From Candidatus Poribacteria bacterium (GTDB lineage: Bacteria > Poribacteria > WGA-4E > PCPOR2b), in contig JAJEAL010000066.1 in NCBI GenBank assembly GCA_022822785.1, forward strand, positions 1 to 43,162: a stretch of DNA of 43,162 bases, read 5' to 3'. Below, piece after piece: positions 1-43,162 of the stretch. The notes below the pieces were generated by a model. It saw only the letters and a list, made by a program, of their open reading frames with translations, searched no databases and was not told the DNA's origin. The translations under genes were made by a program, and so were the position numbers. Every line of letters starts with the position of its first letter. Position 1 is the stretch's first letter.

Positions 1-315
1 ACTGTCGGTGATGTGCACCCTGCCGAGACGTTGTTAGGACAGAACTTCCCCAACCCGTTCAACCCAGAGACATGGAGTCCCTACCAGCTTGAAAGCGCAT
101 CAGATGTGGTTCTCTCTATTTACGACACAGCGGGCAGTATCGTGCGGACGATAGACCTCGGTTTCAAGCCACAAGGGTTCTATATGACGCGCTCTAGGGC
201 GGCACACTGGGACGGTCGTAACAACATGGGCGAGTCGGTTGCATCAGGGGTCTACTTCTACAGTTTGCGGACCACTGATTTTTCAGCGACACGGAAGATG
301 CTGATACTGAAATAG
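1..315 (+). CDS. C-terminal part of a secreted protein with a T9SS/FlgD-like sorting domain (5' end outside window)
   Basis: The reading frame is open from base 1, so this is the 3' end of a larger gene. The visible residues are almost exactly one C-terminal module: QNFPNPFNPETWSPYQL, then a beta-sandwich pattern (VVLSIYDTAG, HWDGRNNMGE, SGVYFYSL) and a basic end TRKMLILK. This is the FlgD-Ig-like / type IX secretion type C-terminal sorting domain that ends many extracellular proteins of Poribacteria and the Bacteroidetes group. The same module, with an identical last eight residues, ends the metallopeptidase at 15443-19429. The catalytic or binding part lies upstream of the window, so function cannot be told. 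Secretion and cell-surface anchoring are inferred from the module. Confidence 0.85.
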   Translation, partial: TVGDVHPAETLLGQNFPNPFNPETWSPYQLESASDVVLSIYDTAGSIVRTIDLGFKPQGFYMTRSRAAHWDGRNNMGESVASGVYFYSLRTTDFSATRKMLILK

Positions 316-364
316 CATCAAACGACCAGATGATGGTTAACAGGTTCATTATGGAGAGGGGTGT

Positions 365-853
365 ATGAAAAATTTAAAGATTCGATGGTTGGCAACGCCA
401 CTGATAATAGGCGCCGGTATCTTTGTTGCGACAACGGGACTGCTGATGTTCTTTGTTACGGCAGACCCCTTCAGGTTCGCTCATGAAATCGTTGGCGTTG
501 GATTTGCTGTTGGCATTGTGCTCCATATCTTGAGTAATTGGCGACCATTTACCAGATATTTCTCGCAAAAAAGTGCTGCCGGCATTATCGCGCTAGGCTG
601 GGTGGTCGGTATCAGCTTGGTTACGACCTCGGCAATGCGAGGTGAGGAAGATGCTGAGGACCGGGTTGTGGACCAAATTGAGCAGACCTCGATTCAGCTG
701 CTCGCACCGGTCGTTGGTGTGGAGGTCGGTGCGCTCGTAGATCGACTCAAGGCGGACGGTTTGGTTGTCGATAATCCTGAGATGTCTATCGAGCAACTCG
801 CTGATAAACACGGGACAGACACCGAGGATATATTGCTCTTGATATTTCGATGA
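365..853 (+). CDS. DUF4405-like three-helix membrane protein
   Basis: A 162-residue protein with three predicted membrane helices (about residues 8-30, 40-57, 71-90). His40 opens the second helix (FRFAHEIVG) and His54 lies near its end (VLHILSNWR). That pattern is typical of DUF4405, a small cytochrome-b561-like family in which the histidines may bind haem. The C-terminal 40 residues form a soluble helical tail with PEMSIEQLADKHGTDTEDILLLIF. Similar tails occur on DUF4405 proteins of anaerobes. The start is supported by GGAGAGG just upstream. The gene stands alone between the sorting-domain gene and a long non-coding stretch, so no redox partner is evident. The family call is from pattern recognition; haem binding is inference. 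Confidence 0.65.
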   Translation: MKNLKIRWLATPLIIGAGIFVATTGLLMFFVTADPFRFAHEIVGVGFAVGIVLHILSNWRPFTRYFSQKSAAGIIALGWVVGISLVTTSAMRGEEDAEDRVVDQIEQTSIQLLAPVVGVEVGALVDRLKADGLVVDNPEMSIEQLADKHGTDTEDILLLIFR

Positions 854-878
854 GCCGGTAATCGTTCATTTGACTTAT

Positions 879-946
879 GGGACTATCGAATCAAATCTAC
901 TGATTTTGAGTTAGGTACAAAATTGCGAGTTTTTTTTGATAGTCCC
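879..946. repeat. Inverted repeat after the DUF4405-like gene
   Basis: GGGACTATC at 879-887 is complementary to GATAGTCCC at 938-946. The second arm is preceded by a run of nine T. The 50-base loop is too long for a typical intrinsic terminator, so this may be a decayed element end or part of a larger RNA fold. Confidence 0.4.
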
Positions 947-982
947 GCCATCGTTAGGTCTTGCGTTCCCTAAGCCCTAACA

Positions 983-1018
983 ACCTTGACGCCTATCGTT
1001 GCCCGTGGGCGTCAAGGT
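983..1018. terminator. 11-bp perfect hairpin, possible terminator
   Basis: ACCTTGACGCC (983-993) pairs perfectly with GGCGTCAAGGT (1008-1018) across a 14-base loop. The bases after it (CATCTTTT) are only weakly T-rich. It could therefore be an intrinsic terminator for the gene ending at 853, or a member of a hairpin family: a shorter hairpin with the same TCAAGGT/ACCTTGA core follows sodC at 11029-11050. Confidence 0.4.
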
Positions 1019-1332
1019 CATCTTTTCGGTGCTGGCGGAGTAGTGATACGCCTTGCTGTCCAATCTGCTATGTGTTGCAAACCGACAGCATAGCCTTTTG
1101 TCCAGATAACCTGTTAAGGTGCCAACGGTTTTGACAGACTGACCCCTTGGGCTTAGCCTGTCAAAAACTCAAATTTCGCTTGGTTGGACAGCAGGATTTC
1201 AGAGGAGCCTTTTTTGATGTATCAAGACCTGTTGGGCAAGGATAGGGTCCATGATATACAATACCCCCAAAGGCACTAGGGCGTTTTTAATCCGGTGTTA
1301 TTCTGACTGATTCATGAGTTTTAAGGCAATAT

Positions 1333-1404
1333 GGCAGTTCGTCTCAATCAAATAGATTTCTGCCTCCTTGAGCTATGGGGTCACCCCCATAGAGATGAAC
1401 TGCC
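1333..1404. repeat. Nested palindrome of the GGCAGT..ACTGCC family, copy 1
   Basis: Outer arms are GGCAGTTC (1333-1340) and GAACTGCC (1397-1404). An inner hairpin, CTATGGGG (1373-1380) with CCCCATAG (1385-1392), has a 4-base loop. The right arm continues into GCCAACTT, as in the copy at 10326-10397. A diverged third copy lies at 11007-11075. Confidence 0.55.
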
Positions 1405-1463
1405 GCCAACTTATGTCAGTCATCCTCATGGTTGATCGCTAGCGTTTTTGGGAGGTTGACGCT

Positions 1464-1652
1464 TTGAAAGGTTTACGTCTGCTAAAAACCTTTGTGAGTC
1501 ATGGCGTCCACCATAGCCGGGGGGTGACTGCCGCCATTTCGACGGACAGGAGGTTTGGTATACCGGATAACGTGCTGTTAACGATACTTATCCCTTGTTT
1601 CATTCTTGGTGCGATCATTCGGCTGATCGTCTGGTTCAAAAGGGGTAAGTGA
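1464..1652 (+). CDS. Possible small membrane protein
   Basis: A 62-codon frame starts with TTG, eight bases after a good GGAGG. The predicted protein has a basic N-terminal half and one strongly hydrophobic segment (about residues 38-57, NVLLTILIPCFILGAIIRLIVW) ending FKRGK, consistent with a single-pass inner-membrane protein. I recognise no family. The rare start codon, small size and lack of comparison make it a tentative call; the ribosome binding site and tail topology are the only support. Confidence 0.3.
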   Translation: MKGLRLLKTFVSHGVHHSRGVTAAISTDRRFGIPDNVLLTILIPCFILGAIIRLIVWFKRGK

Positions 1653-1721
1653 GGTGATATAATTTGGTGAGTTGTGTATCGATGTGATGCTATATTAACC
1701 TAAGTTGCTAGTTGTCAACGC

Positions 1722-1801
1722 CGCTCGGTTTGGATAAACATATCCGTATCATGCAGTAGATTTGTCAATCCACTGCGAGCAGAAGCTTAACATTTATCTG
1801 A
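1722..1801. repeat. Structured upstream repeat, copy 1
   Basis: This matches the repeat at 3638-3756: CTCGGTTTGGATA..CATATCC, then GATTTGTCAATCCACT, then CGAGCA, then GCTTAACATTTATCTGA. Two hairpins are conserved: GGATA/TATCC, and AGTAGATT/AATCCACT with one mismatch. The middle hairpin of copy 2 is absent. Like copy 2, it lies just upstream of a gene, here the acyltransferase starting at 1831. Confidence 0.6.
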
Positions 1802-1830
1802 CAATGTACTATTACTCAGTCATATAAATT

Positions 1831-3501
1831 ATGTCCATTCCTTCCTCTTCCAAACGGCGACATGACCTAGACGCCCTGCGTGCTATCGCCATGCTATTAG
1901 GCATTGCCATGCACGGATTGCTAGCATTTATTGAGTTTCCTTGGCCAATTCAAAATTCGCAAACAAGTCCCGGACTTGCACTTATCTTTTTTGCAGTACA
2001 CGGATTTTGGATGCCGGTTTTCTTTGTCATGAGCGGTTTTTTTGCTGCCATGTTATGGCGTATGCAGGGCTTGAAGTCGTTATTGTGGCATCGGTTTCGG
2101 CGTATCTTCTTGCCGTTGGTGTTGGGCTGTGTCACAATAGTCCCGATTACAAACTGGATTTACGAAAGGGCAATTCAATCTGCATTGCAACGTGCCATTG
2201 TGGCAGCCCCCTCCCGTTTCGTTCCAACAGATTCTGGGATGAATATTTGGATTGCAGCAAGAACTGGAAACCTTGAAGCCATCAAGGCGCACTTGGCAAA
2301 TAAAGTGGATCTCAGTGCCCACGATTCGCAGGCAGGACTTACCCCTTTATCGTGGGCAGCCTTGATGGGAAACGCAGAAGTCGTCGAACATCTCATCAAA
2401 TCAGGAGTAGATGTAAACGGCAAGAATAGTGATGGCGGCATACCACTACACGAAGCTGTTTTTATGGGACAAGATGAGGTTGTTGCCTTACTGCTTCAAA
2501 ATGGTGCGGAGATGGATGCCACGGATAATCAAGGTGAAATACCCTTAAACCGCGCCCGTGTAAGGTCAAAATACACACATGCTAGAGCCGCTGCATTACA
2601 AATTAAACTATATCCATTGCGCCTAGCAAATGCAAGGAGGCGTGTTGTCAATCTTCTCTCTGAATACGAGAACACGGGAAAGATTCAATATAAGTACAAC
2701 GCTGTTTGGCGTTTGTTGACAACAACAGAAATATTTGAACACCTCTGGTTTCTTTGGGTTCTCTGCTGGCTGGTCCTCGCTTTCGCCCTATATGCCGCAA
2801 TTGTTGACCGGATGCAGTGGACAGGCCCACCGCAAAAATTCATACTCTCGCCTCTCCGATATCTTTGGGTGATTCCCCTAACTATGCTAGCACAATGGTT
2901 TATGGCAGCAAAAGGTAATGTGCCAAATTTTGGCCCAGATGTTTCGTCAACCATTTTACCAGCACCTTATATACTTGTCTATTACGGCATCTTCTTTTTC
3001 TTTGGTGTCCTCTACTATGATAGTGATGACTGTACGGGAGAAGTTGGGAGACGGTGGGCAATCACCTTGCCAATAGCTATGTCAATCATCTTTCCCCTCG
3101 GATTGACATTTGGGGTACTGAATTTTATCGAACCTGTGTTTGGACTTATTCCGGGTTCACCCATACATCACCTTATTTCGGTCGCTATGCAGGCAGTGTA
3201 TGCATGGCTGATGGTCTTCTCCCTTATGGGGGCTTTTCGTCGATTGATGTCGAGAGAAAGCAAGGGGTGGCGCTACATCTCGGACTCCTCTTACTGGCTA
3301 TACCTTGCACACCTTCCCTTAGTTATCGCGGCACAACAAGTGGTGCAAATGTGGCAAGTGCCACTGATTGTCAAGTTCAGTCTAATATGTATTGTGGTAA
3401 CGGGGCTTCTACTGCTGAGTTACCAATTTTTGGTACGTTATACCTTTATAGGGGCGCTGCTGAATGGCCCACGCCAGCGTCCTCAGAAAGTTGTGAGTTA
3501 A
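1831..3501 (+). CDS. Membrane acyltransferase (acyltransferase 3 / OpgC-like) with internal ankyrin repeats
   Basis: A 556-residue protein. Residues 10-112 carry the acyltransferase-3 start: LDALRAIAM with Arg17, MHGL with His28, several membrane helices and the basic loop WHRFRRIFLP. Residues 300-545 resume with EHLWFLW and at least six more helices, as in OpgC/MdoC-type O-acyltransferases that move acyl groups onto envelope glycans. Between them, residues about 137-241 form three ankyrin-like repeats (IWIAARTGNLEAIKAHL, TPLSWAALMGNAEVVEHL, IPLHEAVFMGQDEVVALL). The membrane domain is therefore split by a soluble protein-binding module. There is no frameshift: one frame spans everything. A structured repeat lies immediately upstream. 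Acyl donor and acceptor are unknown. Family confidence is high; the role of the ankyrin insert is unknown. Confidence 0.85.
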   Translation: MSIPSSSKRRHDLDALRAIAMLLGIAMHGLLAFIEFPWPIQNSQTSPGLALIFFAVHGFWMPVFFVMSGFFAAMLWRMQGLKSLLWHRFRRIFLPLVLGCVTIVPITNWIYERAIQSALQRAIVAAPSRFVPTDSGMNIWIAARTGNLEAIKAHLANKVDLSAHDSQAGLTPLSWAALMGNAEVVEHLIKSGVDVNGKNSDGGIPLHEAVFMGQDEVVALLLQNGAEMDATDNQGEIPLNRARVRSKYTHARAAALQIKLYPLRLANARRRVVNLLSEYENTGKIQYKYNAVWRLLTTTEIFEHLWFLWVLCWLVLAFALYAAIVDRMQWTGPPQKFILSPLRYLWVIPLTMLAQWFMAAKGNVPNFGPDVSSTILPAPYILVYYGIFFFFGVLYYDSDDCTGEVGRRWAITLPIAMSIIFPLGLTFGVLNFIEPVFGLIPGSPIHHLISVAMQAVYAWLMVFSLMGAFRRLMSRESKGWRYISDSSYWLYLAHLPLVIAAQQVVQMWQVPLIVKFSLICIVVTGLLLLSYQFLVRYTFIGALLNGPRQRPQKVVS

Positions 3502-3637
3502 CCAAAACCCCTAGTATCCTGACCATACCTTCATTCTACAAGTCCTGATTTGGACAAAATATGACTTTTTGGCTCATATCAAAAGAAAGTGCAAAGCGCG
3601 GGGAGAAACCGAGTTTTTATTGTGACAAGTCACTCAC

Positions 3638-3756
3638 GGCTCGGCTTGGATAGACATATCCAAGCCATAAATACCCGGCTGATAGCACCATGTGCTAGGG
3701 AGCTGTGTAGTGGATTTGTCAATCCACTACGAGCAAGACCATTAGCATTTATCTGA
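3638..3756. repeat. Structured upstream repeat, copy 2, with three tandem hairpins
   Basis: Three perfect hairpins lie in a row. The first is GGCTTGGATA (3643-3652) with TATCCAAGCC (3657-3666), loop GACA. The second is TAGCAC (3683-3688) with GTGCTA (3692-3697), loop CAT. The third is GTAGTGGATT (3707-3716) with AATCCACTAC (3721-3730), loop TGTC. Outer sequence (CTCGGCTTGGATA; CGAGCA..ATTTATCTGA) is shared with 1722-1801. The rest of the 3502-3903 gap shows only a half-copy of an ACCGAGTTTTT terminator arm near 3608. Confidence 0.7.
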
Positions 3757-3903
3757 TAGAGTAATAATCTTGAAACGAAAATTGATGATATGGATAAACA
3801 CCTCACACTCCAACCAAAAAAAACTGTAATGAAACGTTATTGGCAAGATGGTAATGGAACGCCAAGAAATCCACTTCGACAAACCCCGAACAAGGAGAAA
3901 ATG

Positions 3904-4530
3904 ATGCACACCCCATTCTATTACACAGTATCTACCGTCGCTTTATGTTTACTTGTGGTCAGTTGTGGACCGGCACCGCAAGGCGAAAGGATGCCTATCC
4001 CAAGCGCAACCCGTGCACAGTCTGCTTCAACCGAGTCTCAGAAACTACCGGCATCGTGGACAGGAGTGTCTTCTGCTGCGTCGATTGATGTGACGAAAAA
4101 ACCGCTGTTGAAAACGTTCTTTAGGACCGCGCCGAGTGTCACCCGGCTCGATGACCTCTATGCGACGACAAGGGGGACCGTCGAAAATATAGCCGTTGTG
4201 TCCAACTGTAACTTGGAGGTATTGAAATCGTTTGTGGTAACGGGTTGGGCTCCCGTTATCTTGTTAAGACGTTCTGGCAAAGGACACCTCACCGTGGTAA
4301 TGGGCTACAATGATGTCGCCCAGCAGATTCAGGTTGGGAATCCGCTCGGTGCAGAAAGGGCCGAGCGCAGACTGACCTACTCAGACTTTCAGAAAGAGTG
4401 GATAACGGGATCGGGATCCAAATGTGTCCTGATTACGCCCCAAAAACTGAACGAAGCGGCAATCCATACCGCATTGAAAAAACACCTCCCTGAAGACCTG
4501 TTTGCTCGGATTCAGGTCAGAAGCCGTTGA
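3904..4530 (+). CDS. Lipoprotein with a degenerate C39-like peptidase domain
   Basis: The ATG at 3904 (or 3901) follows AGGAG at 3893-3897. The frame is open back to 3790 but that part lacks a signal. The N-terminus is a lipoprotein signal with lipobox LVVSC followed by a low-complexity linker. The C-terminal half fits the Peptidase_C39-like fold: LKSFVVTGWAPVILLRR, then GHLTVVMGYND with the expected His, then QVGNPLGAE, then RLTYSDFQKEW. The usual catalytic Cys motif upstream is not evident, since the NCNLE segment does not fit it well, and the NP motif replaces the common DP. It may be an inactive binding domain. An outer-membrane or periplasmic location is inferred from the lipobox. No linked export system is visible. 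Confidence 0.65.
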   Translation: MHTPFYYTVSTVALCLLVVSCGPAPQGERMPIPSATRAQSASTESQKLPASWTGVSSAASIDVTKKPLLKTFFRTAPSVTRLDDLYATTRGTVENIAVVSNCNLEVLKSFVVTGWAPVILLRRSGKGHLTVVMGYNDVAQQIQVGNPLGAERAERRLTYSDFQKEWITGSGSKCVLITPQKLNEAAIHTALKKHLPEDLFARIQVRSR

Positions 4531-4561
4531 AACACGGACCGAACCTGGTATCTGGAGGTCA

Positions 4562-4773
4562 ATCGTGAAGTTCAGAGGACAGAGAAATCCGCACCCTATT
4601 GCCCCCAGGCCCGGTAAGTGCGGTTTCCAACCCTGGTCTCGATTTATCGGACCGCACCGCCTCCCGACGAGCTATGACACCAGTAGGTGCGGTTTTTAAC
4701 CGCACCGCATCCCGACGAGTCGGGACAGGATACGGAGAGCAAAAGCGTCCATTCACTTTTAGGATTTACTATA
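4562..4773. mobile_element. MITE-like element, copy 1 (left border uncertain)
   Basis: The right end, AAAGCGTCCATTCAC..TTTACTATA, reads on the opposite strand as TATAGTAAATCCTAAAAG, matching the ends of the other copies. The interior holds CCCAGGCCCGGTAAGTGCGG and a perfect hairpin GGTGCGGTT (4686-4694) / AACCGCACC (4698-4706). The left end is diverged. The element fills most of the gap between the genes ending at 4530 and starting at 4820. Confidence 0.65.
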
Positions 4774-4819
4774 ATCTGAGTATCGGTTCTAACTAACCAA
4801 TGCGTGTGGAGGGAAAAAG

Positions 4820-5116
4820 ATGATTAGAATAGCGATAGTCTTGCTGATGTTGCTCACTGGGTGTGCAACGCCCCAGCCGGAACCCCGATTCATGGGGCAA
4901 TATCTGAGCCTGACGGGTGAACCTTTCAAAACGGCTTATCCCGACATCAAGGAATTGGACAGAAGCACACATGGTAACTATGTCAAATACCTCACGCTTA
5001 ATGGAAAAATCTTGATGGCTCGCTATGACGAGAAGAAGGGGGCGTGGCAGATAACTGTGAGGCGACCGCACCCCAATGAATTGGAACAATACAAAGAGGA
5101 GTGGCATTTTGACTAG
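4820..5116 (+). CDS. Small lipoprotein of unknown function
   Basis: A 98-residue protein with a short signal and lipobox LLTGC at residues 11-15, preceded by GGAGGG in front of the ATG. The mature part is polar, with FMGQYLSLTGEPF and a C-terminal WQITVRRPHPNELEQYKEEWHF. I recognise no domain. It begins about 45 bases after the end of a MITE-like element, so its promoter may lie in or next to that element. Confidence 0.65.
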   Translation: MIRIAIVLLMLLTGCATPQPEPRFMGQYLSLTGEPFKTAYPDIKELDRSTHGNYVKYLTLNGKILMARYDEKKGAWQITVRRPHPNELEQYKEEWHFD

Positions 5117-5195
5117 CCCCAAACGTTATTATAACCTCTTTGGATAGTCAACTGCGTAACTCCTACTCTTGAGAAAAAAAGCGAGGTAATGTTTT

Positions 5196-6968
5196 ATGCA
5201 GATGCAATCTATTACAGCCAATCCGTCTCAGATTATGGTCGAGCAGCTTGCGGCATTGGATGTGAAGTATCTGTTTTATAATTCCGGCTCACGCGAGGCA
5301 CGCTTTTTCGATGCCTTGCATGCTCACTCAGATATACACGGCATTCTGGCACTCCATGAGGGTACTGTCGCAGCACAAGCAGGCGGCTACACGCAGGCGA
5401 ATCTCGATCCGGCGGTCATGGTTGTCCATCTCGGCGCGGGACTTGCCCAATGTTTGGGGCAGCTCATCAACATCTGGTCGAGTGGCTTGCCCGTCGTCGT
5501 CATTACCTTTGCGGGTGACACCGGCAGCTACGTCGATCGGATTGAACTGGATCTCAATCACAACTTCGGACCGACCGCCATCGCCGCGCCTTTCACAAAG
5601 CAAAACTGGACCGTGATTGAGCCTGAAGGGCTGCCGCAAGCGATTCACCGTGCGTTACTGGTCGCCAAAACGCCACCGGTGGGTCCCGTCCATCTCGCTG
5701 TGTATGATCGGGCACTTGGGGCTGAGCAGATAACCACAAACATTATTGAGGGAAGTATCCCAGAGCTCCACGCGGGTTATCCATCAGATAGTGATGTCGA
5801 GACGATTGAATCTGCCTTGCACGACGCGAAGGCTCCGCTATTTTATATTGGAGATGGGGTCTGGAAGAGCGGCGCGGAAGACCAAATTATCGCGGTCGCT
5901 GAACACTTTGGCGTCCCCTGTGTCAGCAGCTACGTCCCCGTCGGCACTTGGGAAAGAAGCATCGCCACGAAACATCCACTCAATTGTGGACGGTTGGATC
6001 AGACGGTAGATATCCTTCAACCTGATCTGATTGTTTGTATCGGTGTACATCATCGGGGCGGCGGCAGGTCGGGCGATTTCGACGTGTTTTCTAAAGCGCG
6101 GCAGGTTATCGCCATTGGATCTGATATTGAGCATATCAAAAATATCCCGCATCTGTCTATAGCGATTCTAGCGGATGAATGTCGGACCTTTGAGCGGCTT
6201 CTCGAATTGGCATTGAGTCATTCACCCCCAAATCACTTCGACGAGCGACGCGCTTGGGCAATTGAACAAGCCGCCGCGTTTCACGTACAGCGAATAAATG
6301 AGGTGTGGACGACTGAAATTCAACCCAATCAGATCCGGCCATGGATAGTTGCAGAGACGCTAGACACCGCCTTAGAACGGCGTGGCGGTGGGTTGGTGAT
6401 GCTCGAACAATATGCGGTCCCTTGGGACACTGTGGGCGGATATACGCTTTCATCAGACACCGTAGCCGGTACAGATACTGGCAGAAACAGATACATCCGC
6501 GCTGCCGGTGGGTCTGAGGGCTACGGGGTGGGTGGAACGGTCGGCTTGAAACTCGCAGCCCCTGAAAAGCCGGTCGTTGGATTGGTCGGTGATGGTTCGC
6601 TGTTGTACGCAGAGTCAGGGCTGTGGACCGCAGCACATCATAGCATACCGGTGCTCTACATTATTCCCAATAACCAATCTTATGGCGCAGTTGCTTCCTC
6701 CTTTGGAAACGCGGGCGGGGTGATGAAGGAGACAGGGGAATATGCCGGTGTCGTTCTGGAGGGTATCAACCCCGTGAAACTCGCGGAGGGGGTCGGTATG
6801 GAGGGGATGCACGTCCAAGAGGAGTCTCGCCTTGCTGCGGCAATTGAACATGGACTGAACGTGGTTGAAAGGGAAAGACGCCCATTTCTCTTGGATGTTC
6901 GCTTGCCGCTAGGGTTGCCAGAAGGCGGACGTGCTGCGGCGCAATTTCGGCTTGCGGATGCCATGTAG
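5196..6968 (+). CDS. Thiamine-diphosphate enzyme of the acetolactate synthase / benzoylformate decarboxylase family
   Basis: A 590-residue cytosolic enzyme of usual length for the family. The N-terminal Pyr domain has the catalytic glutamate in LALHEGTVAAQAGGY (Glu55). The middle domain is NAD/FAD-fold-like without obvious cofactor residues. The C-terminal PP domain carries GDGSLLYAESGLWTAA with GDG at 465-467, ending in IIPNNQSYG, the ThDP/Mg2+ motif. Members decarboxylate 2-oxoacids or condense them. The substrate cannot be read from sequence. No small regulatory subunit or branched-chain amino-acid gene is nearby, so a biosynthetic acetolactate synthase role is unlikely. The gene appears to be a single transcription unit between a lipoprotein and a repeat-containing gap. 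Confidence 0.85.
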   Translation: MQMQSITANPSQIMVEQLAALDVKYLFYNSGSREARFFDALHAHSDIHGILALHEGTVAAQAGGYTQANLDPAVMVVHLGAGLAQCLGQLINIWSSGLPVVVITFAGDTGSYVDRIELDLNHNFGPTAIAAPFTKQNWTVIEPEGLPQAIHRALLVAKTPPVGPVHLAVYDRALGAEQITTNIIEGSIPELHAGYPSDSDVETIESALHDAKAPLFYIGDGVWKSGAEDQIIAVAEHFGVPCVSSYVPVGTWERSIATKHPLNCGRLDQTVDILQPDLIVCIGVHHRGGGRSGDFDVFSKARQVIAIGSDIEHIKNIPHLSIAILADECRTFERLLELALSHSPPNHFDERRAWAIEQAAAFHVQRINEVWTTEIQPNQIRPWIVAETLDTALERRGGGLVMLEQYAVPWDTVGGYTLSSDTVAGTDTGRNRYIRAAGGSEGYGVGGTVGLKLAAPEKPVVGLVGDGSLLYAESGLWTAAHHSIPVLYIIPNNQSYGAVASSFGNAGGVMKETGEYAGVVLEGINPVKLAEGVGMEGMHVQEESRLAAAIEHGLNVVERERRPFLLDVRLPLGLPEGGRAAAQFRLADAM

Positions 6969-7407
6969 ACAGTTCAAGTCCACGAGGCTTAACAGCCAAC
7001 TAACTATATTAGGACTCACACAGTTGAATGCCTCAAGCCTTGTAGTTCAGTGATTCAGTACCGCCCAACACAACTTACGACGCCCGATGAATTGGGCAAC
7101 TACAATAAATTCGTAAGTTTGTAGTCATGCGTGTAATAATATCCGATAAAATCCCTTATCGGACACTAATAGCGAAACAGGTTGGACTTGCGGAGTCGGC
7201 GACGACGGTAGCGGCATTGCAGATATTGATGGAATAGCGTAGGGAGTGGGGTGTCAAGACATGAATCTCGACCTATACGAAATCGGACATTTTAGGCGGG
7301 TTTTTAGGAAAAACGGAAAATATAGATCCAGTGTTTATAAGGGTCCGGGCAATCTCAATAAGAAAAAAACGTCCGATAACTGTAGAACAACCAGAAAGGA
7401 GTAATTT
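6969..7407. other. Gap with two small palindromes, no clear gene
   Basis: The gap contains the nested palindrome at 7072-7119 and a hairpin TCCGATAA (7142-7149) / TTATCGGA (7156-7163). Bases near 7156-7236 read as LIAKQVGLAESATTVAALQILME before a stop, possibly a gene remnant. A 47-codon basic ORF (7261-7404) has no ribosome binding site and I do not call it. Confidence 0.45.
7072..7119. repeat. REP-like nested palindrome, ACTTACG border
   Basis: Outer arms are AACTTACGA (7072-7080) and TCGTAAGTT (7111-7119). An inner stem GCCC (7082-7085)/GGGC (7094-7097) sits inside. The architecture is the same as at 27366-27418: a CTTACG border around a GC-rich core hairpin. It probably belongs to a dispersed repeat family. 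Confidence 0.5.
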
Positions 7408-8442
7408 ATGGCGTTAGATGACTTGAAAGAAGTTATTGAGAAATTGCAAGGCGTAATCAAGGCTTACCACGACGATGATGATTATCTGTCTAAAAAGGAG
7501 TGGCGTACGCGGCACGCGCTGATTAATCCGTTGTTGGAGGCGTTAGGTTGGGAGGTCTCGAATCCGGCTGCTGTTCAAATTGAATATCAGGTGAAGACTA
7601 AACGGGCGGATTATGTATTAATACGGGAAGGGGAAGACAAACCTATTGCCGTGATTGAAGCGAAGGGGTTGGGCAACAGCTTAGAAGATGATGAAACAGC
7701 TCAGGCTCACATCTACGCGAATCAGGCTGGCATTGATTATATGATCGTCACTGATGGCGATAGGTGGAAGATGTTCAAAGCCTATGGCAGGGGCACATTG
7801 GAAGAACGGCAGATAATGGAGTTCCAGTTATCTAACGATGTGTCTCATGAATGTGCGTTACAGGCGTTGCGGATGTGGTCCCCCAACCTTGCCTCTGGTA
7901 GTCCAAAGGAAGCGATGCCTCCAGTCTTTGATGCTCCAGACGACAAAATGAAGGCTGATCCCGCCGTACCACCTAAACCTGCGTTGGCGATCAAAAAAGA
8001 TTTCGCAAATACAAAGGAGTTATATCTCGCCTACTGGACAGCACTGAAAAATCACTTTGAACAGCGCGGTAAATGGAATGATGACATCAAGTTCCGAAAA
8101 CCTCTGCAGCAGTGTTTTATGACTTTTGCCGTCGGGCATTCGGGTTTTCATATCCATACTTGGGCGAGCAGGGACAAAAGATATGTTAATGTTGGTCTCA
8201 CGGTGAAGGGGGCTGAGGGAAAATCTCACTTTGACCGCTTGAAAAAGAGCAAGACAGTAATTGAAAGAGAGATTAGTCCTGAATTGGAATGGGAAGAAAA
8301 TCCCAAAGAGAATTATATCCGTCTCTACCTGCGTAACACCGATCTTGAGGATGGAGACGACTGGAAGCGACAGCACCAGTGGCTCTGCGAACAACTTGAA
8401 ACCTTTTACGAGGTATTCTCGGAATGGATTAAGGCACTCTGA
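7408..8442 (+). CDS. PD-(D/E)XK nuclease-like protein with HsdR-N-like and DUF4268 domains
   Basis: A 344-residue cytosolic protein. Residues 25-150 resemble the N-terminal nuclease domain of type I restriction subunit R: TRHALINPLLEALGW, Asp68 in RADYVLI, then IAVIEAKG with Glu84 and Lys86, then TDGDRWKMFK. This gives the D..ExK catalytic set. Residues about 206-343 match DUF4268 (LAYWTALKNHFEQRGKW, FHIHTWASRDKRYVNVGLTV, WLCEQLETFYEVF), often found with such nuclease domains in defence islands. There is no helicase, methyltransferase or specificity subunit nearby, so it is not a classical restriction system. The start has AAAGGAG upstream. It could be a solitary defence nuclease or a repair/housekeeping DNA-binding protein. 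Confidence 0.8.
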   Translation: MALDDLKEVIEKLQGVIKAYHDDDDYLSKKEWRTRHALINPLLEALGWEVSNPAAVQIEYQVKTKRADYVLIREGEDKPIAVIEAKGLGNSLEDDETAQAHIYANQAGIDYMIVTDGDRWKMFKAYGRGTLEERQIMEFQLSNDVSHECALQALRMWSPNLASGSPKEAMPPVFDAPDDKMKADPAVPPKPALAIKKDFANTKELYLAYWTALKNHFEQRGKWNDDIKFRKPLQQCFMTFAVGHSGFHIHTWASRDKRYVNVGLTVKGAEGKSHFDRLKKSKTVIEREISPELEWEENPKENYIRLYLRNTDLEDGDDWKRQHQWLCEQLETFYEVFSEWIKAL

Positions 8443-8517
8443 TGTCAGCGATTACCGATCCTAAATAAAGGAGTGGAACGGGCGAGATTGAATCAATAAA
8501 CTGAAAGGAAACAACAA

Positions 8518-8757
8518 ATGGAAGTCAATATAGCGGAACTTATAACCATTATTACTTTTTTAGCGGTGTGCACTGGATATATTCGGCGTAGAATTAAGAA
8601 ATTTGAAGAAATACTCACAGAAAACAACCGGCGAATTGAAATACTTGACGGAGCGATTGCAGAGATTGATAAACACCTTAATCTGTTACAGAAATTCGTG
8701 ATGCACGAGTCAAGCAACAGAATTAAAAGTCAAGATGAAAACAAAAATGTCCGATAA
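8518..8757 (+). CDS. Small membrane-anchored coiled-coil protein
   Basis: A 79-residue protein preceded by AAAGGAAAC. Residues 6-22 are a hydrophobic anchor (AELITIITFLAVCTGYI), followed by the basic patch RRRIKK and a heptad-like helix (FEEILTENNRRIEILDGAIAEIDKHLNLLQKFV), so it is probably a bitopic oligomeric protein with a cytosolic coiled coil. It lies 75 bases after the nuclease-like gene on the same strand. Co-transcription and a joint role are possible but unproven. No family is recognised; it resembles many DUF-type helper or holin-like proteins only in general layout. Confidence 0.55.
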   Translation: MEVNIAELITIITFLAVCTGYIRRRIKKFEEILTENNRRIEILDGAIAEIDKHLNLLQKFVMHESSNRIKSQDENKNVR

Positions 8758-8834
8758 CCTGAATTATCAAACATAAAAGGAATCATAGTCTTGATGTCGT
8801 CGGGGGTCTGTGATTCCTCGACGGAGGGATTACG

Positions 8835-9233
8835 ATGAAACCCATCAGCATTTTAGCCATTGGTTTTTATCTGTTAGCCTGTGGTGATTCCCCGCCCCCG
8901 GAGCCGATTGACAAATGGGTAGGCACATGGCAGGGAGAAATGGACCCAGATGGTCCCCTTTTTACGGATTGGAAGGATAGCGATTATCTCTTTATCGTTG
9001 CAGCGGGCGGAGATTTTGAAGTCAGGCATAAGGAATCGGGGAAATTGGTGGTTTTCGGCGTTGTTACCGTAATGGCTTTCGAGTTTACGATGTATGTATC
9101 AGCTGTGGAAGACTCCGGCAACGATACATTCATAATGTCCGGGACATGGGCGAGAAACGGTGAGTATTTGCACATCCACTACCGCTACCGCACGGAAAGT
9201 GAACGGGTAAGCCGGTTCAAACGGTATCCTTAA
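8835..9233 (+). CDS. Lipoprotein of unknown function
   Basis: A 132-residue protein with GGAGGG before the ATG, a short signal and lipobox YLLAC (Cys17). The mature part starts KWVGTWQGE and has beta-strand-like stretches (DFEVRHKESGKLVVFG, TFIMSGTWARNGEYLHIHYRYR). This resembles small lipocalin-like or DUF beta-barrel lipoproteins that begin with a GTWxG motif, so a calycin-like fold is a reasonable guess but not shown. It is one of at least seven lipoproteins between 3.9 and 14.8 kb. Confidence 0.65.
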   Translation: MKPISILAIGFYLLACGDSPPPEPIDKWVGTWQGEMDPDGPLFTDWKDSDYLFIVAAGGDFEVRHKESGKLVVFGVVTVMAFEFTMYVSAVEDSGNDTFIMSGTWARNGEYLHIHYRYRTESERVSRFKRYP

Positions 9234-9309
9234 ACGGCGGTCACAAGACACTACTTAGATAAGTTGTGGAGTGAAGTCCGCGTCAAGCGCCCTTCTCTAG
9301 ATAAAGGGG

Positions 9310-9843
9310 GTGCCCGTTACCAACTCACAAAGGAAGAACGCGAAAAACGTCGTGAGGATTGATGAAAGGAGCGTCAATATACGAACTGTCAGGGTTGAAT
9401 GGGAAGGACCGCTTTCTCTTGACCAGGTGAAAGCGTTGGATGACGAAGACGACGACTGCGGTTTATACCAGATCTACGGTCGCCACATCATTTTCGGTGC
9501 CGGTTCCCTGCTCTATATTGGAATGACAACGGTGACTTACAATCGGCGATTTTTTAGCGGACCCGATCCTCACATTGATTGGCTGGCGGAGGACCAGGAG
9601 GAGGAAGATTTGTCGGTGGTGGTGTTAGATGTTTTGCATGAGGCGGGCGTACCCCTTCGGGGCGGGGCAATTAGTAGGCGGATAGATATTCCTGCTTCAC
9701 AATTCGTTAGTGTTTCATATCCGCTGATTCATGGTGTTCTGGAGTCCCTTGCATGTAAAGGTCTTGTCTGTCAGCCTATGTACGATATAGCCGAATACTC
9801 GTGGGGGCTTACAGAGAAGGCGACTGAAAAAATGAAAGAATAA
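9310..9843 (+). CDS. GIY-YIG-like protein with a C-terminal winged-helix domain
   Basis: A 177-residue protein starting with GTG in the run AAAGGGGGTG. Residues 51-57 (GLYQIYG) and 67-73 (LLYIGMT), with Arg79/Arg80, are the GIY and YIG strands and following helix of a GIY-YIG nuclease fold. The usual distal part with the metal-binding Glu is not evident. From about residue 101 a winged-helix pattern takes over: LDVLHEAGVPLRGGAISRRIDI, FVSVSYPLIHGVLESLACKGLVCQ, YSWGLTEKA. It may be a DNA-binding regulator with an inactive or minimal nuclease domain, or a small restriction-type enzyme. It shares a strand with the PD-(D/E)XK gene 0.9 kb upstream but is separated from it by two unrelated small genes. 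Confidence 0.6.
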   Translation: MPVTNSQRKNAKNVVRIDERSVNIRTVRVEWEGPLSLDQVKALDDEDDDCGLYQIYGRHIIFGAGSLLYIGMTTVTYNRRFFSGPDPHIDWLAEDQEEEDLSVVVLDVLHEAGVPLRGGAISRRIDIPASQFVSVSYPLIHGVLESLACKGLVCQPMYDIAEYSWGLTEKATEKMKE

Positions 9844-9856
9844 AAAAGGGATCTTT

Positions 9857-10297
9857 ATGACAAAGGCAATGACGCGCCTTGAAGGTTATATCGTCGCTGT
9901 GCTCCTGCTATCGGCGGTCCTATATGACACGAATTGTGCGATGTTCACCCAAATCAACCCCTACGGCATATCAGATGGGCGTATCATCGAGCAGACTGTC
10001 GAAGATATGCCTATCATAGGCGTAGCGGTGCTGCTCGCATCGGATAATCCGAGGGAAGTCTTCGTGTGGGTGTTCGGGGAGATGGGCGGGAGCTGCACCG
10101 AGCTTCATGAGAGCCTTCAAAAGCAGGAAGGCGATACGATTACTATTCAGCTCACAACACTAACGACGATACGAGACGGTGTGGGGTGCACTCAGGAGGC
10201 GAGAGCCTATTACGAGACGTTTTATCTTGGAATCTTGTCGCCGGGCGATTATAAAATCAGCGTCAACGGCGTGGAGAAGCAGCTTCGTATTGACTAA
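9857..10297 (+). CDS. Secreted or membrane-anchored protein of unknown function
   Basis: A 146-residue protein with a hydrophobic N-terminal segment (residues 9-27, LEGYIVAVLLLSAVLYDTNC). The cysteine at 27 is in a poor lipobox context. The mature part contains two further cysteines (GGSCTELHE and GVGCTQEA), probably a disulfide, and beta-rich stretches ending YLGILSPGDYKISVNGVEKQLRI, like an Ig-type or carboxypeptidase-regulatory-like strand pattern. It follows the winged-helix gene by 13 bases and may be co-transcribed. No family is recognised. Confidence 0.55.
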   Translation: MTKAMTRLEGYIVAVLLLSAVLYDTNCAMFTQINPYGISDGRIIEQTVEDMPIIGVAVLLASDNPREVFVWVFGEMGGSCTELHESLQKQEGDTITIQLTTLTTIRDGVGCTQEARAYYETFYLGILSPGDYKISVNGVEKQLRID

Positions 10298-10325
10298 CTC
10301 GAATTATGGGACATTCCCACCTTAT

Positions 10326-10397
10326 GGCAGTCAACCTGACAACACCCTATGGAGCGCTTGAGTCTCCGGTGATTTGTCAATGCAGAGGTTGACTGCC
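10326..10397. repeat. Inverted repeat of the GGCAGT..ACTGCC family, copy 2
   Basis: GGCAGTCAACCT (10326-10337) is perfectly complementary to AGGTTGACTGCC (10386-10397). The right arm continues GCCAACTTTAAT, as after copy 1 (1333-1404). It sits directly upstream of the sodC ribosome binding site, so it could act as a terminator for the gene before it or as a 5' leader fold for sodC. Confidence 0.6.
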
Positions 10398-10425
10398 GCC
10401 AACTTTAATTAAGGAGGATTTAAGA

Positions 10426-10989
10426 ATGAAAAGTAGTTTAGGCCGTTTTAGAGTAAAGCCGTTACTGTTGCTGATGTTGGTTTGTATCACTTTTATCGGT
10501 TGCGATGCAATAGAGGAAATACTCACCCTAACCACGTTGACCGAGGCGGTCGCTATCATCGGCGCTGCGAGTGGTAGCGACCTAACTGGCATAGCGATGT
10601 TCATACAAGAAGGCGATACAATCACGGTCTTCATTGAGATTGAAGGTGTATCTCCGGGGCTCCACGCCGTTCATATCCACGAAAATGGCGATTGCAGCGC
10701 CGCTGATGGGACATCTGCTGGCGGTCATTGGAATCCGACGGACGTCCCTCACGGCAAATGGGGCGAGGGGGAGTTTCACCTCGGCGATCTAGGCAATATA
10801 GAAGTCGGTGAAGACGGGATAGGCACGTTTGAGTTGACGACGGATCTTTGGGAAATCGGGACCGGCTCTGATTTTGATATTGTAGGCAAGGGTATCATCG
10901 TCCACGCGGATGCTGATGATTTTACCTCGCAACCATCGGGTAATGCCGGCGCACGGATCGGGTGCGGTGTGATTGAGTTAGTAGAATAG
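10426..10989 (+). CDS. sodC: Cu/Zn superoxide dismutase, lipoprotein form
   Basis: A 187-residue enzyme that converts superoxide to peroxide and oxygen in the periplasm or at the outer membrane. The start is backed by AAGGAGGA. The signal ends in lipobox FIGC (Cys26). All metal ligands are present: copper His83 and His85 (VHIHENGDC), bridging His101 (GGHWNP), zinc His109, His118 and Asp121 (HGKWGEGEFHLGDLG), and copper His160 (IIVHADADDF). The structural disulfide pair is Cys90 and Cys180 and the active-site arginine is Arg177 (ARIGCGVIE). Length is normal apart from a linker of about 25 residues after the lipid anchor. It appears monocistronic, flanked by an inverted repeat and a strong terminator-like hairpin. 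Confidence 0.95.
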   Translation: MKSSLGRFRVKPLLLLMLVCITFIGCDAIEEILTLTTLTEAVAIIGAASGSDLTGIAMFIQEGDTITVFIEIEGVSPGLHAVHIHENGDCSAADGTSAGGHWNPTDVPHGKWGEGEFHLGDLGNIEVGEDGIGTFELTTDLWEIGTGSDFDIVGKGIIVHADADDFTSQPSGNAGARIGCGVIELVE

Positions 10990-11006
10990 CTTAGATACAG
11001 ACTTCT

Positions 11007-11075
11007 GGCGGTCAATTCGTAAAACGGATCAAGGTCTTGCATAACCTTGACCTCACTTGTGGCGGGTTGACTGTC
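11007..11075. repeat. Third, diverged copy of the GGCAGT..ACTGCC family with inner hairpin
   Basis: GGCGGTCAA (11007-11015) pairs with TTGACTGTCC (from 11067), with two G-U pairs preserving the helix. The inner hairpin is TCAAGGT (11029-11035) / ACCTTGA (11044-11050). Retained pairing despite base changes suggests RNA-level structure. It lies just after sodC. Confidence 0.45.
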
Positions 11076-11143
11076 CCCAACACGCTTGCCGTTTACGTTA
11101 GGGCGAGTCGTTTCATACACTTTATAATCTTGGCTTAAGACAT

Positions 11144-11200
11144 AGTGCAAAGAAGCCGAGTTTTTTCGGAAAAACTCGGTTTATCTTCCTGTTTTGCACT
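11144..11200 (+). terminator. Two-tier terminator-like hairpin
   Basis: The inner stem is CCGAGTTTTT (11156-11165) with AAAAACTCGG (11170-11179) and a 4-base loop. The outer stem is AGTGCAAA (11144-11151) with TTTGCACT (11193-11200), followed by TTCTTTTT. It is well placed to end the sodC transcript before the gene at 11243. A second hairpin with the same CCGAGTTTT core is at 25833-25872. Confidence 0.75.
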
Positions 11201-11242
11201 TTCTTTTTACATGAGCGTTAATCTTAAAAAAGGAGATTCAAC

Positions 11243-12427
11243 ATGACTATCAGCAGATTCACCCCCTTTGGGTTTGTCTTAACGATTGCCGTGCTAATCA
11301 CGGGACTTTCTGCCTGTGACCAGATCGATCAACTCCTCCGCCCCACACCGCCCCAGATGGAAGGACTCCGTGGCGAGATTTCGATCGGTGTCGTCTTACC
11401 CCAGACGGGACACTTAGGCCCCGGTGAGTTCGGTCCTGGTGCTTTAGTGATGGAAAACGGCTTTAACATGGCGGCCGAAGAGATCAACAACTCACAACTC
11501 AGCGATGTAAGACTCAAGCTCATCATCGAGGACGACCAAAGCACCGTCGACGGTGCCGTTGCGGCTTTCAATAAACTGATTCATGGTGACAAAGTCCCCG
11601 TCATCATTGGTGTCTGGACATCAACGGTCGCCCGGGCGGTTTTCCCGATCGCGCAGGAAAATGGGGTCGTGGCTTTCAGTCCCGTCGTCATCTCCCCCGG
11701 CTTGACAGAGATTGGCGATTTTATCTTCCGGGCAAGTCACAGCACAGAAATGCTGATTCCTGATGGGGTCAAGGTGACTCAGGAGAAACTCGGCTACCAG
11801 CAAGTCGCGACGATCGCCGAGAGCAACGATGACTTCTCTGCGAATAGTGACGCGCGATTCAAAAAGACATTCGCGGATAGCGGCATTGAGGTCGTGGCTT
11901 CGGAAACGTTCGAGACCGGTGATACCGATCTTTCCGCACAATTAACGCGCATCAAGGAATCCAATCCGGAGGCCATCTTTGTGTCGGCACAACAGATAGG
12001 GGTGATTAAGATCTTAACCCAAGGGCGTCAGCTTGGGATTCCTTCTGAGATTCCCTTTATTAGTCTCGTTCTGTCCGTCGATGAAATCCGAGAGGCGGGC
12101 GCTGCCGCCGAGGGGGCAATCACTTTTACCGACTGGGTCAGCACCGCTGATACACCGGGCAATGGTGCATTCGTTCAGAATTACACCGCGAGATACGGTA
12201 TGGAACCGAGCGTCTGGGCGGCGCAGCCGTATGCCGCTGTCTATATCTTGGCAAAAGCGATTTCAGACGCCCAATCCACCGATGCAACGGCGATTCGGGA
12301 CGCATTGGCGGCGGTCAAAGACTTCGATACAATTCTCGGTCAGTTTTCCTTTAACGCTGTCGGGGACCCGGTCTATGACCCGGTTGTATTGATTGTCAAG
12401 GACAGCGAACTTCAGGTCTTTGAGTGA
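11243..12427 (+). CDS. Periplasmic ligand-binding lipoprotein, branched-chain amino-acid (LivJ) type, copy 1
   Basis: A 394-residue protein with AAAAAGGAG before the ATG. The signal ends in lipobox LSAC. The mature protein fits the type I periplasmic-binding fold (Peripla_BP_6): ISIGVVLPQTG, NGFNMAAEEIN, IIEDDQSTVDGAVAAFNKLIH, VPVIIGVWTSTVARAVFPIAQENGVVAFSP. It ends with LGQFSFNAVGDPVYDPVVLIVKDSELQVFE. Relatives bind amino acids, amides or urea and feed ABC permeases, but no permease or ATPase gene is present here. The paralogue at 13615-14814 shares the same layout and motifs, so the two arose by duplication. Ligand unknown. Confidence 0.9.
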   Translation: MTISRFTPFGFVLTIAVLITGLSACDQIDQLLRPTPPQMEGLRGEISIGVVLPQTGHLGPGEFGPGALVMENGFNMAAEEINNSQLSDVRLKLIIEDDQSTVDGAVAAFNKLIHGDKVPVIIGVWTSTVARAVFPIAQENGVVAFSPVVISPGLTEIGDFIFRASHSTEMLIPDGVKVTQEKLGYQQVATIAESNDDFSANSDARFKKTFADSGIEVVASETFETGDTDLSAQLTRIKESNPEAIFVSAQQIGVIKILTQGRQLGIPSEIPFISLVLSVDEIREAGAAAEGAITFTDWVSTADTPGNGAFVQNYTARYGMEPSVWAAQPYAAVYILAKAISDAQSTDATAIRDALAAVKDFDTILGQFSFNAVGDPVYDPVVLIVKDSELQVFE

Positions 12428-12514
12428 ATCTCCAAATAGCAGCGGGTACTGATAATCACTTGGGTACTGACGGTTTGCGCTCACAGCAGTGACGATTCAT
12501 AGGACGAGGTGGTC

Positions 12515-12871
12515 ATGATGAAAGGACTTATCTTGATACTCCTGTTGAGTTTTATCATGAGCTGTTCCCGGTTAGAAATTGAACCTGCTTGTTCTGTCAA
12601 ATCTATAGCGTTTTTGGCGTCAGACGGTTACGGTATGGGTTGGGATTGCTTGCCTGTCTCATTGAAAGATGGGGAACTGAGTATGGGTTGGGAAGGCATG
12701 ACAGCATCTCAGAGACGGGGCAAGTTGGTTGTATTCGCTGTCTATATAGATGGTCCCTATCAAGGTCGAGCCTACCGTCCGCGTAAAGATGATCTTGGTT
12801 CTCACATAGTAAGGGAGAGGAAAAAGGTGTATTTGTATAGCCCATCAGTTTTGGAGGGCAAGGTAAACTGA
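12515..12871 (+). CDS. Small lipoprotein of unknown function
   Basis: About 118 residues. GTG 12509, ATG 12515 and ATG 12518 are alternative starts behind ACGAGG. The signal ends in lipobox FIMSC. The mature part contains SMGWEGMTASQRRGKLVVFAVYIDGPYQGRAYRPRKDD and is basic near the end. No domain is recognised. It lies between the two paralogous binding proteins together with another small lipoprotein, suggesting the duplication block was later invaded or rearranged. Confidence 0.6.
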   Translation: MMKGLILILLLSFIMSCSRLEIEPACSVKSIAFLASDGYGMGWDCLPVSLKDGELSMGWEGMTASQRRGKLVVFAVYIDGPYQGRAYRPRKDDLGSHIVRERKKVYLYSPSVLEGKVN

Positions 12872-13020
12872 AGTCGCAGGTTGACCGCCGCCCTAGTTCA
12901 TGTGAGGTTGACAGAGCCTCAACAGAATTGGCGGACGCTCAAGGGACGTCCTGTGAGCGGGACAAGAGGTTGGCTCGACTGATGGCAAGCAAATCCCAAT
13001 TGATAAAAGGAGACTGTAAA

Positions 13021-13518
13021 ATGTTTTTGAGATTTTTGTTGATTATTCTTGTTGCCGGACTACTGTTTGGCTGTGGCAATGAAGGTAAAGTTGTGGAGCC
13101 TATCGTTTCCTCCGTTTCCCCAGATGATGTTGACCCTGATGCAATACAAATGGGAACTGTGGTCATTGCCGATACACCCGATGAGTGGGGCGTTGATGAA
13201 TATGTTCTAAATTCTGCTGTGATAATAGACGATAGGTTGGAACTGAGTATCTCCTACAGCGGCGGTTGCGAAAAGCATCAGTTCACCCTTGTTGCTTCGA
13301 GTGTTTTCCACGAGTCATTTCCTGTGCAACTGAGTGTGTCTCTTGCCCACAATGCGAATAACGATCCGTGCGAGGCGTTCCCAACGGAAACCTATCACTT
13401 TGACCTAACCCCAATTAAGACGCGCTATCAGGCAGCTTATCAGCAAGAATCAGGTGTCGTCATTTTGCTGCTTAAAGACGCCCCCAATGGTCGGCTTGTC
13501 TACGATTTTGAAATATAG
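13021..13518 (+). CDS. Small lipoprotein of unknown function
   Basis: 165 residues from the ATG at 13021, which follows AAAAGGAGACTG. The frame is open upstream to 12928, but the lipoprotein signal (FLRFLLIILVAGLLFGC) begins only here. The mature part has GGCEKHQFTLVASSVFHESFPVQLSVSLAHNANNDPCEAF, with two cysteines and beta-strand periodicity, and ends RLVYDFEI. Similar GGCxxHxF proteins are seen as small secreted lipoproteins in several phyla, but I cannot name a family with confidence. It stops about 100 bases before the start of the second binding protein. Confidence 0.65.
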   Translation: MFLRFLLIILVAGLLFGCGNEGKVVEPIVSSVSPDDVDPDAIQMGTVVIADTPDEWGVDEYVLNSAVIIDDRLELSISYSGGCEKHQFTLVASSVFHESFPVQLSVSLAHNANNDPCEAFPTETYHFDLTPIKTRYQAAYQQESGVVILLLKDAPNGRLVYDFEI

Positions 13519-13614
13519 GTGACACCCCGCATTGATGTGAATCCGGGGAGACCCCAATTAACGATAAAATTAGCTAATTTTGTCTGTAATTCCCTAAAAA
13601 AAAGGAGATTCGAT

Positions 13615-14814
13615 ATGAATATCAGAAGGTTCATCCCATTCGCGTTTGCCTTAACGATTGTCACGCTGATTGCGGGGTTGAGTGCCTGTGATGAGTTGGT
13701 TACGATACTCTCTGATGACGAGATGCCAGCGCAGCTACCCGACGAGATACGAATCGGGATAGTTCTACCCTTTTCAGGTCAGTATGTCACAGGACCGGAC
13801 GATCCGCTCGTGCAACTCTACCTCAACGGGTTTTTGTTGGCGCGAGACGAGATCAACGCAAGACAGCTATCGCCGCCCCATCTTCAATTCATCATTGAGG
13901 ACGACCAGAGTACCGTAGAAGGTGCCCTTGCAGCCTACAATAAGCTAATTCACGAAGATAGGGTCGCCGCTATCCTGGGTCCCGCCAGTTCGACCCAAGT
14001 GGAAATGGCGTTCCCCGTGGCGGAGGAAAACCAGATAGTGGCGATCGGGGCGTCGGCCGCGGCTCAGGGATTGAGTGCGATCGGGGATTATGTGTTCAGG
14101 GTGAACCAACCAGTGAATACACTCATCCCCCGCGGCGTCAGGCTCACCCATGAACGGTTGGAGTATCAGCGCGTTGCCAAACTTGCCACGAGCGATGATG
14201 TTTATTCAGTGAGTGCCGACGCTATCTTTGCCGAATCGCTCCATGCGCTCGGTGTCGAGGTCTTGACCACCGAAGCGGTCCCCCTCCGCGCCGGCGATTA
14301 TACCGAGCCACTCACACGGATCAAGGAACTCGCTCCGGATGCGATCATGGTCTCAGCGCAACCGTCTGATATGCCGGATATCCTGATTCAGGCACGTCAG
14401 GTCGGCATCGGGGCAGACGTGCCGATAATTATACCCCTGCTCAGTTCGACCGAGGTGCAGAAAGCAGGCGAAGCCGCCGAGGGTGTAATTACCTTTGCCG
14501 CATGGTCAATCAAGGCAGACACCCCCAACAACCAAGCGTTTGTCCGCAACTTCCGTGCAAAATATGAATCAGACCCGAACCTGTTCAGCGCGTTGGCTTA
14601 CACATCAGTCTATCTCCTGACCAATGCAATCTCCGATGCCGGGTCAATCGAATCGGACGCGGTTCGTGATGCACTCGCTGAGACGAAGGATTTTGATACC
14701 GTGTTGGGCAGATTCTCCTTTGACGCGGTGGGCGATCCGGTGTATGATCCCGTCATGTTGATTGTCCGAGATGGCGGGTTGGAGGCATTTATGGTGAATT
14801 CTAAAAATAAATGA
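13615..14814 (+). CDS. Periplasmic ligand-binding lipoprotein, LivJ type, copy 2, with 3' end inside a MITE-like element
   Basis: 399 residues from the ATG at 13615 (AAAAAAAGGAG upstream). The frame is open to 13519, but that part lacks a signal. Lipobox LSAC and the type I binding-protein fold match copy 1 at 11243-12427 (IRIGIVLPFSGQ, IIEDDQSTVEGALAAYNKLIH, FDTVLGRFSFDAVGDPVYDPVMLIVRD). Copy 1 ends at KDSELQVFE; this copy continues past LEAF with MVNSKNK. Those residues and the TGA are encoded by the left end of the element starting at 14790, so the original stop has been replaced. No permease or ATPase is linked. Function is probably sensing or uptake of an amino acid or amide. Confidence 0.9.
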   Translation: MNIRRFIPFAFALTIVTLIAGLSACDELVTILSDDEMPAQLPDEIRIGIVLPFSGQYVTGPDDPLVQLYLNGFLLARDEINARQLSPPHLQFIIEDDQSTVEGALAAYNKLIHEDRVAAILGPASSTQVEMAFPVAEENQIVAIGASAAAQGLSAIGDYVFRVNQPVNTLIPRGVRLTHERLEYQRVAKLATSDDVYSVSADAIFAESLHALGVEVLTTEAVPLRAGDYTEPLTRIKELAPDAIMVSAQPSDMPDILIQARQVGIGADVPIIIPLLSSTEVQKAGEAAEGVITFAAWSIKADTPNNQAFVRNFRAKYESDPNLFSALAYTSVYLLTNAISDAGSIESDAVRDALAETKDFDTVLGRFSFDAVGDPVYDPVMLIVRDGGLEAFMVNSKNK

Positions 14815-15239
14815 ACACTTCCGCCCCTCGGTTTCGATAAATAATTCGGTAATACTAGATTTTCCCCAGGCCCGGTAGGTGCGGTTTTCAACCGCACCGA
14901 ATGCAGTCCAACCCGGTAGGTGCGATTTCCAACCGCACCATATAGACGCGTGGGTTGAAACGGCGCAGTTAGAAACAGCGCCTACCAAATCCCGATTTAT
15001 CGAGATCCCGTGACTACGGGACGAGGAGACTGGTAGGTGCGGTCCGATAAATCGAGACTAGGGTTGGAAACCGCACCTACCGGGCCTAGGGGAAAATATA
15101 GAGTTACTGAATTATTTTCTGAAACCTCATTTATGGTGAACAATATAAATATGTAGACACTTTCGATCCATATGTTTGGTAGGCGCTGTTTCTAACTGCG
15201 CCGGTATAGAGTGTCCAAGTAATTCTAAAATTCACCATA
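14790..15239. mobile_element. MITE-like element(s), copy 2, composite
   Basis: The left end, TATGGTGAATTCTAAAAATA (14790-14809), and the right end, ending TTCACCATA at 15239, are inverted copies. A further left-type end (TATGGTGAACA) lies near 15131, so two elements may be joined. Inside, AATAATTCGGTAAT..TTTTCCCCAGGCCCGG (about 14838-14873) recurs inverted at about 15060-15120. Several GGTGCGGTT/AACCGCACC palindromes lie between. No transposase ORF exists. The element fills most of the 14815-15442 gap. Confidence 0.75.
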
Positions 15240-15442
15240 GTTTGCGGCATAAGATCACAATCTAACAGATCGCGGTACAAAAGAATACTTTGTTGGGTTT
15301 CACTCTATCTATAAGCAGGTGGGGTTCAACGACCCTGCCCTTATTGGATTTGATAGGGATTGACGTTTAACCGTTCAACCCAACCTATGGACTGGTAAAT
15401 GTCAATTGATGATCTCATCACAAACAGAAAGGAAATATCTTA
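15240..15442. other. Leader region of the metallopeptidase gene with a long-range palindrome
   Basis: GTTGGGTT near 15293 is complementary to AACCCAAC near 15377. Between them AGGTGGGGTTCAACGACCCTG is itself partly palindromic. This is probably another dispersed repeat. AGAAAGGAAA precedes the ATG at 15443. No promoter is convincing. Confidence 0.35.
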
Positions 15443-18400
15443 ATGAATAAGTCAATTCGGGCTTTACCGATAGTGCTGGCACTTTGTGCAGTGTTGGTAT
15501 CTATGCCCTCATGGATCTATGCCAAAACGGGTGCAAGACAGGCGCTTCAACTGAAGGCGGCATCGACATTACAGCGAATAAGATCCGCTTCAGCGAGCGC
15601 GGTGCGTGTTCGCTGGCATCAAGACAGAGGGACGGTGCGGAGCCTCTACAATCTGACCGTACCCGCACCCGTGGGGACGCCTGAAACATCGGCGCGTCAA
15701 TGCCTGAGTGACTACTGCGACCTGTTTGCGATGACCGATCCGACGGTCGAGTTACGGTTAAAAGCGGTCCAAAACAGTTTAACGGGCAGACATATCCGAT
15801 TCCACCAATACCATAGAGGGGTCGAAGTGTATGGCGCATCAGTCTCCGTCCATATCAATCGCAGTGGTCAGATACGGGTTATCCACAACAACTACTTCCC
15901 CCAGATCGACATCAGTACATCGGCATCGCTTTCAGCAGAACAGGCGATAAGCATCGCTTTAGCCGAGTCGGGTGCGATTGATTTACGGAAGCCGTCGCAG
16001 GCGGGGTTGGTTATTTTTCCTGCTCGTGATGGTGTGTATCATCTCGCTTACCGCGTGATCGTGCACCTCCGTCGCCCGTTAGCGGGTTGGGGGTATATCA
16101 TAGACGCCCACACCGGTGCGCCGTTACATCAACGGAGTGTGCTGAGGTTTGCAGACGGACGGGGGCGTGTGTTTAACCCGAACCCCGTTGTCGCCCTTAA
16201 AGATTTGACACTGATGGATCAGGACGATTCAGCGGACGCAATCCCCGATGACGCCTACACCGACGTGATACTCTCCGAACTGGACGGGACCGGTTATCTG
16301 GATGGGCGATACGTGAGCACGCGATTGACCCCCGATCGGGCTAACGAGCCGACATTGGAATACAACTACCTGCGCGACGATTCCCGATTCGAGGAGGTAA
16401 TGGTCTACTATCACGTCGATGCAGTGGGTCGTTATCTGAAAGGGCTCGGCTTCGATTTCGTAGACGATTGGCAGATCCCTACCAACGTCCACGTCAACGC
16501 CTCGAACAATGCGTTCTACGACGACAGCGACGGCTCAATAAACTTCGGGGATGGCGGTGTTGATACCGCCGAAGATGCCGAAGTGATTATCCACGAATAC
16601 GGTCATGCGATTTTGGATCGACAGGTGCCAAACATCTACATCGGCGAAGGGGGCGCGATACACGAAGGGTTCAGCGATTTTCTGGCAGCCAGCTTTTACA
16701 GCGCGGTCAGCGATGGCTTCGGTGATACGATTGTTTTTGACTGGGCAGGTTTAGAAGCGCCTGAGTTTTTAACCCGCCCCGTAGATGGTCACAAGCACTA
16801 CCCCGAAGACATAGTAGGGCAACCCCACGACGACGGGGAGATGTGGTCTGCGTCGTTATGGCAGCTTTTCCAAGCACTCGGACGCGACGGGTCAATACGG
16901 TTGGTTATCGAGAGCCATTTCTATCTATCGTCCGGCGCAGAATTTGTCGATGGCGCATCCGCACTTTTTACAGCGGATCAGGAGCTAAACAGCGGCGTCA
17001 ATGCCGACCTGATTTTGTCGGTCATGGAGAACCGTGGCTTCTTGACACCGCCGACATTGGCATCGGACAGCTTCGAGGAGAACGACACCGCGGATACCGC
17101 TTCTGCTGTCGAGCTTCCGTTTATCAATGGGGAGGTGTCTATCCACACAGGCGACGATACGGATCACTATCAGTTCCAGTTAACCGAGCCGATGCAGGTT
17201 GGGGTGGGCATAGACTTCCAACCGATCTACGGCGAGTTGATGCTCACCTTGACCGGCCCCACGGGTATCGCGCTGGTTAGCTTTGAGACGAAGGCGGTCA
17301 CATCGCTCGAATTGGAGCCGGGCGATTATCTCGTTGCTGTTTCAGGTGTCAACGGTGCGACCAACGATTATCAACTCGCGCTTATCATCGACAACCACGG
17401 CGATACACCGGAATCGGCAACCGCCGTAACGATTGGTGATACGGTAGAGAGTTTCATCGAGTTCACCGGCGATACCGATTTCTTCGCATTTGACGGTGAA
17501 CAAGGAACGTTGATTGACATCACTATTGAGACGGACGACTCCGATCTCGATTCGCTCCTTGTCGTCTATGGGCCGGATGGTGTTCTGTTTGCCAAAAACG
17601 ATGATGTTGCCTCCCTGTTTGACCCGTTCTCCGAACGCAATCCGAGTGGGATAGATTCCCGTGTGAATGAAGAACTGCCCGCTGATGGGACATATCTGAT
17701 CGCAGTGAGTAACATCGCCCCGCCGAAACTGAACACCCCTTTTGGTGGAGTCAACTATTCCTATACGCTGTCAATAACAGAAAATGTTGACGACCATGCG
17801 CCGTGCGGTAGCGGCGAGGAGACGCCGTTGGTTTGGGACGAACCGGTAACGGGGACGATCAATCTATTTACCAGTTCAGAAAATCCCTTTGGCGAAGATG
17901 CCGACGGGTTTCGGTTCGATGCCGCTGCGGGCGATGTCATCAGCTTGCACCTTGCCGTCGAAAGTAGCAACGAGTTTACATTTACAACCCTCCGCCTGTT
18001 AGATGAATTGGGTAATGAGTTACTCTCTAGCCAGACCCCTTTCGATGGCTCAGACCTGCGGATTGAGGGCTTTGAAATCGGTGCCGATGGCGTCTATTGT
18101 GTCGAAGTCAGCGGGCGGGTTTCCTTGACAGACGAGGATCACACCTATACGCTCACACTCTCTGAAGGCGAGCTCCAGGACGACGATCACGATACTCGGT
18201 GGGGCGATCCGACGCCTATCACATCGGGCGTCCCTGTTGAGGGAGTCATCAGTTTTGACGGGGATGCTGATGCGTTTCAGTTTGACACGACAGCGGGCGC
18301 GGTCATTACATTGGATGTGGAGCTGAACCCCCAAGCCCCGTTCTTCGGTGTGATGGTGACGCTGTATGACTCCAATTTAGAGCGGTTGACGGAGTCTTTT

Positions 18401-19429
18401 TGGTCTGGGTTTGATGAACCGGGAGCGGAGATTTTCGAATTTGATGAGCTACGAAGCGGATTTACGATTCCTGAGTCAGGCACTTACTATGTCGAAGTCA
18501 CCACTTTTTTCGGAGAGAGTAACGACGATTCCAGTTACACGCTCACCCTAACGATCGAAGGTGGCAGCGAACTCGGACTGTTTCCGCCCTATGATGTCAA
18601 TCAAGATGGTAAGGTGAACATCTTTGATCTGGTGCTTGTCGGTCAACATTTCGGCGAGACATTCATCAACGCCACGCCCACCGCTGATTTTGGACAGCGC
18701 CGATCGGTCTCGCCCGAAGGGGAGCTGCGGCTTCTGATGACACCGAGTGTAACTGATAGACGACAGTTGACGGTCTCCATCGACACCACAGCGATTACTG
18801 ATCTTTACGGCTACCATTTCTCAATCCAGTATGATTCGACAGTGTTGGAACTCATGACCGCCTCACCGAGTCTGCAGCTGGCGGATGCGCTGCAACAGAG
18901 TTATTGGAGTGTCGCTCAACAGGGGACACAACTACAACTGATACAGACACGCCAGGGCGCAACCGAAGGGGTCGCAGCGGAAGGGGCATTGGCGACACTC
19001 ATTTTTGATGTCAAACAGACCCAAGCACCGACCCCACCTGTCCAGTTGGTTGATGTGCAACTGGCGGATTCGCGGACCCGCGCGATTCCGGTCAATCTAG
19101 TTGCCGAACAGGTCTCGATGACAGAGCTGTTCCCTGATAAGCCGATGTTAATGCAAAACTATCCTAACCCGTTTAACCCCGAAACGTGGATCCCGTATCA
19201 GCTCTCTACCGATTCGGAGGTGGTGCTGTCAATTTACGATTCAAACGGTGAGCCTGTCCGTCGATTCGATTTGGGGTATCAGCACGTCGGGACATATTCT
19301 ACTCGCGGCAGAGCGGTTCACTGGGATGGCAAAAATGAATTCGGTGAGAATGTGGTAAGTGGTATATATTTCTATCACCTTTTAGCGGGTGATTATTCCC
19401 AAACACGAAAGATGCTGATACTCAAATAG
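15443..19429 (+). CDS. Secreted M4/M36-type metallopeptidase with PPC repeats, dockerin-like, cohesin-like and sorting domains
   Basis: 1328 residues. A signal peptide (1-27) is followed by an FTP/PepSY-like propeptide (about 80-230). The zinc peptidase domain has HEYGH (His384, Glu385, His388) and the third ligand Glu408 in HEGFSDF, as in thermolysin and fungalysin. Next come four pre-peptidase-C-terminal-like beta domains (about 545-1040), each with a GDxDxFxF-type core. A single dockerin-like calcium repeat follows (DVNQDGKVNIFDLVLVGQHF, about 1051-1070), then a cohesin-like domain (about 1095-1210: GYHFSIQYDSTVLELM, ATLIFDV). The end is the QNYPNPFNPETWIPYQL sorting module. It probably degrades extracellular protein at the cell surface. 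Carrying both dockerin and cohesin parts is notable. A MITE-like element follows directly. Confidence 0.9.
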   Translation: MNKSIRALPIVLALCAVLVSMPSWIYAKTGARQALQLKAASTLQRIRSASASAVRVRWHQDRGTVRSLYNLTVPAPVGTPETSARQCLSDYCDLFAMTDPTVELRLKAVQNSLTGRHIRFHQYHRGVEVYGASVSVHINRSGQIRVIHNNYFPQIDISTSASLSAEQAISIALAESGAIDLRKPSQAGLVIFPARDGVYHLAYRVIVHLRRPLAGWGYIIDAHTGAPLHQRSVLRFADGRGRVFNPNPVVALKDLTLMDQDDSADAIPDDAYTDVILSELDGTGYLDGRYVSTRLTPDRANEPTLEYNYLRDDSRFEEVMVYYHVDAVGRYLKGLGFDFVDDWQIPTNVHVNASNNAFYDDSDGSINFGDGGVDTAEDAEVIIHEYGHAILDRQVPNIYIGEGGAIHEGFSDFLAASFYSAVSDGFGDTIVFDWAGLEAPEFLTRPVDGHKHYPEDIVGQPHDDGEMWSASLWQLFQALGRDGSIRLVIESHFYLSSGAEFVDGASALFTADQELNSGVNADLILSVMENRGFLTPPTLASDSFEENDTADTASAVELPFINGEVSIHTGDDTDHYQFQLTEPMQVGVGIDFQPIYGELMLTLTGPTGIALVSFETKAVTSLELEPGDYLVAVSGVNGATNDYQLALIIDNHGDTPESATAVTIGDTVESFIEFTGDTDFFAFDGEQGTLIDITIETDDSDLDSLLVVYGPDGVLFAKNDDVASLFDPFSERNPSGIDSRVNEELPADGTYLIAVSNIAPPKLNTPFGGVNYSYTLSITENVDDHAPCGSGEETPLVWDEPVTGTINLFTSSENPFGEDADGFRFDAAAGDVISLHLAVESSNEFTFTTLRLLDELGNELLSSQTPFDGSDLRIEGFEIGADGVYCVEVSGRVSLTDEDHTYTLTLSEGELQDDDHDTRWGDPTPITSGVPVEGVISFDGDADAFQFDTTAGAVITLDVELNPQAPFFGVMVTLYDSNLERLTESFWSGFDEPGAEIFEFDELRSGFTIPESGTYYVEVTTFFGESNDDSSYTLTLTIEGGSELGLFPPYDVNQDGKVNIFDLVLVGQHFGETFINATPTADFGQRRSVSPEGELRLLMTPSVTDRRQLTVSIDTTAITDLYGYHFSIQYDSTVLELMTASPSLQLADALQQSYWSVAQQGTQLQLIQTRQGATEGVAAEGALATLIFDVKQTQAPTPPVQLVDVQLADSRTRAIPVNLVAEQVSMTELFPDKPMLMQNYPNPFNPETWIPYQLSTDSEVVLSIYDSNGEPVRRFDLGYQHVGTYSTRGRAVHWDGKNEFGENVVSGIYFYHLLAGDYSQTRKMLILK

Positions 19430-19439
19430 TATCAAATGC

Positions 19440-19581
19440 CCCTCCCGGTCCCGGTAGGTGCGGTTTCTAACTGCACTGCATAGGCACAGTTGAAAACAGT
19501 ACCTACCAGACGGGAGAACGGTAGGTGCGGTTTCTAACCGCACCGGTTTGGCGTGCCTCATTAACTCTAAGGTTCACTATA
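19440..19581. mobile_element. MITE-like element, copy 3
   Basis: The right end, ATTAACTCTAAGGTTCACTATA, finishing at 19581, is close to the inverted left end of the copy at 26897. The interior has two GGTAGGTGCGGTTTC units, a perfect GGTGCGGTT/AACCGCACC pair, and GTACCTACC as the complement of the first unit. The left end is not recognisable next to the peptidase stop codon. Confidence 0.65.
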
Positions 19582-19583
19582 AT

Positions 19584-19871
19584 TGAAGGGTGCTCATAAA
19601 TCTAGTGACTGCAACTCGATTCTATAGACATTGCCCCCTATCGCCGGCTGTAGACATACCACCCCGCTGGGGCGGAATACATGCTGATGTCAAAAATAGG
19701 TATAGAGCGAGGCAGAGGGTCAATCGTTTCTTTCGGTCCAGCGGAGCGCAATGTGTATTGCTCAGTTGAGGGGGGATTGGGGGGAACGGTTAAAAACCAA
19801 TCGGTATCCACGTAAATCATTTGAGGGTATTCAGGCTACAGGCATCAAAATCTACTTATGAGCACCCTTCA
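19584..19871. mobile_element. 288-bp element with 16-bp perfect terminal inverted repeats
   Basis: TGAAGGGTGCTCATAA (19584-19599) is exactly complementary to 19856-19871. The element lies between the right end of one MITE-like copy (19581) and the left end of another (19874), which suggests insertion into, or a join between, such elements. A 60-codon minus-strand frame inside (19638-19820) shows no family and has no ribosome binding site. Confidence 0.65.
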
Positions 19872-19873
19872 TT

Positions 19874-20010
19874 TATAGCGAATTCTAAAAATAAGTAGAC
19901 ACCTTTGGCAGGTTTTGCCCAGTGGAGGCAGATCTTTTTTTATAAAAAAAGCTAAAGATTTTGGTATGAAACCGATATAATATATAACAGACTTTATTTT
20001 TAGAGGTAAA
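19874..20010. mobile_element. MITE-like element, copy 4 (right end degenerate)
   Basis: The left end at 19874 reads TATAGCGAATTCTAAAAATA followed by AGTAGACAC, nearly the family consensus. A possible right end is GACTTTATTTTTAGAGGTAAA near 19990-20010. The interior lacks GGTGCGGTT palindromes and is AT-rich. About 115 bases follow before the sigma-like gene. Confidence 0.5.
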
Positions 20011-20124
20011 CCGCAAACGTTTATAGGTTCACTTTCCTCACAGTGCGCTGTTCATTTGCCAGATGAATAGGGCTTAACAGGCGAATTGTTACCTATTTGT
20101 AACAACCCCAAAGGAGGAACAGCT

Positions 20125-20754
20125 ATGACACCTCAACGCGGTCCTCATTACGCCAAAAATTGTCCCTTTCACATCAAACCCAACCAGCCTCTGAGCGCAG
20201 GGGAGTCGGTGGTCCGGTGCGTCGAATGCGTCGCCCACGACTGCGACCCGCTAAAGCGATCGAAGCCGGATCTGCATCAACTCGCCTATCTCACCATCAT
20301 TGAAAACACGCCCAAATATGACGAAAATCACCCAAGCGGTGCGAGCTTCGGCACATTTATGCGCTCCCGTGTGTGTGCCACGCTCTGGAATGAGCGCGAT
20401 AAAGACCTGAAAGCCATACCCTATTCCGCACTTGAAGCAGATAACGGAGCGCAAGGTCAGAAGGTCAATCGATTGACCAATGGTCTGGTTGCCGAGGCCC
20501 TTTTGTGCGAGACCGTCGAAGATGCCGTGACATCGAAGGTCGATGTCGAAAGTTTCAAGGTCGCACTGCCCCAACTCTTGCCATGTTTATCCGAAAAAGA
20601 GCGGCAGGTCGTTAAGATGAAGTTTTATGAAGGGATCAGAGCCGTTGAGATAGCCAAACGGCTCGGTCTCAGTGAGGGGCGAATCAGTCAATTGTCCCGC
20701 AAAGCGCTCGCGAAGTTGGGAAAAGCCTACCTGTTTGGAGTCACCCCATCATAA
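20125..20754 (+). CDS. Compact sigma-70-like factor with a cysteine-rich N-terminus
   Basis: 209 residues from the ATG at 20125, preceded by AAAGGAGGAACAGCT (an upstream ATG at 20086 lacks such a site). The C-terminus is a sigma region 4 helix-turn-helix: LPCLSEKERQVVKMKFYEGI, AVEIAKRLGLSEGRISQL, SRKALAKL. Residues 72-100 (GASFGTFMRSRVCATLWNERDKDLKAIPYS) resemble the end of sigma region 2 of FliA/SigB-type factors. The first 40 residues carry Cys13, His16, Cys32, Cys35, His38 and Cys40, a possible zinc site. It probably directs RNA polymerase to a small regulon. No anti-sigma factor is apparent unless one of the next two short genes serves. It sits downstream of a stack of mobile-type repeats. 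Confidence 0.75.
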   Translation: MTPQRGPHYAKNCPFHIKPNQPLSAGESVVRCVECVAHDCDPLKRSKPDLHQLAYLTIIENTPKYDENHPSGASFGTFMRSRVCATLWNERDKDLKAIPYSALEADNGAQGQKVNRLTNGLVAEALLCETVEDAVTSKVDVESFKVALPQLLPCLSEKERQVVKMKFYEGIRAVEIAKRLGLSEGRISQLSRKALAKLGKAYLFGVTPS

Positions 20755-20820
20755 TGAACCACTGAAACTCTGAACAATCTTGTCTGTAACAAGCCAAACC
20801 AAAGAAAGCGAGGGATCGTG

Positions 20821-21129
20821 ATGAGTTACAAGCAGAAGTTAGGCTACATGGTGCTAGGCGCGGCGATGACCGTGGTGGGGATGGCAGTGTCAGTCTTTTC
20901 CCCGTCGTTGAACGCACAGAGACGCGGCGAGTATATTGTGTGTACAGGGCTGGTGGTGGTTGACGGTAAAGGGAATGATGCGATTCGCTTTACCGTCGGT
21001 AAGAATCGGAATTTTATAGTTATCTACGATAAGGAGGGCAAAAAGGCGATTGGCTTACACACCGATGGAACAGGCAATGGCGTCGTCGTCTTTGATAAAA
21101 TGGGCGACATCAAATGGCAAGCCCCTTAA
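20821..21129 (+). CDS. Small exported or membrane-anchored protein
   Basis: 102 residues; ATG 20821 follows GCGAGGGATC. Residues 5-33 form a signal or anchor (KLGYMVLGAAMTVVGMAVSVFSPSLNAQ). The rest is short beta strands with DG/GN turns: GLVVVDGKGNDAIRFTVGKN, FIVIYDKEGKKAIGLHTDGTGNGVVVFDKMGDIKWQAP. The alternating strand-turn pattern suggests a small beta-barrel or repeat fold outside the cytoplasm. It follows the sigma-like gene by 66 bases on the same strand and may share its transcript. No family name is certain. Confidence 0.6.
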   Translation: MSYKQKLGYMVLGAAMTVVGMAVSVFSPSLNAQRRGEYIVCTGLVVVDGKGNDAIRFTVGKNRNFIVIYDKEGKKAIGLHTDGTGNGVVVFDKMGDIKWQAP

Positions 21130-21224
21130 AAAGATTTATAGCTTTCAAGTTTATAGCCGGAAGGCTTAAAGATCTTGAGGAAGATTTCATTTAGGAAGCT
21201 CCTAACAATTGAGGAGGAAACACG

Positions 21225-21500
21225 ATGAGACGGACTAACGGCATACCCAAACAAGGTGTAAGAGTCTTAATTAGATATTGGCACGGGTTTGTGGTCGCAG
21301 AGTCTGGTGATACGATGATGCTGCTATCGAAAAACAATTTCATCAATCAGATTACCTATAAGACCGAAACCCAACGGCGTCAGGCAGTGGAACTGATGTG
21401 TGCGTTCGCTGAAGGCAGAGTCAGACGCCAGATCGCTCCGGTTACTTGGATTGCCCCTGAAATCCTATCGTTCCACCCGGCGCTCACACTGGGTAGGTGA
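21225..21500 (+). CDS. Small cytosolic protein of unknown function
   Basis: 91 residues with an excellent GAGGAGG before the ATG. It has no signal peptide. The middle is strand-rich (VRVLIRYWHGFVVAESGDTMMLLSKNNFI) followed by a helix (KTETQRRQAVELMCAFAEGRVRRQ). The sequence is basic. Position as third gene after the sigma-like factor hints at co-regulation. No domain is recognised. Confidence 0.55.
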   Translation: MRRTNGIPKQGVRVLIRYWHGFVVAESGDTMMLLSKNNFINQITYKTETQRRQAVELMCAFAEGRVRRQIAPVTWIAPEILSFHPALTLGR

Positions 21501-21747
21501 GAGAAAAGGGTACGATTATGTTAGTTCGTATGTCATTGTTCTGCACACCGGGACTTGCAGGTGCGATGCACAGAGAGCGGGAGGTTGACGGTGAACCGTT
21601 TAATTTCATCGGGAGCTGGTTTTTCGTTCCGTTGGCTTTTTGTTTTTGCCATTCTTTTCGAGTCAAAATCAGAATAGATGTCTGCTAAGATTGATACGCC
21701 TATAGACAGGCGAAAACTGATATGGTAAAATCCCTTGAGGTGAATCA

Positions 21748-22383
21748 ATGGATTTAATATTAGAATGTTTGGTTGTTCCCTCTTTTGAGTCAAACTGCTG
21801 GATTCTCGGCTCCATTGAAACGCGGGAAGCGGTTGTAATTGATCCAGGAGACGAAGCGGGAATCCTTCGAACATTGAAAACTCATAAATTGACGCTCAAA
21901 TACCTGATACATACGCATGGACATCTAGACCATGTTTCTGCCACGGCTGCTATCCAACAGGAGACAGGTGCACTAGTACTTATCCATGAAGCAGCCCAGA
22001 TCCTTTTGGATAACTTGGAATTACAAGGCGCGATGTTTGGGCTCACAGCACCACCAGTTCCAGCTGTTGACAAGTACATCTCTGAAGGAGATAGAATTGA
22101 TTGGGGAAGATACACGCTATCCGTGATTGAAACCCCCGGCCACAGTCCCGGTGGCATTTGTTTGAACTTCGACGGAAAAAAGATTCTTTTCGCGGGTGAC
22201 ACGCTTTTTCAGGACAGCGTCGGACGCACGGATCTGTGGGGCGGAGATTATCAGCAGTTACTCGATTCGATTCGAGATAAACTGTGGGGGTTGGGCGATG
22301 ATATAATCGTCTGTCCCGGACACGGTCCCCGTACCACAATCGGGAGAGAAAAACGTGAAAACCCATTTCTACAAGGATTGTAG
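21748..22383 (+). CDS. Metallo-beta-lactamase-fold hydrolase, glyoxalase II type
   Basis: 211 residues, the normal length for short glyoxalase-II-like proteins. The metal motif THGHLDH gives His57, His59, Asp61 and His62. Further ligands are in TPGHSPGG, LFAGDTLF and VCPGHGP. Family members hydrolyse thioesters (S-lactoylglutathione and similar) in the cytosol, but the glutathione-binding C-terminal domain of true GloB is missing, so the substrate is open. The stop codon overlaps the GTG start of the next gene by one base, indicating translational coupling with the CocE-type hydrolase. Confidence 0.85.
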   Translation: MDLILECLVVPSFESNCWILGSIETREAVVIDPGDEAGILRTLKTHKLTLKYLIHTHGHLDHVSATAAIQQETGALVLIHEAAQILLDNLELQGAMFGLTAPPVPAVDKYISEGDRIDWGRYTLSVIETPGHSPGGICLNFDGKKILFAGDTLFQDSVGRTDLWGGDYQQLLDSIRDKLWGLGDDIIVCPGHGPRTTIGREKRENPFLQGL

Positions 22384-24323
22384 TGCCGATGAATGGATCA
22401 GAACCGAAATACGGAATCGTCATATTTAAAGATGTGATGATGCCGATGCGCGATGGGGTCCGATTGGCAACCGACATTTATCGACCTACCATTGACGGTG
22501 ATCCAGCCCCGGGCAGGTTTCCCACCATTCTAGGCCGCACCTCCTACGACAAGAACAGCCCACAGATGTGGATCGAACCGGTGGCTGAGTTTTTTACCCG
22601 GCGCGGATACGTGACGGTCATCCAAGACCTGCGTGGCCGCCAGCGTTCCGAAGGCACAGGGCAATACTTCCACACCGCTAATCCCAATGAAGGATACGAC
22701 GGTTACGATACTGTGGAATGGATCGCCGCCCAGCCCTGGTCAAATGGGCGGGTGGGCACCGTCGGCAGCTCACACGGTGCGATCGTCCAGAGCGTGATGG
22801 CCCTCTACCAGCCCCCGCATTTGACAGCGATGTGGCAGGATGTAGGTCCTACCAACATTTACGCACACGAAGCGCGTGAAGGTGGGGCGATGGCGCTTCA
22901 CATGTTCGGTGCACTATTCCTCCACGCCCACGATTCACAGGAGATTCGGGCCAATCCAGTAGCGAAAGATTCAATCGCGCAAGCGATGGCGCGTATGCGT
23001 GAGTTAGTCTTTGCGACACCGTTTAAGCCGGGACATACACCACTAGCGGTAGTTCCCAACCTTGAGCAAATCCTTTTCAACTACTATTATCGTGGTGAAT
23101 ATGATGAATTCTGGCAGCAGGATTGTTGCGATCAAGAACGATACTTCGATCGGCACATTGATGCCCCTTCAGTCTTCAGCGGCGGTTGGTACGATCCCTT
23201 CTCCCTTGCGACAACGAACTACTTTGCGACGATGTGCAAGCAGAACCGAACGCCTCAACGGTTGGTGATGGGCCCGTGGAATCATGGGGCGATGCGTGGT
23301 GAAGGGACCTCATACGTGGGAGATGTAGATTTCGGTCCCGATGCTGTATGGGGTGATCACGTCTACAATAAAGAACGTCTCCGCTGGTTCGATCGGTGGC
23401 TGAAGGATGTCTCAAATGGACTGGAGGATGATCCACCGGTACGAATCTTCGTGATGGGTGGTGGTGACGGGGGGCGCAACAGCGAAGGACGTTTGAACCA
23501 CGGTGGCATGTGGCGTTCAGAAAAGGAGTGGCCCCTCGCTCGAACGAAATACACTACCTACTACTTCCACATGGATGGCGGGCTGGGTACGGGGATGCCC
23601 GGAGAGAACGACTCGCCCGCCCGGTTCCAACACAATCCGGACAATCCGGTGCCAACTATTGCCGCAAACGTCACAGGCTTCTACGAACTGGTAGCCTTAG
23701 GGGAGGGGATGGCAGCCCAGTACACACCGCCTAGAGCGAGGATGCGTAGCATCGTTATGGACGGTGCGGCACACCAGAAGGAGGAACCCGGCATCGTTGG
23801 GGCTAAACCGCCGTATCTCCCTCTCGCCGAAAGACCTGATGTCCTCGTATTCCAGACATCACTGCTAGATGAAGATACTGAGGTGACGGGCGCAATGACG
23901 GTGAAACTGTGGATCTCGTCTTCAGCAGTGGATACCGATTTTACAGCGAAGCTGATTGATGTCTATCCGCCAAACGAGGACTATCCCGCCGGTTACCACA
24001 TGAATCTCGTCGATTCTATTATCCGTGCCCGTTACCGGGAGGGGTGGGAGAAAGAAAAATTGATGCAACCGGGTGAGGTCTATCGGGTCCAAATCGTCCT
24101 GCCACCGACCTGTAATCTCTTTAAGGCGGGACACCGTATTCGGGTGGATATATCAAGTAGCAACTTCCCGCGATTCGACATTAACCCAAACACGGGTGAA
24201 CCGATGGGGCGACATACACACACAATCATAGCGCAGAATACGGTGTACCTTGACCGTAACCGTCCGTCGCACATTGTGCTACCTATCGTCGCCACTCAGC
24301 TAGACGGAAATCATCTTCATTAG
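22383..24323 (+). CDS. CocE/NonD-type serine hydrolase (X-Pro dipeptidyl-peptidase-like)
   Basis: 646 residues; the GTG start overlaps the upstream stop and sits six bases after AAGGA. The N-terminal alpha/beta-hydrolase part has VMMPMRDGVRLATDIYRP, RGYVTVIQDLRGRQRSEG and the nucleophile elbow GSSHG with Ser130. The C-terminal part (from about residue 400) is the jelly-roll domain of the family (LKLIDVYPPNEDYPAGY-like segment, FKAGHRIRVDISSSNFPRFDINPNTG). Members cleave acyl or peptide bonds (cocaine esterase, glutaryl acylase, PepX). No signal peptide is seen, so it is probably cytosolic. The 3' end overlaps the convergent small gene on the other strand by 41 bases. Confidence 0.9.
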   Translation: MPMNGSEPKYGIVIFKDVMMPMRDGVRLATDIYRPTIDGDPAPGRFPTILGRTSYDKNSPQMWIEPVAEFFTRRGYVTVIQDLRGRQRSEGTGQYFHTANPNEGYDGYDTVEWIAAQPWSNGRVGTVGSSHGAIVQSVMALYQPPHLTAMWQDVGPTNIYAHEAREGGAMALHMFGALFLHAHDSQEIRANPVAKDSIAQAMARMRELVFATPFKPGHTPLAVVPNLEQILFNYYYRGEYDEFWQQDCCDQERYFDRHIDAPSVFSGGWYDPFSLATTNYFATMCKQNRTPQRLVMGPWNHGAMRGEGTSYVGDVDFGPDAVWGDHVYNKERLRWFDRWLKDVSNGLEDDPPVRIFVMGGGDGGRNSEGRLNHGGMWRSEKEWPLARTKYTTYYFHMDGGLGTGMPGENDSPARFQHNPDNPVPTIAANVTGFYELVALGEGMAAQYTPPRARMRSIVMDGAAHQKEEPGIVGAKPPYLPLAERPDVLVFQTSLLDEDTEVTGAMTVKLWISSSAVDTDFTAKLIDVYPPNEDYPAGYHMNLVDSIIRARYREGWEKEKLMQPGEVYRVQIVLPPTCNLFKAGHRIRVDISSSNFPRFDINPNTGEPMGRHTHTIIAQNTVYLDRNRPSHIVLPIVATQLDGNHLH

Positions 24324-24516
24324 TTTTCGTTTCTCCGGCGAACTGACCGAAGGTCATTATTCGGGGTTTCGGTGGATTAACTGAAGACGGAGGAGTGCTA
24401 CGATTCTTTTTTGTTTTTAGGAAAATAACGAGCACATCAGCTTGTTCAACGTTCTCAGGGATTTCTGCTAGTTCAATTTTCCCGTCACGATAGGCACCTT
24501 CTACCGTTAGAAGCAT
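24283..24516 (-). CDS. Small antitoxin-like protein, no toxin partner seen
   Basis: 77 residues with GAGGTG before the ATG. The N-terminus (MLLTVEGAYRDGKIELAEIPENVEQADVLVIFL) looks like the small beta-rich antitoxin/AbrB-like proteins common in cyanobacteria and candidate phyla, which start with a short barrel reading xGxYxDGKIELxE. The tail MTFGQFAGETKTNEDDFRLAEWRR is the usual toxin-binding peptide type. A PIN-domain toxin would be expected directly downstream, but the 3' end instead runs 41 bases into the convergent hydrolase gene. It may be a solitary antitoxin. The toxin-antitoxin assignment is from pattern only. Confidence 0.6.
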   Translation of the reverse strand: MLLTVEGAYRDGKIELAEIPENVEQADVLVIFLKTKKNRSTPPSSVNPPKPRIMTFGQFAGETKTNEDDFRLAEWRR

Positions 24517-24643
24517 TATGATTCACCTCACATTCCGATTTGGTAATTCTAAATTGTACTGTTCACTGTGCCGATTGTCCACCAAAATCATAAGTGGTGT
24601 GAAAGACTAGTAGTATTAGCGTCTTATAAAATTGGAGTTTCGT

Positions 24644-25792
24644 ATGCAAACAGTCCGTGTGGCAACCTTTGATGGTCCCGGAGCAGAACCCCAGATCCAG
24701 ACCGTTCCCCGGCCAGATGTCCCCGACAAAGCAGCGCTAATCCAAGTCGGTGCCTGTGGGGTGTGCGGCACCGACCTACATATCCTCAAAGGTCATTGGC
24801 CCAAGCCCCTGCCTTGGCCCTTTACGCTAGGACATGAATTGGCTGGTGTTATTGTTGAGAAAGGCCCCGGCTTAGAGGCAGATTTTATGGGCAAACCGTT
24901 AACGGTCGGCAGCAAGGTCATGTTGCCGCCACTGATGCCTTGTGGAGAGTGCTACTATTGTGCCCACTACCCGGAGCACGCCAATCGCTGCCTCAATCCG
25001 ACCTACTATGGTCGCTACCTACCCTTTGATAAACCGCCGCATCTCTGGGGCGGTTGGGCGGAGATGGTCTATGTTGACTTAGAGATGTTGCCAGCGACGA
25101 AGATTTACCGGCTGCCAGATGACATGTCGTTGATGCTAGGTGCGCTGACTGAGCCCCTCGCCTGCTGTATCCGTGCGCTTAACCGCGCTGCATCAATCAA
25201 CGGTTTCCGATTCGGGGATACCGTCGTCATCCAAGGCTCCGGGCCGATTGGGGTATTGATGATCACCGCCGCCAAGGAGATGGGGGCAGGCCGTGTCATC
25301 ATGGTGGGAGCGCCTGAGAATCCGCGGCTGGCGTTGTGCCGCGAGTTTGGCGTGGAAGCTACCGTGTCTATTGATGAGCATAAGACAGCGCGGGCTCGGA
25401 TTGATGCTGTCCGCGAGATTGTCGGCGGCTTTGGTGCAGATCTTGTAATCGATTGCAGCGGTCACCCCTCAGCGGGGCCAGAGGGGATCGAAATGCTTCG
25501 GGATGGGGGAACCTATGTAGAAATGGGACAGTTCACCGACGCAGGCTCCATTGAGACGAACTGGCACCGCATCTGCATCAAAGACATAAAGTTGGTGGGA
25601 AGTTGGGGAATTACCGCCAACGACCTGCCCGCGGGAATTGATATGCTCGATCGGGCGCAGGACCGCTATCCGTGGCATCGGATGCAAACAGAGTTTCCTT
25701 TTACCGAAATAGGAGTAGCGGAGGCGGTGCAATGTGCCATGACGATGCGTTGTGTCAAAGCCACCATCCTACCGAATACAGAGATCGACTAA
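24644..25792 (+). CDS. Zinc-dependent medium-chain alcohol/polyol dehydrogenase
   Basis: 382 residues from ATG 24644 (GGAG seven bases upstream; the TTG at 24632 is part of the leader). Catalytic zinc ligands are Cys41 (ACGVCGTDLH), His64 and Glu65 (LGHELAGV). Structural zinc cysteines are Cys100, Cys103, Cys106 and Cys116. The Rossmann motif (VVIQGSGPIGVLMITAA) binds NAD(P). Closest types are threonine 3-dehydrogenase and sorbitol or other polyol dehydrogenases; the substrate is not determinable. It is followed by a strong hairpin terminator. Its neighbour across the terminator is a PhyH gene on the other strand. Confidence 0.9.
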   Translation: MQTVRVATFDGPGAEPQIQTVPRPDVPDKAALIQVGACGVCGTDLHILKGHWPKPLPWPFTLGHELAGVIVEKGPGLEADFMGKPLTVGSKVMLPPLMPCGECYYCAHYPEHANRCLNPTYYGRYLPFDKPPHLWGGWAEMVYVDLEMLPATKIYRLPDDMSLMLGALTEPLACCIRALNRAASINGFRFGDTVVIQGSGPIGVLMITAAKEMGAGRVIMVGAPENPRLALCREFGVEATVSIDEHKTARARIDAVREIVGGFGADLVIDCSGHPSAGPEGIEMLRDGGTYVEMGQFTDAGSIETNWHRICIKDIKLVGSWGITANDLPAGIDMLDRAQDRYPWHRMQTEFPFTEIGVAEAVQCAMTMRCVKATILPNTEID

Positions 25793-25832
25793 TTCTGCCA
25801 AATCGAGATAGATTCATGCTAAGAAATCGTGC

Positions 25833-25872
25833 AATAGAAACCGAGTTTTTTCTTGAAAACTCGGTTTCTATT
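25833..25872. terminator. Bidirectional intrinsic terminator between convergent genes
   Basis: A 17-bp perfect stem: AATAGAAACCGAGTTTT (25833-25849) with AAAACTCGGTTTCTATT (25856-25872), loop of six. A/T-rich flanks on both sides suit termination of the dehydrogenase (+) and the PhyH gene (-). The CCGAGTTTT core matches the terminator at 11144-11200. Confidence 0.85.
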
Positions 25873-25995
25873 AGTGTTTTGGCTTTACTTTTTATACGAG
25901 TTCCATAAGTCGCACTAATGAACAAATAATTTTCACGTTTCACGTTCTTCATGCGTTCCATTCTCTTTTGACGCGAATCTTGGGATATATTCATC

Positions 25996-26823
25996 TCAAG
26001 ATTCATTTCCGAGCATGACTTCTACCTGATCCGGTGGGGAATAGAAGTAAGAGCCCGCCTTCCACTCGCCGATATCTCCAATCAACCGTCGCTGTCGCGG
26101 CGTACACCGTTCCAACAGTTCGGGCGACGCCTTTTCAAAATCGAATGCCCGCATACATTGATGGACGTAGCAGTAAATCAGCGATTTGCGGGGTTTATCG
26201 GACCTGTTTGCGACGAAACCGTGCCACATCGCATGAGGAAAGACTGCCACATCGCCTGCTTCTACAGATAGCGGCAATGCTTCAGGGATATAAGGCCCAT
26301 CCTTAAATCCGCCCTCTGGAAAGAGCCGGTTGTGACTGCCGGGAACGACCGTAAAATTACCCATGTCCGGTTCAGGCAGATCTGTCAAGAAATACTGAAG
26401 CTTGATTTGGAACGGCAGACTACTTTCACTCACCCGTATCTGTCGCATCGCCTGACCGCCATCTGTGTGCAACAGCCCCTTGCCCTCAGGGTCCGTCGGT
26501 CGGACAATAACTTCAGACATACTCAAATGTATGTACGGACTCATCAACTCAAGCACGATCGGAAACGTTACGGGATGATCCATCAGATCTACAAAGATGT
26601 CGTGCTCCTCCATGACGTTTCGTCGATCTAACCCTGCCTCCGGTTTCACATCCGGTTGTTGGAGGTGTTCCTCGTACATCTGATCAACGACGGCTGTCAG
26701 GTTCTCAACCTCCTCCGAAGATAGGATGCCTTTCATAACCAGATAGCCATCTTCCTTCCACTGCTGTTTCTGTTTATCGGTTAAGACACTTTCCTGTCCT
26801 TCAATCAATGGTGCCGTGTCCAT
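25996..26823 (-). CDS. Phytanoyl-CoA dioxygenase (PhyH) family oxygenase, copy 1
   Basis: 275 residues from the ATG at 26823, which follows AAGGAGG; the frame extends to 26856 without a better start. It begins with the usual helix (LTDKQKQQWKEDGYLVMKGILSSEEV). The 2-His-1-carboxylate iron site is HTDGG (His and Asp) with the distal MWHGFVANRSDKPRKSLIY, whose Arg binds 2-oxoglutarate. It would hydroxylate an organic substrate using 2-oxoglutarate and oxygen in the cytosol. Substrate unknown; this family is greatly expanded in Poribacteria. A MITE-like element separates it from the MazG-like gene upstream on the same strand. Confidence 0.9.
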   Translation of the reverse strand: MDTAPLIEGQESVLTDKQKQQWKEDGYLVMKGILSSEEVENLTAVVDQMYEEHLQQPDVKPEAGLDRRNVMEEHDIFVDLMDHPVTFPIVLELMSPYIHLSMSEVIVRPTDPEGKGLLHTDGGQAMRQIRVSESSLPFQIKLQYFLTDLPEPDMGNFTVVPGSHNRLFPEGGFKDGPYIPEALPLSVEAGDVAVFPHAMWHGFVANRSDKPRKSLIYCYVHQCMRAFDFEKASPELLERCTPRQRRLIGDIGEWKAGSYFYSPPDQVEVMLGNES

Positions 26824-26896
26824 GGTATCCTCCTTGAAGATTCCTAAGAATATCACTTAACTCAAACATCAAAAAAATAGCACAGTGGTGTCCATT

Positions 26897-27058
26897 TATA
26901 GTGGACCTTAGAATTAATGAGACGCTCCAAACCGCACCGCCTTGCCCCCGGGCCCTGGTAGGCGCTGTTTCCAACTGCGCCGATGCGGTGCGGTTTCTAA
27001 CCGCACCTACCAGGCACGGGGAGCGAAAGCGTCTATTTATTTTGTAGAATTTACTATA
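26897..27058. mobile_element. MITE-like element, copy 5 (complete, 162 bp)
   Basis: Left end TATAGTGGACCTTAGAATTA; right end, read inverted, TATAGTAAATTCTACAAAAT. Inside, CCTGGTAGG (26954-26962) pairs with CCTACCAGG (27006-27014), and GGTGCGGTT pairs with AACCGCACC. Both ends finish in TATA, suggesting a TA target. It abuts the stop codon of the MazG-like gene (27060). Confidence 0.75.
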
Positions 27059-27059
27059 C

Positions 27060-27344
27060 TTAACAGTTACAAGGAGTAGATTGACACTTGGGACAGCCAG
27101 CCGCATAAATTTTTGCAGCTTCCGTGAGATCGACACCGAGCAAACTAGCGAGCGTTGACATCCACGCAAACACATCAGCGAATTCAGCACGAAGCCGTTC
27201 TATATCCCGTTTCTCACGCCGAATCTCTTTGGCAAGCTCGCCGACCTCTTCAGTGAACCAAACAAATGTGCCCTCTACACCGCGTTCAGCATCTTTGTCA
27301 TAGTAGATCCGCTCTATCAGGTCTTGAAATTCTTGAATGGTCAT
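27060..27344 (-). CDS. MazG-like nucleotide pyrophosphohydrolase
   Basis: 94 residues. WFTEEVGELAKEIRR (EExxE) and the second metal helix EFADVFAWMSTLASLLGVD are the MazG/dUTPase-type all-alpha NTP pyrophosphatase core. Such proteins hydrolyse noncanonical or stress nucleotides to the monophosphate and pyrophosphate. The C-terminus CPKCQSTPCNC is a cysteine-rich tail known from short MazG-like proteins and may bind metal. The stop codon lies one base beyond the edge of a MITE-like element. It is divergent from the PhyH gene at 27516. Confidence 0.85.
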   Translation of the reverse strand: MTIQEFQDLIERIYYDKDAERGVEGTFVWFTEEVGELAKEIRREKRDIERLRAEFADVFAWMSTLASLLGVDLTEAAKIYAAGCPKCQSTPCNC

Positions 27345-27365
27345 TATGGATTTCCAAAAACAGGC

Positions 27366-27418
27366 CTTACGCAGCTAGCCGTTGGCGGGGCATCTTGCCC
27401 CGCCCTGAAATGCGTAAG
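27366..27418. repeat. REP-like nested palindrome, CTTACG border, second copy
   Basis: Outer arms CTTACGCA (27366-27373) and TGCGTAAG (27411-27418) enclose a perfect GC-rich hairpin, GGCGGGGC (27384-27391) / GCCCCGCC (27397-27404), loop of five. The layout is the same as 7072-7119. It lies in the divergent gap between the MazG-like and PhyH genes. Confidence 0.65.
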
Positions 27419-27515
27419 TTCTAAAAAATACACTTCCGATTTGGTTCTGCGTCGTGTATACTTTCGCACGGAGAAAGAGTAAATAAAGTTCTATCAGAAA
27501 GAGGTGTCAACAGTT

Positions 27516-28328
27516 ATGGCAAACGACAGCACATGGCCCCATCTCAAGCGAGATTTGAGATTCTATCCCTCCAAATGCGAGCATCCACGTCAGCTTTCCC
27601 AAGAACAGATCGAATTTTACAATCAGAACGGTTACCTGAAGGGATTTCGTATCTTCAATAACGAGGAGACGGCTGCGAACCGACAATATCTCGACAAGTT
27701 ACTCGCGAATCTCGAACCCGACAAAAACAGCTACTCAATCAACGGCTATCATAAGCACTGCCAAGGCCTCTACGATCTCGTGGTAAATCCAATCATTTTG
27801 GAGTACATTCAGGATCTGCTCGGACCGAACTTCGTCTGTTGGGGAACACACTATTTCTGCAAGATGCCCGGCGATGGAAAAACAGTCTCATGGCATCAAG
27901 ATGCACATTACTGGCCCCTAACCCCCTCAAAGACTGTCACTGTATGGCTTGCTATCGACGATGCGGATATCGAAAATGCCTGTATGCAATTTATCCCCGG
28001 ATCCCATCGCCGCGGCGAGCTAAAACATCACGCTAGCAATCCCGCTGAGGACAATGTGCTATACCGAACCGCCGAAGCCACAGAGATTCGCGCCGAGCCC
28101 GTTTACATCGAATTGAAGGCTGGTGAAATTTCCCTGCACTCCGACCTGCTGCTACACGGTTCGCCGCGCAACAACTCCACTCGTCGTCGTTGTGGACTGA
28201 CAATGCGCTATGCTTCGACAGATGTTGTCGCGCATGAAGGATGGAATCAGAGCAGCATCCTCTGTTGCGGCGTGGATGCAGACCGAAATTGGGCGAACCT
28301 GTCACGCCCCGAGAAAGAAATTGTATGA
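27516..28328 (+). CDS. Phytanoyl-CoA dioxygenase (PhyH) family oxygenase, copy 2
   Basis: 270 residues from ATG 27516 (AGAGG at 27500-27504; the frame opens at a GTG inside that site). Motifs: LSQEQIEFYNQNGYLKGFRIF, iron ligands in SWHQDAHYWPL (His-x-Asp), VWLAIDDADIENACMQFIPGSHRRGEL, and LHGSPRNNSTRRRCGLTMRYAS with the distal His and the 2-oxoglutarate arginine. The HQDxxYWPL motif resembles PhyH members acting on small polar or amino-acid-like substrates (ectoine hydroxylase group), but that is only a similarity. It is not close to copy 1 in sequence. It may begin the catabolic run that continues to 31.8 kb. Confidence 0.9.
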   Translation: MANDSTWPHLKRDLRFYPSKCEHPRQLSQEQIEFYNQNGYLKGFRIFNNEETAANRQYLDKLLANLEPDKNSYSINGYHKHCQGLYDLVVNPIILEYIQDLLGPNFVCWGTHYFCKMPGDGKTVSWHQDAHYWPLTPSKTVTVWLAIDDADIENACMQFIPGSHRRGELKHHASNPAEDNVLYRTAEATEIRAEPVYIELKAGEISLHSDLLLHGSPRNNSTRRRCGLTMRYASTDVVAHEGWNQSSILCCGVDADRNWANLSRPEKEIV

Positions 28329-28453
28329 AAGTCCGATGCCGGCGACGAGTTCGCCTCAATGGAAACACATTAAGGCGTGAGTATCCCGTCGCAAATCAAT
28401 CCTATCTTAGCAAAAACATGCCTAGTTGTCAAGCCGGATGCCGGGGAAAACAC

Positions 28454-28482
28454 TTGACAAAAAAGTGTACCTCTGTTACGAT
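28454..28482 (+). promoter_or_regulatory. Sigma-70-type promoter for the DUF4862 / HAD genes
   Basis: TTGACA (28454-28459), a 17-base spacer and TACGAT (28477-28482, with TGT before it). It ends about 48 bases before the ATG at 28531. Confidence 0.65.
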
Positions 28483-28530
28483 TTTTCCTCTCTCTAACAT
28501 GGCCTGTCTCTACTATGAAAGGACATCAGA

Positions 28531-29469
28531 ATGATTACCGAGAAAGTTCTAGGCGCGTATACTATTGTCGGCACACTCTCGCCGTCCGAACAGGCAGCGT
28601 GGTATCGCAAAGCGGTGGAAGAGTGGAATATCAAGACCTTTGAAGTTCCAATTTTAGCGGGTGTGCCGGTAGTGCCCGAGGTCGTTGACGTACTCACCGA
28701 ACTGTCCGCTTCTATTGTGGCAACCTTTGTAGCACAGTGGGCAACGGCTGGGCAGAAGAACCCTGCGTACGGTCTCTCCTCACTGGACGAATCGCTTCGT
28801 CAAACAGCGGTGGTGGATGCCTGCTCATCATTGCAGCAATGTATGACGCTATCTGAGGCTGGCATCCGTGTCCGTAACGTCTTCGTTCACACCGGCGGGT
28901 GCTCCGGGGAAGCTCTCCCACACGCGATCGCATTCCATAAAAGTTTGACCGATTTACGCGAATTAGCTGCCGCTATCCTACCAGACACCACGCTATCAAT
29001 AGAAGTAACCGATAGCCTTCCTTCTGACCATCCGATACCGTTTCCCGCAGCCAAGAAGGCTTCATTGACGCTACCGGACCTTATCCAAATCCTATCCTTC
29101 GTCAATCGAGAGAGCGCGTCAAGACAGCCTATTGCGCTCATGGTGAATTGGGGACGCCTTCTGGTCAACGGCGACGCGCCACTATCAATCCTACACCAGA
29201 TCCTAAAATCGGATGTGCCGTTGTCGGGTGTGATTTTGTCCGGAGCCGGTCCCTCTACTGACGGATTCATGGACTCCCACAATTCGCACCTCGATCCCCA
29301 GAGCGGATTTACTGAAGAGGATGCAGTCGCCTGTGCTTCGGTGCTAGCGTCAAGCTCTCAACCGATATTCTTGGGCACGAAATGTAGCACCGCTAAAGGG
29401 GAAGAACAACTGCCGACCGAAACAGTATTAACAGCACAAGCGGAGTTGCTCAACCGGGTTAACCAATAA
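28531..29469 (+). CDS. DUF4862 protein, xylose-isomerase-like TIM barrel
   Basis: 312 residues, normal for DUF4862. Matching segments are the N-terminal GAYTIVGTLSPSEQAAWY, AFGLS-type KNPAYGLSSLDE, the central LSIEVTD, and the C-terminal LMVNWGRLLVNG, GVILSGAGP and FLGTKCST. The fold is predicted to be an AP-endonuclease-2-like TIM barrel, as in sugar isomerases and epimerases; no reaction is established. Its stop codon overlaps the ATG of the HAD phosphatase (TAATG), so the two are translationally coupled. A sugar or sugar-phosphate pathway is a fair inference. Confidence 0.75.
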   Translation: MITEKVLGAYTIVGTLSPSEQAAWYRKAVEEWNIKTFEVPILAGVPVVPEVVDVLTELSASIVATFVAQWATAGQKNPAYGLSSLDESLRQTAVVDACSSLQQCMTLSEAGIRVRNVFVHTGGCSGEALPHAIAFHKSLTDLRELAAAILPDTTLSIEVTDSLPSDHPIPFPAAKKASLTLPDLIQILSFVNRESASRQPIALMVNWGRLLVNGDAPLSILHQILKSDVPLSGVILSGAGPSTDGFMDSHNSHLDPQSGFTEEDAVACASVLASSSQPIFLGTKCSTAKGEEQLPTETVLTAQAELLNRVNQ

Positions 29470-30320
29470 TGACAAAATATAAATTGATTGCGCTCGATAT
29501 CGACGGCACACTCGCTAATTCGAGCGGGAGGATTACCACCCGTACAAAAGAAACTGTACATCGCGTCGCCCAAACAGGAGCGACCATCGTTGTCGCCACC
29601 GGACGACGTTTCATTACAGCAAAACCGAGGGTCTTACAACTGGATTTTCCGGACGTATTGTTGGCGGCGCACAACGGTGCAATCCTCAAGCGTCTCAACG
29701 GCGAGCTTCTCCACCATCAGTTACTGTCCCACACTTTAGCGCAAAAGGTTGTCCAGATCGCGAAGGAACTGAAACTTCGTCCGGTTGTGTTTGAGGGCAC
29801 TCAGGATTCGGCAAATCTTTTTGTTGAAAACTACGGAGATCAACTTGACGATTGGGAGCGCGAATATCTCTGGGAAAATAAGGCACACCTGAAATGGGTC
29901 GACAATCTGGCAACCGATTTGCCAGGCGATGTGATCGAGATTATCTCCGTCGTTCCTGCGGAGAAAGCACATGATATCGCTGCAGTTTTTCGGAACCGCT
30001 TAAACGGACAGGTCAAACCAATCCTAGTAATTATCAATAATGGGCGGCTTGCGTTTCTGGGCCTTTCTCACGCAAGCGTCGGTAAAGATTTACCGCTACG
30101 CCACCTCGCTGAAAAGATGGCGATATGCCCGTCGGAAATTCTCGCAATCGGCGACAACTATAATGATTTGGATATGTTGCAGTTTGCAGGTACAAGTGTG
30201 GTCATGGAAAACGCAGATGAAGCGCTTAAACAACGGGGGTTCCATGTGACTGCTTCAAATGATGCGGATGGCGTTGCAGCCGCTTTGGAACGGTTTGTAC
30301 TGTCGGGAGATACTGCTTGA
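29469..30320 (+). CDS. HAD-superfamily Cof-type phosphatase
   Basis: 283 residues. Motif I is ALDIDGTL (Asp10 nucleophile, Asp12). Motif II is VVATGRRF. Motif IV is LAIGDNYNDLDMLQFAG with the Mg2+ aspartates. The large C2-type cap between residues about 85 and 190 places it in the Cof/YbiV group, which dephosphorylates sugar phosphates, flavin or pyridoxal phosphates. One-base overlap with the upstream DUF4862 gene suggests the two act on the same, probably phosphorylated, sugar-like compound. Confidence 0.9.
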   Translation: MTKYKLIALDIDGTLANSSGRITTRTKETVHRVAQTGATIVVATGRRFITAKPRVLQLDFPDVLLAAHNGAILKRLNGELLHHQLLSHTLAQKVVQIAKELKLRPVVFEGTQDSANLFVENYGDQLDDWEREYLWENKAHLKWVDNLATDLPGDVIEIISVVPAEKAHDIAAVFRNRLNGQVKPILVIINNGRLAFLGLSHASVGKDLPLRHLAEKMAICPSEILAIGDNYNDLDMLQFAGTSVVMENADEALKQRGFHVTASNDADGVAAALERFVLSGDTA

Positions 30321-30369
30321 GGAAAACTTCCCGCCGCCCAAAAGCTTAACTTCACATTGAGGTCTTGAT

Positions 30370-31818
30370 ATGGCAGATTCACCAAACATTTTACTGATTA
30401 TGTCGGATCAGCATAGCCCACATTTCCTTGGGTGTGCTAGCGATGAATTTGTGCGAACACCAACGCTTGATCAATTGGCGGCGCAGGGAGTGCGCTTTAC
30501 CAACAATCACTGTGGCAACCCCCTATGTGTCCCTTCACGGATGACGTTCTTGACAAGCCGCCATAGCTCAGATATCCGCGTTTGGACGAATCGGTGTCGG
30601 CTCCAATCTGAGATACCTACTTTTGTTCACCATCTTGCCAACGCCGGGTACGAAACCACTTTATGTGGCCGTATGCACTTTAATGGAGCCGACCAACGAC
30701 ACGGTTTTGAGCGCCGAATTATCGGTGATATCAGCCCACAATTGGGACACATTCCCACCTCCACAGCTGGTCAAACCGCTGCCGGCGTTAGAGTTGCCGG
30801 ACCGGGGCGTACCGCCTATTCTCGCTATGATGAGGATGTTACGCAGGTTGCTTGTCAGTTCCTTGAATCGTTGGACAAGCAACCAAGAGAGCGGCCCTTT
30901 TTTATGACAGTTGGATATGTGCTCCCACACTGTCCATTTATTGCTCCGAAACAGCTTTTCGACGAATATATTGATAAAATTAGTGTGCCACAACTACCTC
31001 AAGGCTATCACGATTCGCTGCATCCATTCATGAAAGCGTGGCGAGAACACCGCCAAGTCGATGAGCTCACAGATGAGCAGGTGAGAATCGCCCGTGCCGC
31101 ATACTATGGGCTAGTAACATTCATGGATGAACTGATTGGAAAAATAGTCTCTACGCTGGCAGATACCCACTTTGGGAAGGATACACTGATTATCTACACC
31201 TCTGATCACGGAGAGATGGCAGGCGAGCACCGGATGTGGTGGAAGTCAAGCTTTTATCAAGGCTCCGTCGGTGTACCACTCATCTTTTCCTTGCCTGGAC
31301 AAGTTGCCGAAGGTCGGACAATTCCTGAGACCACGAGTCTACTCGATATTGGTCCGACACTTGTTGACCTCGCAGGAGGCGAACCGATGTTCGGGGTACG
31401 TGGACGTAGTCTCAAACGATTTTTGTGTCAGAACGGAGAAGCTGCTAACTGGCACAACACCGCGTTTGCAGAGCTGGGTGGTCTGCAAAACGATCCCCCC
31501 GCCCGAATGATTCGTCGCGGACAGTGGAAACTAAATCAGTATCACGGGCATAACCTGCCGCAGCTGTTCAATCTCGAAACGGATCCCGACGAGTGGAACG
31601 ACCTTGGGGCTGACTCCGCTTATTCAACGGTTCGAGATGAGCTGTGCGATGAAGTTTGCGCCGACTGGTCTGGCGACACGGTGCTCCGCGCCCTCGAAAC
31701 AGCTCAAAACGATTCCAAGGTCCTAGAGGACTTTAGTAGGAAGGCGCGTAAGTCCACGGAGGACGCGCCCGATCTTTGGACAGCTCCCGATGGCTGTAAT
31801 ATCTTCCCTGAGGTCTAG
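30370..31818 (+). CDS. Sulfatase (FGly type)
   Basis: 482 residues. The sulfatase signature LCVPSR has Cys53, the residue oxidised to formylglycine by a maturase encoded elsewhere. Other motifs are NILLIMSDQHSPHFLG at the N-terminus, GRMHFNG, PFFMTVGYVLPHCPF, and IIYTSDHGEMAGEHRMWWKSS with metal and substrate residues. There is no signal peptide, so it is probably cytosolic like choline-sulfatase-type enzymes. It hydrolyses an organic sulfate ester; substrate unknown. The gene starts 50 bases after the HAD gene and belongs to the same strand run. Confidence 0.9.
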   Translation: MADSPNILLIMSDQHSPHFLGCASDEFVRTPTLDQLAAQGVRFTNNHCGNPLCVPSRMTFLTSRHSSDIRVWTNRCRLQSEIPTFVHHLANAGYETTLCGRMHFNGADQRHGFERRIIGDISPQLGHIPTSTAGQTAAGVRVAGPGRTAYSRYDEDVTQVACQFLESLDKQPRERPFFMTVGYVLPHCPFIAPKQLFDEYIDKISVPQLPQGYHDSLHPFMKAWREHRQVDELTDEQVRIARAAYYGLVTFMDELIGKIVSTLADTHFGKDTLIIYTSDHGEMAGEHRMWWKSSFYQGSVGVPLIFSLPGQVAEGRTIPETTSLLDIGPTLVDLAGGEPMFGVRGRSLKRFLCQNGEAANWHNTAFAELGGLQNDPPARMIRRGQWKLNQYHGHNLPQLFNLETDPDEWNDLGADSAYSTVRDELCDEVCADWSGDTVLRALETAQNDSKVLEDFSRKARKSTEDAPDLWTAPDGCNIFPEV

Positions 31819-31900
31819 CCCTCAAATCTGTAGGGGATAAGAGCGGCGCACGACAAACCTACGGATTAACTGCAATTGCCCGATTCATCAGGAGAATATC

Positions 31901-32800
31901 ATGCCGCATTTTGTTGAACTCCAGCCACAGCATCTGAACGAATTGACTGCCTTTTGCAACAGAAACTTTGAATTGCATTCAGGGCAGTTTGAAAACGAGA
32001 TTTTGCATCACCGAATTTTCGACGACCCCGATTATTCGCCTGACCACGGCTTTCTCCTCCGTGACAATGGAACGACAATCGGTTTTATGGTTGGTGTGCT
32101 GCGTGGAAATGAGGCATGGCTAAAACTGTTTGCTGTGGATCGCAATCGCCGTAGATCCGGGCTTGGGAGCATGATGTTGGCAGAAATAGAAGCGCTTTTT
32201 CAATCAGACGGTGCAGAGCGCGTTCATATTCTGAATGCCTCGCCCTACTACTTTATGCCCGGTCTAGATCCACGGTATACCGAAGCATTCTGTTTCCTCC
32301 AATCTCACGGCTACACCTTTGAGCGTTATGTTCACAATATGGCGGTGGATCTCACGCAGGATGATTTTGACACAACGCGAGCCGAGGCACGAGTTGCGAA
32401 AGCAGGCATTCAGATAAGACGCTTGGAGCCCGAAGATAAGCAGGCATTTTACGAATGGATGTTGGGCACTTGGAGCCAACATTGGACGACGGAATCGTGC
32501 AATTCGTTGAACAATACGCCGGTAACAACCTTTATCGCCCTTGATTCAAATAGCAACATCTGCGGTTTCGCTACCTACGATGTAACAATGTTTCGGGGTG
32601 GGTTCGGGCCCACAGGTGTAGAGGAATCGTTGCGAGGGTTGGGTATTGGAAAAATTCTCTTTCTCCGATGTCTCCGAGACATGAAGGATCGGGGCTATCC
32701 GCGTTGTGAGATTGGATGGGTTGGCCCCATCTCTTTTTATGCACATACCGCGGGCGCACAGATCTGTGGGACTTTTATTCAGGGAAATAAGGCGTTGTAA
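31901..32800 (+). CDS. GNAT acetyltransferase with two tandem domains
   Basis: 299 residues; AGGAGAATATC precedes the ATG. The first GNAT domain has LKLFAVDRNRRRSGLGSMMLAEIEALF (acetyl-CoA loop RRSGLG). The second ends with GPTGVEESLRGLGIGKILFLRCLRDMKDRGY (RGLGIG) and YAHTAGAQICGTFIQG. Two-domain GNATs acylate small molecules or peptides such as mycothiol precursors. The acceptor is unknown. It lies 82 bases after the sulfatase; an operon is possible. Confidence 0.85.
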   Translation: MPHFVELQPQHLNELTAFCNRNFELHSGQFENEILHHRIFDDPDYSPDHGFLLRDNGTTIGFMVGVLRGNEAWLKLFAVDRNRRRSGLGSMMLAEIEALFQSDGAERVHILNASPYYFMPGLDPRYTEAFCFLQSHGYTFERYVHNMAVDLTQDDFDTTRAEARVAKAGIQIRRLEPEDKQAFYEWMLGTWSQHWTTESCNSLNNTPVTTFIALDSNSNICGFATYDVTMFRGGFGPTGVEESLRGLGIGKILFLRCLRDMKDRGYPRCEIGWVGPISFYAHTAGAQICGTFIQGNKAL

Positions 32801-32946
32801 GAACCAGTAACTGGGAGACGTTGAAATGCCGTTAAGACAGACGAAAAATTGTAGCTCCAAGCCCGGTCGTCAGGAGAACACTAAATTGAACGCTCTAGGT
32901 ATGTTACAAACCTCTCGCGTCAGCCTACCTATTGTATGGGGTGTAC

Positions 32947-33876
32947 ATGTCCACTAGCAAGATGCATGTCGATGAGATCGATACCAGCGCATCGCTTGTG
33001 TTTCGGCTGCTCATCACACAATTTCCGCAGTGGGCAAATCTTCCCATCGAGCCAGTCCATTCCGCTGGCACAGGTAACGCGCTCTATAGGCTTGGCGATG
33101 ACATGGTCGTGCGATTACCCCGTATTCCCTCGGCTGTCAGCCAAGTGGATAAAGAACAGAAATGGCTTCCTAGACTTGCTCCACTCTTACCGCTCAACAT
33201 CCCAGTTCCACTAGCAATGGGAAAACCTGGCGATGGCTACCCATGGCATTGGTCAGTCTATCGGTGGCTTGAAGGTGAGGATGCGACTGCCGAGTCCATA
33301 GCTAATCCATATCAAGCTGCGACCGACCTAGCTCAATTCATAGCTGCCCTCCAACAGATTGAGGCTGCCGACGGACCGCCGCCGGGGCAACACAACTTTT
33401 ATCGCGGGGTGCCACTGGAAATGCGAGACCAAGAGACTCGCGACGCAATCACAGCCCTACATGGCGTTCTTGATATTGACCGCGTGACTGCGGTGTGGGA
33501 CGCAGCAATTACGGTGCCAGCGTGGAAGGGAGCACCCGTCTGGCTGCACGGAGACCTGCACGCTGCAAACCTGCTCGTCCAACAGGGTAGGCTGAGTGCC
33601 GTTATCGATTTTGGAGGGTTGGGCGTGGGAGATCCCGCATGTGACGTGATGGCTGCATGGCTGTTCCTCTCTGCTGAAAACAGGTCGGTATTCCGTGCCG
33701 CGCTACAGGTTGATGACGCAACCTGGGCGCGAGCTCGTGGCTGGGCGCTGTCCGTCGGGCTGATTGCGCTCCCATACTATCAAACGACCAATCCGATACT
33801 TGCCGGAATCGCCCGACGTGCAATCAACCAGACCCTCGCCGATCATGAGGATATCGGATTCTGTGATTCTCAATAA
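32947..33876 (+). CDS. APH-type aminoglycoside/small-molecule kinase
   Basis: 309 residues from ATG 32947 (the frame opens at TTG 32932; the first Met after GGGG is preferred). The catalytic loop is WLHGDLHAANLL (HGDxxxxN) and the metal motif is VIDFGGLGVGDPACD. The N-terminal lobe is GNALYRLGDDMVVRLPR, with the ATP-binding lysine replaced by Arg or lying nearby. Such kinases phosphorylate aminoglycosides, homoserine, choline or macrolides; resistance should not be assumed. It is convergent with the M28 peptidase, with only 16 bases between stop codons. Confidence 0.85.
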   Translation: MSTSKMHVDEIDTSASLVFRLLITQFPQWANLPIEPVHSAGTGNALYRLGDDMVVRLPRIPSAVSQVDKEQKWLPRLAPLLPLNIPVPLAMGKPGDGYPWHWSVYRWLEGEDATAESIANPYQAATDLAQFIAALQQIEAADGPPPGQHNFYRGVPLEMRDQETRDAITALHGVLDIDRVTAVWDAAITVPAWKGAPVWLHGDLHAANLLVQQGRLSAVIDFGGLGVGDPACDVMAAWLFLSAENRSVFRAALQVDDATWARARGWALSVGLIALPYYQTTNPILAGIARRAINQTLADHEDIGFCDSQ

Positions 33877-33892
33877 GGGCACAAGTTATCGG

Positions 33893-36013
33893 CTACATCC
33901 GCGCAATCCGCTCAAGGGCTACAATCATCCGTTGAAACGTTTCTGCTAACAAATCTACCTGTTTTGATACCTCCGCCTCATCCTTCGCTTCGAGTGCATC
34001 TTGGAGCCCCGGGAAAACAACTGCAGCGTATCCGCTGTGAAGACCAGGGGCATAAGCCAAGTGCTTGAACCATGGACGTAACGGCAAACCAGAGTCGGAA
34101 AGTAATATCTGTTCTAAGCCTTGGAGACTCTCATTAATCTCTGCCGTTTTGGTTAGCTCCCTAGTGTCGAGGCGCATGGTGAAATCACTCTGGAGATCTA
34201 CTGCAATTTTTTCCCACTCCCTGAGTAATATCCGTAGCCGTTCGGGTCTATCCTTTGTGAGAGTGCTTTGCTTGTTTTCGTTCTGTAGCGCTTTAAGATG
34301 GCTTAAAAGCTCATCTGCGTATGCCCCATAGTCGAATGGCAGAATATCCGCACTTGCAAGGCGTAACGCGAGAATCCCCCAGATCTGCGTCATTGCCACA
34401 TGATACTGGAACGTCGGATCGCCGAAACGCTCCACCCAGTAAAAATTATCCTGCATGGCGTGGTAGACACCGTAAGGTCCATAGAATCCCATACTGATGG
34501 ATGGAATCCCAAGATGCCCAATAAAGGGCGAATGGTCGGAACCGCTGCCAAGATTCCCAACCCTTGGAACGTGATTTTCCTGATCCTGCCGCCACGTCTC
34601 ATACACTGTCTGATGGGTCTGTGGATCCATAACAGCTTGCGTAACCTCTCGCATCAGTAACTTGAGCGAAGGCACAGCACTTGCATAGAACTTCTGACCT
34701 GTGGTCGCAATATCGACATTTAAATACGCAATCGCCTTCTGCTGAAGTTCAGTTTTTAAGTCTTCAGCCCACTCCGCTGAACCGACGATGCCAAATTCCT
34801 CCGCGTCCCAACTGGCAAAAACGATGGTGCGTTTGGGGCGATACCCTTCCTTTGCCAGCTGCCCAAGACAGCGGGCTACCTCTAAGAGACTGACCGTGCC
34901 ACTGCCCGGATCCGCGGCACCGTAAACCCAAGCGTCGTGATGGTTGCCAAGGATCACCCATTGGTCAGGGGTTTTTACCCCTTTGAGCTTAGCAATCACA
35001 TTATAGATTAAGCGATTCTTGTGCTCACTGCGAACTTTAAGGTGAACTTTTGCAGGACCAGGACCGATATGATATGCAAAGGGTAGCCCGCCCTGCCATT
35101 CTGCCGGAACGTTTGGACCTGCTAATGCTTTGAGCAGTGGGGCTGCATCTCGGTACGCCAACGGGGCGACGGGAATCTGTGGAAGATCTGTTGCCTCTGC
35201 AATTGGGAGCCGATGGGCGTCTTTTGTTGATGCCCACCCCGGTGTCAACGGATCGCCAGCGTACTGAAAAATATATTTCACTGTTCCGCGTTGAATCGCA
35301 TCCGCGGATCGCCACGGTCCACGCGGATACACATCCCCTTTCATATATCCATCATCTCTCGGATCGGAATAGATAATCAAGCCGATGGCACCCTGTTCAC
35401 CGGCAACCTTCGCTTTGACCCCTCGGTAGCTACCTCCATATCTTGCGATAGCAATCTTACCCTCAACAGAGATACCCATCTCCTCTAATTTCTGATAATC
35501 CGTGGGCAATCCTCTGTTGACATAAATCAGATCGGCAGTTACATCTCCGTCCGGCGAATAAGCGTTATAGCCCGCTACTATATTCGTTTCGAAGGAATCC
35601 TTATCCCACTCCCAGCTCTCCTCCTTGCCAGCCGCGAGATACGGAGTCGGCGCAATCATCTCGACGCGAACTTCGATTGGGTACGGTAAATAGACCTCGT
35701 ACTCATAAATCTGGGCATCCATGCCGTATTCTCGGTATTTGTTGTAGAGATATTGAGCAACCTTATAGCTGTTCTCCGTTCCGGCAAGGTGTGGCTCTTC
35801 TGTTAATCGCCGTAATTCCTGCCGACATCTTTCAGGAGAGGTTAGTTGCTTAAACGCTTCCTCATATCTTTTTTGTAAAACTGAGTTTGGACGGGTAAAA
35901 CCACGAAGGTTAGCTGACGTTTGAGCAAATAGGGGGAAGGTGATAATGGTAAAATAGAATATGAAGCAAATCTGTAACCAGATCTGATAGTTAGCCTTTA
36001 TCCGTTGAGCCAT
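33893..36013 (-). CDS. Secreted M28 peptidase of the glutamate carboxypeptidase II / transferrin-receptor type
   Basis: 706 residues from the ATG at 36013 (TTG at 36016 is adjacent). An N-terminal signal (IWLQICFIFYFTIITFPLFAQ) exports it. A PA domain (about 150-300) is inserted before the zinc core: GNHHDAWVYGAADPGSG, FASWDAEEFGIVGSAEW, LNVDIATTG, and GSDHSPFIGHLGIPSISMGFYG with YHAMQDN. These supply the two-zinc ligands and the general-base Glu. The C-terminal helical part matches the TfR dimerisation domain. It probably trims C-terminal residues from peptides outside the cytoplasm. Promoter candidate at 36080-36108. Confidence 0.9.
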   Translation of the reverse strand: MAQRIKANYQIWLQICFIFYFTIITFPLFAQTSANLRGFTRPNSVLQKRYEEAFKQLTSPERCRQELRRLTEEPHLAGTENSYKVAQYLYNKYREYGMDAQIYEYEVYLPYPIEVRVEMIAPTPYLAAGKEESWEWDKDSFETNIVAGYNAYSPDGDVTADLIYVNRGLPTDYQKLEEMGISVEGKIAIARYGGSYRGVKAKVAGEQGAIGLIIYSDPRDDGYMKGDVYPRGPWRSADAIQRGTVKYIFQYAGDPLTPGWASTKDAHRLPIAEATDLPQIPVAPLAYRDAAPLLKALAGPNVPAEWQGGLPFAYHIGPGPAKVHLKVRSEHKNRLIYNVIAKLKGVKTPDQWVILGNHHDAWVYGAADPGSGTVSLLEVARCLGQLAKEGYRPKRTIVFASWDAEEFGIVGSAEWAEDLKTELQQKAIAYLNVDIATTGQKFYASAVPSLKLLMREVTQAVMDPQTHQTVYETWRQDQENHVPRVGNLGSGSDHSPFIGHLGIPSISMGFYGPYGVYHAMQDNFYWVERFGDPTFQYHVAMTQIWGILALRLASADILPFDYGAYADELLSHLKALQNENKQSTLTKDRPERLRILLREWEKIAVDLQSDFTMRLDTRELTKTAEINESLQGLEQILLSDSGLPLRPWFKHLAYAPGLHSGYAAVVFPGLQDALEAKDEAEVSKQVDLLAETFQRMIVALERIARM

Positions 36014-36079
36014 CAATAACTACCTTTCTATGAATTGGCGAAAGAGCCCCCGATAGTTCAGGGAGCAGAATTTCATGCA

Positions 36080-36108
36080 ATGATAGCACACCTTCTGCTG
36101 TTTGTCAC
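36080..36108 (-). promoter_or_regulatory. Promoter candidate for the M28 peptidase gene
   Basis: Read on the minus strand: GTGACA, a 17-base spacer, TATCAT, about 65 bases before the ATG at 36013. Lies in the 420-base divergent gap. Confidence 0.5.
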
Positions 36109-36168
36109 TGAAATTTATGCCGACCATTACGCATACACTCAGTTACTGATAGACTGCATCGAAACCGG

Positions 36169-36198
36169 TTGACAATCAACTTCGAGGAATGATATGCT
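36169..36198 (+). promoter_or_regulatory. Promoter candidate for the TPR lipoprotein gene
   Basis: TTGACA (36169-36174), an 18-base spacer and TATGCT (36193-36198). The leader to the likely start (36433) would be about 230 bases. Nothing else is recognised in this part of the divergent gap. Confidence 0.55.
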
Positions 36199-36432
36199 AA
36201 CTTAAGTTGCAGAATTTTCTGGGTATCCAACCGGTTGAGCCTGTTTCCGCCCGAAGAACATTGTGAACGAGAGCGCGGTCCAGATGAATTGATATCCAGC
36301 GCAGCTTACGGCTGGGGCGCTGTAGGTCAATCATCCAAAATTGATACCGATTTCGTCAAAAGTGTTAGATTCTGTTAGATTTTGTTGTCCCACACTATGT
36401 ATCAAAGATTCGCGGTCCTGATGGATAAACCA

Positions 36433-37074
36433 ATGAACAAATCCACTTTGTACCTCACCTTCCACACTTTCGTACTTCAAGCGAAATGTTGGATGGGGGC
36501 AGTCTTAATTTTCTGTTTAATTATGTCCTTTGGCTGCTCGGATGATACAGAGATCAATGTGCAGGCTGTTCAAAAAGGACAGATAGATGGATGGACAGCT
36601 TACAATAAAGGCGATTTTTCCGATGCACTTCTGCATTTTCAGCGCGTCATTGAGCTAGATGCAACCGCTGCGGATGCACATAACGGCTTGGGCTGGACCC
36701 ATCTTAGTGTTTCGCACGAACCTGCAATCACTCCGGATATTGTTGCACAGGCGCAAAAGGCATTTGAGGCTGCTATCCGATTGGACACCGCCAATGCGGA
36801 CGCCTGGATCGGGTTAGCCAACACCCTCTTTCTCCGCCGTGAGAGTACTACTGATTTTCAAACTGTACTGCGTGCCATTGATAACGCATTACAAGGGGAT
36901 CACCGTACCCTTTTTCGACATGATTATCAGTCGATTGCAGATCTTCAAACGCTCAGAGCTATCTGCTACTACTATCTTGGTCAAAAAAAACTCGCTGAAT
37001 CAGCGGTGGAGAGTGCCCTCCAAGCCGAGCCATCAAATACCGCCGCGCTATCAATTCAACAAGCCCTAAAATAA
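36433..37074 (+). CDS. TPR-containing lipoprotein
   Basis: 213 residues from ATG 36433. ATG 36397 and ATG 36421 are alternatives and none has a strong ribosome binding site. The long signal ends in lipobox MSFGC. Tetratricopeptide repeats follow: GWTAYNKGDFSDALLHFQRVIELDATAADAHNGLGWTHL, AFEAAIRLDTANADAWIGLANTLFL, AICYYYLGQKKLAESAVESALQAEPSNTAALSI. It probably serves as a protein-interaction scaffold on the outer membrane or in the periplasm. No envelope assembly partner is evident. Confidence 0.8.
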   Translation: MNKSTLYLTFHTFVLQAKCWMGAVLIFCLIMSFGCSDDTEINVQAVQKGQIDGWTAYNKGDFSDALLHFQRVIELDATAADAHNGLGWTHLSVSHEPAITPDIVAQAQKAFEAAIRLDTANADAWIGLANTLFLRRESTTDFQTVLRAIDNALQGDHRTLFRHDYQSIADLQTLRAICYYYLGQKKLAESAVESALQAEPSNTAALSIQQALK

Positions 37075-37194
37075 CAATACCTACTGACTCAATGGAGCCA
37101 CAAAAAATGGTTTTTACATTGTACCCATCACGTCTTACCCCCTGTCTCTGACGGACGCAACAACTGCAAACTACAATCCATAGGAGAATTCGAT

Positions 37195-37971
37195 ATGCTA
37201 CTAGAAGGCAAAAAAGCACTCATCACCGGTTCACGACGCGGAATTGGACGCGGAATCGCCCTCGCGTTAGCACAGAACGGTTGCGATATTGGACTCAACG
37301 ATATTGAACACGACGAATCCGCAGACCGGACGATTGGACTCATTGGCGACACTGGACGCAAATGTACGTTCACGGTTGCTGATATCAGTAATAGTGATTC
37401 AGTGGACGCTTTATTCGATGAATTCCTCACTGAACACGGTCGGATTGATATTCTGGTAAATAATCCGTACTGGTCGGAAAATATGCCGTTTCTCGAGATT
37501 ACCGAGGCGGTCTGGGACCGGACGATGGCCGTCAGTTTGAAGGGTTACTTTCTGTGCAGCCAACGCGCTGCGAAGGAGATGATTAAGCAAAAATCAGGTG
37601 GGCGAATTGTTAGCATCTCCTCCGTCCATTCGGTGCGAGTGTGGGAAGAGGATACCGCTTACGGTGTTGCGAAGGCAGGTGTGATTCGTTTGATGATGAG
37701 TGCCGCTCGCGACCTGGCGGGGACTGGAATCACGGCTAATGCGATTGCGCCGGGCTGGATCGATAGCCGCGAGTTACCACCAGACCGAGAACATGAGCGA
37801 GCGCAAGGTGGAGTCGGTGGCGATGCGTTGTCATCAATCCCGAGGCGTCGGATCGGTGTGCCAAACGATATCGCACAGGCAGTTGTCTTTCTCTCTTCAC
37901 CGATGGGAGATTATGTGAACGGCACATGCCTGACAGTGGACGGTGGATTTCTCACGCATGGCAACACGTAA
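37195..37971 (+). CDS. Short-chain dehydrogenase/reductase
   Basis: 258 residues with AGGAGAATTC before the ATG. The cofactor motif is TGSRRGIGRG (11-20). The NNAG position reads VNNPYW. Catalytic residues are Ser142/143, Tyr156 and Lys160 (TAYGVAKAG). The product-release motif IAPGWIDS and the C-terminal VNGTCLTVDGG are present. Residues after the second strand (NDIEHDE) favour NAD(H). It is a classical SDR acting on a carbonyl or alcohol; substrate unknown. The 3' end overlaps the open frame of the next gene, whose real start is further on. Confidence 0.9.
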   Translation: MLLEGKKALITGSRRGIGRGIALALAQNGCDIGLNDIEHDESADRTIGLIGDTGRKCTFTVADISNSDSVDALFDEFLTEHGRIDILVNNPYWSENMPFLEITEAVWDRTMAVSLKGYFLCSQRAAKEMIKQKSGGRIVSISSVHSVRVWEEDTAYGVAKAGVIRLMMSAARDLAGTGITANAIAPGWIDSRELPPDREHERAQGGVGGDALSSIPRRRIGVPNDIAQAVVFLSSPMGDYVNGTCLTVDGGFLTHGNT

Positions 37972-38074
37972 AAGCATAGTCTCGACCGATGGAAAGCCTT
38001 TTACACTGTTCTGTTTCAATTTACTCTGTTTTAGCGCCGACGTTGATTATGATAAGTCCACAAGGAATAGTCAT

Positions 38075-40423
38075 TTGAATAAAACACATCTGTTTTTCTG
38101 CGCTGTTCTCACCATTCTGATTACTTGGGAACTCGCGGCTGCTGATGCGCCCAAAGTCAGCACCTCATTGCCATCTAGCTCCGTTGCCGTTAGCGACGAT
38201 GCCCTTGCCACTTTTCTGAACCCCGCCGGTTTAGGTGCTGCACAGCGAGGGCTTAACCTCTACTATCTGCGTGCCGGTGAAACCGATGGCTGGGTCGATG
38301 ATACACTTCTGATCTCCGCAGCGAAGGCAGGATTTGGTATGGAGTTCGCCACCGGTAAAGACGGTATCGATTTTAACCGCTATACACTCTCCAGCGGGGG
38401 CAGCATCGGTCCTACACTTTATTGGGGAACCGGCTACAGTTGGGTTAATTCTGATGACGAAGATTACGACCGACTCGCATCATGGGCTTTGGGATTGATG
38501 TTTCGGCGGCGATACCTTTCAACGGGCATTATCGCGCGAGACCTAAACCGCCCCCGTTTCCGCGGAGAGCGACTCGGTAGAACCTACGACTTCGGCATAG
38601 CAGTTCGACCCAGTACCTCCCGCATTACGCTTTCGATCGATGCCCGAAAGGTCGAAGATATTAAGGGATTAGATTTCAATTTTGGCGTAGAAATCCGGCC
38701 CCTTCGTTGGATGACGTTGCGCGGTAGCTTAAACACTGATAGCAGCTTTGACATCCGTTTTGGGATTAATTTTCGACAGTTTGGGCTGGGTATGTATAAT
38801 CGTTTCGACGAAAACCAGCGTTACCAAGAAGGGATAGGGTATATCTCGCTGTCTCAGGCACTGCATACGACTCGGCACATCCGGCGAAATGCTTTCCTAG
38901 ACGTACAGATCGATGAAATTGAAACAACGTTTAAGGTCGCAAAAAGAGATTCGGAGGTCGCGGGAGCGTTAATCAAAATAGGGGATAGTCGCTACGGTAT
39001 CGGCCGTTTGCAGGAAATCCGTGATGCTATCTTGGATTTTAAGAAAAGTGGCAAGCAGGTTGTCGCCTATATGACCAACTGTTCGACCGGTAGTTATCTG
39101 CTTGCATCGGTCTGTGATTGGGTTGTCCTACACCCCTCCGGTGAGGTGCGTTTGATTGGATTACGGTCAGAGACCGCGTTTTACAAAGGAGTACTCGATA
39201 AACTCGGCATCCGAGCGGACCTTGAGCACATCGGTAAATACAAATCAGCATCAGATGTCTTTACGCGCGAGGAAATGTCGGAGGCGCATCGTGAGGTGCA
39301 AAACGTAATCCTTGACGATCTCTACGATCAATTGACTCAACTGATTGCGGATAAGCAGAGTTGGACCCAAGCCGATGTGAAAGTACTTATCGATCAGGGA
39401 CCATTCACGGCAAAACAGGCATTAGCGCACGGCATCGTGGATCAACTTGCCTATCGCGATGAACTCAAAGGCATAGCCAAAAATCTCACCGGGAGAGATT
39501 GCCGTCTGGTCAAAGCGAGTCAGTATCTAAGTATCGTTGAATATGGATATGATTGGGAAGCGCCTTTACCCAAGATTGCTGTGATTGAAGCGGAAGGGAT
39601 GATGATGACAGGCGAAAGCTTTACAGACCCTTTCACAGGAACAAGAACGATGGGATCTGCTACTATCGCTCGGGCTATCCGACAGGTCCGGAAGGATTCA
39701 TCAGTCAAGGCAGTCGTTCTGCGGATTGACAGTGGGGGCGGGTTGGTTGTTGCTGCCGACACAATCTGGCGAGAGTTGATTAGGCTGAAAGAGGTTAAGC
39801 CGTTGGTCGTTTCGATGGCTGATATCGCTGGATCCGGCGGATATTACATCGCCGCGCCGGCAGATGTCATCGTTGCCGAACCCGGTACTATCACCGGTTC
39901 GATTGGTGTTATTTCGGGTAAGTATAGCCTCAAAGGGTTTTATGACAAAATTGGAGTACATAAAGAGATAATCAAACGTGGGAAACACGCGGACTTCTAT
40001 ACTGACTACGGCGATTATCCCGCAGAGGAACGTGCGATTGTTAATGCCCAGATCCGGGAGATTTATGACGATTTTATCGCTAAAGTGGCGGACGGACGCG
40101 GCATGACAAAGAAGGCAGTCGATCAGATTGGACAAGGCAGAATCTGGACAGGCAAACAGGCCAAAGAGATTGGGCTCGTTGATGAACTGGGTGGATTAAA
40201 TCTCGCCCTTTCAATCGCTCGAAGAAAAGCAGGATTAGCAGGGAAAGAAGTGCAGCTCATGCGATTGCCGCAGCAGGGAGTGTGGCAACAGTGGCTGGCT
40301 GCCTTTCGCATAGCACGGTCGGGCCCCTCCCCAACAAACTGGAAATTTCCTGCGCTTGCGGAGGAGATTATGGCGCACCGGGCCTTCTTGTTGATGCCGT
40401 ACAGCGTGCAGGTTAATGATTGA
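38075..40423 (+). CDS. SppA-type signal peptide peptidase with an N-terminal barrel-like domain
   Basis: 782 residues from TTG 38075 (AAGGAA upstream). The frame is open to 37943, but only from here does a proper signal start (NKTHLFFCAVLTILITWELAAADA). Residues about 25-270 are beta-rich and begin VAVSDDALATFLNPAGLGAAQRG, like the start of outer-membrane barrel or PorV/TraF-like proteins. The rest is a tandem ClpP-fold SppA: catalytic Lys390 in GKYKSA and Ser587 in AGSGGYYIA, with SGGG and ITGSIGVI motifs. SppA degrades leftover signal peptides or membrane peptides. Here the extension may place the protease at the outer membrane or periplasm. Confidence 0.85.
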   Translation: MNKTHLFFCAVLTILITWELAAADAPKVSTSLPSSSVAVSDDALATFLNPAGLGAAQRGLNLYYLRAGETDGWVDDTLLISAAKAGFGMEFATGKDGIDFNRYTLSSGGSIGPTLYWGTGYSWVNSDDEDYDRLASWALGLMFRRRYLSTGIIARDLNRPRFRGERLGRTYDFGIAVRPSTSRITLSIDARKVEDIKGLDFNFGVEIRPLRWMTLRGSLNTDSSFDIRFGINFRQFGLGMYNRFDENQRYQEGIGYISLSQALHTTRHIRRNAFLDVQIDEIETTFKVAKRDSEVAGALIKIGDSRYGIGRLQEIRDAILDFKKSGKQVVAYMTNCSTGSYLLASVCDWVVLHPSGEVRLIGLRSETAFYKGVLDKLGIRADLEHIGKYKSASDVFTREEMSEAHREVQNVILDDLYDQLTQLIADKQSWTQADVKVLIDQGPFTAKQALAHGIVDQLAYRDELKGIAKNLTGRDCRLVKASQYLSIVEYGYDWEAPLPKIAVIEAEGMMMTGESFTDPFTGTRTMGSATIARAIRQVRKDSSVKAVVLRIDSGGGLVVAADTIWRELIRLKEVKPLVVSMADIAGSGGYYIAAPADVIVAEPGTITGSIGVISGKYSLKGFYDKIGVHKEIIKRGKHADFYTDYGDYPAEERAIVNAQIREIYDDFIAKVADGRGMTKKAVDQIGQGRIWTGKQAKEIGLVDELGGLNLALSIARRKAGLAGKEVQLMRLPQQGVWQQWLAAFRIARSGPSPTNWKFPALAEEIMAHRAFLLMPYSVQVND

Positions 40424-40528
40424 TATAGGGAGAATCAACAGAAGGTGAGTATGATACCAATGGGCGTTGTGTGGAAATACCATCGCACAGATTAGAACTT
40501 AACTCAATTATAGGGAGAGGAGATGCGG

Positions 40529-41674
40529 ATGAAAGTTACAGACGTCAAAACATTTCTCGTTCACCCCGGTGGCGGTAAAAACTGGTTATTTGTTAAAGTG
40601 GAAACGGATGAGGGGATCTACGGTTGGGGAGAGTGCTACACCCAAGCTGACCGTGACCGCACCATCGAAATCCATGTGCAACAGCTAGCACGCTATCTCG
40701 TTGGACGCAACCCTTTCAACATCAAGCACTTTACCTTTATGGCATATCACGATTTTGCTGGGAAGCGTGGATCAATGGAGTTCTATTGTGCCATCAGTGG
40801 AATCGAGCACGCCTTATGGGACATTACAGGAAAGGCACTCAACGCGCCGGTCTATAACCTGTTGGGGGGACCATGTCGGGACAAGATTCGTGTCTATGCC
40901 AACGGTTGGGGCGGTCGCACGATTGAAGAACGCGCAGAACGGGCAGTACAATTGGTCGAACAGGGATTCACCGCAATGAAGCTCGATCCACTCCCCAATC
41001 CATGGCGGACACATATCAGCCGTGAGGATGAACGTGAAGCTGTTGCGTGTGTGCGGGCGGTCCGCGACGCTGTGGGACCGAATATCGACCTGCTTGTCGA
41101 AATTCATCGTCGCCTAGCGCCAATCCACGCCATCCGTCTAGCTGAAATGATGGAAGAATTTCAACCGTTCTGGTACGAGGAGCCTGTCTCCGCCCGAAAT
41201 CTGGACGCGCTCGCCGAAGTTCGAGCCGCGATTAATTTACCGGTTGTCACGGGCGAAGAGCTCTACACCAAAGCAGAATTCCGTGAGGTGTTCGAGAAAA
41301 GTGCCGCAGATATCCTTAATCCAGATATCTGCAATTGTGGTGGGATTCTAGAACTCAAAGAAATCGCAGCGATGGCTGAACCGTATTTCGTGATTATGTC
41401 ACCACACAACTACAACAGCACAACGATCGGACTAGCAGCAACAGTGCAGGCTTGCGCGGTGATGCCTAACTTCCTTATTACTGAATACTTTGTCAACTTC
41501 ACCGAGTGTGGAAATGAGATTTCCGTGCCACCAATTAAGGTTGAAAACGGTTACATCCAATTGCCTACTGCCCCCGGATTAGGGCTATCACTTGACGAAG
41601 CGGCGCTGGCAGAATATCCATATCAAGAATTTCCAGCACGACATTTGCGTCATTTTAACGAAGAAGGTCCATAG
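40529..41674 (+). CDS. Enolase-superfamily dehydratase, galactonate-dehydratase-like
   Basis: 381 residues. ATG 40529 is eight bases after GGGAGAGG; ATG 40523 is only two bases away from it. The N-terminal capping domain (KVTDVKTFLVHPGG, GWGECYT) is followed by the barrel: Glu191-Ile-His193 (VEIHRR), the YEEP motif at 216-219 and GEE at 242-244 as metal-ligand strands, and His293 in MSPHN. His193 and His293 correspond to the two catalytic histidines of D-galactonate dehydratase. The first metal ligand is Glu instead of Asp. It would dehydrate a sugar acid to a 2-keto-3-deoxy acid; the sugar is unknown. No aldolase or kinase is linked. Confidence 0.9.
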   Translation: MKVTDVKTFLVHPGGGKNWLFVKVETDEGIYGWGECYTQADRDRTIEIHVQQLARYLVGRNPFNIKHFTFMAYHDFAGKRGSMEFYCAISGIEHALWDITGKALNAPVYNLLGGPCRDKIRVYANGWGGRTIEERAERAVQLVEQGFTAMKLDPLPNPWRTHISREDEREAVACVRAVRDAVGPNIDLLVEIHRRLAPIHAIRLAEMMEEFQPFWYEEPVSARNLDALAEVRAAINLPVVTGEELYTKAEFREVFEKSAADILNPDICNCGGILELKEIAAMAEPYFVIMSPHNYNSTTIGLAATVQACAVMPNFLITEYFVNFTECGNEISVPPIKVENGYIQLPTAPGLGLSLDEAALAEYPYQEFPARHLRHFNEEGP

Positions 41675-41863
41675 GACAAGCGCGAACACCTGCCCACTGT
41701 TCCTACGGTCCCACGGTTTCAGGCGAGGAACTGTTAACAATTTACCCCGCTCGAAATTCGGTGGGGCCGGTTGAGGTCTTTCTTTCCGCTTGACGGAGGC
41801 ATCTAGGCTGTGGTAAAGTTGAGAATAAGGATGCCAGATTGAAAAACTAAAGGGTGTGATCAG

Positions 41864-42952
41864 ATGAAACAGCGTACGCACGGAAAGCGAAAACTATCAA
41901 AAGCCCTTCTATTCTCGCTGATACTGCATCTTGTTTTTATGGCGATTTTAAGCACCTCGTGGAGACAATCGACACAGGTGAAGGATGATCTATTCGTTCA
42001 GGTTGAAATTGTCTCAACGGCTCGAGAACCGGTGCCCAGAGCGTTGAAGCGCCCGTTACATCCCTTGCCAACTTCCAATATTTCAACACCCCAGTCCCCG
42101 TCAATCATCACGACCAATCCGGTATTGAGTCCACCTCGTCCGAAAATTGCCACCACCACATCGCGGAATGTCCCGGGTGCACAATCATTTTCAATGTTGA
42201 CGGAAGAATCTATTCCGCTAGCATCAGCGCACACTTCCATCGGCGATGCTGCTTTTGCACCATCAAGTCGGGGAGCGTCGAGGGGAAAGGAGGGCTGGTT
42301 TGGCAATGGGTTGGTTAATGATAGCCGAATCGCTCGGCCCCGGGCTTCTCTCGGTCTTGAAACAGAGACGATGCCTTCCGATATTAACCACTTGACGCAA
42401 CTAGATGTAGCGCTCGTCAAAATTGGTCGTCACCTCCTAAAAACACGCAACAGCGATGCGCTTGACATCGTTTTTGTTATTGATGCCAGCAAAAGTATGC
42501 GGAATGATATTGATGCCGTACGCAATCATCTGAACCAAATGACAGATCTACTTGAAACAGCGGGTATAGATTTCACCGTTGGATTGGTCGCGTTCCGAGA
42601 TGGTACGAGTTTCTCCTTGCTAGGTTGGGATTTTCAGGTAACCCCTCAAACGACCTCGATTCAGGAACTGAAAAGGAAACTGGCAGCTATTCACTGTCGG
42701 GGTGGTGAAAAGGCGCTCGACGCACTCGTTCAAGCAACCGCCGAAGTAAAGTTTCGTCGCCGCGCAGAGCGGCGATTCGTCTTGGTTACAGACGAATATG
42801 TAAGCGGATCCTACTCACCCAAGACAGTGTTGAAGAAGCTCAAAGCTGAGAAGATTAGCGTCAGCATCATCGGACGAGATGAACCTTTTCAAAAGCTGTT
42901 GGCACAAAACACCAGAGGGCTCTGGATACCAATTTCTAGCTTGAAACAATAA
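41864..42952 (+). CDS. von Willebrand factor A protein with TonB-like N-terminus
   Basis: 362 residues. A membrane helix at 12-30 (SKALLFSLILHLVFMAIL) in a basic context resembles the start of TonB and energy-transducer proteins. A disordered Pro/Ser-rich stretch (about 50-180) follows. The vWA domain (from 203) has FVIDASKSM (MIDAS Asp207, Ser209, Ser211), FTVGLVAFRDG and FVLVTDEYVSG. The third MIDAS threonine region reads CRGGEKALDA, lacking the usual Thr. It is probably a periplasm-facing adhesion or complex-assembly factor. No ExbB/ExbD or TonB-dependent receptor is adjacent. Confidence 0.8.
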   Translation: MKQRTHGKRKLSKALLFSLILHLVFMAILSTSWRQSTQVKDDLFVQVEIVSTAREPVPRALKRPLHPLPTSNISTPQSPSIITTNPVLSPPRPKIATTTSRNVPGAQSFSMLTEESIPLASAHTSIGDAAFAPSSRGASRGKEGWFGNGLVNDSRIARPRASLGLETETMPSDINHLTQLDVALVKIGRHLLKTRNSDALDIVFVIDASKSMRNDIDAVRNHLNQMTDLLETAGIDFTVGLVAFRDGTSFSLLGWDFQVTPQTTSIQELKRKLAAIHCRGGEKALDALVQATAEVKFRRRAERRFVLVTDEYVSGSYSPKTVLKKLKAEKISVSIIGRDEPFQKLLAQNTRGLWIPISSLKQ

Positions 42953-43044
42953 AAGTTGAATAGGGTCATCGATATTAAACCCGGCAATGCTAAGAACTGA
43001 TGATTATTTACTTATGTCTTAACTAAGCACTATTAAATAATAAA

Positions 43045-43074
43045 TTATCAATTTCTAGAGTTTTAAGTTATACT
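43045..43074 (+). promoter_or_regulatory. Promoter candidate for the gene at the window edge
   Basis: TTATCA, an 18-base spacer, TATACT, in an AT-rich stretch about 36 bases before the ATG at 43111. The -35 match is weak. Confidence 0.4.
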
Positions 43075-43110
43075 GTGTGTAAATCTACCTCACAAGGAGT
43101 GTCTTGAGTG

Positions 43111-43162
43111 ATGATTTACGCAGAACTTAACGATGTGTTGGCTCTTGAACGTCTTGATGTTG
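43111..43162 (+). CDS. Start of a gene running off the window
   Basis: ATG at 43111 follows AAGGAGTG at 43094-43101, with other start codons (TTG 43104, GTG 43108) nearby. The visible 17 codons read MIYAELNDVLALERLDV. Too short to assign. Confidence 0.55.
   Translation, partial: MIYAELNDVLALERLDV

What the first reader, a model, noticed from the sequence alone, without database searches (positions are those of the whole stretch)
14781..14815. A mobile-type element end supplies the C-terminus and stop codon of a gene
The binding protein at 13615-14814 ends ..LEAFMVNSKNK, while its paralogue at 11243-12427 ends ..LQVFE. The extra residues and TGA lie exactly in the conserved left end (from 14790) of a MITE-like element; the same bases occur at 19874 outside any gene. 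The insertion therefore replaced the native stop and created a new tail.
Basis: seen in the sequence. Interest (0 to 1): 0.62.

Follow-up and report, generated by a model that had tools for sequence, protein, structure and literature searches.

The report
Mobile element rewrote a gene's end
In this Poribacteria genome the tip of a small, non-coding jumping element has replaced the last residue and stop codon of a nutrient-binding lipoprotein gene with seven new residues and its own stop codon, a real but probably harmless kind of insertion already known from other bacteria.

Summary
The last seven codons (MVNSKNK) and the TGA of the Peripla_BP_6 gene 13615-14814 are the first 25 bases of a repeat end, TATGGTGAATTCTAAAAATAAATGAACAC. 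Ends of this type occur 147 times in the genome (reversed-pattern control: 0). Same-genus homologues without the element end ..AFE* or ..TFE*, so the tail comes from the element. The syntenic copy (G003:C63) matches the window up to exactly 14790 and again from 15443, with a 54-bp spacer and no element.

Corrections. (1) The 14790 end does not pair with the end at 15239: 15132-15239 is a separate complete 108-bp copy, and the first element's right end was not found. (2) The elements are TA-bordered MITEs whose two ends match those of a 908-bp IS630-type insertion sequence in the same genome. (3) It is not unique: five other genes end in the element, four of them exactly at the native stop codon's TA, gaining 4-6 residues (YGEF*-like). 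That is about the number neutral insertion predicts. The window gene also lost a native residue, so one further change is needed.

Known kind of event (Delihas 2007, RU-1 amidase; Coxiella enhC). Modest interest.

The parts
13615..14814 (+). Substrate-binding lipoprotein gene (Peripla_BP_6, 399 aa) whose last 7 codons and stop are element sequence
   Evidence: PF13458 193 bits against a 31.7 cut-off, domain ends at residue 371; nearest solved structures are HAAT/branched-chain amino acid binding proteins; LSAC lipobox read by eye only
14791..14814 (+). Element-encoded tail MVNSKNK and TGA stop
   Evidence: absent from homologues without the element
14790..14837 (+). Left end of a first MITE; its right end was not found
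   Evidence: identical 29-bp end in the complete 107-bp copy L115; similar continuation CTTTCGCCCCTCGGTTTCGAT in L077; the limit at 14837 is approximate
14860..15095 (.). A different palindromic repeat (34-bp arms, 91% complementary) that follows, probably nested in the first MITE
   Evidence: I7; the same kind of repeat interrupts a related MITE in L077
15132..15239 (+). Separate, complete 108-bp MITE of the same family with TA borders
   Evidence: many 108-bp copies; hairpin z -3.35
19874..19902 (+).
11243..12427 (+). Paralogous binding-protein gene with a native end (..LQVFE*)

Best explanation
A non-autonomous IS630-type (TA-target) MITE inserted at the 3' end of the binding-protein gene. 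Translation now runs into the element's left end (frame starting at its second base) and stops at a TGA inside the terminal repeat, so MVNSKNK replaces the native last residue (E) and stop. Shown: tail and stop are element sequence; homologues without the element end in E*; the family is multi-copy, TA-bordered and absent from the syntenic site in a relative. Inferred: movement in trans by an IS630 transposase such as the one at G000:C119; survival because the tail lies outside the folded domain; and one further local change at the junction (GAG to AAG making a TTTA target, or loss of 4 bases from TTTGAGTA after insertion into the stop codon).
For: Identical end in complete copies; exact loss of homology at 14790 and return at 15443 in syntenic G003:C63; homologue ends ..FE*; TA borders with unrelated flanks; IS630 element L140 with matching left and right ends, 22 of 29 each, against a shuffled mean of 9-10; five other genes in the genome ended by the same family, four exactly at the native stop.
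Against: The junction lacks the native GAGT, so a simple insertion does not give the present sequence. The right end of this copy was not found, so no target-site duplication can be shown for it. The syntenic relative's gene is itself 5'-truncated (it matches from about residue 186).
Confidence: 0.93

Rival explanations
1. The element targets stop codons or 3' ends on purpose, or its ends have been selected to restore a stop codon so that insertion into genes is benign.
For: Four genes carry it exactly on the native stop TA (GNAT, deacetylase, amidase, TFWGN protein). The left end has a stop in all three frames within 25 bases.
Against: Stop-codon TAs make up about 5% of non-coding plus stop TAs in the window's gene set, so about 5 per 100 sites are expected and about 5 were seen. 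51 ends from relatives gave no clear case. AT-rich terminal repeats hold stops by composition alone. The window case is not on the stop TA frame.
Confidence: 0.07
2. The tail is the native C-terminus of a paralogue that drifted, and the match to the repeat end is accidental or the repeat captured gene sequence.
For: This family has many paralogues with variable last residues.
Against: The 29 bases are identical to the end of a complete element elsewhere (L115); homology to the syntenic locus stops exactly at the TA; none of the homologue ends read carries such a tail.
Confidence: 0.02
3. The new tail has been put to use (for example it changes export, stability or mRNA decay of the binding protein).
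For: The reading frame is open and the rest of the gene intact; element hairpins at 3' ends can act on mRNA in other bacteria (PMC2229807; PMC5896051).
Against: The tail is 7 residues, outside the Pfam domain (ends at 371), and has no orthologue by which to test selection. The truncated left end here does not fold better than shuffles.
Confidence: 0.05

Closest known systems
RU-1 (ERIC-like) insertion at the 3' end of the Erwinia carotovora amidase gene ECA3499 (Delihas 2007, PMC2759123)
   Same: A TA-bordered MITE removed the normal stop codon and supplies a new C-terminal tail and stop, beyond the conserved domain.
   Different: There the tail is about 34 residues of an open RU-1 reading frame; here it is 7 residues, with a stop inside the terminal repeat, from an unrelated element family.
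QMITE2 extension of enhC in Coxiella burnetii Dugway (PMC5896051)
   Same: In-frame MITE supplies the C-terminal residues of a gene; other QMITE copies overlap gene ends by a few bases.
   Different: 33 residues, with the stop just downstream of the element; different element family and phylum.
RUP of Streptococcus pneumoniae, mobilised by IS630-Spn1 (reviewed in PMC2229807)
   Same: 107-bp MITE, TA target, ends matching an IS630-family insertion sequence, stops in all frames, about 100 copies.
   Different: RUP is described as intergenic or within IS elements; sequences were not aligned here.

Membership tests
MITE (miniature inverted-repeat transposable element) | Short (about 100-400 bp), non-coding, many copies | tested here: met
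   147 ends at 3 mismatches or fewer; complete copies commonly 108, 149, 190 bp, none long enough for a transposase
MITE (miniature inverted-repeat transposable element) | Terminal inverted repeats | tested here: met
   Complete copies have about 29-bp inverted ends; for the 14790 copy itself only the left end is present
MITE (miniature inverted-repeat transposable element) | Target-site duplication | tested here: inconclusive
IS630/Tc1-mariner-mobilised elements | Ends shared with an autonomous IS630 element in the same genome | tested here: met
   L140:1442-2349, PF01710 and PF13358 ORFs, ends match MITE left and right ends at 22 of 29 each
IS630/Tc1-mariner-mobilised elements | Transposition of the MITE by that transposase | not testable with these tools
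   needs an experiment
Periplasmic substrate-binding protein, branched-chain amino acid/HAAT type | Peripla_BP_6 domain above the curated cut-off | tested here: met
   193 bits against 31.7; solved relatives 4nqr, 4gnr; ligand not tested

The most novel reading that the evidence does not exclude
TA-specific IS630 MITEs of Poribacteria use TAA/TAG stop codons as safe landing sites: because the terminal repeat restores a stop within about four codons (YGEF*), the element can enter the very end of a gene without harm, and this has shaped the sequence of its ends.
Probability: 0.08. Interest if true: 0.5.

Novelty: new member of a known kind. Interest (0 to 1): 0.27.

Why it matters
It is an orthologue-controlled example, in a poorly studied phylum, of a mobile element writing the C-terminus and stop codon of a gene, with five further genes in the same genome. 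It suggests a simple rule: TA-target elements can sit on TAA/TAG stop codons almost neutrally. It also warns annotators that short odd C-termini in Poribacteria (YGEF, YGRF, MVNSKNK) can be element sequence.

Tried and rejected
Pairing the 14790 end with the 15239 end as one 450-bp element: rejected, because 15132-15239 matches the complete 108-bp copies. Targeting of stop codons: the observed number is about the chance number, and relatives add no clear case (one ORF in L202 ends inside an element but its sequence is partly masked and it was not followed). Remains of the native 3' flank inside 14819-15442: no alignment better than shuffles (score 23, shuffled mean 19, max 33). The genome-contig scan gave only one close relative, the same G003 contig. 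Literature on Poribacteria with MITEs or IS630: none held. In one search, loci from the minus strand were read in the wrong direction; only the plus-strand rows of that output are used.

Full report
Observation. The gene at 13615-14814 encodes a 399-residue substrate-binding protein (PF13458 Peripla_BP_6, 193 bits; nearest solved structures are HAAT/branched-chain amino acid binding proteins). Its last codons are GCA TTT ATG GTG AAT TCT AAA AAT AAA TGA, i.e. ..AFMVNSKNK*. The T at 14790 is the third base of the TTT codon and the first base of a repeat end, TATGGTGAATTCTAAAAATAAATGAACAC. The Pfam domain ends at residue 371, so the tail is outside it. The paralogue at 11243-12427 ends ..LQVFE*. 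A near copy of the end lies at 19874, between genes.

Is the repeat real? Ends matching TATRGTGAATTNTAAAATTANKTRGACAC at 3 mismatches or fewer occur 147 times in the genome; the reversed pattern occurs 0 times. I fetched 90 loci with flanks and found 176 distinct ends with a looser pattern. Most pair up into complete elements, commonest 108, 149 and 190 bp, with TA at both borders and unrelated flanks. The copy at G000:C52:65484 (L115, 107 bp) begins with exactly the same 29 bases as 14790. Two intact copies fold as single strands into long hairpins (z -3.84 and -3.35). Related ends are present in 31 of 40 genomes searched (own included): 54 to 141 in G002-G005 of the same genus, none in G001. 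One homologous contig is public as JAJDUM010000039.1, a Candidatus Poribacteria MAG, which places the window in that phylum.

What moves it? A search for IS630-type DDE_3 transposases found six matches in the genome. The best, at G000:C119 (L140), has an HTH_Tnp_IS630 ORF (PF01710, 88 bits) and a DDE_3 ORF inside 908 bp bounded by TATGGTGGATGATAGAATTACTGATACAT and, inverted, TATGGTAGATAATATAAATAAGTGAACAT. The 14790-type end matches the second at 22 of 29 positions, and the opposite MITE end (TATGGTGAATTTTAGAATTACTTGGACAC) matches the first at 22 of 29, against a shuffled mean of 9-10. So left and right ends correspond. That this transposase moves the MITEs is inferred.

Anatomy of 14790-15442. 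One search shows that 15132-15239 is a complete 108-bp copy by itself. Between them is another palindromic repeat (arms 14860-14893 and 15062-15095); a repeat of the same kind interrupts a related MITE in L077. So the region is read as the left part of a first MITE (about 14790-14837), a second repeat that probably broke it, and a separate intact MITE. The first element's right end was not found.

Orthologue test. In genome G003 (same genus) three homologues at 80-86% protein identity end ..LETFE* (C10, TTTGAGTAG)..FETFE* (C61, TTTGAATAG) and ..LEAFE* (C63, TTTGAGTAG). More distant homologues whose ends were read finish in FE, FQ, PF or similar; none carries MVNSKNK. G003:C63 is syntenic: its DNA matches the window up to exactly 14790 and again from 15443 (92.5%), with only a 54-bp spacer and no element. 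Caveat: the C63 gene has lost its 5' part (it matches from about residue 186).

With an ancestor ..GCATTTGAGTAG, a clean insertion at the TA of TAG would give AFEYGEF*, not AFMVNSKNK*. The window lacks the GAGT bases. Either a GAG-to-AAG change first made a TTTA target one codon upstream, or the insertion hit the stop codon and 4 bases (GAGT or TGAG) were then lost. The present data cannot choose, because the element's right flank was not found.

Is it a general event? I looked for long ORFs that run into an element end and compared the real genes with their orthologues. GNAT acetyltransferase: orthologues ..FTI*, here ..FTI-YGEY*. Polysaccharide deacetylase..CYY*, here ..CYY-YGELEK*. A protein of about 460 residues (the searched part has no Pfam match)..TFWGN*, here ..TFWGN-YGRF*. 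Amidase..RPPLN* or ..RPPLD*, here ..RPPLS-YGES*. SurA/PPIase-like: variable ends, here ..DDAA-YSGP*. In the first four the element sits exactly on the TA of the native stop codon and its own end, read in frame (TAT GGT GAA TTC TAA and variants), adds 4-6 residues and a new stop. An IS605 TnpB-like fragment also ends in element sequence (..SMVNNINM*). The window gene is the odd one: another frame, and a native residue lost.

Chance level. In a simple gene set for the window there are 25 stop-codon TAs and 469 intergenic TAs. If insertions survive only at such sites, about 5% should be at stop codons: about 5 per 100 sites, against about 5 seen (the number of distinct sites sampled, roughly 100, is an estimate from 176 ends). 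51 ends from relatives added no clear case. There is no sign of targeting; survival of harmless insertions is enough.

Comparison with the literature. Delihas 2007 (PMC2759123) describes an amidase gene in Erwinia whose normal stop was removed by a TA-bordered MITE that supplies a new C-terminal tail. The Coxiella enhC/QMITE2 case is similar (PMC5896051). The pneumococcal RUP is a TA-target MITE proposed to be mobilised by an IS630 transposase, with stops in all frames (PMC2229807). The Poribacteria case joins these known facts in one element family; no paper on it was held in the library.

Verdict. Observation confirmed; interpretation supported with the refinements above. A new member of a known kind of event, probably neutral; modest interest.

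Noticed in passing
L146, L162, L178, L154 (own genome: G000:C57, C4, C63, C65): Four other genes have the element exactly on the TA of their native stop codon and gain YGEY, YGELEK, YGRF or YGES plus a new stop; a SurA-like gene (L170) gains YSGP.
   Followed up: yes
L140:1442-2349 (G000:C119): A 908-bp IS630-type insertion sequence (HTH and DDE_3 in two ORFs) whose ends match the MITE ends; likely mobiliser.
   Followed up: partly
L001:1501-1690 and upstream ORF: An IS605 TnpB/OrfB-like fragment is ended by a MITE (tail SMVNNINM*).
   Followed up: partly
L072 (G003:C63:28000-35000): The syntenic relative appears to have lost the window's 11243 binding-protein gene and the 5' half of the 13615 gene, leaving a 3' remnant next to the large downstream gene.
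   Followed up: partly
window 4681-4714, 14873-14947, 15177-15210, 19452-19552, 26956-27015: Palindromic GGTAGGTGCGGTTTCTAACCGCACC repeats recur alone, in tandem and inside the MITEs.
   Followed up: no
window 3572-3618, 11151-11216, 25836-25900: Another repeat family, GAAACCGAGTTTTTTC..GAAAACTCGGTTTCT followed by a conserved tail, in both orientations.
   Followed up: no
window 276-327 and 19390-19441: A 52-bp direct repeat (81%) about 19 kb apart, ACACGAAAGATGCTGATACTCAAATAGTATCAAA; the second copy spans the stop codon of the ORF ending at 19429.
   Followed up: no
window 1752-1811 and 3706-3766: A repeated palindrome TGTAGTGGATTTGTCAATCCACTACGAGCA plus a second conserved block after it, one copy on each side of the 1831-3501 ORF.
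   Followed up: no
G000:C1:9923-16206 and the two genes in the window: Lineage-specific expansion of Peripla_BP_6 binding proteins: 15 matches in this genome, including tandem arrays.
   Followed up: no
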